NCBI GenBank assembly: GCA_001485605.1
Contig: FAON01000007.1
Span: forward strand, 1-64,000
DNA: 64,000 nucleotides
Reading direction: 5' to 3'
DNA from: Candidatus Kryptobacter tengchongensis
GTDB lineage: Bacteria > Bacteroidota > Ignavibacteria > Kryptoniales > Kryptoniaceae
Below the pieces are notes generated by a model. That model saw nothing but the letters and a program-made list of their open reading frames with translations, had not been told where the DNA came from and searched no databases. Of the stretch, positions 1 through 64,000 are shown piece after piece. Made by a program: the position numbers and the translations under genes. Each line of letters opens with the position of its first letter. The first letter of the stretch is position 1.

Positions 1-151
1 TAATCGCAATCATTGGAACAAAAAACTCAGGCTTAACATAGTAAGAGAATAACCCGCTCTCAACACGAATTTGATAATAACTAAACCATACTATAACCAG
101 CATTAAAACATCAGTAAAAATTACCAACAATTTGTCAGTTTTCTTTGACAT
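1..151 (-). CDS. Probable polyprenyl-phosphate sugar-phosphate transferase, N-terminus only (cut by window edge)
   Basis: An open frame starts at the ATG at 151 and runs off the left edge, giving about 50 residues. It begins MSKKTDKLLVIFTDVLMLVI and continues with a hydrophobic helix and a short loop (RVESGLFSYY). A basic start, a membrane helix and a short polar loop are typical of the first transmembrane hairpin of WbaP/CpsE-type undecaprenyl-phosphate sugar transferases, which begin repeat-unit assembly on the inner membrane. The start overlaps the end of the upstream glycosyltransferase by 17 bases, as expected in one operon. The catalytic domain lies outside the window, so the assignment rests on the N-terminal pattern and the cluster context. 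It could be another polytopic membrane protein of the same cluster. Confidence 0.5.
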   Translation of the reverse strand, partial: MSKKTDKLLVIFTDVLMLVIVWFSYYQIRVESGLFSYYVKPEFFVPMIAI

Positions 152-1265
152 CTTTAACAAGTTCTTTTAATTTCAAAACCTCATAATACACCTCCATAGT
201 TTTTGAAAGCATTTTTTCAAGATTAAATTCTCTTATCGCTTTCTCTCTTCCAGTTTCTCCCATTTTTTTTCGCAGGGTTTCATCTTCAACCAAAATTTGA
301 AGCGCCTTTGTAAATCCTACAACATCACCTGGAGCAACAAGGAAACCATTTACGCTATCCTCAACAAGTTCAGAAACCCCACCAACATTAGAAGCAACGA
401 CTGGTAATCCCGCCATCATCGCTTCAATAATAGTTAAAGGCAAGCCTTCCCATCGCGATGGCAATACAAAAATATCACTCTGAGATAGGATCTCGGGTAT
501 GTCATACCTTTCACCGAGCAAGATAATTTTATCTGCCAAGCCTTTTTTATAAATGTATTTCTGAACTTTTTCTTTTAGCTCTCCATCACCAACAATCCAA
601 AACTTTGCGTTATCTATATTCTCAGCAACATCAACCAAAAGAAATAAATCCTTAGGGGGCGCAAGTCGCCCAACAAATGTAATTACTAATTTATCTTTAT
701 AAACTTGCGATTTTCTAACATTTTGGAACAAAGTCACATCAATGCCATTATGGATAACAACTAATTTCTCAGGTGGGGCAACTTTAAATTTTATGGCAAG
801 TTTTTTGTCATGTTCTGAAACACAAATTATTTTCGTTGTTACCTTAGCGAAGATGCGTTCAATTTGAGCCAGAATCCATCTTTTCCAAAACTTTCTTCCC
901 TCGGTGAACGCCCATCCATGAGCAGTAAAAATTATTGGTTTTACATTTAGAATTGCAGACCAAAATCTCGCAATTAAACCAGCTTTTGAACTATGTGCAT
1001 GAATTAAATCTGGCTTAAATAGTTTTATCGCTTTGTATACAGGATAAAATGCTTTTATATCCTTGATAAAATTTAAACGACGAACAAAATAAGGATTTTG
1101 AAAAACCCTAACCCCAAGCTGTTGAGCTTCTTTAATTAGCCTTGGTTCGGGTGCAGAAACAAGTCCAACTTCGTAGCCTTTATCTACCATGTATTTCATA
1201 AGCTGTAAAACATGCATAGAAGCACCACCAAATCCAGCAGATGTAACCACATATAAAATTCTCAT
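135..1265 (-). CDS. Glycosyltransferase family 4 (GT-B fold)
   Basis: Transfers a sugar from a nucleotide donor to the growing lipid-linked exopolysaccharide unit on the cytoplasmic face of the membrane. The N-terminus MRILYVVTSAGFGGASMHV is the usual GT4 acceptor-domain start with a glycine-rich loop. The donor half contains GRLAPPKD and the E-x7-E signature (WEGLPLTIIEAMMAGLPVV, near residue 280), where the nucleotide-sugar is held. The frame can be opened from a TTG at 1274, but the ATG at 1265 matches the family start and leaves five bases after the stop of the upstream gene, so I use it (376 aa). The surrounding wzx/wzy/wzz-like genes place it in polysaccharide synthesis. Donor and acceptor sugars cannot be read from sequence. 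Confidence 0.88.
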   Translation of the reverse strand: MRILYVVTSAGFGGASMHVLQLMKYMVDKGYEVGLVSAPEPRLIKEAQQLGVRVFQNPYFVRRLNFIKDIKAFYPVYKAIKLFKPDLIHAHSSKAGLIARFWSAILNVKPIIFTAHGWAFTEGRKFWKRWILAQIERIFAKVTTKIICVSEHDKKLAIKFKVAPPEKLVVIHNGIDVTLFQNVRKSQVYKDKLVITFVGRLAPPKDLFLLVDVAENIDNAKFWIVGDGELKEKVQKYIYKKGLADKIILLGERYDIPEILSQSDIFVLPSRWEGLPLTIIEAMMAGLPVVASNVGGVSELVEDSVNGFLVAPGDVVGFTKALQILVEDETLRKKMGETGREKAIREFNLEKMLSKTMEVYYEVLKLKELVKDVKEN

Positions 1266-1270
1266 ACTTT

Positions 1271-2572
1271 TCAAAATTTCTTTTCATTATGCTTTAAATT
1301 AAGCAAAGCGAGCAAAAAGCCAAAAAGAATCCAAAAATGACGCCAATGTAAAGTATCTATTACAAAACTTTGAACGATTATCCCAACTAAGCAGCTAAAC
1401 AACCACAAAATATCCGTAGAATATATCATTCTTCTCAAACCCGTCATAGCAAATAAAATCGTTATCATGCTTCCTATTATCAGCACAAACCCAACTATTC
1501 CATTTTCAGTTAAAACCCTTAAATAAAGATTATGAGCCGATGGCGTTAACCTTAGCATTGGACCACCCACTGATTTTTGATAATCCAATGAATAATGCTC
1601 AAATTGCCCAGGTCCTATTCCAAGAGGATACGCTTTAAACAACTCAATCCCAGCTTTCCAAGCTATTGCCCTTCCATATATATCATACCACTGAGCTCCT
1701 CTGAATCTGAAACTTTGCTTGAAAACCTCTAAAATAATTGGCACAGAAACTATAGAAATTAATAAAGTGATAAACAATACGGCAAGAAATCTTTTTCCCC
1801 TTCTTGTTATTAAAGATATTAACCCAAGGGAAAAAATACCACTTAACAAATTTAACAGCGAACCACGTGAGAATGTCAGAATAATAGAAATAAACAGGAA
1901 AAGAAAAATTAATACATATTTCGGAATTTCTTTTCTCTCACTGAACAAAATTTTACTTATCGCATACAAAGCGCCTGTAGCTATAAAAGCACCAGCGACA
2001 TTTGGATCTTTAAAAAAACCCGCAGGTCTTCCAAGCCTACCTTGAATAAAGAGGAAAAGAATCATCAAAACAAGAACAGCAGCGGAAATATAAACCGCGA
2101 TTAAATAAAATTTTTTAATCTCGCTCCAAATCTTCTCATCTTTAATGTAACTTGAAAAATAGAAAGCAAGCGAAATTGTATATACAGTTATACCAGCAAA
2201 AAGCAATCCCCTTGAAAACGATACAGAATAAAAAATTTGAAACACATTAAGCAAAATAAAGGCAAGCAATAAATGTAAGCTTGGGTGTGAAACCCACTTA
2301 AACTCACCTTTTATAATTCTTTTAAACCATGATCCCATAAAGACAAAATCAACAGGAGCAGGCTCAAATTCCAAACCCCATAGAAACATAAGCCCTGCAT
2401 TTGCTTCTCTTCCCGTCAACAAAATCCACGCTAAACCAAGCGCAAACATAATGATCCACATAGCATAATAATTTATCCACATACCAACAAATGGACTAAG
2501 AAGTGCAATTAACATCAAAACATTTTGTACATCAACAAAAGGAACATTCTTGCTCTGGTGAGCTACTTCCAT
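1271..2572 (-). CDS. O-antigen ligase / Wzy-type polymerase family membrane protein
   Basis: A 433-residue protein made almost entirely of hydrophobic helices (about ten or more). A large non-cytoplasmic loop around residues 285-340 carries RAIAWKAGIELFKAYPLGIG and a downstream SAHNLYLRVLTENGIVG. Those two motifs are the hallmark of the Wzy_C (O-antigen ligase/polymerase) domain. Such proteins polymerise or ligate lipid-linked repeat units at the periplasmic face. Its position between two glycosyltransferase genes, with a flippase and chain-length regulator upstream, favours the polymerase role. It overlaps the preceding GT2 gene by 10 bases (translational coupling). Ligase and polymerase cannot be told apart from sequence alone. 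Confidence 0.83.
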   Translation of the reverse strand: MEVAHQSKNVPFVDVQNVLMLIALLSPFVGMWINYYAMWIIMFALGLAWILLTGREANAGLMFLWGLEFEPAPVDFVFMGSWFKRIIKGEFKWVSHPSLHLLLAFILLNVFQIFYSVSFSRGLLFAGITVYTISLAFYFSSYIKDEKIWSEIKKFYLIAVYISAAVLVLMILFLFIQGRLGRPAGFFKDPNVAGAFIATGALYAISKILFSERKEIPKYVLIFLFLFISIILTFSRGSLLNLLSGIFSLGLISLITRRGKRFLAVLFITLLISIVSVPIILEVFKQSFRFRGAQWYDIYGRAIAWKAGIELFKAYPLGIGPGQFEHYSLDYQKSVGGPMLRLTPSAHNLYLRVLTENGIVGFVLIIGSMITILFAMTGLRRMIYSTDILWLFSCLVGIIVQSFVIDTLHWRHFWILFGFLLALLNLKHNEKKF

Positions 2573-3363
2573 TTCAAACTAATTAGTTTTCTTCTTAAAA
2601 ATTTTAAAAGTGAGAATGAGATTAAAAACGGAAGACAATACTTTTTCACATATCCATGTTGCACCAGATCTAAATAAACCTTGATCTCGTCCTTTTCCAT
2701 ATCCCATAATTTTGAGCTTATTCCACCGGGGCTAAAAAACGGCCTAAACCAAAATGCTAAAGGCAAGTCTAACAGTGCTCCCTTATTCCCGCTTAAAATT
2801 ATTCTCAACCATAGATGATAGTCCTCACTAAATTTAAGATTTGATTCAAATCTAAATGGTAAATCTTTTCTTAACACAACAGATGATGTTACAAATAAAT
2901 TTCTAAACAAAAATAGCCACTTGTTAACATTCCTAAATTGATAATCTGGATAGATTTCCAAATTTATTGGATATTGTCCATCCTTAACAACATAAACTTT
3001 ATGAGCTGTGATGCTAAATTCCGGATGATTCAACATAAAGTTTAATTGAATTTCTATTTTTTTAACATGCCATGCGTCATCGTCATCTAAAAAAGCAATA
3101 TATGGCTGGCTTGCGTTATCCCAGCCGACATTTCTTGGAACACTTGGTCCACCCGAGTTTTTCTTCAATTCAATCAATTTCATCCAGTCCCCATATTCCT
3201 TTTTCAATTTTCTTAAAAATTCAATCGTTTCAACCTCGCTACCGTCGTCAACAACTATCAACTCCGCCGGTCTCCAAGTCTGATTATAAACGGATTGAAC
3301 CGCTCTTTCAATTGTATCCTTTGCATTATAGCATGGAATTATAACACTAACAGGTGCTTCCAT
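2563..3363 (-). CDS. Glycosyltransferase family 2 (GT-A fold)
   Basis: A cytoplasmic or membrane-associated inverting glycosyltransferase of 266 aa. The start EAPVSVIIPCYNAKDTIERA and the VVDDGS segment are the GT2 nucleotide-binding elements. AFLDDDD near residue 95 is the DxD-type metal-binding motif, and the SEDYHLWLRI segment near residue 180 is the usual ED-x-x-LW catalytic-base region. There is no convincing transmembrane anchor. It lies six bases downstream of the flippase gene and overlaps the Wzy-like gene, so it is part of the same operon and probably adds one sugar of the repeat unit. Which sugar is unknown. Confidence 0.9.
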   Translation of the reverse strand: MEAPVSVIIPCYNAKDTIERAVQSVYNQTWRPAELIVVDDGSEVETIEFLRKLKKEYGDWMKLIELKKNSGGPSVPRNVGWDNASQPYIAFLDDDDAWHVKKIEIQLNFMLNHPEFSITAHKVYVVKDGQYPINLEIYPDYQFRNVNKWLFLFRNLFVTSSVVLRKDLPFRFESNLKFSEDYHLWLRIILSGNKGALLDLPLAFWFRPFFSPGGISSKLWDMEKDEIKVYLDLVQHGYVKKYCLPFLISFSLLKFLRRKLISLKWK

Positions 3364-3369
3364 AAAAAC

Positions 3370-4896
3370 TCATAGCAACTTACTTTTTAATGCAATTTTT
3401 AACATTTCCCTTTCATCTTTGTTAAAAACCTTAAACCAGATTAGGAAGCTCAAAACAGCAAGCGAAAAAACAGCAGTTGTAATTTTCATTGCCAAATCCC
3501 ATACATCACAAGCAAAAACAATCAAAGATAAAACTACAAGAATAGAGAGAGAAACAAGACTATTGGAATTATAAAGCTGAATTAACGAGATAAATTTCTT
3601 TTTTAAAATTACGCCATATAACAAAATCAAATCCACAATTTGCCTTATTAACCATCCTATTCCAGCGCCTAAAATGCCAAACTTATAAATAAGTAACGAT
3701 ACGAACGGAACATAAAAAATTAACTCCCCAAGATAAACCTTTGCTGTTATATCGGGTCTTCCAATTCCTTGAAGCAAAATCGCAGGAAAGCCAGCAATTG
3801 AATTTATTAGTATACCAAAAGCAAGAAATTTGAAAACATAAGAACTTTTTTCTGCAAATTCATGACCGAGCCATATTTTCAAAAACTCAAAGGAAAAAAG
3901 CGATAAGATAAAAATAAGTGGAAAAAGAATAACAAATGTAAACTTAACGGCATTTGAAAATATAAGCACAATTTTCTCCTTTTGTTCAACTCCGCTTAAG
4001 CCACTGAAAGCGGGAAATAAAGTCATCATCAGGCTTGCTGGAATTATCCATAATCTCTGGATGATCTCAAAAGGTGCTGTATAATATGCGAGAATCCCTG
4101 TTGATAAAATTGCCCCAATTAAAAATCTATCGGCATAAACGAGAACTGGATTAACAATATTTATCAAAGTTATCCATCCTCCAAACGAAAATAAAGCAGG
4201 CAAAATAGAAAATTCAAAGTTAAAAAACTTTCTTATCCCTGGACATACTTTTAAGTCAAGGATAAATAAAATAACAATCACTAAAACTCGCATCACTATC
4301 AAAAGGAACATTATTCCATATAATTTTAAATCAAGAATGGCACCAATGATAGAGAGTAATAAAATCCCCACTTTAACTGGTGCAAGGACAAAATTGATAA
4401 GATCAAAACGCTGATAAGCCTCAAGAAGACCTTGAAGCGAGGTGCTTAATAAAATCACTGGAATTGAGAGAGAAAAGATATAAAGCGAAGTTTTTACTTC
4501 TGAAATCAATTCAGGACTTATTTTCAAAAATCTATCAACCACCAACGGAGTTAGCGCTAAAAACACAAACATCAAAACTAATCCAATTATTATCTGAACA
4601 AGTATTGATGTCCAAACAATTTTTGGAATTTTATCAAATTCCGATTTCGCAATTGCATCAGAAACAAATCTCGTTGTTGCTCTGCCAAGACCAAGATCAA
4701 GCATAGTTGAATACCACATCAGCAGCCACAAAATAGAAAGTATTCCAAATCTTTCAATACCAAGATACCTTATCAATATAGGAACCCCTAAAATTGCAGC
4801 TATAATCGGGATTATCTGCCCAATAAGATTAAAAAATGTGTTTTTAACTATTACTTTTCTCGCGGATAAGTTTGAATTGAATTGTCTTTTTTGCAT
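3370..4896 (-). CDS. Wzx-like polysaccharide flippase (MATE/MVF superfamily)
   Basis: A 508-residue polytopic membrane protein with roughly 12-14 hydrophobic helices. It opens with a short basic tail and KNTFFNLIGQIIPIIAAILG, the typical first helix of Wzx/RfbX-type flippases. The segment LDLGLGRATTRFVSDAIA near residue 67 is the characteristic loop after helix 2. The family moves undecaprenyl-linked repeat units from the cytoplasmic to the periplasmic leaflet. It sits between the Wzz-like gene and the GT2 gene with intergenic gaps under 20 bases. Length and topology are normal for the family and no truncation is seen. Confidence 0.87.
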   Translation of the reverse strand: MQKRQFNSNLSARKVIVKNTFFNLIGQIIPIIAAILGVPILIRYLGIERFGILSILWLLMWYSTMLDLGLGRATTRFVSDAIAKSEFDKIPKIVWTSILVQIIIGLVLMFVFLALTPLVVDRFLKISPELISEVKTSLYIFSLSIPVILLSTSLQGLLEAYQRFDLINFVLAPVKVGILLLSIIGAILDLKLYGIMFLLIVMRVLVIVILFILDLKVCPGIRKFFNFEFSILPALFSFGGWITLINIVNPVLVYADRFLIGAILSTGILAYYTAPFEIIQRLWIIPASLMMTLFPAFSGLSGVEQKEKIVLIFSNAVKFTFVILFPLIFILSLFSFEFLKIWLGHEFAEKSSYVFKFLAFGILINSIAGFPAILLQGIGRPDITAKVYLGELIFYVPFVSLLIYKFGILGAGIGWLIRQIVDLILLYGVILKKKFISLIQLYNSNSLVSLSILVVLSLIVFACDVWDLAMKITTAVFSLAVLSFLIWFKVFNKDEREMLKIALKSKLL

Positions 4897-4912
4897 ATAG
4901 ATGGACTAAATT

Positions 4913-6145
4913 TTAAGATATCTTATAAAGGGTGGCAACCTTACGAACGAAATTATATGCTTTCAGATCAAGTGAATTTAAAAATTGTTTTCTATTAAGG
5001 AATGATTCATTTACAAACGCTATTATCACAAACAAAACCAGCGCAGATGCGAAAACAGATAAAACTATCAATGTCCTAAATGGTCTTGCCTTCTTCTCTG
5101 GCGGGACAGCGTAATCAAGAACCTGAACAACTGGGATATTTTTTTGCTCTTCAATCTTTGCTTGTTCATACAACGGGACAATGAATTCAAGAAGTTTATT
5201 TTGAATTTCATATTCACGATAAAGGCGAAGATATTGAAGTCCAAGTTCTGGCATATTTTTAAACGGCACAAATAAAGTCATTTCGTTCTTCAATCTCTCA
5301 TTTCCTTCTTTCATTTGATTTAAACGCTTCTTCATCTCTTCAATTTGAATTTTAACAGCTCTAACTTCAGAAGCATCGTCCCCCAATTGGCGTTGCAAAA
5401 TACCAAGTTTAACCTCCTCTGCGATTATCTGGGCTTCAAGCTCAGCAGCAGCTTCAACTGCTGCTTTTGCTTGTTCAGGCAAATAATAAATTCCATATCT
5501 TTGTTGAAACTTTTTAAGCGTATCTTCAGCCGCTTTCAAATCAGCAAGGTTTTGCAAATAGCGACGTTCAATGACAATTCTATTATTTTTTGCCTCTTCA
5601 ATGTTAAGCTTTATGTTTATTTCATTTAAAACCTCAACAAAATAATTTGCCATATCAGCTGCTCTTCTTCTGTCCTCATCATAAACATTTATCACAAGAA
5701 CCCCATTCTCATCAATCTCAAAATCGGTATTACCGCGAAGTTTTTTCACCGCTTTCTCCACAGACGAGTCTTTTATCCCATAAACCTTAATGAGATCAAA
5801 CTTATTAACAACTTTTTCCATCGCCGTTCTGCTATTTAAAATCGCAAGATATGTAAAAAGTGGAAGTTGAGTTCCACTTAATCCTCTTAAGAAAGGTGCA
5901 AATTCCCTGATTGATTGACTAAACATTCCTAACCCCCCGAAAATATCTGTTTTCCTTGGTGCAATTACTGTTGCGGTAGCCTTATACTGAACGGGCAATA
6001 AAAGGGCAACGACCACTGCAATTAGTGTAAGTATGAAAACATTAACAACGATAAACTTTCTCCATTTGTAGAGCACATAAAAATAATCCCACAAGCTTAC
6101 TTCCTCTGGTTTGCCGTCTGTTCTGCCAGTGGTGTTTTCACTCAT
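4913..6145 (-). CDS. Wzz-type chain-length determinant / polysaccharide co-polymerase
   Basis: 410 aa with the classic co-polymerase layout. A short cytoplasmic N-terminus (EVSLWDYFYVLYKWRKFIVV) leads into helix 1. Then comes a long periplasmic region with extended coiled coil (roughly residues 170-300, rich in E, K, L and Q), and a PPEKKARPFRTLIVLSVF motif enters helix 2 near residue 360. The P-x-x-P-x-x-P-x-R element before helix 2 is the family signature. These proteins oligomerise around Wzy and set polymer length. No C-terminal tyrosine-kinase domain is fused. It is the first gene of the exopolysaccharide run and follows a tRNA-Leu gene on the same strand. Confidence 0.87.
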   Translation of the reverse strand: MSENTTGRTDGKPEEVSLWDYFYVLYKWRKFIVVNVFILTLIAVVVALLLPVQYKATATVIAPRKTDIFGGLGMFSQSIREFAPFLRGLSGTQLPLFTYLAILNSRTAMEKVVNKFDLIKVYGIKDSSVEKAVKKLRGNTDFEIDENGVLVINVYDEDRRRAADMANYFVEVLNEINIKLNIEEAKNNRIVIERRYLQNLADLKAAEDTLKKFQQRYGIYYLPEQAKAAVEAAAELEAQIIAEEVKLGILQRQLGDDASEVRAVKIQIEEMKKRLNQMKEGNERLKNEMTLFVPFKNMPELGLQYLRLYREYEIQNKLLEFIVPLYEQAKIEEQKNIPVVQVLDYAVPPEKKARPFRTLIVLSVFASALVLFVIIAFVNESFLNRKQFLNSLDLKAYNFVRKVATLYKIS

Positions 6146-6177
6146 TATGCTTACAAAAATTATTTTAATTTTTAAAG

Positions 6178-6262
6178 TGCCCGGGGCGGGATTCGAACCC
6201 GCACGGGCTTAACGCCCACTACACCCTGAATGTAGCGCGTCTCCCAATTCCGCCACCCGGGC
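6178..6262 (-). tRNA. tRNA-Leu (anticodon CAG)
   Basis: The 85-nt cloverleaf on the minus strand has acceptor arms GCCCGGG / CCCGGGC with discriminator A. The anticodon stem is CTACA / TGTAG around loop TTCAGGG, so the anticodon is CAG. A long variable arm (GGGCGTTAAGCCC) marks it as class II leucine tRNA, and the T-arm reads GGGTTCGAATCCC. The CCA end is not encoded (ACT follows). Confidence 0.96.
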
Positions 6263-6314
6263 AAAATTTTAAATCTTACATTTAAATTTAAAAATTTAAA
6301 CACAAAACGCAAAA

Positions 6315-7526
6315 TTACTTCTTAACACCCATTTGCATAACAATCACAACCGAAACAAAAGCTAGGAAAGCACTCAAATAAAATCCAGCTCTCAAACCCC
6401 AAAATCCTGCTATTAATCCACCAAGTCCTGGTCCAATCACATTTGAAAGAGTTGTAAAACTTGAGGCAATACCCATAACTCCGCCTTGCTTATTCTCATC
6501 AACATTTCTACTAACAAAAGAATATAAAACAGGGGTCATCCCACCAAGAAAAAATCCAAATAATGCCCTTGAAAAAATCACTAAAAAAATTGACTTGGAA
6601 ATTCCCTGAATTATAAACGAAATCCCAGCTCCCAAAAATGAAAAAATTAAATTTTGTTTATAGCCACGAATTCCAAATCTTTTAACATCACGATCGTTTT
6701 TCTTTCCCCAGAATGGAGCAGATAAAACTGTAAATGCCCCAGCAACTGAAAATGCCACACCTGCCAAAGTTGAAATATGTTTAACATCACCAGAAATATA
6801 CTCAACAAACAATGCAAAAATTGGTTGAACAATCATAACAGTAATTTGGGCTAAAAATATCAAAACAAGTCCAGTTCTTATTTTTCTGTCTACAAAAGCA
6901 AAATGATAATTTTCAATAAGAGTTTTCAACTCACTGTTTTTATTTTCAAAATTGTTTCTTTTTGTTTCCACAACCCCAAAAATCAAAAGAAAACCAGCAA
7001 GAAAACAAATTAATCCTGTTAATTGAAAAATATGCCTATACCCAATCAAATCAGCAAGAACTCCACCAAATAAGGGTCCGAATAACTGACCGCTTGATGT
7101 TGCGGTTTGCAAAACCCCAATAGCGTAACTTTTCCTTTCATAGGGTGTCTCCGCAGAAACAAAAGCAAGTGCAGATGGAATAAACCCACTTATGGCGCCT
7201 TGAATAACCCTGAAAATAAAAAGTTGATAAACATTTTGAGATAAACTCGTCAAAACCTGCGCTATACCAAGCCCGAAAATTGCCCTGATCATTATTAATT
7301 TCCTCCCGAATCTATCCCCAAGTGTCCCCCAAAAAGGGGTTGTAAAAAAAGAAACTATAAAAGGACCCGAAAAAACAATCCCACTCCACCTTGCAATGTC
7401 TGCCTCATCTCTTACACCAAGCTCTCTTATAAAGAACGGCAGAAACGGGACAATCATGCTCATCCCCATCATCGTGATAAACTGGGCAATCCAAACAATG
7501 TAAAGATTTTTTCGCCAAGTCTCCAT
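6315..7526 (-). CDS. Major facilitator superfamily transporter (drug-efflux type)
   Basis: 403 aa with about 12 hydrophobic helices. The MFS signature between helices 2 and 3 is clear (GTLGDRFGRKLIMIRAIFG, near residue 66). The N-terminal FITMMGMSMIVPFLPFF segment and the motif-C-like GPLFGGVLADLIG in helix 5 are typical of DHA1-type proton-driven efflux pumps, related to multidrug and tetracycline exporters. It starts 26 bases after the stop of the upstream outer-membrane gene and ends just before the tRNA-Leu gene. The substrate cannot be predicted from sequence. Confidence 0.85.
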   Translation of the reverse strand: METWRKNLYIVWIAQFITMMGMSMIVPFLPFFIRELGVRDEADIARWSGIVFSGPFIVSFFTTPFWGTLGDRFGRKLIMIRAIFGLGIAQVLTSLSQNVYQLFIFRVIQGAISGFIPSALAFVSAETPYERKSYAIGVLQTATSSGQLFGPLFGGVLADLIGYRHIFQLTGLICFLAGFLLIFGVVETKRNNFENKNSELKTLIENYHFAFVDRKIRTGLVLIFLAQITVMIVQPIFALFVEYISGDVKHISTLAGVAFSVAGAFTVLSAPFWGKKNDRDVKRFGIRGYKQNLIFSFLGAGISFIIQGISKSIFLVIFSRALFGFFLGGMTPVLYSFVSRNVDENKQGGVMGIASSFTTLSNVIGPGLGGLIAGFWGLRAGFYLSAFLAFVSVVIVMQMGVKK

Positions 7527-7551
7527 CTATCTTAAAAAAATGTCTTCTACT

Positions 7552-8265
7552 TCAGATACTATAACCAAGCCCAAAAACAACATGCCACATTTTGATAAAA
7601 GTTTCAGCTGTGCCTCCGAAAATTCCAGCGTTTAAAATTTCTCCACTTGTATATTTCAATTCAATAAAACCGCTTACCTTATTATAGAACTTCAAACTAA
7701 AACCACTTGAAAATTGAACAACGAAGCCGTTCACTTCATATCTTTCAAAAGGAAGGGAATCCACTGTTGTCTCAAAGTGCACAATTGAAGGTCCCACACC
7801 AAATTTCAAAAAAGCTAAAGTCACAGGGTTAAAATTTATCTTATATCCAAAATTTAAAATTACATAGTTTAAACCATGGGAGATTGAAAAATTTTGAACT
7901 ATATCGCCAAATCTCATAAGCGTATCAATCGGCGAATCCCTGTAAATTCCAAATACCTGGACGAATTGTGAAGGATTTGAATAAACTTTTGAATGTATGA
8001 ATTCAGCCTCTGCGAAGACCTTTGGGTTGATGAATTTCAAATCATAGGAAAGCTTTAAACCATAATAAAGCGGGAACTCAAAGGCTTTATCTGTTAATTC
8101 AATGTTTTCAAATCGCAAAAATGTTTTGTTTATGTCTTGAGATATTTTCAAATAAGTATTTTGAGGAATGTTTTTGCCAAGGTAAAAAGAAAGGGTAAAA
8201 TTTTGTGAGAAACAACTCACAAGAAAAAGAAATGTTAAAAGCAGAACGACTTTTGCTTTTTTCAT
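7552..8265 (-). CDS. Small outer-membrane beta-barrel protein, function unknown
   Basis: 237 aa with an N-terminal signal peptide (MKKAKVVLLLTFLFLVSC, then FSQN). The cysteine at about 18 could be a lipobox, but ordinary signal-peptidase cleavage after SCFS is as likely. The rest alternates hydrophobic and polar residues in short strands with aromatic girdles (FGYKINFNPVTLAFLKFGVG, GFVVQFSSGFSLKFY) and ends in the strand VVFGLGYSI with a terminal hydrophobic residue. This is the pattern of an 8-10 strand barrel of the OmpA/PorT-like type. It lies between gdhA and an MFS gene, which says nothing about its job. Confidence 0.6.
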   Translation of the reverse strand: MKKAKVVLLLTFLFLVSCFSQNFTLSFYLGKNIPQNTYLKISQDINKTFLRFENIELTDKAFEFPLYYGLKLSYDLKFINPKVFAEAEFIHSKVYSNPSQFVQVFGIYRDSPIDTLMRFGDIVQNFSISHGLNYVILNFGYKINFNPVTLAFLKFGVGPSIVHFETTVDSLPFERYEVNGFVVQFSSGFSLKFYNKVSGFIELKYTSGEILNAGIFGGTAETFIKMWHVVFGLGYSI

Positions 8266-8296
8266 TTATTTTTGATTTAAATTTTATTAAAAATGG

Positions 8297-8318
8297 GAGC
8301 GGGGAAAAAACCCCGCTC
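8297..8318 (-). terminator. Intrinsic terminator after gdhA
   Basis: A perfect 8-bp stem GAGCGGGG / CCCCGCTC closes a 6-nt loop directly after the gdhA stop codon. On the minus strand it is followed by CCATTTTTAATAAAATTT. Confidence 0.75.
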
Positions 8319-8326
8319 ACTTTAAC

Positions 8327-9604
8327 TTATGGATAAAGCCCACGAAGTTTTACTGCTTCAGCAACCCTTCCAATCCCAAGCATATAAGCTGCCATTCTCA
8401 TTGAGACATTTCTCTTAAGATGGATATTTAAAACCTCATCAAAAGCACGTTTCATTATCTTTTCAAGCATAGCATAAATTTGCTCTTCATCCCAGAACAA
8501 ATGTTGTTCATCCTGCACCCATTCAAAATATGAAACCGTAACCCCACCAGCGTTGCAGAGTATATCAGGAATTACAAACACACCTTTATCTTCAAGAATT
8601 GCGTCAGCTTCAGGCGTGGTTGGTCCATTAGCTGCTTCAGCGATAATTTTCGCGTTGATCTTTCCAGCATTTCCTTCGTGGATTGCATTCTCAAGCGCCG
8701 CTGGGACAAGAATATCACACTTTAACGCAAGAAGTTCATCAGCACTTATTGGTTCGGAATTTGGGAATCCAATTACTGAGCCTGTTTTATTTTTATGTTC
8801 AATTAGTTTCATCACATCAAGACCTTTTTCATTATAGACTCCACCCCTTGAATCATTTACAGCTATGACTTTTGCTCCTGCTTTTTCAAATAACATTGCT
8901 GCAACAGAACCAGCATTCCCAAATCCTTGCACCACAACTGTTGCACCATCAAGTTTCATCCCGAGATGTTCAACTGCCTTTTGAGTTGTATAGAACACTC
9001 CACGACCAGTCGCTTGATCACGACCAAGGGAACCACCAAGTTGAACTGGTTTCCCTGTAACAACCCCTGGAACAGCATAACCTTTCATCATGCTATAGGT
9101 ATCCATTATCCATGCCATCACCTGCGGATTTGTATAAACATCTGGAGCTGGTATATCTTTTTCAGGACCTATTAAAGGCAAGATTTCAGCGGTATATCTT
9201 CTTGTCAATCTCTCAAGTTCTCCAAGTGACATTTCTTTCGGGTTGCAAACTACGCCACCTTTCCCACCACCGAATGGGATGTTAACAATTGCGCATTTCC
9301 ATGTCATCCAGAAAGCAAGTGCTTTAACTTCATCAAGTGTAACATTTGGGTGATATCTTATACCACCCTTTGCTGGACCGCGAGCGGTACTGTATTGAAC
9401 ACGATAACCTTCAAAATGTTGAACCCTACCGTTATCCATACGAACTGGAAAATTAACAATCAAAATTCTCTCTGGATACTTAATATGTTCACGAATGTCC
9501 CACTCAAGATTTAAAAGGTCAGCTGCCTTGTCAAATGTTTCAAGGGCCATGTCATAAATTGACCTTGCCCCGTTTTTAAGTGCTTTTTCTTTTTCAGTTA
9601 TCAT
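8327..9604 (-). CDS. gdhA: Glutamate dehydrogenase (Glu/Leu/Phe/Val dehydrogenase family)
   Basis: Catalyses reversible oxidative deamination of glutamate to 2-oxoglutarate and ammonia in the cytoplasm. The 425-aa length fits hexameric class I enzymes. The substrate-binding GPAKGGIRYHP is at 76-86 and the catalytic-lysine motif FGGGKGGV is at 111-118. The Rossmann motif VVVQGFGNAGSV lies near 223-234. The second Rossmann strand ends VIAVNDSRG, and an acidic residue there usually favours NAD over NADP, so NAD preference is a reasonable inference. The gene stands alone between two intrinsic terminators. The ATG at 9604 is supported by the conserved N-terminal length. Confidence 0.95.
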   Translation of the reverse strand: MITEKEKALKNGARSIYDMALETFDKAADLLNLEWDIREHIKYPERILIVNFPVRMDNGRVQHFEGYRVQYSTARGPAKGGIRYHPNVTLDEVKALAFWMTWKCAIVNIPFGGGKGGVVCNPKEMSLGELERLTRRYTAEILPLIGPEKDIPAPDVYTNPQVMAWIMDTYSMMKGYAVPGVVTGKPVQLGGSLGRDQATGRGVFYTTQKAVEHLGMKLDGATVVVQGFGNAGSVAAMLFEKAGAKVIAVNDSRGGVYNEKGLDVMKLIEHKNKTGSVIGFPNSEPISADELLALKCDILVPAALENAIHEGNAGKINAKIIAEAANGPTTPEADAILEDKGVFVIPDILCNAGGVTVSYFEWVQDEQHLFWDEEQIYAMLEKIMKRAFDEVLNIHLKRNVSMRMAAYMLGIGRVAEAVKLRGLYP

Positions 9605-9631
9605 AGTTTTTGCTCCATTTTATTTTTAAAT

Positions 9632-9658
9632 AAAAAATCCCGAACTAAATGTTCGGGA
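9632..9658 (-). terminator. Intrinsic terminator after metG
   Basis: An 8-bp stem TCCCGAAC / GTTCGGGA with a 5-nt loop begins one base after the metG stop. On the minus strand it is followed by a T-tract (TTTTTTATTT). Confidence 0.8.
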
Positions 9659-9659
9659 C

Positions 9660-11720
9660 TTATCTTACCTGACTTCCGCTTTCAATCTCACCAAGTGTGG
9701 TAATTATTGTTAATTTTTCATCCTTGACAGCTGCAAGGAGCATTCCTTGAGATTCAATACCCATCAACTTTGCTGGTTTAAGATTTGCAACAATCACAAC
9801 TTTTTTCCCAATTAGATCCTCAGGCTTGTAATGCTTGCCTATCCCAGCAACAATTTGCCTTTGCTCAGTTCCTATCTTTACTTTCAACTTCAAAAGCTTC
9901 TCGGAATTTTTTACTCTTTCACATTCAACAACTTCAGCAACACGAAGATCAATCTTTTCAAAATCTTCAATCGTTATTTGAGGTTTAAATTCAATTTTCT
10001 CTTCAACGATTTCCCCGGAGGCTATCTTCAATTTCTTTATCTCTTCCTCAACTTCGGCATCTTCAATTTTTCGGAATAAAATTTTGGGTTCACCAAGTTG
10101 ATGACCTGCTTCAAGCATAAGGTTATAGGCGCTATCCCAGCCTGCTTTCACAATATCATCTTTTAGATTCAGCATCTCCCATATCTTCCTTGCGGAAAAA
10201 GGCAAAACGGGTTCAAATAAAATCGCAAGAGCTCTAACCGTTTGAAGGCAAAGATTTATTGAAGTTGAGGCTCGCCTTGGGTTTTCCTTTATCATTTTCC
10301 ATGGCTCTGTGTCATTAAAATATTTATTTGCAAATCTTGCAAGGTTCATCGTCTCAAAGACCCCATCCCTTATCCTGAAATTTTCATAATTTTCCGCTAT
10401 TTTATCTGCATATTCCTTCAACTTTGATATTAACTCTCTATCAATATCTTCAAGTTCAAATCTCTCTGGAACTTTGTTTTCAAAATTCTTTTTAACAAAT
10501 GTTAAAGTCCTGTTAACAAAATTACCAAGTATATCAGCAAGTTCGTTGTTATTTCTTGCTTGAAATTCCTTCCATGAAAAATCAGTATCTTTGGTCTCTG
10601 GCAAGATACTCGCAAGGGCATAACGCAAAGGGTCTGGTTCAAACTTTTCAAGATATTCATTTAACCACACAGCGTAATTCCTACTCGTTGAAAGTTTTTT
10701 CCCCTCAAGATTTAAAAATTCATTTGCTGGAACATTATCAGGCAGAATATAAATTTCATCACTCCTTCCATCATTCCACGCCATCAACATTGCTGGAAAA
10801 ACTATGCAATGGAAAACGATGTTATCTTTTCCGATGAAATGAATTAATCTTGTGTCCTGACTTTGCCAGTATTCACGCCATTTCTCAGGTTGCCCGATCT
10901 TTTGAGCCCATTCCTTAGTTGAAGAGATATATCCAAGCAAAGCATCAAACCACACATAAATCACTTTTCCTTCTACACCTTGAATGGGAACTTTAACCCC
11001 CCAATGTAAATCCCTTGTCACAGCTCTATCCTGCAAACCTTCCTTAAACCACGAATAAACATACTGCTTCACATTTTCCTTCCAATCCGTTTTTGTGCTC
11101 ATCCAATCTTCAAGCCGTTTTTGGAAATCGCCCAAAGGTAAATACCAGTGAGAGGTATCTTTGATTACTGGCGTTGTCCCACAGATTTTGCATTTCGGTT
11201 CAATTAGATCGGTTTGTTCAAGCCAGCTTCCACATTTCTCACATTGATCTCCCCTTGCCCCTGGCGAACCACACACAGGACAAATACCCTCAACATATCT
11301 ATCAGCAAGAAACATTTTATCTTTTTCACAATAAAGTTGCTTCGTTGTTTTCTCTTTGAGTACCCCCTTTTTATAAAGCTCAAGGAAAAATTCCTGGGCA
11401 GTTTGATGATGAATTGGAAGAGAAGTCCTGGAATAATTATCAAAACTCATCCCAAACTTTTCAAAACTTTCCTTGTTCATATAATGATATTTATCAACAA
11501 CCTGTTGGGGGCTGATTCCCTCTTTCTCAGCCGTGATTGTTATCGGAACCCCATGCTCATCTGAACCACAGATATAAATGACATCTCTCCCTTTCAATCT
11601 TTGATAGCGAACATAAATATCCGCAGGGAGATAAGCACCGGCAAGATGCCCGAGATGAATAGGTCCGTTTGCATATGGAAGTGCAGCTGTTACGAGGATT
11701 CTCTTAAAATTTTTGCTCAA
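9660..11720 (-). CDS. metG: Methionyl-tRNA synthetase with C-terminal tRNA-binding domain
   Basis: Charges tRNA-Met and initiator tRNA with methionine. 686 aa in the bacterial dimeric form. The HIGH motif appears as HLGH at 22-25. The connective-peptide zinc knuckles use C147/C150/C160/C163 and C177/C180 with partners. The KMSKS loop appears as KLSTS near 350. An EMAP/Trbp111-like domain occupies roughly 580-686 (IDLRVAEVVECERV). The frame has no ATG at the expected start. A TTG at 11720 precedes SKNFKRILVTAALPYANG, so translation probably starts at TTG, which I infer from family alignment. Flanked by a terminator downstream and a PSP1-domain gene upstream. Confidence 0.95.
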   Translation of the reverse strand: MSKNFKRILVTAALPYANGPIHLGHLAGAYLPADIYVRYQRLKGRDVIYICGSDEHGVPITITAEKEGISPQQVVDKYHYMNKESFEKFGMSFDNYSRTSLPIHHQTAQEFFLELYKKGVLKEKTTKQLYCEKDKMFLADRYVEGICPVCGSPGARGDQCEKCGSWLEQTDLIEPKCKICGTTPVIKDTSHWYLPLGDFQKRLEDWMSTKTDWKENVKQYVYSWFKEGLQDRAVTRDLHWGVKVPIQGVEGKVIYVWFDALLGYISSTKEWAQKIGQPEKWREYWQSQDTRLIHFIGKDNIVFHCIVFPAMLMAWNDGRSDEIYILPDNVPANEFLNLEGKKLSTSRNYAVWLNEYLEKFEPDPLRYALASILPETKDTDFSWKEFQARNNNELADILGNFVNRTLTFVKKNFENKVPERFELEDIDRELISKLKEYADKIAENYENFRIRDGVFETMNLARFANKYFNDTEPWKMIKENPRRASTSINLCLQTVRALAILFEPVLPFSARKIWEMLNLKDDIVKAGWDSAYNLMLEAGHQLGEPKILFRKIEDAEVEEEIKKLKIASGEIVEEKIEFKPQITIEDFEKIDLRVAEVVECERVKNSEKLLKLKVKIGTEQRQIVAGIGKHYKPEDLIGKKVVIVANLKPAKLMGIESQGMLLAAVKDEKLTIITTLGEIESGSQVR

Positions 11721-11790
11721 GGTAAATTCGTTTTTTGTTGGCGAACTTCGTTAAGAATTTAATAAAACAAAAACTTTAAAACAATCTTAT

Positions 11791-12849
11791 TTAGCCAAGC
11801 CCGTTTGAAAAGAGTTCTTTGCTTTTTTCAAATACTTCGCTTGGGATAAATTTCTTTATCTCATCAAGCGTATACCTCTCCCAAAGATCACTCCCATAAT
11901 GCACATAAACATAGTTTTTGAAGATATCAAACTTTTCAATTTTACCAATGCCTTTTTCAGTTTGTATCTCGTAATCAATTGGCGGGAAATTTTTCAACGC
12001 TTCAAGATATGTCTGCATTTCAAACAAAAGACAGCATTTCAACCTTCCACATTGTCCCGATAACTTTATCGGATTTAAAGGAAGATTTTGAAACTTCGCA
12101 TGAACAAGAGTAACTTTGTTGAATTTTTCAAGCCATGTGTTACAACACAAAGTTCTCCCACAGCTTCCAATCCCGCCTATTTTTCTTGCTTCATCTCTGA
12201 CGCCAATTTGCCAAAGTTCAATCCTTGTTTTGAAAATTTTAGCCAGATCACGAACGAAAGCCCTAAAATCAACCCTCCCATTTGCTGTAAAATAAAATGT
12301 AAGGCGATTTCTATCAAATTGATATTCAACATCAATTAACTTCATTTCAAGATTGAAAAGTTTTACCCTTTCCTTGAAAATATAGTATGCCTTAACTTCG
12401 TCTTCTCTGTTTTTCATCAATTTTTTCAAATCTTCTTCATTTGCAACTCGTATAACTTTTCTCATCACCTGTCCAACTACGCCTAAAAAGTTTCGCTTTT
12501 GGTGAACTTTTTCCCCTGCTAAATGAACACGACCAAGGTCAACGCCACGAATTGCCTCAACGAGGACATAATCTCCTGGTTTAAGTTCAAGATTTTGATC
12601 ATTTATAAAAAAGTCACGGCGCATGCTTTTAAATTCAACTTCAACAAGGTTCAGTGTGTGCTCAATTTTTGCAAGCTCTGGATCAAAAGGTTTTTTAAAG
12701 CAAGATTCACAGGGAAGTTTAGCTTCTTCAATTTCAGAAGATTCAGCTTCAATCCCCGCAATAAATGTTTTATCCAGTTGCTCCCAACCACTTCCAAATG
12801 ATTCCCAGCTTTCATCAAGCCAGAATGGTGAATCTATTTGCCTGTTCAT
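11791..12849 (-). CDS. PSP1 domain protein (RicT/YaaT family)
   Basis: 352 aa. The central region carries the PSP1 signature: GDYVLVEAIRGVDLGRV, then a cysteine-rich stretch CGRTLCCNTWL followed by SGQCGRLKCCL. In Bacillus the homologue RicT (YaaT) joins the RicAFT complex, which binds Fe-S clusters and acts with RNase Y in mRNA maturation. In FCB bacteria the partners are usually not present, so its role here is unknown. It overlaps holB by 4 bases (ATGA), and the holB-PSP1 pairing is common across bacteria. An extra N-terminal cysteine pair (CESC, about residue 48) could add to the metal site. Confidence 0.88.
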   Translation of the reverse strand: MNRQIDSPFWLDESWESFGSGWEQLDKTFIAGIEAESSEIEEAKLPCESCFKKPFDPELAKIEHTLNLVEVEFKSMRRDFFINDQNLELKPGDYVLVEAIRGVDLGRVHLAGEKVHQKRNFLGVVGQVMRKVIRVANEEDLKKLMKNREDEVKAYYIFKERVKLFNLEMKLIDVEYQFDRNRLTFYFTANGRVDFRAFVRDLAKIFKTRIELWQIGVRDEARKIGGIGSCGRTLCCNTWLEKFNKVTLVHAKFQNLPLNPIKLSGQCGRLKCCLLFEMQTYLEALKNFPPIDYEIQTEKGIGKIEKFDIFKNYVYVHYGSDLWERYTLDEIKKFIPSEVFEKSKELFSNGLG

Positions 12850-14000
12850 TGAAGTATGCCAATTTGTTTTGTTTTTTGATAAGCTTTGTTCATTAATTCA
12901 GAAAGCTCAATTGAAAGATTTATCAAGATCAAATTCAACTGAACATTTTTATCAACCTGTGAAATTGCTTTTTCAACAAGTGAAATCGCTCTTTGGTATT
13001 CAAACTCACCATAATTTGCAACAAATTTCCTTAATCTTTCAATCATATCAACATTTATAATCTTATCCTCCATCCCAATTTTAAGCATCATCGCATCCCT
13101 GAACCAGGTAAGAATTATATTGAGAAAATTTTCAATCTCGCCCCTTTCATAATCGGTGACAATTTTTTCAATTTCAATCAGCAACTTAACAATCCTCCCA
13201 GACGCAATCGTTGCAAGAAAATCAACAGGTTTTATTCTTTTATCTTTGATCGTTACATCAAGGAGTTCAATTGCTTTACCAAAGCTTCCATTTGCAAGTC
13301 GTGCTATGAGACGCGCCCTCGCTTCGCTCAATTCATATCTTTCAACAAGCGCTTTGGCTATTTCATCATCGGAGAGATAGGAAAATCTAACAAGTTGACA
13401 TCTTGACAAGATCGTTGGGAGAAGTTTATCTTTATTTGCCGTGGTTAAAATTATCACTGTCCTTGGTGTTGGTTCTTCAAGCGTTTTAAGGAAAGCGTTC
13501 GCCGCTTGTTCGGTCATCGCATCAGCTTCGGAAACAATTATCACACGCCACCCTGGAATAAATGTGCTATGCGAAACTTCCATCTTAATTTCCCTAATGC
13601 TATTAATCTTTATGCTGTTGGCTCGTGGGATGTTAATCTTGTGATAGGGATTTTGGGATTTAAGCCTTACTTGCTCCTGTATGATTTTTATTTCAGCCTC
13701 ATCAAGTTTTTCAAGTGGTGAATCCTCTTTCGTTTCATTTTTCCCAAGGGGTAATTTAAAAATCAACTTCACATTTGGATGTGAAAACTCCGAAATCCCC
13801 TTGCAAGTTTTACATTCATCGCACGCTTCCGCCTTTTTACGCTCGCAATTTAATGCTTTGGCAAATTCAATCGCCATCGCATCTTTCCCAACCCCCTCAG
13901 GTCCATAAAATAAATATGCATGTGCTACTCTCCCATTTAAAATCGCATTGATTAAAATCTGTTTTACTCTATCTTGACCAATTACATTTGACCAAGCCAT
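12846..14000 (-). CDS. holB: DNA polymerase III delta-prime subunit
   Basis: AAA+ clamp-loader subunit that helps load the sliding clamp onto primed DNA. 384 aa. Walker A-like GPEGVGKD is at 33-40. A zinc module uses C52, C60, C63 and C66 (CDECKTC). The VSEADAMTEQAANAFLKTLE stretch is the Walker B region, and sensor 1 / SRC is seen as LSRCQLVRF. An insertion of about 30 residues between the zinc module and the Walker B strand (KLPLGKNETKEDSPLEKL) is longer than in E. coli. It starts 19 bases downstream of the BamA-like gene's start-side neighbour and is coupled to the PSP1 gene by a 4-base overlap. Confidence 0.92.
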   Translation of the reverse strand: MAWSNVIGQDRVKQILINAILNGRVAHAYLFYGPEGVGKDAMAIEFAKALNCERKKAEACDECKTCKGISEFSHPNVKLIFKLPLGKNETKEDSPLEKLDEAEIKIIQEQVRLKSQNPYHKINIPRANSIKINSIREIKMEVSHSTFIPGWRVIIVSEADAMTEQAANAFLKTLEEPTPRTVIILTTANKDKLLPTILSRCQLVRFSYLSDDEIAKALVERYELSEARARLIARLANGSFGKAIELLDVTIKDKRIKPVDFLATIASGRIVKLLIEIEKIVTDYERGEIENFLNIILTWFRDAMMLKIGMEDKIINVDMIERLRKFVANYGEFEYQRAISLVEKAISQVDKNVQLNLILINLSIELSELMNKAYQKTKQIGILQ

Positions 14001-14019
14001 CAGGTTTTTAAATTTTTTC

Positions 14020-16011
14020 TTAGAAAGTTTGACCTACTCCAAAGTGAAACACCATGTCTTTTAAAATCTGTTTGCCCGTTTTTTTGAAGATAACCTTGGT
14101 ATTTGAACCTGGATCATAAACTTTAAAACCGAAGTCAAGCCGAAAACCTCCAAAGAATGCAATATATCTTAACCCAAATCCACCAGCCACAGCAAATTGA
14201 TTCAATTTAACATATCTAACATCATCCCACAAATTTCCAAAATCAACAAAGAACACACCGCCGAAATTTTTCCAAAAAATTATTCTATTCTCAAAATTCA
14301 TTTCTATGAGTGCATTCCCACCAAGAGATGGGTCAGGGACATTCCCGAGTTCTCTTACTCTCCATCCACGCACGCTTGCGCTTCCACCAGCGAAAAATCT
14401 TCTGTTTATCGGTATAGGTTGCAACTCAAACTTCCTTGCTGACTTAATAAAAAATTCATTTGATATACCTAATTTAAATTTAAACGCAAAAACTGAATTA
14501 TTCAAGTTGAAAAATCGTCTATAAAGCCACCCAAATTTATAATATTGCGAGAAAGGTAAAACTTTTATCCCCATCCGACCAAGCAAATATGGAACTATCC
14601 CGCCCTCTTCAATTGAAATAGTATGTGAATACCCAGATCGTGGATAAATTAAATCATCGGTTTTATCAATTTGCATTGTGAAACTTAAAATAGAGTTTAA
14701 CTGCTTCTGATAAAGCTTAGCAAGGGTTATGTCAATTGACTTCTGAAACCTTATGTCTACGCTTTCAATATCCCAATCTAAAAATCCAGAATAAATTCCA
14801 TTTGGTCTGTAAACGAATCTGAGTCTATTTCGCGTGATGTTTAAAAGATAACTTTTCTGTTTGTCAATCATCAAAGATAAACTAATCTCCCCAGGAATTT
14901 TGCGCCCAAGAAGATAGGGCTGATTCAACTTTAAGTTCATCTCAATTAAACCTGCGCTCGTCGTATCTGTAAGCGTTGGCAATTTTTTAAAGTTTAAACT
15001 TTGAATCTGAAATCTTATACTTGATGAAAGATTTCTTCCTCCTCCAAGAAAATTTCTATTTTGATAATCAAGCGAGATACCAACATTAAAAGCATTTCTT
15101 TCATCACTGAAGTAAATAGATGGAGCAATGTCCTGCTTATTTCTTGGGACAACCGAAACTCCGATATCCGCAAAATTTATCGTGTCCTTTTCTTCAACCT
15201 GCCAAATGTTAATTTTAACCCCCTCAAATAAACCAGTTTCAAATAAATTCGTCTCACTTTTTAAAATCAAACTTCGGTTGTAAAATTCCCCACTTTTAAA
15301 TTCAATCTCACGCCTTATCAAATCATCAGATATTTTCATTTTACTTGCCTCTTCAAAAAAAATCTTTATCCCCCTTATCAAAAATCTTCCATCCGCATTG
15401 AAGGGGACAAAAACAGAAACAAGTTTTTTTGTTGAATCAACTAAAATACGAATCCTTGACCTATCAACATAAGCATTTGGATAACCATTATCGTAAAGTA
15501 TATTCAAAATTCTCTGAACCTCTGCTTCAACATCCATTCTTCTGTATCTATTTCCAGATTTGAGAAACGAAAAGTCAAAAATAATTTTTTTTAAAGAGTC
15601 GGGAAGTTCATCAAATCCGATGAAGTCAATTTTATCATTAACATAAGGTTGTCCCTCATTGATCAAAAATGTTAAGTTTGCCGTTTCTTTTTCATAATCA
15701 TAATCAATCAAGGTGTCAATTTTAACATCAAAAAAACCGTTGTCAAAATAGTAATTTTGCAAGTTTGTTATATCGTTTATGACTTTGACCCTTTCAAGGT
15801 ATTGCGGTTTATCCCCGAGCCGATTGTTTATCTTGTAAAGTATTTGCCAAAATTTGGATGGGCTCTCCTTTGAAACGAGAACTGAATATAACTCTTTTTC
15901 AGATAAAGTTCTATTCCCTTTAAATCTAATCTTTTTTAATTCAAAATTTTGCTCCTGTGCCCCGAGAACCGTAATCAAGATACTTAAAAGAACAAAAATT
16001 AACTTTCTCAT
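14020..16011 (-). CDS. BamA/TamA-family outer-membrane assembly protein (POTRA plus Omp85 barrel)
   Basis: 663 aa with a signal peptide (MRKLIFVLLSILITVLG). POTRA-type repeats follow from about residue 22 (FELKKIRFKGNRTLSEKELY) to about 275, then a C-terminal 16-strand Omp85 barrel. The barrel contains the hallmark loop-6 motif as VRGWRVRELG near residue 555 and ends in a phenylalanine (FHFGVGQTF), the normal beta-signal. The family inserts or exports proteins at the outer membrane. At 663 aa with about three POTRA domains it is shorter than canonical BamA (five POTRA), so it may be a TamA-like or secondary Omp85 protein. No BAM lipoproteins are nearby. Confidence 0.85.
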   Translation of the reverse strand: MRKLIFVLLSILITVLGAQEQNFELKKIRFKGNRTLSEKELYSVLVSKESPSKFWQILYKINNRLGDKPQYLERVKVINDITNLQNYYFDNGFFDVKIDTLIDYDYEKETANLTFLINEGQPYVNDKIDFIGFDELPDSLKKIIFDFSFLKSGNRYRRMDVEAEVQRILNILYDNGYPNAYVDRSRIRILVDSTKKLVSVFVPFNADGRFLIRGIKIFFEEASKMKISDDLIRREIEFKSGEFYNRSLILKSETNLFETGLFEGVKINIWQVEEKDTINFADIGVSVVPRNKQDIAPSIYFSDERNAFNVGISLDYQNRNFLGGGRNLSSSIRFQIQSLNFKKLPTLTDTTSAGLIEMNLKLNQPYLLGRKIPGEISLSLMIDKQKSYLLNITRNRLRFVYRPNGIYSGFLDWDIESVDIRFQKSIDITLAKLYQKQLNSILSFTMQIDKTDDLIYPRSGYSHTISIEEGGIVPYLLGRMGIKVLPFSQYYKFGWLYRRFFNLNNSVFAFKFKLGISNEFFIKSARKFELQPIPINRRFFAGGSASVRGWRVRELGNVPDPSLGGNALIEMNFENRIIFWKNFGGVFFVDFGNLWDDVRYVKLNQFAVAGGFGLRYIAFFGGFRLDFGFKVYDPGSNTKVIFKKTGKQILKDMVFHFGVGQTF

Positions 16012-16036
16012 CTTTACCTAAATTAATTAAAAGATG

Positions 16037-16071
16037 AAAAACCCGCCCCAAGATATAAGTGTCGGGACGGG
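16037..16071 (-). terminator. Intrinsic terminator after the DUF2795 gene
   Basis: On the minus strand CCCGTCCC pairs with GGGGCGGG (one T-G pair) across a 14-nt loop and is followed by TTTTTCATC. It lies nine bases beyond the stop at 16080. Confidence 0.65.
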
Positions 16072-16079
16072 TGAAAGAG

Positions 16080-16310
16080 TTAATATTCATCTTCCTCACC
16101 GTAGAGATAGTCGTCCTCATCTTCAGGTGAATAATCAGGCCAAATATCTTCAATTCCGTTATATTCTTCATCTGAATCTTCAAGTTCCTCAAGGTTTTGG
16201 ATTACTTCAGGTGGAGCTCCAATTCTCTTGGCATATTCAATTAGCTCCTGCTTTGTTGCAGGCCATGGCGCACCTTCAAGATAGCGAATTAATTCAGGCG
16301 TCCACAACAT
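16080..16310 (-). CDS. DUF2795 family small acidic protein
   Basis: A 76-residue protein. The first 45 residues (LIRYLEGAPWPATKQELIEY, then AKRIGAPPEVIQNLEEL) match the DUF2795 pattern of a small helical domain in which proline, tryptophan-proline and alanine positions recur. The tail is extremely acidic (nearly all D, E and Y). A longer frame opens upstream, but the only good ribosome-binding site, GGAGGT, lies eight bases before the ATG at 16310. That site overlaps the last two glycine codons of the M23 gene, so the two genes are coupled. DUF2795 function is not established, and the acidic tail suggests a DNA-mimic or chaperone-like role only as speculation. Confidence 0.75.
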   Translation of the reverse strand: MLWTPELIRYLEGAPWPATKQELIEYAKRIGAPPEVIQNLEELEDSDEEYNGIEDIWPDYSPEDEDDYLYGEEDEY

Positions 16311-16317
16311 ATTCCTA

Positions 16318-17280
16318 TCAACCTCCATTAGTTTTGTTATTTTGCTCCTGAACAAGTTTTTTATACTCCGCTGGATCAACCTCTTCAAAGAAATAATTTA
16401 ATGGATTCTGTGGAATTCCATCCTTCCAAACCTCATAATGCAAATGTGGAGCCGTTACAAGCCCTGTAGCACCGCTTAAAGCTATCCTATCCCCACGCTT
16501 CACTTTTTGCCCCTCTCTAACGAAAGCCTTTGAAAGATGCGCATAAATAGTTACATAACCGAATCCGTGGTCAATCTCAACGAGCAACCCATACCTTCCC
16601 CTATATCCAACATAGCTTACAACGCCATCTCCAGTTGCATAAACAGGTGTCCCTACATCAACGACAAGATCAACCCCTTCATGCATTGCCCATACCCCAA
16701 GGATCGGATGCTTTCTGTAACCAAATTTTGAAGTTAATCCCCCCTTTAAAGGTAAAATTGCTGGAATATGCCTGAATTTTTCCTGATTAATTTTATATTG
16801 TCTGTAAATTTCCTCATAACTTTTCTGTTGCAATCTAACTTCCCTCTCAAGTTTACTAAGTTTTGCAAATGATTCAGCAAGCAACTTTTCCGCTTCTTCA
16901 TCCGAAAGATTGAATTCATACTTTTCTTCAACGCTACCAACACCGACTTTCTTTATGTCTTCATCAATTGGTTTTAAATCCACCGCAAGGCGCAATTCCC
17001 TATCTTGCTCAAGCAACTTCGCAACCATGCTTTCAATTTGCTGAAACTTTTCCCTTAAAACCTTTAATTGTTCTTTTAGAAGATTATTCTCACGCTGTAA
17101 CTTCTCAGCCCTCGCCTTCCCAAAACCAAGAATATCACCTGTAAAATAATTTAAAACAAAAAGGAAACCTAAACTGAAAATGACAATAAGAAAGATCATC
17201 AATAAAAATTTTAATTGAATGTTTCTTACCTCATTAAAACTCAAATTCTCCGTATCAATGTAAAAAACCTTCCTTCCCAT
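16318..17280 (-). CDS. M23 (LytM/NlpD-type) zinc metallopeptidase, membrane anchored
   Basis: 320 aa. One transmembrane helix (about 24-46) is followed by a coiled-coil region (about 57-165), then the LytM domain. Zinc ligands are visible as H200 and D204 (MHEGVDL) and H281 (PHLHYEV), and H248 (YAHLS) is the catalytic histidine. With all four present the enzyme should be active, unlike degenerate EnvC/NlpD activators. It cleaves peptidoglycan cross-bridges or regulates amidases in the periplasm. The helix-coil-LytM layout resembles MepM- and bactofilin-associated M23 proteins. It is divergent from the TRAP operon and coupled to the DUF2795 gene. Confidence 0.9.
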   Translation of the reverse strand: MGRKVFYIDTENLSFNEVRNIQLKFLLMIFLIVIFSLGFLFVLNYFTGDILGFGKARAEKLQRENNLLKEQLKVLREKFQQIESMVAKLLEQDRELRLAVDLKPIDEDIKKVGVGSVEEKYEFNLSDEEAEKLLAESFAKLSKLEREVRLQQKSYEEIYRQYKINQEKFRHIPAILPLKGGLTSKFGYRKHPILGVWAMHEGVDLVVDVGTPVYATGDGVVSYVGYRGRYGLLVEIDHGFGYVTIYAHLSKAFVREGQKVKRGDRIALSGATGLVTAPHLHYEVWKDGIPQNPLNYFFEEVDPAEYKKLVQEQNNKTNGG

Positions 17281-17442
17281 AGGTTCTCCTGTTTATTTTA
17301 GGTTTCTGATTGAAGATAATGAATTTTAATCAATTTGTCAAGAGCCTTGGAAAGCCTTGATTTGTTATCTCACCCCGAAAAACAATCTTTCCTTATTTTT
17401 TGATTTTATAAAGCATCTTGATTAAATTTTTACAAAATAAAA

Positions 17443-18333
17443 ATGAACTGCTTTATGTTAAAACTTAACACCAAAGTTAAAATTCTGTTAACCCTTGTTT
17501 TTTTATTCAATGCGTGTAGCGTTCAAAAGATGGCTATAAGATATGCGTCGGATATATTTGATGCCGGTGTAAAGGCGATATTTAGCGAAACCGATTATGT
17601 GATGGCAAGCTCAAGCATACCCGCAAACCTTAAATTACTTGAAGCCCTTTATAACGCTGATTCACTCAACGAAAAAATTGTTACCCTGCTTGTCCAGGGC
17701 TACACAGGATATGCGCTGGGATTTGTTGAAGATGAAGACCCACAAAGGGCAAAATTTCTTTATAAAAGAGCTTTTGATTACGGGATAAATTTTCTAAAAA
17801 CTAAAAATAAAAAATTTTCAAAAACTCTTGATAGCGAATTTGAAAAATTTGAAAATCTCTTAAAAAGCTCATTCACAAAAAAAGATGTGCCAATTTTATT
17901 CTGGACTGCAATGGCATGGGGAAGCTATGTTAATCTATCCAGAGATGACCCAGATGCAATTGCCCAAATTCCCAAAATTGAAGCAATGGTTAAACGCTCA
18001 ATCCAACTTGATGAAAATTACTTCTATGGTTCTGGGAATATGTTCCTTGGCGTTTTATTATCTGCAAGACCCAAAATGTTTGGTGGTGATCCTGAAAAAG
18101 GGAAAGAGTATTTTGAAAGATGTATAAAAATTTCAGAAGGCAAATATCTTCTCCCCTATGTTTTTTATGCAAGATACTACGCTGTTCAAATACAGGACAA
18201 GGAACTTTTTGAAAAACTTTTAAACCATGTAATTGAATCACCACCGCATCTTTTAAAAGATGCAGAGCTTTTAAACATCATTGCAAAAAAGAAAGCAGAA
18301 AAATTTAAAGGGATGATTGATGAACTATTTTAA
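17443..18333 (+). CDS. TRAP transporter T-component lipoprotein (TatT family)
   Basis: 296 aa with a lipoprotein signal peptide (KVKILLTLVFLFNAC, cysteine at about residue 25) and an all-helical TPR-like body. Features of the TAtT family include the opening region after the lipobox (MAIRYASDIFDAGVKAIFSE), GYTGYALGFVEDEDP and a YFYGSGNMFLGVLLSARPKM segment. In Treponema the homologue is a trimeric periplasmic protein that partners the TRAP substrate-binding protein and may channel hydrophobic ligands. It is the first of four co-directional genes, with dctP 17 bases downstream. Translation may start at either of two ATGs (17443 or 17455). Confidence 0.85.
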   Translation: MNCFMLKLNTKVKILLTLVFLFNACSVQKMAIRYASDIFDAGVKAIFSETDYVMASSSIPANLKLLEALYNADSLNEKIVTLLVQGYTGYALGFVEDEDPQRAKFLYKRAFDYGINFLKTKNKKFSKTLDSEFEKFENLLKSSFTKKDVPILFWTAMAWGSYVNLSRDDPDAIAQIPKIEAMVKRSIQLDENYFYGSGNMFLGVLLSARPKMFGGDPEKGKEYFERCIKISEGKYLLPYVFYARYYAVQIQDKELFEKLLNHVIESPPHLLKDAELLNIIAKKKAEKFKGMIDELF

Positions 18334-18350
18334 ACAAAAGAGGTAAAAAT

Positions 18351-19352
18351 ATGCGAAAACTCCTGCTTTTCTTTTTTCTTTTGAACTTTGCCGTAGCGCA
18401 AGAATACTTAATAAAAGTTGCAACAATCGCACCTGAAGGAAGCACTTGGATAAATGTCCTGCGTGAATACGACGCTCAAATAAGAAAAGAAAGCAACGGA
18501 AGGCTTGGGTTCAAAATTTATGCCGGTGGCGTAGCTGGAGATGAAATTGATGTGCTAAAGAAGATTCGCATAGGACAATATCACGCCGGTGGATTTACAG
18601 GAGTTGGAATTGGAGAAATAGCTCCAAATCTTCGTGTTCTTGACTCACCGTTCTTATTTAAAAGCTATGACGAGGTTGATTATATTTATCAAAAATTTAA
18701 CGACGAATTTAAAGAAGAAATTGAAAAGGGTGGTTTCGTTTTACTTGGGTGGGCGGAAGTTGGTTTTGTTTATACCTTCACAAAAACTCCAATCTACGGG
18801 ATTGAAGATTTGAGGAAAATTAAAATGTGGGCTTGGCAAGGAGACCCAATCGCAGAGGTTGCATATAAAGTTATTGGAATTACACCAGTCCAGTTATCCG
18901 TTACAGAAGTTTTAACATCCCTGCAAACCGGATTGATAGATGGGGTTTATGCTTCCCCACTTGCGATCTTGGCAACTCAATGGTTTACAAAAATTAAATA
19001 TATGCACAATGTCCCCCTTACCGATGCTTCGGGAGCACTCCTAATATCAAAAAAATATTTTGATTCACTTCCGAAAGAACTCCAAGAAATACTTTTGCGA
19101 AATGGGAAAAAATATATGAGAAAACTTGTTGAGTTAAGCAGACAAGAAAATCAAAAGGCAGTTGAGACATTGAAGAAAAACGGCATAATAATCACAGAGC
19201 CACCATCAAAGAAACTCCTTGAGGAATACGATGAGATAGGCAAAAAAGCAAGAAAAATGCTTGTTGGAAAACTTTTCACCGAGGAGTGGCTCAATAAAAT
19301 TGAAAAAGCCCTTGAAGAATACCGCAAAACTAACAAAAGAACATCTAATTGA
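18351..19352 (+). CDS. dctP: TRAP transporter substrate-binding protein
   Basis: Periplasmic receptor that captures a carboxylate-type solute for the TRAP permease. 333 aa with a cleavable signal peptide (MRKLLLFFFLLNFAVAQ) and the DctP start IKVATIAPEGSTW. The family's substrate-binding arginine would lie in the KIKMWAWQGDP region, where lysine, tryptophan and glutamine replace the usual R-x-P-x-N core. This suggests the ligand may not be a simple C4-dicarboxylate. It has a good ribosome-binding site (AGAGGT). TatT is upstream and dctQ downstream, with stop and start sharing one base (TGATG). Confidence 0.9.
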   Translation: MRKLLLFFFLLNFAVAQEYLIKVATIAPEGSTWINVLREYDAQIRKESNGRLGFKIYAGGVAGDEIDVLKKIRIGQYHAGGFTGVGIGEIAPNLRVLDSPFLFKSYDEVDYIYQKFNDEFKEEIEKGGFVLLGWAEVGFVYTFTKTPIYGIEDLRKIKMWAWQGDPIAEVAYKVIGITPVQLSVTEVLTSLQTGLIDGVYASPLAILATQWFTKIKYMHNVPLTDASGALLISKKYFDSLPKELQEILLRNGKKYMRKLVELSRQENQKAVETLKKNGIIITEPPSKKLLEEYDEIGKKARKMLVGKLFTEEWLNKIEKALEEYRKTNKRTSN

Positions 19353-19837
19353 TGAAATTTTTAAACTTTATTAATGACGCCATCGCAAAAGTTGAAACAA
19401 TCGTTTTGGTGATACTCCTTTCACTTATGATCATAGTTGGATTTGCTCAAGTTGTGTTAAGAAATTTATTTGAAACGGGAATATCATGGGCTGACCCGAT
19501 GCTAAGATACACAGTCCTGTGGCTTGCATTCATAGGCGCATCACTTGCAACAAGGGAAAATAGACATATCAACATTGATGTTTTAACGAGGATTCTCTCG
19601 CCAAAACTTAAAAAAATCGCCTTCATCTTGACAAACTTTTTCGCTTTTTCAATTTGTCTGATTTTACTTAAATCATCAATTGACTTCATAAAAATGGAAA
19701 TGGAATTCCCAAGAGAGATTTTCGCTGGATTTAAAAACTGGATGCTTGAAATCATAATACCTATTGGATTTTTATTAATGAGTTTGAGGTTTGCTTTTAA
19801 CATTTTGAAGGGCATTTTAATTAAAAACATTTTCTAA
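19352..19837 (+). CDS. dctQ: TRAP transporter small permease subunit
   Basis: 161 aa with four hydrophobic helices, the normal DctQ topology. RNLFETGISWADPMLRYTVL near residue 35 and ATRENRHINIDV near residue 70 are family signatures. It scaffolds the large DctM subunit in the inner membrane. A TTG at 19349 would extend the frame by one residue, but the ATG at 19352 overlaps the dctP stop by one base and is the likely start. The next gene follows after six bases. Confidence 0.9.
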   Translation: MKFLNFINDAIAKVETIVLVILLSLMIIVGFAQVVLRNLFETGISWADPMLRYTVLWLAFIGASLATRENRHINIDVLTRILSPKLKKIAFILTNFFAFSICLILLKSSIDFIKMEMEFPREIFAGFKNWMLEIIIPIGFLLMSLRFAFNILKGILIKNIF

Positions 19838-19843
19838 ATTCCA

Positions 19844-21109
19844 ATGTTAAATTTCTTCCTGATACTTCTTTTCATTCTCTTTGCCCTTTTCAGAACCCCA
19901 CTTTTTACAGTCATCTCCGCAATTGCGATTTTAAGTTTCATCTCAACGCAGACAGATTTATCAGCAATTATAATTGAGATGGCTCGTCTTGCAAATACAT
20001 CAACTCTTATTGCCATACCATTATTTACATTTGCTGGATATATCCTCGCTGAAAGTAATGCTCCAAAGCGACTTGTGAACTTAACACAGGCTCTTTTTGG
20101 ATGGATCCCCGGAGGACTTGCGATTGTTGTGCTTATATCGTGTGCAATTTTCACTGCTTTCACAGGTGCATCTGGGATTACCATAGTTGCTCTCGGCGGA
20201 CTTGTCTTTCCAGCGCTAATCAAAGCAAACTATTCGGAAAAATTTTCACTCGGTCTTGTGACAACTTCAGGAAGTTTAGGACTTCTTTTCCCACCAAGCT
20301 TGCCTTTGATCCTTTATGCATTCGTTGCTCAAGTTGATGTTGATAAACTTTTCATCGCTGGCATCATACCTGGGATTTTGCTTATTCTTTTGCTTTCAAC
20401 TTTCAGCGTTATAAAAAATTACAAAACCATCCAAACCCAAAAATTTTCACCTCAAAACCTTTTGCGCGCAACTATTGATGCAATTTGGGAAATTCCGCTT
20501 CCACTTTTGATAATAGGCGGAATTTACGCTGGGATCTTCACAGTTATAGAGGCATCAGCGATAACTGCGGTTTATGTTTTGCTCGTTGAGTTTTTTATTT
20601 ATAAAGATTTAAACTTGAAAAAAGACTTACCTAAAATAATGAAAGAAAGCATGATACTTGTAGGGGGAATCCTTATCATCCTCGCTTCCGCCCTCGGGTT
20701 AACAAGTTATTTGATAGATGAGCAAATCCCAATGAAAATTTTTGAATTCATACAAAAATATATCTCAAGTAAGTATACATTCCTTCTTCTACTTAATTTA
20801 TTTCTCCTCGTTGTTGGAATGTTAATGGATATTTTCTCTGCAATTATAGTTGTTGTGCCAATTATAACCCCGATCGCTTTAAAATTTGGAGTTGATCCAA
20901 TCCATCTTGGAATAATCTTTCTGACAAATCTTGAGATCGGCTACCTTACACCACCTGTTGGCTTAAACTTGTTTATATCAAGTTTCAGATTTGAAAAACC
21001 GATAATAAAAATTTATTTGGCAACATTGCCGTTTATATTTATGCTCTTCATCGCACTTTTAATCATAACCTATGTCCCCGAGATATCCCTCTTTCTGGTA
21101 AGAAAATAA
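19844..21109 (+). CDS. dctM: TRAP transporter large permease subunit
   Basis: 421 aa with about 12 hydrophobic helices. Conserved segments include IAIPLFTFAGYILAESNAPK, FTAFTGASGITIVALGG and the C-terminal GYLTPPVGLNLFISS, all diagnostic of DctM. It is the sodium-driven, elevator-type transport subunit that accepts substrate from DctP. Last gene of the TatT-dctP-dctQ-dctM operon. The 1.29 kb palindrome array begins right after its stop and could terminate its transcript. Confidence 0.92.
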   Translation: MLNFFLILLFILFALFRTPLFTVISAIAILSFISTQTDLSAIIIEMARLANTSTLIAIPLFTFAGYILAESNAPKRLVNLTQALFGWIPGGLAIVVLISCAIFTAFTGASGITIVALGGLVFPALIKANYSEKFSLGLVTTSGSLGLLFPPSLPLILYAFVAQVDVDKLFIAGIIPGILLILLLSTFSVIKNYKTIQTQKFSPQNLLRATIDAIWEIPLPLLIIGGIYAGIFTVIEASAITAVYVLLVEFFIYKDLNLKKDLPKIMKESMILVGGILIILASALGLTSYLIDEQIPMKIFEFIQKYISSKYTFLLLLNLFLLVVGMLMDIFSAIIVVVPIITPIALKFGVDPIHLGIIFLTNLEIGYLTPPVGLNLFISSFRFEKPIIKIYLATLPFIFMLFIALLIITYVPEISLFLVRK

Positions 21110-21215
21110 TCAGAATTATTTCGCTAATCTGTGGAGTAAAGTCCCATGAATCTTGGCACTTGTTCCACCATTATGAAAGAACATAAGTCCCTAAAACAAT
21201 CTTGACATTTATCTT

Positions 21216-21250
21216 GTCATTGCGAGGAACATAGCCCCAAAGCAACCTCG
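21216..21250 (+). repeat. Degenerate copy of a GTCATTGCGAGG-type dispersed repeat
   Basis: GTCATTGCGAGGAAC followed by CCCCAAAGCAACCTCG matches from memory the two arms of a short palindromic repeat common in many bacterial genomes (GTCATTGCGAGG ... GAAGCAATCTCG). The arms are imperfect here, so this is a decayed copy. Confidence 0.4.
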
Positions 21251-21270
21251 GTGATCTAAATTTCAGTTTC

Positions 21271-22399
21271 AACTCACCCCCTTTTCAACTCCCCCTCTCT
21301 AATTTTAGAGAGGGGGTAAGAGGGTGAGTCAATCTTTTTACTTCTTTTTTAACTCACCCCCTTTTGATTCCCCCTCTCTAAATTTTAGAGAGGGGGATAG
21401 GGGGTGAGTCAATTCCCCTATCTCTATATTTATAGAAAGGGAACAGATGGTGAGTCAATCTATTAGCAAAATTATGATTGTCCAATGGACACCTTGGAAC
21501 AAGAAGCATAGCCACAAAGTTATTTTGATAATTTTTTAACTTACCCCCTTCAATTCCCCCTCTCTAATTTTAGAGAGGGGGTAAGGGGGTGAGTCAATTT
21601 TTCCCCTCTCTATTTATAGAGAGGGGATAGGGGGTGAGTCAATCTTTATAATCTCTATTTATAGAGAGGGAGGCAGGGGGGTGAATCAACATAATAACGA
21701 GTTCGCTACCGTTCCAATGAAAAACTCACTACCAGAAAACATATCTTCCGAAACAATCCCATTTTTATTACTTCACTTACGCTTGCGACGATAGGATAAA
21801 TCTCTTTGTCCCCAGTGAATCTCATTGGAATTAAGATACGAAACCCCAAAGCAGTTTAGTTCTAACTCACCCCCTTCAATTCCCCCTCTCTAAATTTTAG
21901 AGAGGGGGTAAGAGGGTGAGTCAATCTTTTTACTTCTTTTTTAACTCACCCCCTTCAATTCCCCCTCTCTAATTTTAGAGAGGGGGTCAGGGGGTGAGTC
22001 AATTCCCCCCTTCTCTAATTTTAGAGAAAGGTCAGGGATGAGTTAACACATTAATAAACTTGTCGTCGTTCCAATGAACACTTTAGTGCAAGAAGAAAAA
22101 AAACAGATTTAACTCACCCCCTTCAATTCCCCCTCTCTAAATTTTAGAGAGGGGGTTAGGGGGTGAGTCAATCTTTTAATCTCTATTTATAGAGAGGGGG
22201 CAAGGGGTAAGTCAATTTCTTTACCCCTTTACAATTTTAGAAAGGAGGTTTGTGAGCGAAAAACAATTTCAAAAAGTCATTTTTAACTCACCCCCTTCAA
22301 CTCCCCCTCTCTAAATTTTTAGAGAGGGGGACACAGGGGGTGAGTAAATCTTTTCCCATCTCTAAATTTTTAGAGAGAGGGGTCAGGGGGTGAGTCAAT
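21271..22399 (+). repeat. Array of about 62-bp palindromic repeats filling a convergent intergenic region
   Basis: Seven full-length copies start near 21271, 21351, 21538, 21864, 21943, 22111 and 22285, each about 61-64 bp. Each has an outer inverted pair ACTCACCCCC / GGGGGTGAGT and an inner pair CCCCCTCTCT / AGAGAGGGGG around an AATTTT-type loop. All copies are in the same orientation: the left internal loop reads TTCAATT and the right one TAA, TCA, ATA or TTA. Truncated copies retaining mainly the inner hairpin and right arm start near 21414, 21601, 21651, 22004, 22181, 22221 and 22352. The last ends on the stop codon of the next gene. No coding frame is credible here. The two flanking genes converge on the array, so it may act as a two-way transcription stop. 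Parts between the copies are A/T-rich filler. Confidence 0.9.
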
Positions 22400-25020
22400 C
22401 ACTTCACCAAAACCATCTTCTTAACACTCACAAATTCACCCGCCTCAAGCCTGTAAAAATAAACCCCACTTGCCAAACCATCACCCCTGAACTCAACTCT
22501 ATACCTGCCCGCTTGCATCTGTTCATCAACTAAAACCCTCACCAACCTACCCATGACATCATACACACTGAGTTTAACTTTAGCTTCCCTCGGCAAATCA
22601 AATTTTATAAAAGTTGAAGGATTAAACGGATTCGGATAATTCTGATACAAACGAAACTCCTTAGGCATATCATCAAACTTCAAAACATAAACCTTCTTCA
22701 AAACTTCCTTGCCCAATGACAAAGAATTACCATCATAAACATAAAACTTTACAACAACACTATCTCCAGACCCAAACCCACCAAACTTAATCCTGAACAA
22801 CTCCAAACCATCCTCTTTTATCCCACCAAACTTTGAATAATCAAAATAAATAACATCCCTCAAACTATCCATAAAAACAAGCGAAATACCATCACGCAAA
22901 ACATTAAAACTATCAACCTTAACACCACGATGGATTATCTCAAAACCATAACTTACAAAATCCCCAAATATATCAGGTTTAAAAACAAACTCACCACCAG
23001 AAGTTAAATAAGCAAAATCAAAACCATCAAAACTCAAAACCTTTGGCAAACCTTGGGTATGAGAATAATCCCAAATCTTTGTAAATGTGAAAACATCATA
23101 AACATCCAGCTTCCCATCCCCAAGAACAATAACATATGGCAATGAGCCATCATAAGGATAAATGTCCGAACCCGAATAATCAAGTTCACTCCACGACTTA
23201 ACATATCTGCCAAGGTCAAAAGCATCTATCTTCCCATCCCCGTTATAATCACAAAGTGCGTTAACTTTAACACTGTAAGAAGAAAAGCTCTCATTACCAA
23301 ACAAATCGCTAACCCTGATGATGAAATTATAATTAGTTGATGTCCTCAACCCCGAAACAAAAGCAGAATCAACCTCAACTCCAGAGAAAACCAAACTATC
23401 AGAGACAAAAACTTTATACCTGACCTGACTTATATCAACCGCCTTATCCCAATAAAGAATAATTTTACCGAAAGGTAAATTCTTATATGATTTTACCCCA
23501 CTAAATCTCGGCGCAAGATTATCCACACCAACGCTGTCAATCCTAAATGAAAAATCAAAAGAACTAATTGAAAAATCCATCCTGACAGCAACATTAGCCG
23601 ATTCAAAATTATTTAAATCCACCTTGCTATCCCAATATATAGTATCAACCCCAACCCCTATTCCCGCAAAACTTGAAACACTTGAACTTAACCTCCAGCT
23701 TGAACCACCATCAACTGAATAAAAGAAACTTTTTAACTTAACGCTATCAACCGCGTTAAAACGGCAAATAAACTTTACAACACCAGATTGAACCCGTCTA
23801 TTAGTATTTAACACCACAGGCATCCCTTTACCATGAACCTTAATTTCCAATGTATCATTCCAAGCAGTGCTAATAACCTTTAACAGCCCGTCATAAACCC
23901 TTCCAGATAAAGGCTTAAACCTTAAAATAACATTCAGACTATCCCCAGGATTTATAACATTAGAAGATAAAACAACGCTAAAAGGCTCTGAAATCTCTAA
24001 TTTTACAACCCTTATCGTATCAATCTCACCCAAATTATAAAGTTTTAAAAACTTAATAACCGAATCACCAACAAAAACATATCCAAAATCTATGCTATCA
24101 ACAGAACTTGATAAATACGGTGGCTTTATCCCCTTACCCTTCAAAACAAGCCTGAAAACACTATCAGGATAAGAATTACTGTAAATTAAAGCAGTATCAA
24201 CATAAAATCTTGAAGAACTCGGTTTAAATGAAAAATTCAAAAAACCGGTATCTCCAGGATTTAAAACCATGGGCAAATTACCTAAAAATCTAAATGATGT
24301 ATCAGCTATGCTTACGCCTGTAATCATCAGTGTATCTCCCCCACGGTTCTCAACCTTCAATTTCAAACTCTTAACCTCACTTAAGTAAACTCTATCAAAA
24401 TCAAGACTATTACTGTAAAAATATGCATACGGCTTTAATAATAATATCACTCCACCTTCCCTATATACCGCAAGACCTCCCCAAGTCCCAATCCATTTGT
24501 TCCCCTGCTCATCTATCGCAATTGCACTAACATAATTACTTGGCAGACCTGAATTTGAAGTGTTATAAACTGTCCAATTTACCCCATCAAACTTTGCTAA
24601 TCCTCCTCCATATGCATATGTCCCAATCCATTTGTTACCCTGCCCATCTATCGCAATTGCATAAACCCAATCATATGGCAGACCTGAATTTGAAGTGTTA
24701 TAAACAGTCCAGTTTACCCCATCAAACTTTGCTAATCCTCCTCCACCTGTCCCAATCCATTTGTTACCCTGCCCATCTATCGCAATAGCCAAAACATAAT
24801 TACTCGGCAGTCCTGACCCCTTGGTATAGTTAACCTTCTCGCCAGTTAGCATATTTAACTTAACTAAACCACCACCATATGTCCCAACCCAAATATAATC
24901 CCCCTCAATTGCAAGTGCATGAATGTAATTACCACCAGCAGTGAAATTAATCCATTCTGGATTTTGTGAAAATGAAAAATTGAAAACTAAAATCAACCCC
25001 AAAATTTTTAATTTTTTCAT
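22399..25020 (-). CDS. T9SS-secreted propeller-repeat protein with choice-of-anchor and dockerin-like domains
   Basis: 873 aa. The start at 25020 (MKKLKILGLILVFNFSFSQ) has a strong ribosome-binding site (GGAGGGGGAT) and a good signal peptide; a longer frame upstream is unlikely. Residues about 20-190 hold beta-propeller repeats of the two-component-regulator type (AIAIDGQGNKWIGTGGGGLA). Two ASPM/Hydin-like choice-of-anchor D domains follow (about 215-420). After a fibronectin-like region come two calcium-loop-like motifs, DYNGDGKIDAFDLGRY and LGDGKLDVYDVFTF, resembling a dockerin. The end is a Por/T9SS type A sorting domain (LYQNYPNPFNPST to KKMVLVK). It is a cell-surface or secreted protein with no visible catalytic site, so binding or adhesion is the best guess. 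Confidence 0.82.
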   Translation of the reverse strand: MKKLKILGLILVFNFSFSQNPEWINFTAGGNYIHALAIEGDYIWVGTYGGGLVKLNMLTGEKVNYTKGSGLPSNYVLAIAIDGQGNKWIGTGGGGLAKFDGVNWTVYNTSNSGLPYDWVYAIAIDGQGNKWIGTYAYGGGLAKFDGVNWTVYNTSNSGLPSNYVSAIAIDEQGNKWIGTWGGLAVYREGGVILLLKPYAYFYSNSLDFDRVYLSEVKSLKLKVENRGGDTLMITGVSIADTSFRFLGNLPMVLNPGDTGFLNFSFKPSSSRFYVDTALIYSNSYPDSVFRLVLKGKGIKPPYLSSSVDSIDFGYVFVGDSVIKFLKLYNLGEIDTIRVVKLEISEPFSVVLSSNVINPGDSLNVILRFKPLSGRVYDGLLKVISTAWNDTLEIKVHGKGMPVVLNTNRRVQSGVVKFICRFNAVDSVKLKSFFYSVDGGSSWRLSSSVSSFAGIGVGVDTIYWDSKVDLNNFESANVAVRMDFSISSFDFSFRIDSVGVDNLAPRFSGVKSYKNLPFGKIILYWDKAVDISQVRYKVFVSDSLVFSGVEVDSAFVSGLRTSTNYNFIIRVSDLFGNESFSSYSVKVNALCDYNGDGKIDAFDLGRYVKSWSELDYSGSDIYPYDGSLPYVIVLGDGKLDVYDVFTFTKIWDYSHTQGLPKVLSFDGFDFAYLTSGGEFVFKPDIFGDFVSYGFEIIHRGVKVDSFNVLRDGISLVFMDSLRDVIYFDYSKFGGIKEDGLELFRIKFGGFGSGDSVVVKFYVYDGNSLSLGKEVLKKVYVLKFDDMPKEFRLYQNYPNPFNPSTFIKFDLPREAKVKLSVYDVMGRLVRVLVDEQMQAGRYRVEFRGDGLASGVYFYRLEAGEFVSVKKMVLVK
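24487..24840 (-). repeat. Near-identical tandem repeats inside the propeller gene
   Basis: Units begin at about 24487, 24622 and 24751 (135 and 129 bp, the third diverging after about 60 bp). They encode the AIAIDGQGNKWIGT-type propeller blade. Nucleotide identity is high even at third positions, pointing to recent duplication or gene conversion. Confidence 0.8.
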
Positions 25021-25133
25021 TGTTATCCCCCTCCCATTTTTATGTTTTGTCTGCCTTCGAGTAAAATATAATAAAAAATTAATCATTTATCAATAGTATC
25101 TCCAGCTCACATCCGTTCATCTTTCAACTTTTT

Positions 25134-28052
25134 TCACTTTATCAAAACCATTTTCTTACTCGCCTCAAAATTATCAGCTTTAACTCTATAAATGTAAACC
25201 CCGCTTGGCAAATCATCAGCTCTAAACTTAACAACTCTTTCACCAGCCTCAAATTTCTCATCTTTGACGACTGTTTTTATCTTCCTCCCAGCTACATCAA
25301 AAACTTCAATCGTTACATTTGCTGATTTCGGAAGAGCAAACTTTATATTTGTCTCAATGTTAAATGGATTCGGATAATTTTGGTAAAGAACAAAATCTTT
25401 GGGTAATGTCTTTTGAAAACCAGTATCGGTGATGACCTGCAACCATCTTTCTCTTGCTCTTAAAACTGAATTTCTTAAAACCTTTAAACTATCACCACAT
25501 ACAATCGCAAAACCAATTTTCAAAGTATCATTGTTTTTAAAAATTCTCGTCCCACCCGAGATCACAACCGAAATATCACCTGCCCCAGCACTCGCTCTTC
25601 TCACTCCCTTATAACTTAACGCTTCCCACTTCTCAGATTTCGTAAATCCATCATAAATTCCCCAAAGTTCATCCCCAGCATTATTTATAAACCAAACCCC
25701 TTGCTCATCCAAATTTAAAAGAGCAACTCCCGTTAAAGTTTTTTCACCATTTGGATCAGTATCATAGATATAAACAAAATTCCCAACTTGATCATAAACC
25801 ACGACATTATCATATGCGCTCCCAAGGTCAAAATCAAGGAATAAGCCAGCTCTGAAATTTTGATAATCAACCCCTGACCTGTTAATAATAGAATATTTAA
25901 GCAAAACGAAATTCATATCATCAAAAGTTTGATCAAATGCGAAGCTATTAAGCAAAACCTCAATCCCAACCCTATTTTGCCCAGGTGCGAGTGAATCTGT
26001 AAAGATTGAGAAGCCATCTTGAGCGGAGATTTCCCCAGGTGTTTTAAGATAAAAAGATGTTTTAGGTGAAAAATCGCTATTTTGTCTCTGTCCTGTCTCA
26101 TCCCTTGCAACATCCACAATTTTTGAACTGCTGATTCCTGCCATAAAAGCACCTTCAAAAAGTAAATTATTCCCACCACGATAAATTAAACCCTTACCTT
26201 GCGTATTTGAAGGATAGTCATTGAAAGCAAGGTTACCACGACTTGTTACGGTTAAAGTTATGAAATTAGCATTATGATCCCTAAATGTAGGTCTAACAAA
26301 AACTTTGAAATACACGAAATCATTATATGAGCCAGAATAAATTTTAACGACGAACTTAACTGTGTAATTTTCAGGGGTATTGGGCAAAATTTTAAATTTA
26401 AACGGCTCATCTGAATTGTTTTTAGACTGTAAAGTTCCAAGAGAGCCTATCGTAAAAATCCCGCTTATTATCTGAACATAAGGGTCTGTGGTTTCAAGCT
26501 GTGCGACAAGATTTGAAGCCGAAGCGAGATAATTCTTAAAAGTTCCCTTAATTTGTATCACTTCACCAGGATCAATTGCGCCGTCTTTATTCCCAAGAGA
26601 ATCATCAATCACAAAATCTTCAAATCTCACAGCTGGCGAGTTAATTGTTAAAGCTCTATATGCATTTACACGACCATAGCCAAGTTGATAACGATAACTT
26701 GGATTTTTATCATCTATAGGTTCAGCTGTAACCCTGATTTTTTCAGCCACTTGATCAGGTGTTAATTCAGGGAACTTTGCTCTCACAAGCCCAGCGATTC
26801 CAGCCACAAGCGGACTTGCCATTGAAGTCCCGGTTAAATTTGTATATGTATCGTTATACCAGGTGTTAAAAATTCCACCATCAACAGAAAAAACTCCACC
26901 TGGGGCACAAACATCAACTGTTTCTCCAAAATTTGAATAACCAGCTTTGACATCATTTGAGTCAACAGAGGCAACGCTTAACACATGCTTATATCCAGAT
27001 GGAGAGTGAAATTCATCACTTCTATTATTTCCAGCAGCAGCAACAACGAGCGCACCCTTTGAAGTGGCATAATTGATTACCTCCTGTTCAAATCTTGAGC
27101 CACCCCCACCACCCCAACTACAATTTATAACTTTTGCACCATTATCAACCGCATAAACGATACCCTCATAACCATAGTAAATTAAATTATCTGAATCATC
27201 ATCAATAGAAACCTTAACAGCCATAATTTTACACTTAAAACCAGCGCCCGCAACCCCTATGCCATTATTCGTCACAGCAGAAGCAATGCCCGCAACATGA
27301 GTCCCATGAACTGGCTTCTTCTCGCTCGGGTCATTGTCTTGCTTTGCCCTATCGTTGTTAAAATTATCTTTTCCCCCGAAATCCCAACCAATAAAATCAT
27401 CAACATAACCATTCTGATCATCGTCAATTCCATTGTTTGGAATTTCCCTCCAATTACGCCATATATTTGCCGAAAGATCAGGATGATCAAGGTCAATCCC
27501 CGTATCAACAATACCAATCACTATATTTGTATCACCTTGGGTTATATCCCAAGCAAGTGGAATTTCAACCTTCCCGAGATACCATTGACGGCTTAAAAAA
27601 TATGGATCATTTGGAACAAAACAAGGTTTATAAATATAATGTGGCTCAGCGTATTCAATGCTTTTAAGTCGTGAAAGCTTTGAAATGACGAAGTTAACAT
27701 CCATCATCTCCGAAAAACGAACAATATAAAATAAGCTTAAATCCGGCTCATCACTTTTTAACAATTTCCCCTCATGATTCGGAAACATCTTCTCAACTGA
27801 TTTTATCCCAAGTTGAACAGCCACATTGTTAAATTCATCTATTTCAACTTTTCTCAAACCAAGCAAATTTCTGTATTCCGCTTTAAACTTAACAATCGCA
27901 ATCCCAGGTATAAACAAACGCTCGTTGTCACCTTGTCTATAAAAATTTTTTACCGTCGCAAACCCAACGAATTCAAAATTATCTTCGCTGTAAAAGAAAG
28001 GTGAAACAAGCAACACAATCAAGCAAAAAGAGAACAACAAAAAAAGACGCAT
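25134..28052 (-). CDS. S8 family (subtilisin-like) serine protease with T9SS sorting domain
   Basis: Extracellular endopeptidase of 972 aa. Signal peptide at about 1-22, then an inhibitor-like propeptide to about 140. The catalytic triad is complete: D183 (IGIVDTGIDLDHPD), H249 (HGTHVAG) and S410 (GTSMASP), with the oxyanion asparagine in AAGNN. After the protease domain come an Ig-like region, an uncharacterised beta domain (about 580-870) and a type A sorting domain (YQNYPNPFN to KKMVLIK). A TTG two codons upstream is in frame, but the ATG at 28052 sits six bases after GGAGG and is preferred. It is followed by another T9SS substrate, and both are expected to be exported through the Sec and Por systems. 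Confidence 0.93.
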   Translation of the reverse strand: MRLFLLFSFCLIVLLVSPFFYSEDNFEFVGFATVKNFYRQGDNERLFIPGIAIVKFKAEYRNLLGLRKVEIDEFNNVAVQLGIKSVEKMFPNHEGKLLKSDEPDLSLFYIVRFSEMMDVNFVISKLSRLKSIEYAEPHYIYKPCFVPNDPYFLSRQWYLGKVEIPLAWDITQGDTNIVIGIVDTGIDLDHPDLSANIWRNWREIPNNGIDDDQNGYVDDFIGWDFGGKDNFNNDRAKQDNDPSEKKPVHGTHVAGIASAVTNNGIGVAGAGFKCKIMAVKVSIDDDSDNLIYYGYEGIVYAVDNGAKVINCSWGGGGGSRFEQEVINYATSKGALVVAAAGNNRSDEFHSPSGYKHVLSVASVDSNDVKAGYSNFGETVDVCAPGGVFSVDGGIFNTWYNDTYTNLTGTSMASPLVAGIAGLVRAKFPELTPDQVAEKIRVTAEPIDDKNPSYRYQLGYGRVNAYRALTINSPAVRFEDFVIDDSLGNKDGAIDPGEVIQIKGTFKNYLASASNLVAQLETTDPYVQIISGIFTIGSLGTLQSKNNSDEPFKFKILPNTPENYTVKFVVKIYSGSYNDFVYFKVFVRPTFRDHNANFITLTVTSRGNLAFNDYPSNTQGKGLIYRGGNNLLFEGAFMAGISSSKIVDVARDETGQRQNSDFSPKTSFYLKTPGEISAQDGFSIFTDSLAPGQNRVGIEVLLNSFAFDQTFDDMNFVLLKYSIINRSGVDYQNFRAGLFLDFDLGSAYDNVVVYDQVGNFVYIYDTDPNGEKTLTGVALLNLDEQGVWFINNAGDELWGIYDGFTKSEKWEALSYKGVRRASAGAGDISVVISGGTRIFKNNDTLKIGFAIVCGDSLKVLRNSVLRARERWLQVITDTGFQKTLPKDFVLYQNYPNPFNIETNIKFALPKSANVTIEVFDVAGRKIKTVVKDEKFEAGERVVKFRADDLPSGVYIYRVKADNFEASKKMVLIK

Positions 28053-28092
28053 TGACAACCTCCCAATTTGAATTTAAATTTCATCGCCCAAA

Positions 28093-28971
28093 TCAAAATG
28101 AAAAACCAAAACCAGCTGAAAGGACATTAACACTTCCAATTGAATAATCAACATTCAAATCAAAAATTGCCAGACCCAGTTTCAATCCAGCAGTCGCCCT
28201 GAAATTATTTTTCCCCTTTAAACTTAAACTTATTTCCTGCGGTGTCCCAATAGGTGGTTCATAACTATAATTTATATCAGCCGAAAATGTTTCATATCCA
28301 ACACCTCCATAAAGTGTGAAGAAAATAAAACTTTTGCTCGCATGAGCGTTTACGCTCAAAGCAGTCGCCTTAAGATAATTTCCAATTTTTAATTGTTGAT
28401 ACACACCTTGAATTGCAACATTTACTGGAAACATCGGAATATACTGGCTTATGCTGTGCCCCAAACCAATCCCAAGAAGATTGACGCTTCCAATGTCATC
28501 ATTAATTTTTATTAAGGGAACAAATCTAACAAGAAGTTCAGAATTCATCGTTGATAAGCTTACCTGTGAAACAGCAAGCGGAACAAGGGTCAAACCAATA
28601 CCACCAGGTAAATCAACATCTTGAAGATTTCTATACCTTGTTCTTGCCCCACCATCCTTTTTCCCCAAAACTGTTGCCGTTTTGACACTTGAAGGATTAT
28701 AATCCGAACCAAGCTCAGCTGTAAATTCTTTCATAGACGACGGAACAAAAACAGCCATACCCTTAACGCCAACATAAAATCTGAAAAGTTTGCTCATAGA
28801 TGCAGTATGATAAAGCCCAGAATTCAAATTTGCTCCCATTACATCAACAAGCGGTTGAATGTAACCTTTAACTGCAGACTCAGGGAGTTTAGTTAAATTA
28901 TTATCAACCTGCGCTGAAACAGTTGAAAACAAAACAATAAAAATGCCAACTAATATGATAATGCGGTTCAT
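28093..28971 (-). CDS. DUF6588 family outer-membrane protein
   Basis: 292 aa with a signal peptide (MNRIIILVGIFIVLFSTVSAQ). The motif YIQPLVDVMGANLNSGLYHT followed by a KLFRFYVGVKGMAVFVP strand is the DUF6588 pattern as I remember it. The rest is alternating beta strands ending in VLSAGFGFSF, a typical barrel C-terminus with terminal phenylalanine. The function of this family is unknown. It lies between the S8 protease gene and the polyprenyl synthase gene on the same strand. Confidence 0.7.
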   Translation of the reverse strand: MNRIIILVGIFIVLFSTVSAQVDNNLTKLPESAVKGYIQPLVDVMGANLNSGLYHTASMSKLFRFYVGVKGMAVFVPSSMKEFTAELGSDYNPSSVKTATVLGKKDGGARTRYRNLQDVDLPGGIGLTLVPLAVSQVSLSTMNSELLVRFVPLIKINDDIGSVNLLGIGLGHSISQYIPMFPVNVAIQGVYQQLKIGNYLKATALSVNAHASKSFIFFTLYGGVGYETFSADINYSYEPPIGTPQEISLSLKGKNNFRATAGLKLGLAIFDLNVDYSIGSVNVLSAGFGFSF

Positions 28972-28996
28972 CTTATGCCTCCTTTTTGTTTTTTAA

Positions 28997-29968
28997 TTAA
29001 CTTACCCTTTCAAGAACAAAATTAGTAAGTTTTATCAGAGACTCCTTTGCTGGTGATTCAGAAAAATCAACGATAAATTGTTTCGCCCTCTCGAGGTAAT
29101 CTTCGGCTACCTTCAAAGTATAATCAATTCCTCCATACGCTTTGACAAAATCAATCACAAAATAAATATCCTTAATCTTTGGATTATTTTTTATGATTTT
29201 AATCACACGCCGAGCCTCTTTTCCAGGTGAATTCTTCAAAGCGTAAATTAATGGTAAAGTTATCTTACCCTCCCTTATATCTGAACCAACTGGTTTCCCC
29301 GTAATATTACTATCACCCATATAATCAAGCAAATCATCACGCAATTGAAAAGCGATTCCTAAATTTTCCCCAAAATTTTTAAGCTTATATGCCACGCTCT
29401 CATCATCAGTTGCGCTCACGGCACCGAGCTCGCAACAAGTTGAGATAAGAGAAGCTGTTTTATCCGAAATTATTCTAAAATATATTTCCTCGTCAATGCT
29501 ATTTCCCCTTGCACTTTGAATTTCAAGCAATTCCCCTTCGCTCATTCTTCTTACCGCTTCACTTGTTATATGGAGGAACTTATATTCCTTGTTCTTTAAG
29601 GATAAAAGTAATCCCTGAGCCAGAAAGAAATCACCAACGAGGACAGCAACTTTGTTCCCCCAAATTGCATTTAACGAAGGGAAACCACGCCTCATATCGG
29701 ATTCATCCACAACATCATCATGGATAAGAGTTGCGGTATGAAGAAGCTCAACAAGCGTAGCTGCATGAAAAGTTGATTCATTTATATCTCCAACGAGTTT
29801 TGCGGATAGAAAAACGAGCGTTGGTCTTATTCTTTTCCCCTTCTGCCTTAAAATATAATGAACAATTATGTTAAGAAGCTTAACCTTTGAAAACATCGTC
29901 CTTTTAAAAGAACGCTCAAATTCAATAAGCTCTTCCTTGACGGGCTGTATAATTTCATTTAAATTCAC
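28997..29968 (-). CDS. Long-chain polyprenyl diphosphate synthase
   Basis: Condenses isopentenyl diphosphate onto an allylic primer to give the side chain of menaquinone or a related quinone. 323 aa. The first aspartate-rich motif is LIHDDVVDESD (DDxxD at 84-88), and GKRIRP supplies the diphosphate-binding arginines. The second motif is QLRDDLLDYMGD (about 210). There is no ATG in frame near the expected start. A GTG at 29968 gives a family-length protein and does not overlap tatC, whereas a longer frame would run through tatC. Small residues before the first motif suggest a long product, but chain length cannot be read reliably. Confidence 0.88.
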   Translation of the reverse strand: MNLNEIIQPVKEELIEFERSFKRTMFSKVKLLNIIVHYILRQKGKRIRPTLVFLSAKLVGDINESTFHAATLVELLHTATLIHDDVVDESDMRRGFPSLNAIWGNKVAVLVGDFFLAQGLLLSLKNKEYKFLHITSEAVRRMSEGELLEIQSARGNSIDEEIYFRIISDKTASLISTCCELGAVSATDDESVAYKLKNFGENLGIAFQLRDDLLDYMGDSNITGKPVGSDIREGKITLPLIYALKNSPGKEARRVIKIIKNNPKIKDIYFVIDFVKAYGGIDYTLKVAEDYLERAKQFIVDFSESPAKESLIKLTNFVLERVS

Positions 29969-29987
29969 ATTTTTAACAATTTTGTTT

Positions 29988-30755
29988 TTAAATTTTAGGT
30001 TTTTTTCCTGTAAGCTGAACGACAAATATGCTAATTTCATAAAGCAAATAAAGGGGGATTGCAAGAGTGGCTTGACTTGCGATATCAGGTCCTGGGGTTA
30101 ACACAGCAGCTATTATCAAAATTACAACAACAGCATGCTTTCTATAATGCCTCATGAAAGCAGGCGTTAATATGCCAATCCTACCAAGAAAAAATGAAAG
30201 CATCGGAAGCTCAAATACAATCCCGGATGCAAGAATAAGCCCGATGACAAAACTCATATACTCATTTATTGCAATTATATTTTTTATTTCCCCGCTTCCA
30301 AACCCAGCAAAAAATTTTAACGAAACGGGAAGAAGAACAAAATAAGCGAAAACTATTCCAGCAAAAAAACAAAAAGATGAAAAAAGCACTATCCATAAAA
30401 CATATTTCTTTTCCCGTGGCAATAAACCTGGCTCAACAAATTTCCAAAATTGATAAAGCGTGAAAGGTAAACTCAAAACAAATCCAGAAATGACAACAAC
30501 CTGCATATAAAGCATAAATTGACCGTAAGGCTTGAGATTCTGAAGTTCAAACCCAGCTTTTTTGGCTGGAACAATCAAAATCCCATTAACTATTGTATCA
30601 CTGAAAAGAGCACAAAATATAACTCCAACAATAATCCCAAGCAACGACTTTATAATCCTTGACCTCAACTCCTCAAGGTGCTCCCAAAATGTCATCTCCT
30701 TTTCATAAACCTCAACTTCATTAGCATTTGCATTCTTCGTATCAATCTCAGCCAT
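29988..30755 (-). CDS. tatC: Sec-independent protein translocase TatC
   Basis: Core receptor of the twin-arginine pathway, which exports folded cofactor-loaded proteins. 255 aa with six helices. The N-terminal MTFWEHLEELRSRIIKSLLG and the central FELPMLSFFLGRIGILTP (near 180) are the TatC signatures, and the glutamate in FWEHLEELR is a twin-arginine recognition residue. No tatA or tatB lies next to it. The only clear Tat substrate in the window is the hydrogenase small subunit (RRDFLRF). It is divergent from the GH57 gene. Confidence 0.95.
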   Translation of the reverse strand: MAEIDTKNANANEVEVYEKEMTFWEHLEELRSRIIKSLLGIIVGVIFCALFSDTIVNGILIVPAKKAGFELQNLKPYGQFMLYMQVVVISGFVLSLPFTLYQFWKFVEPGLLPREKKYVLWIVLFSSFCFFAGIVFAYFVLLPVSLKFFAGFGSGEIKNIIAINEYMSFVIGLILASGIVFELPMLSFFLGRIGILTPAFMRHYRKHAVVVILIIAAVLTPGPDIASQATLAIPLYLLYEISIFVVQLTGKKPKI

Positions 30756-30910
30756 CTTCCTTCAATTTTTTCGTTGAACTTGTTTTGATTAAGTTAAACA
30801 ATTAAAGAGTAAAAATCAATTTTAATGACATCAAGCTCATTTGAGCAGTATGATTAATTTTCTTAAATTTACGCCGATAATTTATTTGTGAAAATAAAAA
30901 CAAAGCTAAA

Positions 30911-33061
30911 ATGGAAACAATCAAGGTTGCATTCCTATGGCATCAACATCAACCCTATTATAAAGAAGATGGCGAATATCTTCTACCGTGGGTCAGATTC
31001 CATGGAATTAAAGATTACTGGGATATGGTAAGAATACTTGATGACTACCCAAAGATAAAACAAACATTTAATCTTGCCCCTTCACTCATCATCCAAATCA
31101 TAGACTATGTCAAAAACAAAGCTGAAGATAAAATTCTTAAGCTCACACTAAAAAAAGCCCAAGAACTTACAGAGGACGACAAATTTGAAATTTTGAAAAA
31201 CTTCTTCATGGCAAATTTTGATAGAATGATAAAACCTTATCCAAGATATCTTGAACTTTTCAACAAACGTGGCGGATTTTCATACAACACGGAAAAATTT
31301 GAAGAAGTAAGCCCCAACTTTACCGAGCAAGACTGGCTTGACCTCCAAGTTTGGTACAACCTCGTTTGGGTTGGCGAATATAGCAAATACGATGAACCGT
31401 TTAAAAGATTTTTTGAAAAAGGAAGGAATTTTACAGAAGAGGAAAAACAACTCTTAATTCGGGGACACTATGAAATTTTATCCAGGATAATTCCAAAACA
31501 TGTTGAAGCCCAAGAAAGAGGACAAATTGAAGTTAGCATAAGCCCCTTTTATCACCCCATTCTGCCATTGCTATGCGATAATTCAATAGCTAAAATTTCC
31601 TCACCTGATATAAAACTGCCAGCTAAAAAATTTACACATCCAGAAGATGCCGATGCCCAAATAAAAAAATCAATTGCACTTTACGCTGAAATTTTCGGTA
31701 AAATGCCAAATGGAATGTGGCCAAGCGAGGGAAGTATAAGTGAAGAGGTTCTAAACCTAATGGCTGAAAATAAAATTAAATGGACAGCATCAGATGAAGA
31801 AGTTCTGTTTAAATCCCTTGCCCTTGAAAACGATAAAACAAAAAACATTGACAGGCTCAAAATTTACAAACCGTATTATATCAAAACTCCATTTGGAGAA
31901 ATTAAAATTGTCTTTAGAGATCGCATACTCTCCGACTTGATTGGATTTGTATATTCAAGCTGGAACCCTGACGATTCAGCGCGCGACCTTGTAAATAGAA
32001 TTTTAAAAATTCGTGATGATATAATAAAAAACGAAGGTGAAGAAGCACTGAAAAACTCAATCATAAGTATAATCCTTGATGGTGAAAATTGTTGGGAATA
32101 TTACCAAAGCGATGGAAAAGATTTTTTAAGAACACTTTACTGGCTAATTTCAAACGATGAGAGAATTGAAACTGTAAGATTAAATGATTTCCTTGCAAAC
32201 GCCGAAGCAGTTGAATTGAAAAAGGTTTTCCCTGGTTCGTGGATAAACGCAAATTTTAAAATCTGGATAGGACACGAAGAAGATAACAGAGCATGGGATT
32301 TGCTTAAGCAGACCCGTGATTTCCTCACCCGTGAGATCTCAAAAGGCAAACATAGTGAAGATAAAATCAAAAAAGCATGGGAAGAAATTTATATTGCCGA
32401 GGGAAGCGATTGGTGTTGGTGGTTCGGAGATGAACATGTAACCGCACAAGCGGACGAATTTGATATGCTCTTCAGAAAACATTTGATAAGGGTTTACGAG
32501 ATACTTGGAGCTGAACCACCAATTGAACTTCTACACCCAATCAAACGCAAATTTGTTAAGTTCTTTATTGTTGAACCAAAGAAATTTATTTACCCAACGG
32601 TTGATGGCTCAAGAACACGAAACTATGAATGGGAAGGAGCGGGTTATTACGATGTCGCACAAACTGGAATGACAATGCATCAAACATTTACAATTGTAAA
32701 AAGAATTTACTTCGGATTTAACGAAGCAAATTTCTTTATCAGAGTTGACACATCAAAAGATTTAACCCAAAACCATAAAATTGAAATACACTTCATTGAA
32801 CCATGCGAAATAAGGATTGAATTTAATCACGAAGGCTTCTCTGTAAGAAAAATTGGGAGAAAAGATAAACAGGAGATATTTGAGATAAAATACGCATTTA
32901 AAGAAATTTTTGAATTTGCAATAAGCAGAAAAACATTGTGCGCAGAAGGAGAAATTTCAAAAGTTAAATTTCACATTCATGTTTATGAAGATCACAAAGC
33001 GATTGAAAAATGGCCAAAGGAAGAATCAATCGTTATAAATTTTAAAAATAAAGCCCAATGA
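30911..33061 (+). CDS. Glycoside hydrolase family 57 (alpha-amylase / glucanotransferase type)
   Basis: 716 aa; acts on alpha-glucans (starch, glycogen or maltooligosaccharides), probably in the cytoplasm because no signal peptide is seen. The five GH57 conserved regions are visible. Region 1 is WHQHQPYY (residues about 10-17) and region 2 is EVSISPFYHPILPL. Region 3 is GMWPSEGSIS, with the glutamate nucleophile near 275. Region 4 is LDGENCWEYY, with the acid/base aspartate near 393. Region 5 lies around KIWIGHEEDNRAWD. A C-terminal beta domain (about 570-710) may bind carbohydrate. GH57 is most common in thermophiles, which fits the rest of the window. Exact specificity cannot be assigned. 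Confidence 0.92.
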   Translation: METIKVAFLWHQHQPYYKEDGEYLLPWVRFHGIKDYWDMVRILDDYPKIKQTFNLAPSLIIQIIDYVKNKAEDKILKLTLKKAQELTEDDKFEILKNFFMANFDRMIKPYPRYLELFNKRGGFSYNTEKFEEVSPNFTEQDWLDLQVWYNLVWVGEYSKYDEPFKRFFEKGRNFTEEEKQLLIRGHYEILSRIIPKHVEAQERGQIEVSISPFYHPILPLLCDNSIAKISSPDIKLPAKKFTHPEDADAQIKKSIALYAEIFGKMPNGMWPSEGSISEEVLNLMAENKIKWTASDEEVLFKSLALENDKTKNIDRLKIYKPYYIKTPFGEIKIVFRDRILSDLIGFVYSSWNPDDSARDLVNRILKIRDDIIKNEGEEALKNSIISIILDGENCWEYYQSDGKDFLRTLYWLISNDERIETVRLNDFLANAEAVELKKVFPGSWINANFKIWIGHEEDNRAWDLLKQTRDFLTREISKGKHSEDKIKKAWEEIYIAEGSDWCWWFGDEHVTAQADEFDMLFRKHLIRVYEILGAEPPIELLHPIKRKFVKFFIVEPKKFIYPTVDGSRTRNYEWEGAGYYDVAQTGMTMHQTFTIVKRIYFGFNEANFFIRVDTSKDLTQNHKIEIHFIEPCEIRIEFNHEGFSVRKIGRKDKQEIFEIKYAFKEIFEFAISRKTLCAEGEISKVKFHIHVYEDHKAIEKWPKEESIVINFKNKAQ

Positions 33062-33067
33062 ATGGGC
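33043..33067 (-). terminator. Intrinsic terminator of the SRP RNA transcript
   Basis: On the minus strand GCCCA / TGGGC (5 bp, 5-nt loop) is followed by TTTATTTTT. It overlaps the last codons of the convergent GH57 gene. Confidence 0.6.
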
Positions 33068-33173
33068 AGGCACCCCTGCGTCACACGAGATTGATTGCCT
33101 ACCGTTGCTCCCTTCCGGGCCTGGCGGGGTTCAGCAACATCCCGTTGCGCAGGACCTTACCCAAACATTGGGC
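33068..33173 (-). ncRNA. ffs: Signal recognition particle RNA (small bacterial 4.5S type)
   Basis: The minus strand carries the domain IV hallmark CAGGCCCGGAAGGGAGCA with its GGAA tetraloop and asymmetric loop. Flanking arms (GGTCCTGCG and CGCAGGGGTGCC) pair to form the long hairpin. It binds Ffh to target nascent membrane and secretory proteins. Only the short form is present, with no Alu domain. The exact ends are estimates: the 5' end lies a few bases after the tRNA-Leu and the 3' end just before the terminator. Confidence 0.93.
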
Positions 33174-33178
33174 AATCG

Positions 33179-33264
33179 TGCCCGGGACCGGACTCGAACC
33201 GGTACGTCCCTTTCGGGACACAGGATTTTAAGTCCTGTGCGTCTACCATTTCCGCCACCCGGGC
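33179..33264 (-). tRNA. tRNA-Leu (anticodon TAA)
   Basis: An 86-nt class II tRNA. Acceptor arms are GCCCGGG / CCCGGGC with discriminator A. The anticodon stem CAGGA / TCCTG encloses CTTAAAA, so the anticodon is TAA. The long variable arm is GTCCCGAAAGGGAC, and the T-arm reads CGGTTCGAGTCCG. CCA is not encoded. It shares its acceptor stem with the tRNA-Leu(CAG) at 6178. Confidence 0.97.
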
Positions 33265-33379
33265 ATAACTTTTTCAAAATTTAAAAAACCATACCTTTAA
33301 AATCAAGTTATCTGGAAGCGTGAGAGAACCGGTCTCATATGTTTAAAATCATCCACAAAAATATTTACCCCCAAACTAT

Positions 33380-33829
33380 TCAGTAATCCGCCAAAAAGTT
33401 TATTATATCATCAAGCGTCCTCCCCACTATGAGATGCCACCTGTTATCCAACTTCATAAGAACCGCCGATATGAATATACGATCCGCTTTAATAATTATC
33501 TCCCCACCCCCAGTCTTATATAAAGTTGCACCCTCAAGCAAAATTATATCATCTTCATTTATAAACTCAAATATCCGCCTATGAGAACCCCCATCAAACC
33601 CCTCTATCACACCAGGTGTCACCTTTATAACTTTAACATTCTCAATAATGTTCACTGACGAAACACCAAGACCATGAAGAATCCGCCTTGCTTCTAAATT
33701 GGAATAAATCTGGGAAAATGAAAAAGAGTTCAAAAAGATTAACAGAAAAACAACATAGAAAAGATAAAAGCGATAATGATAAACCTCAGAATTTTTATGG
33801 CAAAAATCAGAATGTTTAAGACGAAGCAT
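33380..33829 (-). CDS. Hypothetical secreted protein
   Basis: 149 aa, not recognised. Residues about 20-40 are strongly hydrophobic (FYLFYVVFLLIFLNSFSFSQ) and look like a signal peptide ending at FSQ. An upstream basic, histidine-rich segment of about 18 residues makes the annotated ATG slightly doubtful. The mature part of about 110 residues is mixed alpha/beta, with GGGEIIIKADRIFISAVLMK suggesting beta hairpins. No catalytic motif is visible. It lies alone between tRNA-Leu(TAA) and the DUF1028 gene, with A/T-rich gaps on both sides. Confidence 0.55.
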   Translation of the reverse strand: MLRLKHSDFCHKNSEVYHYRFYLFYVVFLLIFLNSFSFSQIYSNLEARRILHGLGVSSVNIIENVKVIKVTPGVIEGFDGGSHRRIFEFINEDDIILLEGATLYKTGGGEIIIKADRIFISAVLMKLDNRWHLIVGRTLDDIINFLADY

Positions 33830-34004
33830 GTTTTAAATCTCCACTATATTTTTCCTTTGCAAACTTTGAAGTTGTTTTTCTATTTAAAATTAAAAATTCA
33901 ACAAAAAATATCAAAAGCAACAAACCTATGTTAAATTAACAAAATCTCTCAAAGTGCCAATATCTCTAAATGATCAACCTTAAACCATTTGCTCTTTACA
34001 ATTT

Positions 34005-35024
34005 TCACTTTTTCTTCCCAGCCTGCGATTTCCACAGCTCATAATTTTTTCTAATATCTTGCAAAACTTCAATATCAATTAAATCATCATTTCTGATCCT
34101 GACATCATAATTTTCCCAGCCCATAAAGTTTTGTAAAGATTTTTTCGTCTTTTCATCAAAAACCCCGTTCACTGGTCCATCGTAAAACCCGCGATCTTTC
34201 ATAATTTGCTGAAGCTCCCTACATATCTTATCATCTATTTTTATGAGATTTTTAGGATCGCTCTTAAAGAAGTAAAGTTTATGGAGTTGATAAAGGCGTT
34301 GAAGCTCTTCTAAAGGTTTTGGGTGATCGTAAATACTTATATCAATGTAATTATCCATTGTGCTATCATAACCTGCTCCTTTTTTAACAACGAGCAAAGC
34401 AGCGGACTGTTCACCTCGCCTATCACCACCAGCTTTCCCACCTGCAACAAGAGCTGCTACAAGCCGATCTGCAAGAGTTCCTTTTGTCTCTTCAAATGTT
34501 TTTGCCATAGCTTCAACTGTTCTTTGATCAACAAGTATATTCCCCTGCACCGCATAATATTTACCAACTATTAACTCTCCTTTCCCTCCATATTTCTTTT
34601 CATTTCCATAGCCCACAATTCCACCAGCCCAATCAAAGCATTCTTCTCCAGTCCAGCATGCCGAGTTCCCCTTAAAATCAACAATCCCAACCTGTCTTAC
34701 TGCTTTTTGCGGGTCATTTTGCAGAAGAATTTGCAACGCCTGCTCAGCTGTTGCCCCATTTTCAAGAAGTGCAAGCCCAACAGGACCATATGCAACATTC
34801 GCAAAGCTTTGTGTTGCGATTGCCCCAACATTTGCCTTTGCCCATGGAACAATTGGTCTCACATTTGGAAATTTTGACTGCACCGCAACCCCAGCTTCAT
34901 TCGCCTGTGGATCAAAAGCAACAATTGAAAATGTCGCGCATATCTTCGGCTCAATAAACTTAGATGAGAAATTAACAAATAGTAAAACCAAGAGCGCAAC
35001 CACAAAAATTGAAACCAACCTCAT
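34005..35024 (-). CDS. DUF1028 (Ntn-hydrolase-like) protein with C-terminal peptidoglycan-binding domain
   Basis: 339 aa. A signal peptide or membrane helix (about 1-22) is followed by the DUF1028 domain (about 28-240): ATFSIVAFDPQANEAGVAVQ, then GAIATQSFANVAYGP and GGDRRGEQSAALLVV. DUF1028 proteins belong to the Ntn-hydrolase fold; their substrates are not established. Residues about 260-320 resemble a PG_binding_1 repeat (LQQIMKDRGFYDGPVNGVFD), which would hold it on the cell wall. It overlaps the upstream M14 peptidase gene by 4 bases, so the two probably work in the same compartment, perhaps on extracellular peptides or cell-wall fragments (inference). Confidence 0.82.
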   Translation of the reverse strand: MRLVSIFVVALLVLLFVNFSSKFIEPKICATFSIVAFDPQANEAGVAVQSKFPNVRPIVPWAKANVGAIATQSFANVAYGPVGLALLENGATAEQALQILLQNDPQKAVRQVGIVDFKGNSACWTGEECFDWAGGIVGYGNEKKYGGKGELIVGKYYAVQGNILVDQRTVEAMAKTFEETKGTLADRLVAALVAGGKAGGDRRGEQSAALLVVKKGAGYDSTMDNYIDISIYDHPKPLEELQRLYQLHKLYFFKSDPKNLIKIDDKICRELQQIMKDRGFYDGPVNGVFDEKTKKSLQNFMGWENYDVRIRNDDLIDIEVLQDIRKNYELWKSQAGKKK

Positions 35025-36607
35025 TTTAGCACCTCCATTTGTTTAATTTTATAAACTGGAAAAATTACCTTTCTTTTATCTTCAATTTCACGCCCCAAAA
35101 ACTCATCAAAGAAATTCCAATTTACAAACCCATCGTCGCTTTCTGGCTCAAGAAGATAAAAAATTAAATTTAACTTCGGCTGTCTTACCGAAACATAATA
35201 ATAACCACTGTCAATCTCAATTTCAACATCCTCATAATGACCAAACAGTCTCGCTTCGTTATGTCCTTGAAACTTCCTCTCCGAATACTTAACACTATCA
35301 ATGATGAAAACTTCTGCAATCGCCCTAAATTTATCTTTAACCCGCTCAACGCTTATCCCGTGTTCAAGGAGTTTGTCCGCTACATTTTTAAATTCAGTAC
35401 TGAAAACATAAGCAAGCGGAACTAACCTCTTTTCAACAATTTTAAACTCACCAAAATTTTTTGTCTCAAAAACCTCAATCTTTTCGTTTACTCTTCTTTT
35501 TTTCTCCCCTGTCAATGTATCAACATATTCAATCAACCTATAACCATAAATTTTTTCCAGTCTGTCAAATTCCTTTACCTGAAACCTTATCCCAAGAGAG
35601 TCAACTTCCCCAGAAACAGAGATCTCATCTGCTTCTTTTATCAAATTCATAATCTTTTTGCGATTTTTCACTGCAAACCTTAAAATTTCCTCAATAAATT
35701 TTTCAGTCGCATCAATTCTCGTTCTAAAATCTGCATAAGCATATGCTTCACTCAAAATTGCAATACGATTCATCAATCCAATATAATTGGTCCCAAATCT
35801 CGGTCTGTGATCAAAAGTTATCCAACCCTTTGATGGATCAAGAGGATCAATAAAATTACCATAGTAATAAATTCTGTAGCCATAATTTTCCCACATCCGC
35901 TTCGTTATCTCAGGGAATAGCTCTTCTCTCACAAAATTTGTGACCTTTGAATTACTATTCGGATTTAATCCAGTTGCATATGTCAAGACATAACCATGAT
36001 ACGAACCATTTGTTGTATGGCAATCAATCACAATGTGTGGAAGCCATCTGTTGATCACATTAATTATGAGAGACCTTACTTCAGGGGTTTCAAGTTTTGT
36101 AAAGTCACGATTTAAGTCAAGACCTTGTGAATTTTCTCTTACCCCGACCCCTCCTTCAGGTCCATTCTGGTGTGCTCTGTTGCTTTTGCTTATTTTTTCA
36201 TTTCCATCGGCATTTAAAATTGGAACAGTAAGGACAACGGCATCATCAAGAAGCTTTTTTAAATTCTCATCAAGGTGAAATTTTCTAATTATATGTAAAA
36301 TCGCCTCTTTCCCTTCAACTTCACCAGCGTGGATGTTCCCAATAATCAAAATAATGATTTTATCAGAAACTCTTTTGTCTTCCGGTGACGAAATCTTTGG
36401 ATCCGAAAGTATTACAAGAGGCAAATCACGTCCCTCATAACTTTTTCCAAACATAGTCACACTCGCAATTGGACTTAACTTAACAACTTGATCTATAAAG
36501 TTAATCACATCAGAATATGTTGATGTTTGAGTATAATTACTTAACTCCGCACGAGATTTTGGAAATTCTCCAATTTGAAGCATTAATGAAATTATCAGCA
36601 AAAGCAT
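35021..36607 (-). CDS. M14 family zinc carboxypeptidase, secreted
   Basis: 528 aa with a short N-terminal signal peptide. Zinc ligands are in NIHAGEVEG (H93 and E96) and VIDCHTTNG (H197). Substrate-binding N166/R167 is in LDLNRDF, and the SEAYAYADF segment near 290 may supply the catalytic glutamate. A C-terminal beta region (about 330-528) is typical of the large bacterial M14 proteins found in FCB bacteria. It removes C-terminal residues from peptides, or it may act on peptidoglycan peptides. It starts three bases after the YbbR gene and is coupled to the DUF1028 gene. Confidence 0.87.
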   Translation of the reverse strand: MLLLIISLMLQIGEFPKSRAELSNYTQTSTYSDVINFIDQVVKLSPIASVTMFGKSYEGRDLPLVILSDPKISSPEDKRVSDKIIILIIGNIHAGEVEGKEAILHIIRKFHLDENLKKLLDDAVVLTVPILNADGNEKISKSNRAHQNGPEGGVGVRENSQGLDLNRDFTKLETPEVRSLIINVINRWLPHIVIDCHTTNGSYHGYVLTYATGLNPNSNSKVTNFVREELFPEITKRMWENYGYRIYYYGNFIDPLDPSKGWITFDHRPRFGTNYIGLMNRIAILSEAYAYADFRTRIDATEKFIEEILRFAVKNRKKIMNLIKEADEISVSGEVDSLGIRFQVKEFDRLEKIYGYRLIEYVDTLTGEKKRRVNEKIEVFETKNFGEFKIVEKRLVPLAYVFSTEFKNVADKLLEHGISVERVKDKFRAIAEVFIIDSVKYSERKFQGHNEARLFGHYEDVEIEIDSGYYYVSVRQPKLNLIFYLLEPESDDGFVNWNFFDEFLGREIEDKRKVIFPVYKIKQMEVLK

Positions 36608-36610
36608 CTC

Positions 36611-37528
36611 TCATTTTTGCCTTATTATATATTCAAGTCCCTCTGGGCTAAAACTTACAAGTTTAAGATATTCAGGTAAGATTATTTGAGGTTTAACAAG
36701 CCCTGTTTTATCGTTTAACACATCATGATAGCTTACAAGAACTTTTATAACTGTGTCTTTGTCAAGCTCTAATGGAACGACCTTGGAAATAGTTCCCCTC
36801 ACGACAACTTTTATATCAGGTGGGAAAAGTATAACTTCTTTATCAGCCGGGATTCCAGTAACATGCACCGCAACGACAAATTCACGCTCAACAATTTGCT
36901 CAACCAGAAACTTAACTTGAGCGAAGTCGCTACTTATCTTTATCAGTTTTTGATTCGGATTCAGAATTTTAACTTTAGTATTAACTTCCTGTCCTATTTT
37001 ATCAATCAAAATTTTATCTGTAAACACTGAATCAATTTTTGACACCATTGATTCGGGTCCAGAAACCACAACGCTATCTGGGAAAATTTTTGGGGGATAT
37101 GCGAAGCTGTTATTTTCATTTTTCAACTCATATGAAAGCACAACTGGAACTTTCTTTTCCATTCTCTGTTCAAGTTCAAAACTTAATGTATCAGGTTCAA
37201 TTCCAACGAAGTTAACATCTTTAGGAAGTGAAATTTGAACACGGGGATTATTAAGCAGATTAAGGTGTAATGTTTTGTGTATATTTGAGAGATCAATTGA
37301 GACATGTGGTTTGGATAAAAAATAAAAGGGCAGGATTTTCCAACCCCGCCCTTTTAATCTGATATTGACAAATTCAGGGTAATCATTTTTAATTGCTTTT
37401 TCAGGACGGAGATTTTTTATCAAAATCCTCGCCTTGAAACTATCTTCATATTCACCATTGAGATTAACAATTAACCAAAGAAGAAAAGCAAAGGCAAATG
37501 AAATGATAAATGAGATATATCTTTTCAT
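36611..37528 (-). CDS. YbbR domain membrane-anchored protein (CdaR-like)
   Basis: 305 aa with one N-terminal transmembrane helix (ISFIISFAFAFLLWLIVNLN) and then two to three YbbR repeats. These are recognisable by P-x-x-V-x-V-x-G-P-type turns (FPDSVVVSGPESMVSKID) and repeating IDL/VNIRLKG strands. In Firmicutes the homologue CdaR regulates the diadenylate cyclase CdaA next door. No diadenylate cyclase gene is seen here, so that link is not supported locally. It lies six bases from the end of the BMC gene. Confidence 0.78.
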   Translation of the reverse strand: MKRYISFIISFAFAFLLWLIVNLNGEYEDSFKARILIKNLRPEKAIKNDYPEFVNIRLKGRGWKILPFYFLSKPHVSIDLSNIHKTLHLNLLNNPRVQISLPKDVNFVGIEPDTLSFELEQRMEKKVPVVLSYELKNENNSFAYPPKIFPDSVVVSGPESMVSKIDSVFTDKILIDKIGQEVNTKVKILNPNQKLIKISSDFAQVKFLVEQIVEREFVVAVHVTGIPADKEVILFPPDIKVVVRGTISKVVPLELDKDTVIKVLVSYHDVLNDKTGLVKPQIILPEYLKLVSFSPEGLEYIIRQK

Positions 37529-37534
37529 TTAGCT

Positions 37535-38029
37535 TCAACCAAACTTCGCTTTGATAATTTTTTCAATAAGTTCTTCCTTTGTCGCCTTTGAAATTTCACG
37601 TCCTGTTAATTCAATATCCTCAATTCTCCTTGCTATAGAACGAAGTTGCATCACACTAAAATTTTCAAGATAAGAACGAAGTTCATCTGGGGATTTTGCT
37701 TCAGGCAAATCAACTGGGTCAGCTTGCAATTTCCCGCCCGCAATTTGGTATGGTTTCTCTGGATAAATTAACATTTCAAGATCATCAATTGGTCTTGGGA
37801 TGACATGGACTGATACAAGTTCGCCAACTCTTTGAGCAGCTGCTGCACCCGCATCAACCGCTGCTTTAACAGCTGCAACTTCACCAATTATCTTAATCGT
37901 CACATAACCACCCCCGATATATTCCTTTCCAACCAATTTAACATTCGCAGCTTTGCAAGCTGCATCTGCTGCTTCAATTGCAGCTACAAGCCCTCTTGTT
38001 TCTATCATTCCCAATGCATATTCAATCAT
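37535..38029 (-). CDS. Bacterial microcompartment (BMC) shell protein with C-terminal helical extension
   Basis: 164 aa. Residues about 3-90 form a BMC domain of the hexameric PduA/EutM type ([20 protein letters not shown], then [20 protein letters not shown]), with IGGGYVT at the expected pore loop. Residues about 105-164 form an extra helical domain ([20 protein letters not shown] and [15 protein letters not shown]) that resembles Rho-N, SAP or HeH nucleic-acid-binding helices. EutK is a precedent for a BMC domain with a DNA-binding-like tail, though it uses a different fold. It is next to a second BMC gene; no encapsulated enzyme lies nearby. Start at ATG 38029. Confidence 0.9.
37791..37874 (-). 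repeat. 84-bp block identical to 38110-38193 (BMC paralogue copy 1)
   Basis: Direct comparison shows an uninterrupted 84-bp identity between the two BMC genes, covering the [20 protein letters not shown] coding region. The flanking parts of the two genes differ clearly. Confidence 0.9.
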
Positions 38030-38060
38030 AAATTTAAACCCGATTTTGATTTTTTAACTT

Positions 38061-38354
38061 TTATTTTCCTTCGGGTCGCTTTGGCAAAATGAGCTCAACA
38101 TCCGCATGCGGTCTTGGGATGACATGGACTGATACAAGTTCGCCAACTCTTTGAGCAGCTGCTGCACCCGCATCAACCGCTGCTTTAACAGCTCCGACAT
38201 CTCCACGAACCATTACTGTTACATATCCACCACCAATTACTTCTTTACCAATCAAAGTTACCTTCGCAGCTTTACACATCGCATCAGCTGCTTCAATAGC
38301 TCCAACTAAACCCTTTGTTTCAATCATCCCAAGTGCATCAAGTGTTTCTGCCAT
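38061..38354 (-). CDS. Bacterial microcompartment (BMC-H) shell protein
   Basis: 97 aa, a single canonical BMC domain that forms hexameric shell tiles. [20 protein letters not shown], the [15 protein letters not shown] helix and [15 protein letters not shown] closely follow the PduA/CcmK consensus. The pore-loop motif is IGGGYVTV, where PduA has IGSGLVTV. It lies 31 bases upstream of the longer BMC gene and about 100 bases downstream of aroC on the same strand. Two BMC-H genes alone cannot close a shell, because pentameric BMC-P vertices are also needed, so the rest of the system must be elsewhere. Confidence 0.95.
38110..38193 (-). repeat. 84-bp block identical to 37791-37874 (BMC paralogue copy 2)
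   Basis: Second copy of the identical block, in the shorter BMC gene. Identity ends abruptly on both sides, consistent with gene conversion or recent partial duplication. Confidence 0.9.
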
Positions 38355-38456
38355 GGGGAAGTTCCTTATTTTGTTTTTGTTTCAGCATCTGAAAAAATAT
38401 AATCACTTGTTTTTAAATTATCAAGTTAGGACGTAATCACATTGCGCTTATTCTTT

Positions 38457-39644
38457 TCACCAAAGTGCGAAAATAGCACCTTTATAATTTTTCTTCAGCT
38501 CCTTTAAACTATCCCCTCCAAACTTTTCAAGCACCGCGTTTGCGATAACTGGCGCAATCACAGATTCAGCAATTATACTTGCTGATGGAACTGCGCAAAA
38601 ATCTGAACGCTCATACCTTGATTTTACAGGCTTCAACTTTTTTAGATCAACACTGTTAAGACCTTTTATAACAGTTGAAATTGGCTTCATCGCTACCCTT
38701 AATACTATCGGTTGACCATTTGTCATCCCACCTTCAATTCCACCTGCGCGATTTGTTTTACGATAAATTTTCCCATTTTTTACGAAGATCTCGTCATGCA
38801 CCTCTGAACCAAATTTTGTTGCATTCTCAAACGCTGGACCTATTTCAACTCCCTTTACAGCTTGAATTGACATAATTACCTGCGCAAGTAATCCATCAAG
38901 CCTTCTGTCCCACTGCACATAACTTCCAAGACCAATTGGCAATCCAGTGACAATAACTTCAAAAACACCACCAACCGTATCCCCATTTTTCATTGCATTT
39001 TTTATGACTTCTTTCATCTTTTTTTCAACAGACTTATCCAAACACCTTACTTCAGACTCGTCGGCAGACAAGCTCACCTCAAGAGCCCCTTTCGGTTTGT
39101 GGATTAATTTTTGAATTTTCTTATCAAGTTTGTTCCTATCCTCAACTTTCACATATCCAATTTGAACAACATGGCTTCCAATGAAAATCCCCATCTCCTC
39201 AAGCAATTTTCTCGCAATTGAGCAACACGCAACCCTTATTGCTGTTTCCCTCGCGCTTGCGCGTTCAATCACATCTCTTATATCATCAAACCCATATTTG
39301 AAATAACCAGCTAAATCAGCATGACCAGGACGAGGTACAGTTATTTTCTCTATTACATCATCAATCTCCTCAATTGACATCTTACTCTTCCAATTTTCCC
39401 AATCTCTATTCTTAATCATCAAAGCAATTGGACTTCCAAGCGTTTTGCCAAACCTAACTCCAGAGATAATTTCAACTTCATCACTTTCAATTCTCATCCT
39501 TCCCCCACGACCATAACCCATTTGTCTTCTTTTGAGATGAAAATTTATATACTCAACACTTATCTCAAGTCCCGCAGGGATTCCCTCAATAATTCCAACA
39601 AGTGCTTTTCCATGAGATTCCCCAGCAGTTAAAATCCTTATCAT
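38457..39644 (-). CDS. aroC: Chorismate synthase
   Basis: Last step of the shikimate pathway: converts EPSP to chorismate using reduced FMN. 395 aa. The N-terminus MIRILTAGESHGKALVGIIEG is the AroC signature 1. RRQMGYGRGGRM near 47-58 and the ESVIAPVIANAVLEKFGGDS-type C-terminal segment are also typical. A TTG two codons upstream is in frame; the ATG at 39644 fits the family start. It stands upstream of the BMC genes with a gap of about 100 bp, and no other shikimate gene is seen. Confidence 0.96.
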   Translation of the reverse strand: MIRILTAGESHGKALVGIIEGIPAGLEISVEYINFHLKRRQMGYGRGGRMRIESDEVEIISGVRFGKTLGSPIALMIKNRDWENWKSKMSIEEIDDVIEKITVPRPGHADLAGYFKYGFDDIRDVIERASARETAIRVACCSIARKLLEEMGIFIGSHVVQIGYVKVEDRNKLDKKIQKLIHKPKGALEVSLSADESEVRCLDKSVEKKMKEVIKNAMKNGDTVGGVFEVIVTGLPIGLGSYVQWDRRLDGLLAQVIMSIQAVKGVEIGPAFENATKFGSEVHDEIFVKNGKIYRKTNRAGGIEGGMTNGQPIVLRVAMKPISTVIKGLNSVDLKKLKPVKSRYERSDFCAVPSASIIAESVIAPVIANAVLEKFGGDSLKELKKNYKGAIFALW

Positions 39645-39760
39645 AAACAAAATTTTACTTTTTTAAAAAAGTTAAAAAAGCATCATTCTATTTGCAAATA
39701 AATTCATCCGAAACTATATTTTAAAAGAAAACCCATGCAAAAACAATTGGAGGTGAAACC

Positions 39761-40333
39761 ATGATTCTCGCAACCGAAATCAGGGAAGGAATGGCATTAA
39801 GAATTGAGGGAACAATTTACAAGGTAATTGAAGCGAAAGTTCACGCAGGAAGCGGACAAATGCAGGGTTTTGTGTCAACACGACTTTTAAATCTCTCAAC
39901 TGGACACTATACCGAAAGAAGATTTAGAACGGATGAAAAAGTTGAAGATGTTGAACTTATAAGAAAACCAATGGAATATATTTATAACGACGGCGATCTA
40001 TTTTACTTTATGGATCCGCAAACTTATGAGCAGGTCGGCGTCCCAAAAGAAGCCCTTGGAAACTTCGCAAAGTTTCTAAAAGAAGGAACAAAAGTTGATG
40101 TTGAATTTCTTGGTGATCAGCCGATAAGCGTGAGATCACCAAAAACAGTTGATCTTAAAGTTGTCTTAACAGGTTCAGGGGTTAAAGAGGCACAGGATAA
40201 CACAATGAAAAGCGCAACACTTGAAAACGGAATGGAAATCCTTGTTCCACAGTTCATTAAAGAAGGCGAAATTGTAAGAGTTGATGTTGAAACAATGCGG
40301 TATGTTGAAAGAGTAACCCAGAAAAAGGTTTAA
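39761..40333 (+). CDS. efp: Elongation factor P (tip lysine replaced)
   Basis: 190 aa, three beta-barrel domains (KOW-like 1-64, OB 65-128, OB 129-190); relieves ribosome stalling at proline runs. A strong ribosome-binding site (TTGGAGGTGAAACC) precedes the ATG. The domain III signature is present (TVDLKVVLTGSGVKEAQ). The domain I tip loop reads VHAGSGQMQG, where E. coli has VKPGKGQAFA. S31 therefore replaces the lysine that is lysylated by EpmA, and arginine, the rhamnosylated alternative, is also absent. It is probably used unmodified, or it belongs to an atypical EF-P branch. The gene is divergent from aroC. Confidence 0.9.
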   Translation: MILATEIREGMALRIEGTIYKVIEAKVHAGSGQMQGFVSTRLLNLSTGHYTERRFRTDEKVEDVELIRKPMEYIYNDGDLFYFMDPQTYEQVGVPKEALGNFAKFLKEGTKVDVEFLGDQPISVRSPKTVDLKVVLTGSGVKEAQDNTMKSATLENGMEILVPQFIKEGEIVRVDVETMRYVERVTQKKV

Positions 40334-40599
40334 TTACAAATATCTCACTCAACTCAAAGATATGTAAAAGACAAAAGTTTAATTTTTTGCTTGATTACCC
40401 AAGACAGCCTTGAATTGAAGTGACCGTTCAAACCTTCTAAATTCATCCTTTTAATTTCCTATCCTACTCTGCCTCCAAATTATACCCACCTTTTGGGAAG
40501 GCTCTAATAGTTTTTGGATAGCCATAAAATCGCTTGATATATTGGCAAATTTTTCTTATATTTTTTAACAGATAAACAAACTTACAAAAAGTTTTTTAA

Positions 40600-40965
40600 A
40601 TGAAACTTCCAAAGCAAATAGAAAGGTTTTGCGAGTATTGCGGAGGCAAACAAAAGTTTAAGTTCAGAGGGAATTTTGAAGCCGAACCCGATACCAAGTT
40701 TTGGTACGTATGCCAGAAATGTAAGCATGTCGTCCTCGTTCCCGTTGATGAGTTAAACATTCAGCAAAACTCAAACGCACAAGAAAATTACAGAATTTAT
40801 TCTTCGGAGGAAACTTATGAAGTTGGGGAATTAATTTATCATACAGAGTGGCAAGATTATGGTAGAGTTAAAAAGAAAGAAGTTTCTTCAAGCGGTTATA
40901 GCATAATTGTTGTTGAGTTTGAAAAACTCGGTCAAAAAAAACTTATTGAAAATTTCAAACAATAA
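40600..40965 (+). CDS. Zinc-ribbon protein with C-terminal Tudor-like domain
   Basis: 121 aa, not a named family to me. The N-terminal half has two cysteine pairs (CEYCGG at about 11-16 and CQKCKH at about 33-38), the pattern of a zinc ribbon. The C-terminal half (about 68-121: [20 protein letters not shown] then [17 protein letters not shown]) resembles the Tudor/KOW-like tail of PcrA/UvrD or CarD-type RNA-polymerase-binding modules (GD-x-V-x-H-x-x-x-G-x-G motif). It precedes rpsU by 19 bases on the same strand. A transcription- or translation-linked role is an inference from fold and neighbour only. Confidence 0.65.
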
Positions 40966-40984
40966 AAAAAGCGAGGTGATAAAA

Positions 40985-41179
40985 TTGGTAGGAATAATAG
41001 TTCAGGAAGGCGAATCAATTGACAAAGCCTTAAAAAGGTTCAAAAAGAAATACGAACAAGCTGGAATTATGCGAGAATTCAAGCGGAGAACTTTTTACAC
41101 ACCGCCTTCCGTCAAGAAGAAGATGAAAAAAGCTAAAGCAATTCGCAGAGCTCAGCGCATGATGATGGAGCAATTATAA
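40985..41179 (+). CDS. rpsU: 30S ribosomal protein S21
   Basis: 64 aa. VGIIVQEGESIDKALKRFKK is the S21 N-terminus, and the rest is strongly basic (RRTFYTPPSVKKKMKKAKAI). It occupies the platform of the small subunit near the 3' end of 16S rRNA. A frame could be opened further upstream, but GAGGTG lies eight bases before a TTG at 40985, giving the normal S21 length, so TTG is the start. It follows the zinc-ribbon gene and precedes a tiny lysine-rich gene. Confidence 0.93.
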   Translation: MVGIIVQEGESIDKALKRFKKKYEQAGIMREFKRRTFYTPPSVKKKMKKAKAIRRAQRMMMEQL

Positions 41180-41203
41180 TCAAAAACAAATTTTGCACTA
41201 ATT

Positions 41204-41338
41204 GTGAACAAGAAGAAAAAGCAGGTGCTGAAGAAACATAGGAAGAAGGAGAGAAAAAGAAAAGAAAAAATGCGCAAGCTCAGAGAAATGCTTGCTCAAA
41301 TGAAACAACAGGAGCAAGTTCAGGAAACTCAAGGTTAA
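41204..41338 (+). CDS. Tiny lysine/arginine-rich protein
   Basis: 44 aa, starting at GTG 41204 and ending at TAA 41338. Nearly half the first 27 residues are K or R (NKKKKQVLKKHRKKERKRK), and the tail is glutamine-rich (QMKQQEQVQETQG). There is no clear ribosome-binding site. The position 24 bases after rpsU and the composition suggest a small ribosome-associated protein of the kind often missed by gene callers (AURKAIP1/COX24-like or THX-like). That link is an inference, because no family signature is certain. Confidence 0.45.
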   Translation: MNKKKKQVLKKHRKKERKRKEKMRKLREMLAQMKQQEQVQETQG

Positions 41339-41384
41339 TCATGCCTTGGGGAAAAGTTCTTCTAAAAAATGTAATGAATAAGTT

Positions 41385-43008
<1,624 letters not shown>

Positions 43009-43013
43009 ACGAA

Positions 43014-44090
43014 ATGTCTGAATTAAATCTAAAACTTGAAAAAGTTCGGGAAAAACTTGACCAATTAAAAATTGAAGCAATTTTAATAACCCATCTCCCA
43101 AACATACGATATCTAACTGGATTTACAGGCTCCTCAGCTATTTGCATCATAACAAAAAGTGAAGCCTTTTTTATAACCGACTTCCGATATAAAGAACAGT
43201 CAAAAGAACAAGTAAAGGGTTTTAAAAGATTCATCGCCACAGGAAAAACTTTGCTTGATTTAATTCAAGAGAAAAATATCTTTGATAAATTTAAAAAAAT
43301 TGGGGTTGAATCACAGCACATTCCCCTCTCATTCGTTCTTGAATTGAAGAAAAAATTTAGAGATGTAAAATTTATACCAACAAAAAATTTCATTGAGGAA
43401 ATTTCTGCAGTTAAAACCCATAGCGAAGTTGAAAAAATAAAATTTGCAATAAAAATAAGCGAAAAAGTTTTTGAAGAAATTTTAAATATCATCAAGCCAG
43501 GAATTTCTGAACTTGAAATCGCCTCCGAAATAACTTACCTTCACAGAAAATTTGGAGCCGAGAAAGATGCATTTGACATAATAGTTGCAAGCGGGTGGAG
43601 AAGCGCTTTACCACATGGAGTTGCAACAGATAAAAAACTCAAAAAAGGCGAACTTGTTGTGATTGACTTCGGATGCGTCTATGATGGCTATCATTCCGAC
43701 ATAACAAGAACTATCTCCATAGGAAAAGCAAAACCAGAAGCCAGAAAAATTTATCAAATTGTCCTTGACGCCCAAGCAAAAGCAATTGAAAAAGTCGGCA
43801 AAGGAGTTAAAGCCAATGAACTTGATTCCGTTGCAAGAAATTACATAAAACAAAAGGGTTATGGCAAATTTTTCGGACATTCGCTTGGACACGGAATTGG
43901 AATTGAAATCCATACCCTTCCAAGAATAGCTCCTAAAAGTAATTATATTCTTCAAGCTGGGAATGTTATCACAATTGAGCCAGGAATTTACATACCAGGG
44001 TTTGGAGGTGTCAGAATTGAAGATGATATATTAGTAGATTCAAACGCTTCAATTTTAACTTCATTGCCAAGAAACTTAATTGAAGTTTAA
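43014..44090 (+). CDS. M24 family Xaa-Pro aminopeptidase
   Basis: Removes N-terminal residues that precede proline in the cytoplasm. 358 aa with a creatinase-like N-terminal domain (THLPNIRYLTGFTGSSA). The M24 pita-bread domain follows with all five metal ligands visible: two Asp in VVIDFGCVYDGYHSDITRT, His in GHSLGHGIGIEIH, Glu in ITIEPGIYIPG and Glu in GGVRIEDD. A TTG at 43005 is in frame, but the ATG at 43014 is the better start and avoids overlap with guaB. The next gene starts on the last base of its stop. Confidence 0.9.
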   Translation: MSELNLKLEKVREKLDQLKIEAILITHLPNIRYLTGFTGSSAICIITKSEAFFITDFRYKEQSKEQVKGFKRFIATGKTLLDLIQEKNIFDKFKKIGVESQHIPLSFVLELKKKFRDVKFIPTKNFIEEISAVKTHSEVEKIKFAIKISEKVFEEILNIIKPGISELEIASEITYLHRKFGAEKDAFDIIVASGWRSALPHGVATDKKLKKGELVVIDFGCVYDGYHSDITRTISIGKAKPEARKIYQIVLDAQAKAIEKVGKGVKANELDSVARNYIKQKGYGKFFGHSLGHGIGIEIHTLPRIAPKSNYILQAGNVITIEPGIYIPGFGGVRIEDDILVDSNASILTSLPRNLIEV

Positions 44091-45316
44091 TGATTAGAAA
44101 AGTTTTGATGATAACTTATCATTTTCCTCCTGTGATTTACGGCTCAAGCTTTAGGGCTTTTAACTTCGCAAAACATCTTAAAGATTACAATTGGTTTTCT
44201 TCAATCTTAACACTCAATCACTCTATATTCCCAGCTTTGAAAGATTTTACACTTACTGAAGCTCTTAAGGAAAGCAATGTTAAGGTATATGCAGTAAATC
44301 TTATTAAACCTTTCTCAAAAATCGCATCTTTAAACTTCCCCAAAACCAAGAAAGAACTTATCCCGAAGATTCTGTTATATACCGCTAAAATTTTCGGCGT
44401 GGTTGAGCCAGAGGATATTTGGAAATTCAAAGCGATCAAGTTTGGGGAAAAAATCTTGAAATCCGAGAGATATAATGCAATTATAGCTTTCGTCCCCCCA
44501 CTTTCAACAGTGCAAATTGGCGCTCACCTTTCAAAAAAATTTAAAATCCCTCTCATAATTGACTATTCCTCAATCATCCCACAGAAAAAATCGCTCACAT
44601 TAAGAGAGAAAAAACTTCTAAGAGCTGGTTCATCTGTAATCGTTGATAACAGAAGGATCAAAGATTATTTACTTCAAAATTATCTTTTTCTTGATTACAA
44701 CTTCGTCAAAATAATTCCAACGGGGTTTAATCTTTCAGAATTTACAGATCATCGCATAAACCCTGATGATAAATTTACACTGACCTTGGCATATGGCAAA
44801 ATCACTCTGAAAAAATTTAAATTAATTTTAAACGCCCTCGCTTATCTCTCAAGAAAAGATCCCCTTTTCAAAAAATCACTTCTTTTCAACTTGATAGGCA
44901 TTCCAACAAACGAAATTGTCAATCTTATCTCAAAACTCCAGATAAAAGAAAACATCAAAATTTATCAGAACTTACAGCGTGAAAATTATATCAAAATTCT
45001 TCTCTCCTCTAACTTTCTAATCTATCTTGACGATTTTGACATTTCAAATGTCCCCTATGATTACATTGCAACTGGAAAACCATACATTGCAATAATAAAT
45101 GGACAGAACAACCACAGATACATAATTGGGGATTACAAAAATTCACTTATAGCTGACGCAAACGACCCATCGTCAATTGTAAATGCATTTATAAAAGCAT
45201 TTGAACTTTATTTGAATCAAAAAGTTCTTGTCCCTAAACTCAACCTTGAAAATTATGATATCAAAAAAGTTATAATCAATCTCGTCCGCGAGCTTGAGCT
45301 GTTTACACCCGACTAA
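44090..45316 (+). CDS. GT-B fold glycosyltransferase-like protein
   Basis: 408 aa. The N-terminus RKVLMITYHFPPVIYGSSFR is the usual start of GT4-type enzymes, and there are helices and loops compatible with two Rossmann domains. The donor domain keeps the KPYIAIINGQNNHRYI region but lacks a clear E-x7-E motif, so it is divergent and its activity is uncertain. It lies between the M24 and purD genes with 1-base overlap and an 18-base gap, away from any polysaccharide cluster. The substrate is unknown. Confidence 0.7.
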   Translation: MIRKVLMITYHFPPVIYGSSFRAFNFAKHLKDYNWFSSILTLNHSIFPALKDFTLTEALKESNVKVYAVNLIKPFSKIASLNFPKTKKELIPKILLYTAKIFGVVEPEDIWKFKAIKFGEKILKSERYNAIIAFVPPLSTVQIGAHLSKKFKIPLIIDYSSIIPQKKSLTLREKKLLRAGSSVIVDNRRIKDYLLQNYLFLDYNFVKIIPTGFNLSEFTDHRINPDDKFTLTLAYGKITLKKFKLILNALAYLSRKDPLFKKSLLFNLIGIPTNEIVNLISKLQIKENIKIYQNLQRENYIKILLSSNFLIYLDDFDISNVPYDYIATGKPYIAIINGQNNHRYIIGDYKNSLIADANDPSSIVNAFIKAFELYLNQKVLVPKLNLENYDIKKVIINLVRELELFTPD

Positions 45317-45334
45317 AACAAAAGAAGCTAAATT

Positions 45335-46633
45335 ATGAAGGTTCTCGTCGTCGGTAGCGGTGGGAGAGAACATGCACTTGTGTGGAAAATTTCACAATCA
45401 AAGGAAGTGAAAAAAATTTATTGTGCGCCCGGAAATGCCGGGATTTCTGAAATTGCTGAAACTTTGCCAATTAAAGCTGAAGATTTAAACTCACTTTTAA
45501 AATTTGCTCTTGAGAACAAAATTGATCTTACCGTCGTAGGACCTGAACTTCCCCTCTCGCTTGGGATTGTGGATTTATTTGAATCTCACGGTTTAAAAAT
45601 CTTCGGACCAAGAAAATCGCCCGCTGAAATTGAAAGTAGTAAAGTTTTTGCGAAAAATTTCATGAAAAAATACAACATACCAACAGCAAATTATGAGACA
45701 TTCACATCTGATGAAATTGAAAAAGCAAAAAAATTTGTTCAAGGATTAACTCCGCCGATAGTAATAAAAGCAGATGGACTTGCCGGTGGAAAAGGTGTGA
45801 CAATATGCGAAAATATCAACGATGCAGCTAAAACAATTGATTTATACTTTAAAGACAAAATTTTTGGCCTGGCAGGTGAAAAAATCGTAATTGAAGAGTT
45901 TTTAGAAGGTGAGGAAGCTTCTGTCTTCGCAATAACTGATGGCAATGACTTTATAACGCTTGCCCCAGCACAGGACTATAAGCGAGTTTTTGATAATGAT
46001 GAAGGGAAAAACACAGGTGGAATGGGTTCTTACGCACCGACACCGCTTCTTGATAATATGATGCTTGAAAGGATAAAAGATGAGATAATTAAACCAACAA
46101 TTCAAGGTCTAAAAAATGAAGGAAGAGAATACAAAGGATGTCTGTATTGTGGTCTCATGATTACGGAAGATGGTCCGAAAGTTCTTGAATTCAACTGTCG
46201 CTTTGGGGACCCAGAAACACAAGTGGTTCTGCCACTACTTGACGGCGACATCATTGAAATGTTTTTCAAAGCAATAGATGGAGGATTGAAAAAGTTCAAT
46301 TATAACATCAAAAAAGCAACCGCTGTTTGCGTCATACTTGCCTCTGCTGGGTATCCTGATAATTATGAAACTGGAAAAGAAATTTACGGACTTGATAAAG
46401 TTAAAAAAATGGAAGACATAATTTTATTCCATGCTGGAACTAAAAAAATAAATGGTAAAGTCCTAACATCAGGGGGTCGTGTTCTTGGTGTTACAGCTAT
46501 CGGAGGTGAAAATGACTTTGAGAATACTATTAGAAAAGCTTATGATGCAGTAAAAAAAATACAATTTGACGGCATGCACTACAGAACCGACATAGGGAAA
46601 AAGGCAATAAAGTTTTTAAAAACAAACCTATGA
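45335..46633 (+). CDS. purD: Phosphoribosylamine-glycine ligase
   Basis: ATP-grasp ligase for step two of purine synthesis (phosphoribosylamine plus glycine to GAR). 432 aa. The start KVLVVGSGGREHALVWKI, LTVVGPELPLSLGIVD, KADGLAGGKGVTIC and the FNCRFGDPETQVVLPLL active-site segment are all diagnostic. It is the stand-alone form, with no fused purM or purN. It follows the GT gene and precedes a CPBP protease gene. Guanine synthesis (guaB) is in the same run, though the genes between are unrelated. Confidence 0.97.
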   Translation: MKVLVVGSGGREHALVWKISQSKEVKKIYCAPGNAGISEIAETLPIKAEDLNSLLKFALENKIDLTVVGPELPLSLGIVDLFESHGLKIFGPRKSPAEIESSKVFAKNFMKKYNIPTANYETFTSDEIEKAKKFVQGLTPPIVIKADGLAGGKGVTICENINDAAKTIDLYFKDKIFGLAGEKIVIEEFLEGEEASVFAITDGNDFITLAPAQDYKRVFDNDEGKNTGGMGSYAPTPLLDNMMLERIKDEIIKPTIQGLKNEGREYKGCLYCGLMITEDGPKVLEFNCRFGDPETQVVLPLLDGDIIEMFFKAIDGGLKKFNYNIKKATAVCVILASAGYPDNYETGKEIYGLDKVKKMEDIILFHAGTKKINGKVLTSGGRVLGVTAIGGENDFENTIRKAYDAVKKIQFDGMHYRTDIGKKAIKFLKTNL

Positions 46634-46640
46634 TAAAATA

Positions 46641-47495
46641 ATGCCATCTATTTTTGTTAACCAACAAAATAAACTTCGCAATGGATGGAAAATTTTGATA
46701 TTCTTCATAAATTTCGCCATCGCCCTCATTGTTGTGAATTTTTTATTCAGGCTATTTTTGCCAATTCTTAATCTCACCAGTAATCTTCTAATTGATGAAC
46801 TCATTGTATTAGTCTCCGCGATAATTTCTACTTTTGTGATGATGAATTTTTTTGAAAAGAAAAACTTATTTGACATCGGTTTAACATATACTTCAAAAAG
46901 CCCTCATGAAATTTTATTCGGTTTAATTCTTGGATTTTTAATGATAACAATTGTCGTCCTACCAAACGCAATTTTTGGTTATTACAAATATAATTTCACA
47001 CTGAATCAAATATATCCGCATTTTTTTGAAGCAGTTTTGTTTTTTGTTCTCGTCGCACTTGCTGAAGAAATTTTATTTCGGGGTTATCCATTTCAACGCT
47101 TAATTGACGGGACAAGTCCAATTATTGCAACATTACTTTTCTCACTTATCTTTTCGCTTGCTCACCTTCAAAATCCAAATATGAACTTTCTTGCGCTTTT
47201 TAATATCTTTCTTGCCGGGGTTTGGCTTTCCGCATCATATATAAAAACTCGCTCCCTTTGGTTGCCTATCTCGCTTCATTTTTCATGGAACTTCTTTCAA
47301 GGTTATCTTTATTCCCTGCCCGTAAGCGGAACAATTTTAGTTGAACCTGCATTTGATGTTGAAATATCAGCAGAAAACATAATTTCTGGTGGAAATTTCG
47401 GTCCAGAGGGAAGTTTGATAACAAGCCTTGTCCTTATAATTGCAACCATCTTTATTTTAAGAAATAAACGCTTAAGTGATGCTAAAATTTCTTAA
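46641..47495 (+). CDS. CPBP family intramembrane glutamic endopeptidase (Abi/CAAX-like)
   Basis: 284 aa with about eight hydrophobic helices. The three conserved motifs are present: E142-E143-x3-R147 (AEEILFRGYPFQ), the FSLAHLQN histidine H175, and SLHFSWNFFQG with H213 and N217. Together these form the membrane-embedded active site of the Rce1-like family. Bacterial members take part in bacteriocin immunity, protein processing or unknown steps, and nothing nearby narrows this down. It starts seven bases after purD and overlaps the following lamin-tail gene by 17 bases, so the two may be coupled. Confidence 0.85.
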   Translation: MPSIFVNQQNKLRNGWKILIFFINFAIALIVVNFLFRLFLPILNLTSNLLIDELIVLVSAIISTFVMMNFFEKKNLFDIGLTYTSKSPHEILFGLILGFLMITIVVLPNAIFGYYKYNFTLNQIYPHFFEAVLFFVLVALAEEILFRGYPFQRLIDGTSPIIATLLFSLIFSLAHLQNPNMNFLALFNIFLAGVWLSASYIKTRSLWLPISLHFSWNFFQGYLYSLPVSGTILVEPAFDVEISAENIISGGNFGPEGSLITSLVLIIATIFILRNKRLSDAKIS

Positions 47496-50400
47496 AATAG
47501 TTTTCCCCTTTATTTTTACGTCAAGCATTTTTTCGCAAGGAGTTATAATAAACGAAATAATGAATGCCCCTCAAGGTGGAGAACCCGAATGGGTTGAGCT
47601 CTTAAATTTCTCATCTGAACCCATCAACTTAAAAAATTGGAAAATTTCAAACCGAAATACATCAACCAAATATACAATCACATCTTCAGATTACACACTC
47701 CAGCCTGATAGTTATGTAGTCATAACCAAAAGTGATACAATTTTTTACTTCCACTCAAATATACCTTCAAAAGTTTTCATCATCCCACAGATGCCAACAT
47801 TTCTTTTCAGAAACGATTCAGATGCAGTTGTAATTTTTGATTCAGTTGGAATTGTAATTGACAGCGTTTATTATAAACGAAGTTGGGTTGTAAATGGATA
47901 TTCAATTGAAAGAATTTATCCAAATAAAAATTCAAATTTGAAATCAACCTGGGGAATTTCAACAGACCCAGAAAGAAGCACACCCGGAAGGAAAAACAGC
48001 ATAATGGCTAAGTTCAACGATGTTGGGATAAAGAACTTTACAATTGAACCAGCTCAAATTTTTCAGGGAGAAAGTTTTAAAGTTAAAGCAACAATTTATA
48101 ACTTTGGGATCAATCCCGTTCAAAATTTTACTGTTGAATTTTATGTTGATTTGAATAAAGATTCAATTTTTCAAAACAATGAAAAACTTTCCGAATTTAC
48201 ATCATTACAAACCCTTGAATCAACTGATTCAATTTTAATTGAACTTAACATTGATGGATTATTATCTGGGGTTTATAAATCCCTTTTAAACATTTCATTC
48301 CCCGATGATGAGAACACTTCAAACAACTTTCTTAGCAAGAGCATAACCATATTACCTCCACCGCTTTCTTTCAACTCCATTGTTATAAACGAGATAATGT
48401 ATGCCCCAAGATCACCAGAACCTGAATGGGTGGAGCTTTACAACCGAACTGAACAGCCCATAAATCTAAAAGATTGGAAAATTGGCGATTCCCAAACATT
48501 AAGAACAATAAATTCTGACTTCGCCATAAATCCAAATGATTTCGCACTCATAGCTTCAAAAGACACAATTTTTTCAATCTATCCCTGGTTAAGTTCAAAT
48601 GCCAATAAAGTTTTAATTCTATCTTTGCCAGCACTAAACAATGATGAAGACGCTGTGAGAATTTATGATCAATATGGAAACTTGATTGATTCAGTTTATT
48701 ACTCCTCAAGCATGGGCGGGACAAACGGATTCTCACTTGAACGAATTTCCGTTGAACAATCGTCAAATCTCACATCAAATTGGGGCACATCAAAAAATCC
48801 ATTTGGAGCAACACCTCTTTTAAAGAACTCCTTAACACAAAAAGACAAAGATCTAAGCATTACAAATGTAATTTTCTCGCATCCAGCTTTTAAATCCATC
48901 CCCGTTGAAATAAAAGTAATTGTAAAAAATATCGGAAAACTTTCATCTGATAACTTCTCCATCAAACTTTTTAACGACGAAAATCTTGACAAAATCCCAC
49001 AACAAAATGAGCTCATTGATGAAATATCTCACTTTTCCTCATTAATGCCGAACGATTCAACAATTATAAACTTTATCTTCACCCCAGCGAAAGTCAAAGT
49101 ATACAACTTAATCACAAGCATATTCTACACTGAGGATGAGGATACGCTTAACAATAATTTTATCTTCAATCTTGAAGTTTCATATCCTGAAAAGACAATT
49201 TTGATCAATGAGATCATGTTTGCCCCGGTGGGAGACGAACCTGAATGGGTTGAAATTTATAATGCGAGCAATGATACTGTCAATTTAAAAAATTGGCAGA
49301 TATCCGATGCATCAAGCAAAGCTATTATAACGAAAAGTGATTTCTTTATACACCCAAATGAATATCTTATCCTGTCAAAAGATAGCGCAATTTTAAACTT
49401 TTATTCAATCCCATCAAATGTAATAACCCTATCTCTCCCGATGCTCAATAATTCTGGCGATGCTGTTGCTATCTATGACTATACCGGAGCAAAAATTGAT
49501 TCGGTTTATTACTTTGGGAATTGGGGTAAAACGGGAGCATCAATTGAAAGAATTGACTTTGATGAACCAAGCATTGATTCATCTAATTGGACAATTCCTC
49601 CAGATTCAATAAAGTCCACGCCTGGCAAAGAAAACTTTTCAAAACGAAAAAATTTTGACCTTAAAATTAAATCACTAATAATCCCGTCATCAATAAATTA
49701 TAATGAAAGTTTAATTGCCCATCTAACAGTTCAAAATGTTGGGCTAAATCAAGTAAATAAATTTGAGGTAAAAGTTTATAAAGATTCAAACCTTGACTCA
49801 ATCCCGAACGAGAATGAGCTCATTTTAGCTCAGAATTTTCAAATTATGCTAAATAAAAAAGACTCAATTTTAACAAGCCTTGAAATATCAAATCTTGAGC
49901 CCGGGGAAAACATTTTGATTTTCTTTGTTGATTTGCCCAGCGATGAAAACTTAAAAAATAACATCATAATAAAAAAGATAAACGCCAGCTTCCCACAAAA
50001 TTGCCTCGTGATAAACGAGATAATGTTTGAGCCACTTCCAGGTTACTGCGAATATATTGAATTGTTTAACCGTTCTGATAAACTGATTAATTTAAAAAAC
50101 TGGAAATTTAACGATATGAGATCTCAAGACGGGAAAGCTAACTTCATAACCATTTCACCTACGGATTTTATAATAAATCCTGGTGAATATCTTGTTCTTG
50201 CTTCGGATTCAACATTTTACAGATATTTCTCCAGCGGTGATTTACTTGATTTCAAATTCGTTATTTTTAACAAAAGCTTAAGTTTAAACAATGACTTTGA
50301 TGATATCGTGATCACAGATTTGACAGGAAAGATAATTGACAGCGTGAGATATTTTTCAAACTGGCATAGTTCAATGATCCTGGATAGAAGAGGAAGATCG

Positions 50401-50847
50401 CTTGAAAAGGTAAATCCAAACTTACCCTCTTCAGAAAAGTCAAGTTGGATGAGTTCATCTTCAAAAATTGGCGGAACGCCCGGGGGTAAAAATAGCGCTT
50501 ATACTGAATTATCACAACAACCTCAAACCACAGGAAGCATTAGCGTATTTCCAAACCCATTTTCGCCTGATGGAGATGGATTTGACGATGTCTGCATGAT
50601 TTCTTACCATCTCCCATTTAATGCAGGAATTTTAAATGTAAAAATTTTTGATTCTTACGGCAGACAAATTAAAACGCTTGCTTTAAATCAATTTACAAAC
50701 CAAACTGGAAATTTGCTATGGGATGGAACAGATGACACTGGAAGAGCTGTGCGAATTGGAATCTATGTGGTTTTATTTGAAGCGGTTTCCGAAAACGGTG
50801 AAAGTTTCAAGCAAAAATTTACAGTTGTCCTCGCAAAGAAGCTTTAA
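47479..50847 (+). CDS. Large secreted lamin-tail-domain protein with FlgD-like C-terminus
   Basis: 1122 aa with a signal peptide (FLKIVFPFIFTSSIFSQG). Four lamin-tail (LTD) domains start near residues 22, 303, 573 and 842, each opening V/I-INEIM-x-x-P and then EPEWVEL-type strands and LKNWKI. After the first three comes a CARDB-like Ig domain (for example FTIEPAQIFQGESFKVKATI), so the module repeats about every 270 residues. The end (VFPNPFSPDGDGFDD to YVVLFEAVSENGE) is the FlgD-like / CHU_C-type domain of T9SS substrates. It is probably a cell-surface or secreted scaffold. The ATG at 47479 is used rather than the in-frame GTG just before it. Confidence 0.85.
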   Translation: MLKFLKIVFPFIFTSSIFSQGVIINEIMNAPQGGEPEWVELLNFSSEPINLKNWKISNRNTSTKYTITSSDYTLQPDSYVVITKSDTIFYFHSNIPSKVFIIPQMPTFLFRNDSDAVVIFDSVGIVIDSVYYKRSWVVNGYSIERIYPNKNSNLKSTWGISTDPERSTPGRKNSIMAKFNDVGIKNFTIEPAQIFQGESFKVKATIYNFGINPVQNFTVEFYVDLNKDSIFQNNEKLSEFTSLQTLESTDSILIELNIDGLLSGVYKSLLNISFPDDENTSNNFLSKSITILPPPLSFNSIVINEIMYAPRSPEPEWVELYNRTEQPINLKDWKIGDSQTLRTINSDFAINPNDFALIASKDTIFSIYPWLSSNANKVLILSLPALNNDEDAVRIYDQYGNLIDSVYYSSSMGGTNGFSLERISVEQSSNLTSNWGTSKNPFGATPLLKNSLTQKDKDLSITNVIFSHPAFKSIPVEIKVIVKNIGKLSSDNFSIKLFNDENLDKIPQQNELIDEISHFSSLMPNDSTIINFIFTPAKVKVYNLITSIFYTEDEDTLNNNFIFNLEVSYPEKTILINEIMFAPVGDEPEWVEIYNASNDTVNLKNWQISDASSKAIITKSDFFIHPNEYLILSKDSAILNFYSIPSNVITLSLPMLNNSGDAVAIYDYTGAKIDSVYYFGNWGKTGASIERIDFDEPSIDSSNWTIPPDSIKSTPGKENFSKRKNFDLKIKSLIIPSSINYNESLIAHLTVQNVGLNQVNKFEVKVYKDSNLDSIPNENELILAQNFQIMLNKKDSILTSLEISNLEPGENILIFFVDLPSDENLKNNIIIKKINASFPQNCLVINEIMFEPLPGYCEYIELFNRSDKLINLKNWKFNDMRSQDGKANFITISPTDFIINPGEYLVLASDSTFYRYFSSGDLLDFKFVIFNKSLSLNNDFDDIVITDLTGKIIDSVRYFSNWHSSMILDRRGRSLEKVNPNLPSSEKSSWMSSSSKIGGTPGGKNSAYTELSQQPQTTGSISVFPNPFSPDGDGFDDVCMISYHLPFNAGILNVKIFDSYGRQIKTLALNQFTNQTGNLLWDGTDDTGRAVRIGIYVVLFEAVSENGESFKQKFTVVLAKKL

Positions 50848-50848
50848 T

Positions 50849-51862
50849 TTATGTAAAATTCCTGAGACCCCACACCTCTGGTTTTGCTGTTCTGCCCATT
50901 AATTCATAAGTAGCTTTTATCGGGTCTTTATCATTAAACAAAATCTCGTAAACAACATTTGTAATTGGCATTTCAACATTATACTTTTTTGAAAGCTCAA
51001 CAGCTGAAATTGTCGTCCAAATTCCTTCAGCCACCATGACCATATTTTTTAAAATTTCATTCAGTTTTTTGCCTCTTCCAATTTGCTCCCCAACGAACCT
51101 ATTTCTGCTGTATTTGCTTGTGCAGGTAACTATTAAATCTCCAATTCCCGAAAGTCCAGCAAATGTTTCAAGCCTTGCCCCCATTGCCACACCTAATCTG
51201 ACAATTTCAGCGATTCCTCTCGTCATTAAAGCAGCTCGCGTATTATCTCCAAAACCGATCCCATCGGCAATTCCGGTTGCAATTGCAATTATATTTTTTA
51301 AAGCTCCCCCAAGCTCAACTCCAATCACATCACTACTTGTATAAACACGGAAGTAAACATTCATAAAAACGGATTGTATAAACTGGGCAAGGTCTTTATT
51401 TAATGAAGCAACAACAACAGCAGTTGGCTTTCTCTGAACAACTTCCTCTGCATGACTTGGACCCGAGAGAACACAATAATTTTCATCATCCTGAAAAATA
51501 TCTTCAATTATTTCAGAAACCCTCATCAAAGTTCCATTTTCTATTCCTTTCGCAACATTTACAATAATTTTACCTTTACAAACTTTAAATTCCTCACCCT
51601 TTATAATTTCCCTTATATGTTGGGTTGGAACCGCGAGAACGACTATCTCAGATTCATCCAAAGCCTCGTTTAAATCTGATGTCAACAAAATTCCATCTGG
51701 AATTTTAATCCCCGGAAGATAAAGATAATTTTCACGAATTGCTTTAACCTTATCAAGATAATCCTCTCTTCTGAACCATAACTTAACCTTATGACCGTTA
51801 TCATAGAGCAGAATTGAAAGCGTTGTCCCCCAGCTACCTGAGCCTATAACGGAAATATTCAT
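50849..51862 (-). CDS. gpsA: NAD(P)-dependent glycerol-3-phosphate dehydrogenase
   Basis: Reduces dihydroxyacetone phosphate to sn-glycerol-3-phosphate for phospholipid synthesis. 337 aa. The N-terminal Rossmann motif ISVIGSGSWGTTLSILL, VLAVPTQHIREI, the catalytic lysine region VELGGALKNIIAIATGI and GLSGIGDLIVTCTS are GpsA signatures. It overlaps plsY by 4 bases, an operon pairing conserved in many bacteria, and its end lies one base from the convergent lamin-tail gene. Confidence 0.97.
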   Translation of the reverse strand: MNISVIGSGSWGTTLSILLYDNGHKVKLWFRREDYLDKVKAIRENYLYLPGIKIPDGILLTSDLNEALDESEIVVLAVPTQHIREIIKGEEFKVCKGKIIVNVAKGIENGTLMRVSEIIEDIFQDDENYCVLSGPSHAEEVVQRKPTAVVVASLNKDLAQFIQSVFMNVYFRVYTSSDVIGVELGGALKNIIAIATGIADGIGFGDNTRAALMTRGIAEIVRLGVAMGARLETFAGLSGIGDLIVTCTSKYSRNRFVGEQIGRGKKLNEILKNMVMVAEGIWTTISAVELSKKYNVEMPITNVVYEILFNDKDPIKATYELMGRTAKPEVWGLRNFT

Positions 51863-52503
51863 GTTTTTTTCCCAAAGATTAACTTATTTTCATTTCCCGC
51901 GATTAATCGCTTTATATTGCTTCTGTGCCGGTAAACTATGAGAACAGCGATCAAGCTTCCAAAAATTAAAAGCGTAAAAAAATCGCTATGTTCTAATTTA
52001 AAAATTTTTTCAGTGAAAATTATTACGAATGGGAATAAAATTGCAGAAATAATTGAGCCAAGAGATACATATCTTGTCAACGCAACGATGATAACAAAAA
52101 TCATAAGAGCAATTAAAAGATCAACCGGAGCTATACCAAGCAACATTCCTGCAGATGTGCTTACCCCCTTCCCTCCTTTAAATCCAGCAAAAATAGTCCA
52201 AATATGCCCTATGACTGCAGAACATCCAGCTATTATTTGCAAAGTTGTTAAATTTAAAATTGATGCATCACCATAAAACCACTTTGCTATAAAATAAGTT
52301 GCAAAGAAACCTTTAAACGCATCAAATAAGATCACAAAAATTCCCCAGCCTAAACCAACAACTCTTATTACATTTGTCCCACCGGGATTTCCACTGCCAT
52401 AATTCCTTATATCAATTCCTTTAACAAGTTTTCCAACGATTATACTCGTTGGAATTGAACCCACAAGATAACTTAAGGCAATGATCAACACGAGATTAAG
52501 CAT
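51859..52503 (-). CDS. plsY: Glycerol-3-phosphate acyltransferase PlsY
   Basis: Inner-membrane enzyme that transfers an acyl group from acyl-phosphate to glycerol-3-phosphate, the first step of phospholipid synthesis. 214 aa with five to seven helices. The three PlsY motifs are present: GSIPTSIIVGKLVKGIDIRN with GSGNPGGTN, the FKGGKGVSTSAG phosphate-binding loop, and a final ...YRHRSNIKRLIAGNENK tail. It supplies the enzyme acting directly after GpsA, and the two genes are translationally coupled. Confidence 0.97.
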   Translation of the reverse strand: MLNLVLIIALSYLVGSIPTSIIVGKLVKGIDIRNYGSGNPGGTNVIRVVGLGWGIFVILFDAFKGFFATYFIAKWFYGDASILNLTTLQIIAGCSAVIGHIWTIFAGFKGGKGVSTSAGMLLGIAPVDLLIALMIFVIIVALTRYVSLGSIISAILFPFVIIFTEKIFKLEHSDFFTLLIFGSLIAVLIVYRHRSNIKRLIAGNENKLIFGKKT

Positions 52504-52561
52504 TACGATTTGAAACTTTTTATTTCAAAACTATTTTCAAGGATAAATTTAAAAAACCTCA

Positions 52562-52596
52562 CTAAAAATAAAAAGGGCGTGCTTAAAGCACGCCCT
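52562..52596 (-). terminator. Intrinsic terminator after the SGNH hydrolase gene
   Basis: A perfect 9-bp stem AGGGCGTGC / GCACGCCCT with a 5-nt loop, followed on the minus strand by TTTTATTTTTAG. It lies 25 bases after the stop. Confidence 0.85.
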
Positions 52597-52620
52597 GTAT
52601 ATTAAAAGAAAACTAAATTT

Positions 52621-54048
52621 TTACTTTAGCACGAAAAGATCAACGATACCTTTCAGTGCTTCAGCTGGAATTTTGGGCAGTTGATATTTACTCTCAGCAA
52701 TAGAAGTGGTTGGCAATTGAATTCCAGGTAACGACATCACATCCACATAAGGGATATTAGAGCCAAATTTGGTATTTATTGCCTTGATAAATTCATTTGC
52801 AATTATCCCGTGACCACGGCTTGATGGATGTACGCCATCTAAACTGAAAAGCCCACCCGTTATGAAATCGGTTGTAAATTTAACACCAGCAATCTCAAGC
52901 CCGGTAGCTTTAACCTCGTTCAACCTTGAGTAAATATCAACTTTAACAACTCGCCCAGCTCTTGTCGGATTTGCTAAGACGGTATCAATTATTAAGTTAA
53001 ATTTCTGAACCGCGTTTCTCGCAACCGTAACTTCATTTGCATCAAGAACTACATCATCAGGTAGTGGTTTTCCTGCATTTGGAAGTTGGTTAAATGGTGG
53101 GACATTAGGAAGCCCATATCCAGTTGCAATTAAGGAACTTGCAGGAAGCAAAACCAAATCTCCAGGTCTAAGTTGAGCTGGTTGACCACCCTTTATTCCG
53201 ATTAACGGAATCAAATTACCTTGTGCATCCCTAACAGGTTGCCCTGTATTTGGATCAACAATAAACCATGGAATAGTGGTGAAATATGGTATCACAGTGA
53301 CATCTGGAATATTTGCAACGGCAATTCTCAAGGTTGTGTTAATTTTTAGAAGTGAATCAATAGCCTGTCTAAAAAGAAGCTGGAAAATTACATCTGGCGT
53401 AGGTAATTTCCCAGTTGGGTCAGTTCCTCTCGTCCCTCCACTTGCAGCATAACCGAGCACATCGTTATTCCCCATCCAGAAAAATACAAATGTTGGATTC
53501 AATGCCTTAGCTTGATGAAACATCGTTGGTCCAAACGCTTTACTTCTTAACACAATTTGGAAAAACGGATTGCTTCTTTGTATCGCTTTGGTCGCATAAT
53601 CAGTTGTATCAAAAACATCATAAAGAATTGCTCCCGGAACCGCAAGATTGTTAAATGGCGCTGGATGAGTTGAATTTTTAGGGGCTCCTGTGACTAATTG
53701 CTGTTGAAGGCTAAGCGGTGTGAGTGAAGTTAAACGCAATCTTGTTCCAATTCCGGGTTCACTTATCAAAGGTTGAACAAAAGAGATATTTGCGCCAAAA
53801 GCTTTATTAATTTGCTGGACAATTAAGTTTGGGTATGAGTACTGTTGTGCGCCTTCAAATAAAGCTCCATCTTGATATCCAGCAGTTATTGAATTACCGA
53901 TCGCAACAACTCTATCAAATTTAACCTGTGTTCCAAATGTTGGTGGGGTTCCGACTTCTGAAAATTCTTCACAAGCATAAAATATGAAGGCAGAGATAAA
54001 AACGAAGAAAACCGCCCAAATTCCAGAGAGTTTGAACTTTTTAATCAT
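52621..54048 (-). CDS. SGNH/GDSL-family hydrolase lipoprotein
   Basis: 475 aa from the ATG at 54048 (a TTG nine codons upstream is possible but gives a poorer signal). A lipobox FYAC puts the lipidated cysteine at about residue 26. SGNH blocks are visible: block [12 protein letters not shown] (S53; GNS replaces GDS), block [16 protein letters not shown] with the asparagine, and block [12 protein letters not shown] with the Asp-His pair near 410-425. It probably cleaves esters at the cell envelope. A FadL-like porin gene lies upstream on the same strand with a gap of under 40 bases, which suggests that lipid esters or fatty acids are handled (inference). Confidence 0.85.
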
Positions 54049-54084
54049 AGTGCAAAACCCATTTTTAATTTTCAATTTAAAAGT

Positions 54085-55293
54085 TTAAAAAAGTTTATAA
54101 GAAAAGTTTATACCAAGCAGATGCGCACTTGAGTTATAAACTCCATCAAAACCAACAACTGTCCCAACAACCTCTCTTTGCTTAAATCTTACAAACATAT
54201 ATCCAAGGTCAATTGTCAAATTCCCTACTGTATATCCAGCTCCAAATGTAAATTCCCACCTATCTGAATCAGGAAGGGATGGCTCAAGATATTTATCACT
54301 AATTGGATTTTGGTCATAGGCAATTCCACCTCTTAATGCAAGGTTTCCAAGGCGGTATTCTAACCCCGCCTTATAAATTGAAACATCCTTGTAATATCTT
54401 TCAAGTTTTTGATCTGTTTGAGCTGGCGTTTCAGTTTCAAAATCAATCTCAAGGACATCATAAGAGGACCACCTTGTAAACTGGTAACCAAGCTCAAATG
54501 TCACATTTTCACCTGAAAAACCAATTCCAGCCATTACAACATCGGGCATTTTCACGCTTGTTTTGATATTTCCACCTGGGAGAAGTTGATTAAGCGCCGC
54601 TGGTTTTTGAAAATCAGCAGTTCCAGAGAAATTAACCTTAACCTGCGAACGATAAGAAAATCCAATTGAAACGGGTTCAAGTTTTAATAACCATCCCACA
54701 TTAAATCCAACACCAGTTCCATCGCCAGATAATTTAACGCTGACTTCAGGTGTAAATGATGTGATTTTCCTTGACAGGGTTACTGAGCTATAAACATAAT
54801 CAAATCCAGCACCAATTGAAAGCTCATCTGAAAACTTATAAGCAATTGTTGGGTTGAAATAAAATGTTTTCAAGTCTGATTCAACGGTTATCGCACGCCC
54901 AACCCAATCTTCAGGCCATTTTGAACCAAGTCCATATGGGTTAAAAACACCAAACCCAACCGCTAACCCATTTTCAAAAGTATGGGTTAAATATAGATTA
55001 CTTGGGTAAAAAACCTGCTTTACCATCTTTGTCTCTTGAGTCGTGTTAAATTGATAAGGACCGCGAAATCTCGCCGATGGAAATATAAGCGTTGTCCCGA
55101 TTGAGAAATTTGTCCCTTTCAAATAAGTTAACCCAGCAGGATTATAGAAAATGCTGATCGGGGCATATGATGTTACAAATGCCCCCGCCATTCCAGTAGC
55201 TCTTGCACCGTGTTCATTGATCTGGAAGCCACCAGCAAATAAAGAAATTGAGAAGGCTAAAACTAACATAAGGCTGGATAAAATAAATCGCAT
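54085..55293 (-). CDS. FadL/OmpP1-type outer-membrane channel
   Basis: 402 aa with a signal peptide ending at SLFA followed by GGFQINEHGARATGMAGAFV, the N-terminal plug motif shared by FadL, TodX and OmpP1 proteins. Fourteen or so beta strands follow, ending in LGINFSYKLF with a terminal phenylalanine. The family passes hydrophobic compounds such as long-chain fatty acids across the outer membrane. The neighbouring SGNH lipoprotein gene fits lipid release followed by uptake, although that pairing is an inference. A biotinyl carrier gene lies 18 bases upstream. Confidence 0.87.
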   Translation of the reverse strand: MRFILSSLMLVLAFSISLFAGGFQINEHGARATGMAGAFVTSYAPISIFYNPAGLTYLKGTNFSIGTTLIFPSARFRGPYQFNTTQETKMVKQVFYPSNLYLTHTFENGLAVGFGVFNPYGLGSKWPEDWVGRAITVESDLKTFYFNPTIAYKFSDELSIGAGFDYVYSSVTLSRKITSFTPEVSVKLSGDGTGVGFNVGWLLKLEPVSIGFSYRSQVKVNFSGTADFQKPAALNQLLPGGNIKTSVKMPDVVMAGIGFSGENVTFELGYQFTRWSSYDVLEIDFETETPAQTDQKLERYYKDVSIYKAGLEYRLGNLALRGGIAYDQNPISDKYLEPSLPDSDRWEFTFGAGYTVGNLTIDLGYMFVRFKQREVVGTVVGFDGVYNSSAHLLGINFSYKLF

Positions 55294-55311
55294 ATGTCCT
55301 CCTTATTTTGT

Positions 55312-55821
55312 TTAGTTTGTGGAAATTTTTAAAAGGGCTGTCCCTTTTTCAACCGCTATCCCTTCTTTTACAAGAACTTCATCAATTGTGCCGTCAATAT
55401 CGCTTCTTATTTCATTTTCCATCTTCATCGCCTCAAGAATTAAAAGCTTATCGCCAACCTTAATTTTCGCCCCGGGTTTAACAAAAATTTTAGTTATCAA
55501 CCCGGGCATCGGTGATTTTAAAATTTTTTCCCTTTTTGACTCCCCAGGCAAGGTGCTTCGGTAGGTATCTATAAGATTTTGATATTTCCCAATAATCTTG
55601 CAGTGGTAGCTATGAATTGAATTAGTTAAAATGATTGAATCGCTATTGAGTGTGAAATCAAATGTGAAGATTTTATTATTAATTGAAAGGGTAATCTGAT
55701 TTTGCGTAATGTTCAAAACCTCAACTTTATATGTATTATTTTTTACATTTACCTCAAACTTGTCCGTATCGCTTTTCTTTAACTCAATCTCAATATTTAA
55801 ATCGTTAACAGTTATTTTCAT
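55312..55821 (-). CDS. Biotin/lipoyl attachment domain protein (carboxylase carrier subunit)
   Basis: 169 aa. The C-terminal domain (about 95-169) carries the biotinylation motif EAMKMENEI with target lysine K133 and a SPMPGLITKIFVKPG lead-in. The N-terminal half is a beta-rich region resembling the biotin-carboxylase accessory domain of propionyl- or methylcrotonyl-CoA carboxylases (IEIELKKSDTDKFEVNV). It carries carboxyl groups between a biotin carboxylase and a carboxyltransferase, neither of which is nearby. Stand-alone carriers of this size are common in FCB bacteria beside acyl-CoA carboxylases. Confidence 0.88.
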   Translation of the reverse strand: MKITVNDLNIEIELKKSDTDKFEVNVKNNTYKVEVLNITQNQITLSINNKIFTFDFTLNSDSIILTNSIHSYHCKIIGKYQNLIDTYRSTLPGESKREKILKSPMPGLITKIFVKPGAKIKVGDKLLILEAMKMENEIRSDIDGTIDEVLVKEGIAVEKGTALLKISTN

Positions 55822-55904
55822 ACACTGCTTATTGTATCATTTTCTCCATAAATATAAAGCAAAAAAATCATTATTTCAAGCGCTTGGATCTCAAACTGGT
55901 GTGA

Positions 55905-56273
55905 TTAAACTGAAGAAAGGATTTTTTCTAACTCTTTTAATCCATCTTCAATATCTTCAACTTGCGATTTTGCGATCTCAGGATAAAATGTGATCTCAAT
56001 TGTGCGTAAAATTATTTTCCCACTTGAATTTCTATATTCCCCCCACCACACACCCGAGATTTTGCTTTCCTGCCAAACTGTTAATTCCGAACTTTCATAA
56101 ATAATTTTGATTTTCCCCCTTCCAAGCACCTCATCAAGAAATTTTGCTTCCTCATACGATAGGGGAAAATTACTTAAGTTTATCGTCTTAGCTTTGCCGT
56201 TGTTTTTAAGCTCAATTAGCGCATGTTTTATCTCATTTAGAAGAAAGACAGCATTTGTTAAGTTAGATTCCAT
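55905..56273 (-). CDS. HupH/HyaF C-terminal domain-like hydrogenase maturation protein
   Basis: 122 aa; the ATG at 56273 is preceded by GGAGGAGG, so it is preferred to the TTG at 56285. The segment TVWQESKISGVWWGEYRNSSGKIILRTIEI (first 20: TVWQESKISGVWWGEYRNSS) followed by ITFYPEIAKSQVED matches the C-terminal half of HupH/HyaF, which assists assembly of the small subunit's iron-sulfur clusters in oxygen-tolerant hydrogenases. Full HupH proteins are about twice as long, so this is either the second half alone or a short form. It overlaps the protease gene by 16 bases and is the last gene of the hydrogenase operon. Confidence 0.65.
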   Translation of the reverse strand: MESNLTNAVFLLNEIKHALIELKNNGKAKTINLSNFPLSYEEAKFLDEVLGRGKIKIIYESSELTVWQESKISGVWWGEYRNSSGKIILRTIEITFYPEIAKSQVEDIEDGLKELEKILSSV

Positions 56274-56734
56274 TCCCTCCTCCAAATTTCTATTTGCTTT
56301 TTTACTTCCTGAACAACATTATTGATAGATTTCCTAACCTCATCGCTCATCTCTCCACCCCATTTATTTTCCTTTAGCTGGACACCGATTAAAAAGCTCT
56401 CAATAGGTTTAAAACCAAGCAAATTCATCAAAGCAATAACTTCGTGAAAAGTTATTTGGTGTTCTGACATTTTAAGACCGATAAAGGCGGGAATTTCATC
56501 AAGTTTTAACTTTATGATTTCCCCTGGCTTGCCCCCGAAATTTACAACATCAACAACTATAAGATGTGTTTTATCTTCAAGATATGGCAAAAGGTAAATC
56601 CCAAGGGAGCCACCATCAATGATTTCAACATCAGGTGGCTCCCCAATTTCTTCTTTCAACCTCTTAACGACTTCAACACCGAAACCATCATCTCCAAGCA
56701 ATGGATTACCTATACCAAGGACGCAAATTTTCAT
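56258..56734 (-). CDS. hyaD: Hydrogenase maturation endopeptidase (HyaD/HupD family)
   Basis: 158 aa. The start CVLGIGNPLLGDDGFGVEVV contains the nickel-sensing motif GNPLLGDDGFG; the aspartate and DGG (IIDGGSLGIYLLPYL) and a later histidine (SEHQITFHE) complete the family pattern. The enzyme removes the C-terminal peptide of the large subunit after nickel insertion, here presumably the 15 residues after H563 of the neighbouring large subunit. The ATG at 56734 overlaps the cytochrome gene stop by 4 bases; an in-frame TTG six codons upstream is unlikely to be the start. Confidence 0.93.
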   Translation of the reverse strand: MKICVLGIGNPLLGDDGFGVEVVKRLKEEIGEPPDVEIIDGGSLGIYLLPYLEDKTHLIVVDVVNFGGKPGEIIKLKLDEIPAFIGLKMSEHQITFHEVIALMNLLGFKPIESFLIGVQLKENKWGGEMSDEVRKSINNVVQEVKKQIEIWRREWNLT

Positions 56735-57483
56735 TTTTCTTTTTTCTCCCAAGGTTTTTCAATCGGTTCCCAACCCAAGGGTCTTGTTTTCAAACCCGTT
56801 ATCATTGAAGACAACATCCCCTTCTCACGAAACACCTCAAGATAGATAACAAAAGTTATATGGTGAATCATAAATCCAATTATTCCCCACATTATCATTT
56901 TGTGTATCATCCTCACATTAGCCTCGCCACCAAACAAAGGTATAACCCATCCAAACAATGTATCAAAAAATCCACCTGGGTTAATCTTCCCAGCCATCGC
57001 AAAACCAGTCAACCCCTGAACAGAAGCGACAATGAAAAGAATTACATAAGTTAATGTCGCAAGAGTGTTATGTCCAAGCGTATGAAGCTCGTAATCGGTA
57101 TATCGCAAGGTGATATAATCTTTTAATTTCCACCATGCTTCCTTCCAGAAATCAGCTTTCCAGATATGAAATCTAAACCACTGACGATATGTATTCCCAG
57201 CAAAAAACCAATATGCACGAAACAATCCGTTTAAAGTGAAAATTATTGCGAACAAAAAATGTATATTTTTCATCGTCGCCATAACAGTTGCACCAAATGG
57301 TTCATCCGCAGTTGGACGATAAAATGGAGTACTAATGTAAAAACCTGTGAAAATTAAAACACCAACCGCGATGACATTTATCCAATGGCTAATCCTCACA
57401 ATAGAATCCCAAACATAATATCTTGTTACACATTCAGATTCAACCCGATATATTTGATTTGCTTGCATTGTTTTTAACTCCAT
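56731..57483 (-). CDS. hyaC: Ni/Fe-hydrogenase b-type cytochrome subunit
   Basis: Membrane anchor that takes electrons from the small subunit to the quinone pool. 250 aa with four main helices. Haem-ligand candidates are the histidines in VRISHWINVIAVGV, MKNIHFLFAIIFT and the C-terminal HKMIMWGIIGFMIHH segment, as in HyaC/HupC/HoxZ. The N-terminal tyrosine-rich segment RYYVWDSIVRISHW matches the family. It lies six bases after the large-subunit gene, as expected for a group 1 operon. Confidence 0.93.
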   Translation of the reverse strand: MELKTMQANQIYRVESECVTRYYVWDSIVRISHWINVIAVGVLIFTGFYISTPFYRPTADEPFGATVMATMKNIHFLFAIIFTLNGLFRAYWFFAGNTYRQWFRFHIWKADFWKEAWWKLKDYITLRYTDYELHTLGHNTLATLTYVILFIVASVQGLTGFAMAGKINPGGFFDTLFGWVIPLFGGEANVRMIHKMIMWGIIGFMIHHITFVIYLEVFREKGMLSSMITGLKTRPLGWEPIEKPWEKKEK

Positions 57484-57489
57484 TTGTTT

Positions 57490-59226
57490 TTACAAAATTT
57501 CAATTCTGGTTATCTCATTCCCGTTTATATCCAGAACATGAGTTGAGCAAGCAAGACAAGGGTCAAAAGAGTGAATTACCCTTAAAATCTCAAGTGGTTT
57601 ATGCGGATCAACAATTGGGACGCCAATCAAAGATTCCTCCATAGGACCACGCTGACCCATAGCATCTCTTGGCGAACCGTTCCAAGTCGTTGCAACCACA
57701 GCTTGATAATTTGCTATCTTGCCATCTTTAATTTTAACCCAATGTGCAAGGGCACCACGAGGGGCTGCGTAAGTTCCAACACCTTTTGCTTCACCTTTTG
57801 GCCATTTCTCGGGGTCCCATTTCTCCATGTTTGCGGTCTTGTAATCACCTGCTTTAATGTTGGTGATGAGCTCATCGTAAAGTTTTTTCAACATTCCCAC
57901 CGCTCTTCTTGTCTCAATTCCCCTTGCAATTGTTCTACCAAGCGTTGAATACATAGCTTCAAATGGGAGCCCGAGCTTTTTAAGTGCCTCATCAACATAA
58001 GATTTAACCTCTTCATCTTTATGAGCCAAGGCAATTATTGTTCTTGCAAGAGGTCCTCCTTCCATTGGTCTTCCACGCCAGCGAGGAGCTTTCATCCAGG
58101 AATATTTTTTATCCATGTCAAGAAATTCCCATGGTGGGGTTGGACCCGTATACTTCGGGTTCGTTTCTCCATCCCAAGGGTGAAAGGCAATTTTATCACC
58201 TTTTGAATATTCATACCAAGAATAGGCAACATATTCTTGAATTTGCTCTGGATCCGTCGGGTCAACTTCATGAACTTCGTTCAAATTCCCATCAAGAACA
58301 GCTCCACCTTTCCATCTGTTTGTCTTTAAAATTGTGTGGATATCTCCTGAATCCTCAGGGAATTCACCATAATCAAGAACCCCTTTTCTGCTCACACCTC
58401 CACCCCATTTCGCCCAATCTTTGTAAAATGACATTATAGCAAGAAGATCAGGCCAATAAAGTTGCTCAACAATTTGCTCTGCTTCTTCAATCTTTGACTT
58501 AACAAGGGCAAGCTTATCAACATTAATCGCATCAGGATGATTTAAATTAATAGCACATGGCATTCCTCCAACCAAAAGATTTGGATGAGGATTTTTACCG
58601 CCAAAAACAGCGTGAATCTTTACAATCTCTTTTTGCCAATTCAATGCTTCAATATAATGGGCAACCGCAAGAAGATTTGCCTCAGGTGGAAGTTTATACC
58701 CGGGATGACCCCAATATGCATTTGCAAAAATTCCAAGCTGACCGGATTCAACAAATTTCTTTAAGCGGTTTTGAATGTCAGTAAAATATCCAACCGATGA
58801 TTTGGGCCAATTTGAAATTTTTTGAGCAAGTTCAGCAGTGGCTTTAGGATTTGCCTTTAACGCTGAGACGACATCAACCCAATCAAGAGCATGAAGATGA
58901 TAAAAATGAACAACATGGTCGTGGACAAAAAGAGTTGCTATCATTATGTTCCTTATTAAATTTGCGTTTTTAGGTATTTTTATCTTCAAAGCATCTTCAA
59001 TTGCCCTCACAGAGGTAACAGCATGGACAAGCGTGCAAACGCCACAGATTCTTTCAGCAAGCGCCCATACTTCCCTTGGATCTCTATCCCTTAAAATTAT
59101 TTCAATCCCTCTGAAAAGAGCACTTGTGCAGGATGCATCTTTAATAACATTTCCATCAACAATTGCTTGAACTCTGAGATGACCCTCAATTCGGGTCATT
59201 GGGTCTACGACAACTCTTTGCGCCAT
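57490..59226 (-). CDS. hyaB: [NiFe] hydrogenase large subunit, membrane-bound uptake type
   Basis: Carries the Ni-Fe active site that oxidises hydrogen. 578 aa. The L1 motif RICGVC supplies C61 and C64 and the L2 motif DPCLACSTH (555-563) supplies C557 and C560. RIEGHLRVQ and AERICGVCTLVHAVTSVRAI are typical of group 1. A 15-residue tail (564-578) follows H563 and should be removed by the adjacent protease. A strong ribosome-binding site (AGGAGGAAT) precedes the ATG at 59226. The neighbours identify it as a HyaB/HupL-type, periplasm-facing uptake enzyme. Confidence 0.97.
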   Translation of the reverse strand: MAQRVVVDPMTRIEGHLRVQAIVDGNVIKDASCTSALFRGIEIILRDRDPREVWALAERICGVCTLVHAVTSVRAIEDALKIKIPKNANLIRNIMIATLFVHDHVVHFYHLHALDWVDVVSALKANPKATAELAQKISNWPKSSVGYFTDIQNRLKKFVESGQLGIFANAYWGHPGYKLPPEANLLAVAHYIEALNWQKEIVKIHAVFGGKNPHPNLLVGGMPCAINLNHPDAINVDKLALVKSKIEEAEQIVEQLYWPDLLAIMSFYKDWAKWGGGVSRKGVLDYGEFPEDSGDIHTILKTNRWKGGAVLDGNLNEVHEVDPTDPEQIQEYVAYSWYEYSKGDKIAFHPWDGETNPKYTGPTPPWEFLDMDKKYSWMKAPRWRGRPMEGGPLARTIIALAHKDEEVKSYVDEALKKLGLPFEAMYSTLGRTIARGIETRRAVGMLKKLYDELITNIKAGDYKTANMEKWDPEKWPKGEAKGVGTYAAPRGALAHWVKIKDGKIANYQAVVATTWNGSPRDAMGQRGPMEESLIGVPIVDPHKPLEILRVIHSFDPCLACSTHVLDINGNEITRIEIL

Positions 59227-59229
59227 TTT

Positions 59230-60324
59230 TTATTCCTCCTTTTGTTTCTTTTCTTCAACCTTTGCTTTCTGAGTTGCTTTCTTAACAATTGAAGCTACAA
59301 GATGAGCCCCGGTTGCAACTGCAACACCTATAGCAAATCCTTTACCAATTTCATCCGCAGTCGCAAATCCAGGCAAAGGAACATCAGCAACATGCTGATA
59401 AAGTGGTCTATTATCCCAATAATCTGGCTCTGAACAACCAAGACATGGATGACCAGATTGTATTGGAAAGCTTACCCCTTCATTCCACTTAACAATTGAA
59501 CAAGCATTATAAGTTACAGGTCCCCTGCATCCAACTTTATATAAACACCAACCTTTCCTTGCACCTTCATCATCAAATTTTTCAACAAACATCCCGGCAT
59601 CAAAGAAAGCTCTACGGTAGCATTTATCATGAATCCTTTGCCCATAAAAAACTTTGGGTCTCTTTAATGAATCAAGCTCTGGAAGTGAATCAAATGTGAT
59701 CAAATGAACTATCGTCCCAACTATAACCTCAGCTATTGGCGGACAACCTGGAATATTAACAACAGGTTTATCTGTAATTATCTTATAGATTGGCTTACAA
59801 CCGGTTGGGTTTGGGTGCGCGGTTGTCACACAACCAAATGAAGAACATGAACCAACTGAAATTATCGCCTTCGCACCCTGCGCTGCTTTTTTAAGGTATT
59901 CAATTGCCGTCATACCTCCAACAGTACAATAGACTCCACCATCTTTAGTTGGGACTGAACCTTCAACAGCAAGAATATAATTTCCAAAATTTCTTTTCAT
60001 CCCTTCCCAAACGATTTCCTCAGCCTGATGACCGGCAGCAACTTGAATTGTTTCCATATAATCAAGCGATATAATACCTAAAACTACATCTGAAATCAGC
60101 GGGTGCGAGGATCTGATCAATGATTCAGTGCAACATGTACACGCTGCAAAATTCAACCAGAATACAGGTGGTCGTGGTTTTGATTCCAGAGCGCGAACAA
60201 CTTTAGCAAACATACTGCTTTCAAGCCCAAGATAAGCAGTCGTCAAAAGACAGAACCTCAAAAAATCACGCCTTGAAATCCCATTTCTTCTTACTGCTTC
60301 ATAAAATGTTTCCTGCTTTTGCAT
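59230..60324 (-). CDS. hyaA: [NiFe] hydrogenase small subunit, oxygen-tolerant six-cysteine type, Tat exported
   Basis: Electron-transfer subunit with three Fe-S clusters; 364 aa. The start at 60324 follows GGGAGGT and gives a Tat signal peptide (SRRDFLRFCLLTTAYLGL). Proximal-cluster ligands are C62, C65, C160 and C176, and two extra cysteines C64 (ACTCCTES) and C165 (SCSSFGCV) match positions 19 and 120 of E. coli HyaA. These six cysteines define the [4Fe-3S] cluster of oxygen-tolerant group 1d hydrogenases. Medial and distal cluster motifs are present (CRGPVTYNAC and SGHPCLGCSEPDYWD), and there is a C-terminal membrane helix near residues 325-345. First structural gene after the acetyltransferase gene. 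Confidence 0.96.
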   Translation of the reverse strand: MQKQETFYEAVRRNGISRRDFLRFCLLTTAYLGLESSMFAKVVRALESKPRPPVFWLNFAACTCCTESLIRSSHPLISDVVLGIISLDYMETIQVAAGHQAEEIVWEGMKRNFGNYILAVEGSVPTKDGGVYCTVGGMTAIEYLKKAAQGAKAIISVGSCSSFGCVTTAHPNPTGCKPIYKIITDKPVVNIPGCPPIAEVIVGTIVHLITFDSLPELDSLKRPKVFYGQRIHDKCYRRAFFDAGMFVEKFDDEGARKGWCLYKVGCRGPVTYNACSIVKWNEGVSFPIQSGHPCLGCSEPDYWDNRPLYQHVADVPLPGFATADEIGKGFAIGVAVATGAHLVASIVKKATQKAKVEEKKQKEE

Positions 60325-60344
60325 TTTTAAACCTCCCACTTTGT

Positions 60345-60809
60345 TTAAATTTGCTTTTCAAGTTGAACAAATTTACCCCGCTTAAATCCCATCTTTTGCA
60401 AAAATGCAATTGTTTCCTCATCAGCGAACTCAGTCATAGTGCAAACCCTTTTTAAACCAAGTTCTCTCACCTTCTCAAGAAATTCAACTAAAAGGCGCTT
60501 ACCAATACCTTGTCTTCTGTAATCTGGATGAACTACAATAGCAATTAACCAAGCACAATCAAAACCATGATACCACTTTGGCTGTATATCACCGAAAATT
60601 AAACCAACAGGCTCATTACCAAGATAAGCAATCCTTCCAAACAATGTCCCAGATGTTTGAATCTCCCTCAAAATATCCACAAATACCTTTTCACAGAAAA
60701 AACTATAACTACCCGCTTTCCTCAACTCATCCTGAAATTTTAAAACACAGTCCATATCCTCAATAGTAAATTCTTTAGTTTGAATCTTTTCAAAAAGGCT
60801 TGTTTTCAA
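60345..60809 (-). CDS. GNAT family acetyltransferase
   Basis: 154 aa. GNAT motif A is IVVHPDYRRQGIGKRLLVEF (R/Q-x-x-G-x-G/A at about 113-118), motif D/B lies around EPVGLIFGDIQPKWYHG, and the end is FAD-EETIAFLQKMGF. No ATG precedes the domain: a TTG at 60809 gives KTSLFEKIQTKEFTIED, and the first internal ATG would remove part of the domain. It acetylates an unknown amine. It lies between the sigma-54 promoter and the hydrogenase genes, 20 bases from the small subunit gene, so it is probably co-transcribed; it is not a known hydrogenase gene. Confidence 0.8.
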   Translation of the reverse strand: MKTSLFEKIQTKEFTIEDMDCVLKFQDELRKAGSYSFFCEKVFVDILREIQTSGTLFGRIAYLGNEPVGLIFGDIQPKWYHGFDCAWLIAIVVHPDYRRQGIGKRLLVEFLEKVRELGLKRVCTMTEFADEETIAFLQKMGFKRGKFVQLEKQI

Positions 60810-60831
60810 CTTAAAACATCTTTTGTTATCA

Positions 60832-60949
60832 AGTTAAACTCTGAAAGGTTGTAAGAGGTGCTGTGGCCCCGAGGAGATGTTGCAAGCCTTTAAATTTATC
60901 TATATCAATCCACAATGCACCTTGAAGGATCAATAAAAACTTTCTTCAT
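60832..60949 (-). pseudogene. Remnant of an iron-sulfur (ferredoxin-type) protein gene
   Basis: A good ribosome-binding site (CAGGAGAAAAACCTATG) leads into MKKVFIDPSRCIVD and then a stop. MKKVFIDPSRCI is what I recognise as the start of HydN/HybA-like 4Fe-4S proteins, in which the next residues would be GC-x-x-C. A shifted reading frame downstream contains RGHST, reminiscent of the histidine-glycine-rich stretch that follows. This looks like a deletion and frameshift remnant, directly downstream of the hydrogenase promoter. A short leader peptide is the alternative reading. Confidence 0.5.
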
Positions 60950-60990
60950 AGGTTTTTCTCCTGATTTAAATTTTTTTCTACAAATAAAGT

Positions 60991-61006
60991 TGCAACTATC
61001 GTGCCA
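60991..61006 (-). promoter_or_regulatory. Sigma-54 promoter of the hydrogenase operon
   Basis: On the minus strand TGGCAC (61006-61001), five bases, then TTGCA (60995-60991). This matches the -24/-12 consensus TGGCAC-N5-TTGCW exactly, including the GG and GC elements. The predicted start of transcription is near 60980, about 30 bases before the ribosome-binding-site region of the first reading frame. The neighbouring activator gene and hydrogenase operon support it. Confidence 0.85.
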
Positions 61007-61047
61007 TGAAATTTCACCCCAAATTCCCCAATTTTAAACAGTATGAA

Positions 61048-61092
61048 GTCAAAATTGACAACAAGAAGGAAGGAATTTTGCCAGATTTGGCA
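61048..61092. promoter_or_regulatory. Possible activator-binding inverted repeats upstream of the sigma-54 promoter
   Basis: Two short inverted repeats lie 40-90 bases upstream of the -24 element: GTCAA-AA-TTGAC (61048-61059) and TGCCA-GATT-TGGCA (61079-61092). Enhancer sites for sigma-54 activators are usually paired inverted repeats at such positions. They are short and differ from each other, so this is only a candidate. Confidence 0.3.
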
Positions 61093-61113
61093 CTCACAAA
61101 TTAATCAACGAAA

Positions 61114-62031
61114 TCATTTGTCAGAATTGAGATTGTACTTCTTCAACTTACGATAAAAAGTTCTCAAACTTATCCCAAGTATATTAGCCGCTTCTTTTGG
61201 ATTTGGATGTTCTTTCAGTGTTTCACTTATTAAATACGCCTCAAAACACTCAAGCTTCACCTTGGCATTGTTTCCCCTCAAAATCTCAGGATGCTTACAG
61301 AAGTGAACCAGGTAATCGGGTAAATGCTCAATTTTAATATCAGCCCCGTTTGATTTCGCAAGAGAATAAACAATGACACTCCTTAACTCTCGGATATTCC
61401 CAGGCCATGGATAACAAAAGAAAAGTTCCATCACAGCTGGATCAACTTTAACATTTTTCCCAGATGATTGTATGAAATACTTAACAAAATCGGGCAGATC
61501 ATAAATTCGCTCTCTCAACGGCGGAAGTTTATATACAAAAACGGAAAGGCGATAGTAAAGATCCTTCCTAAATTCACCTCTTTCCACCTTCGCTTTTAAA
61601 TCAACATTAGTTGAAGCAATGAAACGAACATCAACATGTTTTGGTTTTGTATCCCCAACCGGAATTATTTCCTTTTCTTCAATCACTCTCAAAATTTTAA
61701 CTTGTGATTCAATAGGCAATTCGCCAATCTCGTCCAAGAAAACAGTCCCACCATCAGCCTCTTCAAAAATTCCTTTTTTATCTCTATCCGCCCCAGTAAA
61801 AGCACCCTTTTTATGCCCAAATAGTTCACTTTCAAGGAGAGTTGCTGGTATAGCAGCACAATTTATAGGAATGAAAATTTTGTCTTTTCTATTTGAGTTT
61901 TGATGAATAAACCTCGCAAGAACTTCTTTCCCCGTTCCTGTCTCACCAAGTATTAAAACAGGTTCATCAGTTAAAGCAGCTATTAAAGCATCATCAAAGA
62001 TATTTTTAAGTGAACCAATAACTATGTCCAT
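61114..62031 (-). CDS. Sigma-54-dependent transcription activator lacking a sensory domain
   Basis: 305 aa; ATG at 62031 (a TTG two codons earlier is possible). The AAA+ domain begins almost at residue 1. Walker A is GETGTGKE (29-36), the sigma-54 contact loop GAFTGA is at 76-81, Walker B is GGTVFLDEI (about 94-102), and sensor/arginine-finger regions follow (RFIASTNVDLKAKV, FRKDLYYRLSVFVYKLPPLR). A Fis-type helix-turn-helix is at the C-terminus (AANILGISLRTFYRKLKKYN). No receiver, PAS or GAF domain is present, as in PspF, so it may be controlled by a partner protein. Its gene ends about 108 bases before the sigma-54 promoter, which makes it the likely activator of the hydrogenase operon. Confidence 0.9.
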   Translation of the reverse strand: MDIVIGSLKNIFDDALIAALTDEPVLILGETGTGKEVLARFIHQNSNRKDKIFIPINCAAIPATLLESELFGHKKGAFTGADRDKKGIFEEADGGTVFLDEIGELPIESQVKILRVIEEKEIIPVGDTKPKHVDVRFIASTNVDLKAKVERGEFRKDLYYRLSVFVYKLPPLRERIYDLPDFVKYFIQSSGKNVKVDPAVMELFFCYPWPGNIRELRSVIVYSLAKSNGADIKIEHLPDYLVHFCKHPEILRGNNAKVKLECFEAYLISETLKEHPNPKEAANILGISLRTFYRKLKKYNLNSDK

Positions 62032-62131
62032 AATCAAACGAATAATTTTTTACCCCGACTCTATAGATAAGAAAGTGCTTTTGGAAGAAGTGTGTTAAAA
62101 TTTACAAAAGTAAGGTGCTTAAAAATTCAAG

Positions 62132-62238
62132 TCGGGACGGCAGGATTCCTCCAAAGGAGTCCCTTTGGGAGAACCCGCGACCCCTACCACCCCAAGGTAG
62201 TGACCCTAAGGGTTCCCTTCGGGACGCTAACCAGAGCA
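62132..62238 (-). pseudogene. Broken tRNA-Pro copy with two palindromic insertions
   Basis: The parts of the tRNA-Pro(GGG) are recognisable in order. About 23 bp (CCTCCAAAGGAGTCCCTTT...) is inserted in the T-loop region and about 22 bp (ACCCTAAGGGTTCCCTTC...) between the anticodon arm and D-arm. The 5' acceptor side is lost after CGCTAACCAG. It cannot fold as a tRNA. The same second insertion is found in the copy at 62401. Confidence 0.85.
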
Positions 62239-62312
62239 CATTACACTCCAAAAATTTGAAAAAGAACAAAATTTTAATTCATCAAATTATCTTCACACTT
62301 AAAAATTTAAGT

Positions 62313-62387
62313 CGGGACGGCGGGATTTGAACCCGCGACCCCTACCACCCCAAGGTAGTGCGCTAACCAGGCTGCGCTACGTCCCGA
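62313..62387 (-). tRNA. tRNA-Pro (anticodon GGG)
   Basis: A 75-nt cloverleaf. Acceptor arms are CGGGACG / CGTCCCG with discriminator A. Anticodon arm CTACC / GGTAG encloses TTGGGGT, giving GGG. The D-arm is AGCGCAGCCTGGTTAGCGC, and the T-arm reads CGGGTTCAAATCCCG. This is the only intact copy; two broken copies flank it. Confidence 0.95.
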
Positions 62388-62400
62388 GAAATTGAAAGAA

Positions 62401-62486
62401 TCCTTTGGGAGAACCCGCAACCCCTACCACCCCAAGGTAGTGACCCTAAGGGTTCCCTTCGGGACGCTAACCAAGCTACGTCCCGA
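62401..62486 (-). pseudogene. Broken tRNA-Pro copy, truncated at the T-arm
   Basis: Shares about 69 bp with 62162-62230 (one mismatch), including the T-loop insertion remnant and the 22-bp insertion before the D-arm. It then continues CGCTAACCAAGCTACGTCCCG, so the 5' acceptor side survives but part of the D-arm is missing. The 3' acceptor side is absent. Confidence 0.85.
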
Positions 62487-62546
62487 AAACTTGTAAAAGA
62501 ACGAATCACAAACTCAATTAAAATTTACCAAATTCAGCAAAATTTT

Positions 62547-63725
62547 TCAAAACAACTCTTTCTTAACTAACCTATCAAAAACCTCCTCTTTATACTTAAC
62601 AACAATCCCCTCAATCCTGTCAAGATCTATCATCTTTATACACTCAAGATTATAAGGGCAAACTTTCTTCCAACAAGGCGCACATTCCAAACCCTCAGGG
62701 ATTAACTTAACACCCCTATCATAAAGATCTATCTCCGTCCATGAGCTTAATCCAAACCATGCTATTACAAATTTTCTAAGAGCTATCGCAAGATGCATGC
62801 CATACGAATCACCAGTTATAACAACATCACACATATTCTCATAGCAAATTCCTCGCCTTATACCTTCATTTGTTGGTGTATTGATCAACTTCCCCGCTAC
62901 ACCATTTATCTTAACCGAGCGATTAAAAATTTCCTCATTCCTTTCCGTATCCTCCGGACCACCAAGTAGCACAAGTTTTATCCCATCGTACCTTGATAAA
63001 CGCTTTATTAACTCAACATGTTGTTCAATCGTCATCTTTTTATTCGGATACAAGGGGGAACAACCAGTGTTAAACCCAACGACAAGCTCACCATCTTTAA
63101 TTCCAACCTTTCTTTTATACTCCTCTGTAAATTTTTTCTCATCTTCGCTTAAAACAAGAACATATTCATCACGCTTATATTCAAGCTCAAACATCTCACA
63201 CAAAATTTCTTGCCGAGTCTTTTGATTTTTCCTAAATTTTAACTCATCATCAAGCCCAAGCTGATAATCATAACTTGCAGATTTATTCAATGGAATTATC
63301 TGACCGTGTTCATTCATGCCATATCCAAGCTTAATCCCCGCATTCAACTTCATCGTCAAACTCGCTGACCTTCTTGACTTATCAGCGTTCATAACGATAT
63401 CAAATCTCATATTTTCAAGCACAAGCCACGTCTCGGGCTCCCAAATGAAAACTTCGTCAAGATACGGATTATTATCAAGAAGGTGATGTGTATTTTTAAG
63501 CGTAAGCCAATAAACTGAACTCTCGGGATACTTCCTCTTTATTGCGGGAAGAATTGATGTTGTCAATAAAACATTCCCCATCGCATCAAGATTAATTATC
63601 AATATCTTAACACCAAATGGCTTCGGGTCAACACAACCTGTTTCATGACACTTTGAATACGGATAACATGGTTTATAACCAGTGAAGTTCTTGCACTCAG
63701 GAATTTCAAAATCAAAAACTTTCAC
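62547..63725 (-). CDS. Glycosyltransferase family 9 (heptosyltransferase-like), cysteine rich
   Basis: 392 aa; GT-B enzyme that usually adds heptose or a related sugar in lipopolysaccharide or glycan assembly on the cytoplasmic face. The N-domain motif KILIINLDAMGNVLLTTSIL and the C-domain VVGFNTGCSPLYPNK and VVITGDSYGMHLAIALRKF are GT9 signatures. It has four N-terminal cysteines (residues about 11-31) before the usual start, and a second cluster near 344-357 (CAPCWKKVCPYNLEC). The latter is a known family feature; the former is unusual. The start is GTG at 63725 with no visible ribosome-binding site, and a receiver-like gene lies 15 bases upstream. Confidence 0.85.
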   Translation of the reverse strand: MKVFDFEIPECKNFTGYKPCYPYSKCHETGCVDPKPFGVKILIINLDAMGNVLLTTSILPAIKRKYPESSVYWLTLKNTHHLLDNNPYLDEVFIWEPETWLVLENMRFDIVMNADKSRRSASLTMKLNAGIKLGYGMNEHGQIIPLNKSASYDYQLGLDDELKFRKNQKTRQEILCEMFELEYKRDEYVLVLSEDEKKFTEEYKRKVGIKDGELVVGFNTGCSPLYPNKKMTIEQHVELIKRLSRYDGIKLVLLGGPEDTERNEEIFNRSVKINGVAGKLINTPTNEGIRRGICYENMCDVVITGDSYGMHLAIALRKFVIAWFGLSSWTEIDLYDRGVKLIPEGLECAPCWKKVCPYNLECIKMIDLDRIEGIVVKYKEEVFDRLVKKELF

Positions 63726-63740
63726 AAGATCAAAAAATTT

Positions 63741-64000
63741 TTATTTCACATTTTTAAGATTCTCAAAAATCCTCGTTATCTGATCCTCTGGTTTTTCAAG
63801 AACCTCAACCCCATCAATTCCCTCGGTCTCAGGGGTTGAATAAAGCAAAACTATCTTTACATCTGGCTTCAAAATCTTCAACTCCGCAATTGTATCCTTC
63901 AACTTCAATCTCTGTGTTTTTGAGTTAATCAAAATCAAATCAACTTTATCAAGATTTTCACTTAACATCTTAACTGCAATAACTTTATCCTCCGAGCATA
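63741..64000 (-). CDS. Receiver-like domain protein lacking the phospho-acceptor, N-terminus outside window
   Basis: The frame is open to the right edge (about 86 residues visible); the ATG at 63968 is internal. The visible part has CheY-like strands: KVDLILINSKTQ (beta 3), DVKIVLLYSTPE (beta 4) and VEVLEKPEDQI (beta 5 with the conserved lysine-proline). The phospho-accepting aspartate expected at the end of beta 3 is asparagine (LILINS), so it is probably not phosphorylated in the normal way. It could be a pseudo-receiver or a related Rossmann-like domain. The reading of the domain is by pattern only. Confidence 0.5.
   Translation of the reverse strand, partial: CSEDKVIAVKMLSENLDKVDLILINSKTQRLKLKDTIAELKILKPDVKIVLLYSTPETEGIDGVEVLEKPEDQITRIFENLKNVK

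Follow-up and report, generated by a model that had tools for sequence, protein, structure and literature searches.

Two hairpin-bearing pseudo-copies of a bacterial tRNA-Pro gene as probable remnants of a tRNA-targeted, homing-like element

The window, the whole stretch of 64,000 nucleotides of Candidatus Kryptobacter tengchongensis analysed here, contains an intact tRNA-Pro(GGG) gene with one pseudo-copy on each side (Table 1). ARAGORN detects a single tRNA at this locus, which bears out the preliminary description of an intact central gene between two broken copies, and neither pseudo-copy is recognised as a tRNA cloverleaf by ARAGORN or by the Rfam covariance models. The downstream pseudo-tRNA consists of a degenerate 5' part, a D-arm remnant, a double hairpin at the junction with the anticodon arm, the anticodon arm itself, and a T-arm with a double hairpin in its loop; its 3' acceptor strand is retained. 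The upstream pseudo-tRNA comprises the 5' acceptor strand, a D-arm with a 5-nt deletion, the junction double hairpin, and the anticodon arm, and ends inside the T-loop insert. The two copies have a block of 72 nt in common (62162-62233 and 62402-62473; 99% identity, one mismatch), previously described, essentially correctly, as a 69-bp block with one mismatch, and the span then given to the locus, 62132-62486, lies near the measured limits without coinciding with them. No pseudo-copies of the two tRNA-Leu genes in the window were found. A conserved non-coding RNA other than tRNA was considered for the locus and rejected; apart from the intact tRNA, Rfam returns a single weak match that lies far under its threshold. 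Near the locus, on the minus strand (56258-60339), lies an apparent NiFe hydrogenase cluster, recognised from translations only, with a small and a large subunit, a cytochrome b-like protein, and a maturation protease.

Table 1. Features of the tRNA-Pro locus (window coordinates)
Feature	Position	Strand	Basis
Intact tRNA-Pro(GGG)	62311..62386	minus	ARAGORN; Rfam RF00005, 65.4 bits
Downstream pseudo-tRNA-Pro	62131..62250 (end ~62250)	minus	sequence comparison
T-loop double hairpin, 22 bp, downstream copy	62149..62170	minus	sequence comparison
Junction double hairpin, D-arm/anticodon arm, downstream copy	62203..62224	minus	sequence comparison, shuffles
A/T-rich spacer between tRNA-Pro and downstream pseudo-tRNA	62251..62310	minus	GIY-YIG ORF position in congeners G004, G002
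Upstream pseudo-tRNA-Pro	62402..62485	minus	sequence comparison
Truncated start of T-loop insert (TCCCAAAGG), upstream copy	62402..62410	minus	sequence comparison
Identical 22-bp junction double hairpin, upstream copy	62443..62464	minus	sequence comparison, shuffles

The junction insert is an identical 22 bp in both pseudo-copies (plus strand ACCCTAAGGGTTCCCTTCGGGA), as had been noted, and 0 matches to it are expected in shuffled sequence. Each insert is formed of two adjoining perfect 11-bp hairpins with stems of 4 bp and loops of 3 nt; on the tRNA strand, GGTTAGCG is followed by the hairpins TCCCGAAGGGA and ACCCTTAGGGT and then by CACTACC. A second double hairpin, which the preliminary description missed, lies exactly in the T-loop of both pseudo-copies; in the downstream copy the hairpins TCCCAAAGGGA and CTCCTTTGGAG stand between GGGTTC and GAATCC. 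In the source genome hairpin inserts occur at two places, both in tRNA copies, with no dispersed copies elsewhere. A second hairpin-bearing T-arm remnant lies on contig C4 of this genome (G000; 104375-104414; locus L009, 976-1015), downstream of tRNA-His and tRNA-Glu, and the 3' end of the tRNA-Glu is repeated exactly.

Both flanks of the tRNA-Pro locus align to the flanks of the tRNA-Pro locus in five congeners, and the site is syntenic among them. Three congeners (G001, G003, G006) have a single intact tRNA-Pro and no pseudo-copy there, and two have pseudo-copies together with an ORF of the GIY-YIG nuclease family. In G004 the tRNA is followed by an 84-codon ORF and then by a complete pseudo-tRNA with both inserts. 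In G002, which is Candidatus Chrysopegis kryptomonas JGI-23 (locus L168), the order is pseudo-tRNA, tRNA, ORF, and a second pseudo-tRNA that has lost the stretch between its two inserts; at L011 (1457-1523) of this genome, the anticodon arm seems to have been lost when the two hairpin inserts recombined. The second hairpin of the junction insert, ACCCTTAGGGT in the window, is GTCCTTAGGAC in G002 and G004, a difference of two compensated pairs. The full element, as seen at the congener site, is thus a GIY-YIG ORF that directly adjoins the 3' side of an intact tRNA and has a remodelled copy of this tRNA on its other side. Because no GIY-YIG ORF of this UPF0213-type family was found in the source genome, the tRNA-Pro locus of the window is regarded as a remnant. 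The associated gene is this small nuclease and not the integrase expected at the outset. Insertion followed by tandem duplication, as first proposed, fits the two copies in the window, since both carry the same inserts and the orthologous pseudo-copies of the two congeners carry inserts at the same two positions. Short tandem repeats are easily misassembled, and an assembly artefact had been named as what would refute the earlier reading; it is hardly credible here, because inserts occupy the same positions at the syntenic site in the separately assembled G002 and G004, and the two copies in the window are unlike each other in sequence and end points.

The same arrangement recurs across the class: a tRNA, a UPF0213-type GIY-YIG ORF near its 3' end, and then a loop-altered copy of the same tRNA. 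Relatives of the ORF were sought at E up to 1e-6 in 21 related genomes, and the census takes in all 64, with tandem copies counted separately. The ORF starts within 50 nt behind the 3' end of a same-strand tRNA in 27/64 cases, within 100 nt in 35/64, and within 200 nt in 39/64, and downstream of 38/64 ORFs lies a partial copy of the same tRNA, although neither the 64 ORFs nor the related genomes are independent samples; by our estimate, the chance expectation for such placement is about 0.1 (about 45 tRNAs in 4 Mb). The tRNAs concerned include Pro, Gln, Arg, Met, Val, Ala, Ser, and Leu, and in further families of the class the ORF is placed in the same way, including behind Cys and Asp tRNAs. 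The ORF begins only 3-15 nt behind many of these tRNAs and its stop codon often lies within the D-arm of the pseudo-tRNA. Tandem units of ORF and pseudo-tRNA are also seen. In the loci read, the space between tRNA and pseudo-copy holds no site-specific recombinase and accommodates only the GIY-YIG ORF, of about 250-300 bp. Presence and absence at one site among relatives, as at tRNA-Pro, are seen again at tRNA-Gln(TTG), where eight genomes of family f2 carry the ORF and five that share the downstream neighbour lack it; in G010 a decayed start of the ORF remains, and pseudo-tRNA-like traces are left in G008, G012, and G014. Genome by genome, the sequence of the pseudo-copy tracks that of the resident tRNA. 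No tRNA lies near about a quarter to a third of the ORFs. Other RNA genes were considered as their hosts and rejected, as none of 13 such loci has an Rfam family at gathering score. On one 20-kb contig (L129; genome G008, contig C20) there are four GIY-YIG ORFs of the family with no nearby tRNA or Rfam RNA.

The congener ORF is a bare GIY-YIG domain (PF01541, E 4.5e-19), and ORFs of the family are about 80-110 aa long with no extra domain. Their nearest solved structures are the UPF0213 proteins EF2693 and BH0048 (PDB 1ywl, 1zg2), followed by SLX1, and they match the phage homing-endonuclease family phrog_314. Residues Y6, Y17, G19, R27, H31, and E63 are invariant across ten divergent members. 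A homing-type nuclease with intact catalytic residues is present in the congeners and not in the window, which lacks this ORF; judged by its family, the enzyme is presumably a DNase. The ORF is under purifying selection, with dN/dS in the tRNA-Gln clade of 0.08-0.19 where computable, a rough figure given that dS is near or past saturation. The ORF tree follows tRNA identity, with 14 target changes against 26 when identities are shuffled (0/200 shuffles as low). Members beside tRNA-Pro(GGG) in families f1 and f2 group in a single clade, and other families of the class have additional members placed after that tRNA. Part of this match between tree and tRNA identity may reflect vertical inheritance at one site. 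A phage origin was considered and rejected: the T-loop insert pattern has 0 matches in 2.9 million viral contigs, and the ORF profile finds one viral contig, which has no tRNA.

The structure of the pseudo-tRNAs was assessed in a sample defined by the ORF and picked without regard to hairpins. The recognisable pseudo-tRNAs in this sample have hairpins that replace the anticodon arm (for example, TCCCGCTTTGCGGGA, TGGCGCGACACGCGCCA, and GTCCCGACTGCATACCATGCAGTCGGGAC) or that lie in the T-loop or the D-loop; these vary from 15-nt single hairpins to long series, and the anticodon arms are replaced rather than interrupted. In the pseudo-tRNA-Met of L133 and L261, a hairpin stands in place of the D-loop, a third tRNA loop. 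The longest perfect stem reaches at least 6 bp in 23/28 pseudo-tRNAs, compared with 8/28 intact tRNAs and 10/28 downstream flanks. The mean longest stem of the pseudo-tRNAs is 7.1, compared with 4.7 in dinucleotide shuffles, although no more than 9 attain p 0.05 individually. Among 70 distinct T-loop inserts, the single base pair on which the search pattern sets no condition is C-G in 44, T-A in 25, and mismatched in 1; relatedness and mutational hairpin correction can lie behind part of this conserved pairing. Because hairpin sequences differ, the elements share hairpin structure and position, not sequence. The inserts, earlier said to look like short palindromic elements, are not one conserved transposing repeat: they vary in sequence, length, and number but keep their position and pairing.

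The T-loop insert pattern, with up to one mismatch, occurs in 33/294 genomes of the class; read backwards, it has no match among the genomes listed. In 84,980 species genomes the exact pattern yields 67 stretches, of which 65 are in Bacteroidota and related phyla (Ignavibacteria, Melioribacteraceae, Bacteroidales, Balneolaceae, Cyclobacteriaceae, Chitinophagales, Marinimicrobia, Calditrichia, and similar groups), the genomes searched being mostly metagenome assemblies. The other 2, in Paenibacillaceae, have no adjoining tRNA and were left out as probable coincidences. A same-strand tRNA lies within 1.5 kb of 53 of the 81 T-loop insert sites, and 41/81 repeat the 3' end of the neighbouring tRNA with at most two mismatches; the occurrence of one insert type beside many different tRNAs in many genomes upholds, in a wider sense, the earlier suggestion of repeated targeting of a tRNA. 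The ORF is found within 600 bp at 24/81 sites and is lacking at 57/81. In genome G179, 11 pseudo-Thr units of about 112 bp and 8 pseudo-Cys units of 92 bp form arrays with no GIY-YIG ORF nearby (L109, 2861-4174; L110, 3346-4157), and each pseudo-Thr unit has a terminator-like hairpin. Double hairpins of the same type with no obvious tRNA copy are seen at L034, L041, L048, and L031 and may be decayed pseudo-tRNAs or a separate occurrence.

Precise insertion points in many tRNAs (GGTTC/GAATCC and the D-arm/anticodon arm junction), the occurrence of both orders of the two hairpins, and the existence of a few matches outside recognisable tRNA copies would suit an independent mobile repeat that resembles the double-hairpin elements of fungal mitochondria and has tRNA loops as its insertion sites; only duplicated tRNAs would survive such insertion, and the GIY-YIG ORFs would merely supply the duplicates. 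We consider this distinctly unlikely, given the great variation of the hairpins in the ORF-defined sample, the replacement rather than interruption of anticodon arms, and the lack of dispersed copies away from tRNA copies in the source genome; nor do the elements amount to a single repeat family dispersed at unrelated sites, as their sequences differ. Replication errors can create and maintain perfect hairpins, and conserved pairing therefore need not mean selection. The tandem, broken copies might accordingly be ordinary tRNA duplicates in decay, with hairpins formed by template switching during replication (quasi-palindrome formation) where the sequence is free of selection. This explanation is highly improbable, for it does not account for the constant position of the GIY-YIG ORF, for hairpins that return at the same loops in many tRNAs and phyla, or for the orthologous inserts with compensatory change in three congeners.

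The two broken copies most likely stem from a very small parasite of bacterial tRNA genes, and the locus in the window is probably what remains, without the nuclease, of a homing-like selfish element that targets tRNA genes. This reading draws on the observed architecture, its recurrence beside many tRNAs, its syntenic presence and absence, the tRNA-specific clades, purifying selection, and hairpin pairing. The nuclease would cut its cognate tRNA gene, and recombinational repair from an element-bearing copy would yield the order tRNA, ORF, pseudo-tRNA, homing being the presumed route of spread; the host would therefore retain one working tRNA. Repeated cutting with unequal recombination may multiply the units in tandem. 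By taking the place of the D, anticodon, and T loops, the hairpins most likely render the pseudo-copy uncleavable; they would also interrupt the homology between it and the working tRNA, which would make the element hard to delete and keep the tRNA from being overwritten. In the source genome, the ORF would have been lost and the two pseudo-copies left behind. Several points count against the homing reading. The ORF is a bare nuclease domain with no known DNA-binding module; the intact tRNA retains any site that lies inside it, so that the donor's escape from cutting is not accounted for; hairpin pseudo-copies stand without a nearby ORF at most T-loop insert sites, and some ORFs stand without a tRNA. 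The near-saturated dS of the tRNA-Gln clade points to elements that have long been resident under selection, not to rapid turnover.

Alternatively, nuclease and pseudo-tRNA may form a pair at the RNA level, in which the cognate tRNA is the substrate of the nuclease, with the transcribed, loop-less mimic as decoy or antidote, as in a toxin-antidote-like module. The pseudo-copy follows the resident tRNA in each genome and retains its stems without the loops that a tRNA-cutting enzyme would attack, hairpin pairing is conserved, and the placement of ORF starts and stop codons described above implies that the units are probably one transcript. To our knowledge, however, GIY-YIG enzymes cut DNA, and among solved structures the ORF comes closest to UPF0213 proteins and to SLX1, a structure-specific DNase. 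Folded as RNA, the pseudo-tRNAs give no clean cloverleaf with added hairpins, which speaks mildly against an RNA role and was not used as support; a terminator-like repeat separates tRNA from pseudo-copies in one array, and a decoy needs no position immediately behind its cognate gene. An RNA-level pair is accordingly unlikely. Whether hairpins serve as a DNA-level shield or an RNA antidote, it is possible, though we put it forward tentatively, that a bare GIY-YIG nuclease and a loop-less tRNA mimic with functional hairpins constitute, in Bacteroidota and allied phyla, a minimal genetic parasite or module of a new class. The tRNA-gene parasite is apparently undescribed so far; the arrangement was not described in the open-access literature searched, which is weak evidence of novelty. 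If the homing reading is true, it accounts for a group of tRNA pseudogenes and tRNA-like tandem arrays found across many genomes, the host is spared because one intact tRNA is kept, and many small UPF0213 genes may be tRNA parasites, not housekeeping genes. The replacement of loops by hairpins offers a directly testable case of a parasite protecting its own copy.

Integrative elements use tRNA 3' ends as attachment sites, and the loci described here resemble them in having an intact tRNA on one side and a repeated tRNA 3' end on the other. They differ from such elements in the absence of an integrase, in a unit length of about 300 bp, and in a repeat that includes the D-arm and a remodelled anticodon arm. 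Mitochondrial double-hairpin and repetitive hairpin-forming elements are known from Allomyces and sponges (PMC2800124) and are similarly short paired hairpins at many genomic places, whereas those reported here occupy almost wholly fixed loop positions of tRNA copies, vary in sequence, and are linked to a nuclease ORF. The UPF0213-type GIY-YIG proteins of known structure (PDB 1ywl, 1zg2) belong to the same sequence family, PF01541, and no link of that family to tRNA genes was found in the open-access papers searched. The closest precedent is the phage homing enzyme SegB of T4/T6, likewise a GIY-YIG nuclease whose gene adjoins tRNA genes, and which drives their tandem amplification by recombination (PMC13096335). 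In contrast to SegB, the elements here are chromosomal, encode about 80-110 aa without an extra domain, form clades by tRNA type, and are followed by a hairpin-remodelled copy of their tRNA, the one relative on a viral contig standing apart from any tRNA. If the homing reading is true, they represent a chromosomal counterpart of phage SegB, selfish nucleases specialised on single tRNA genes.
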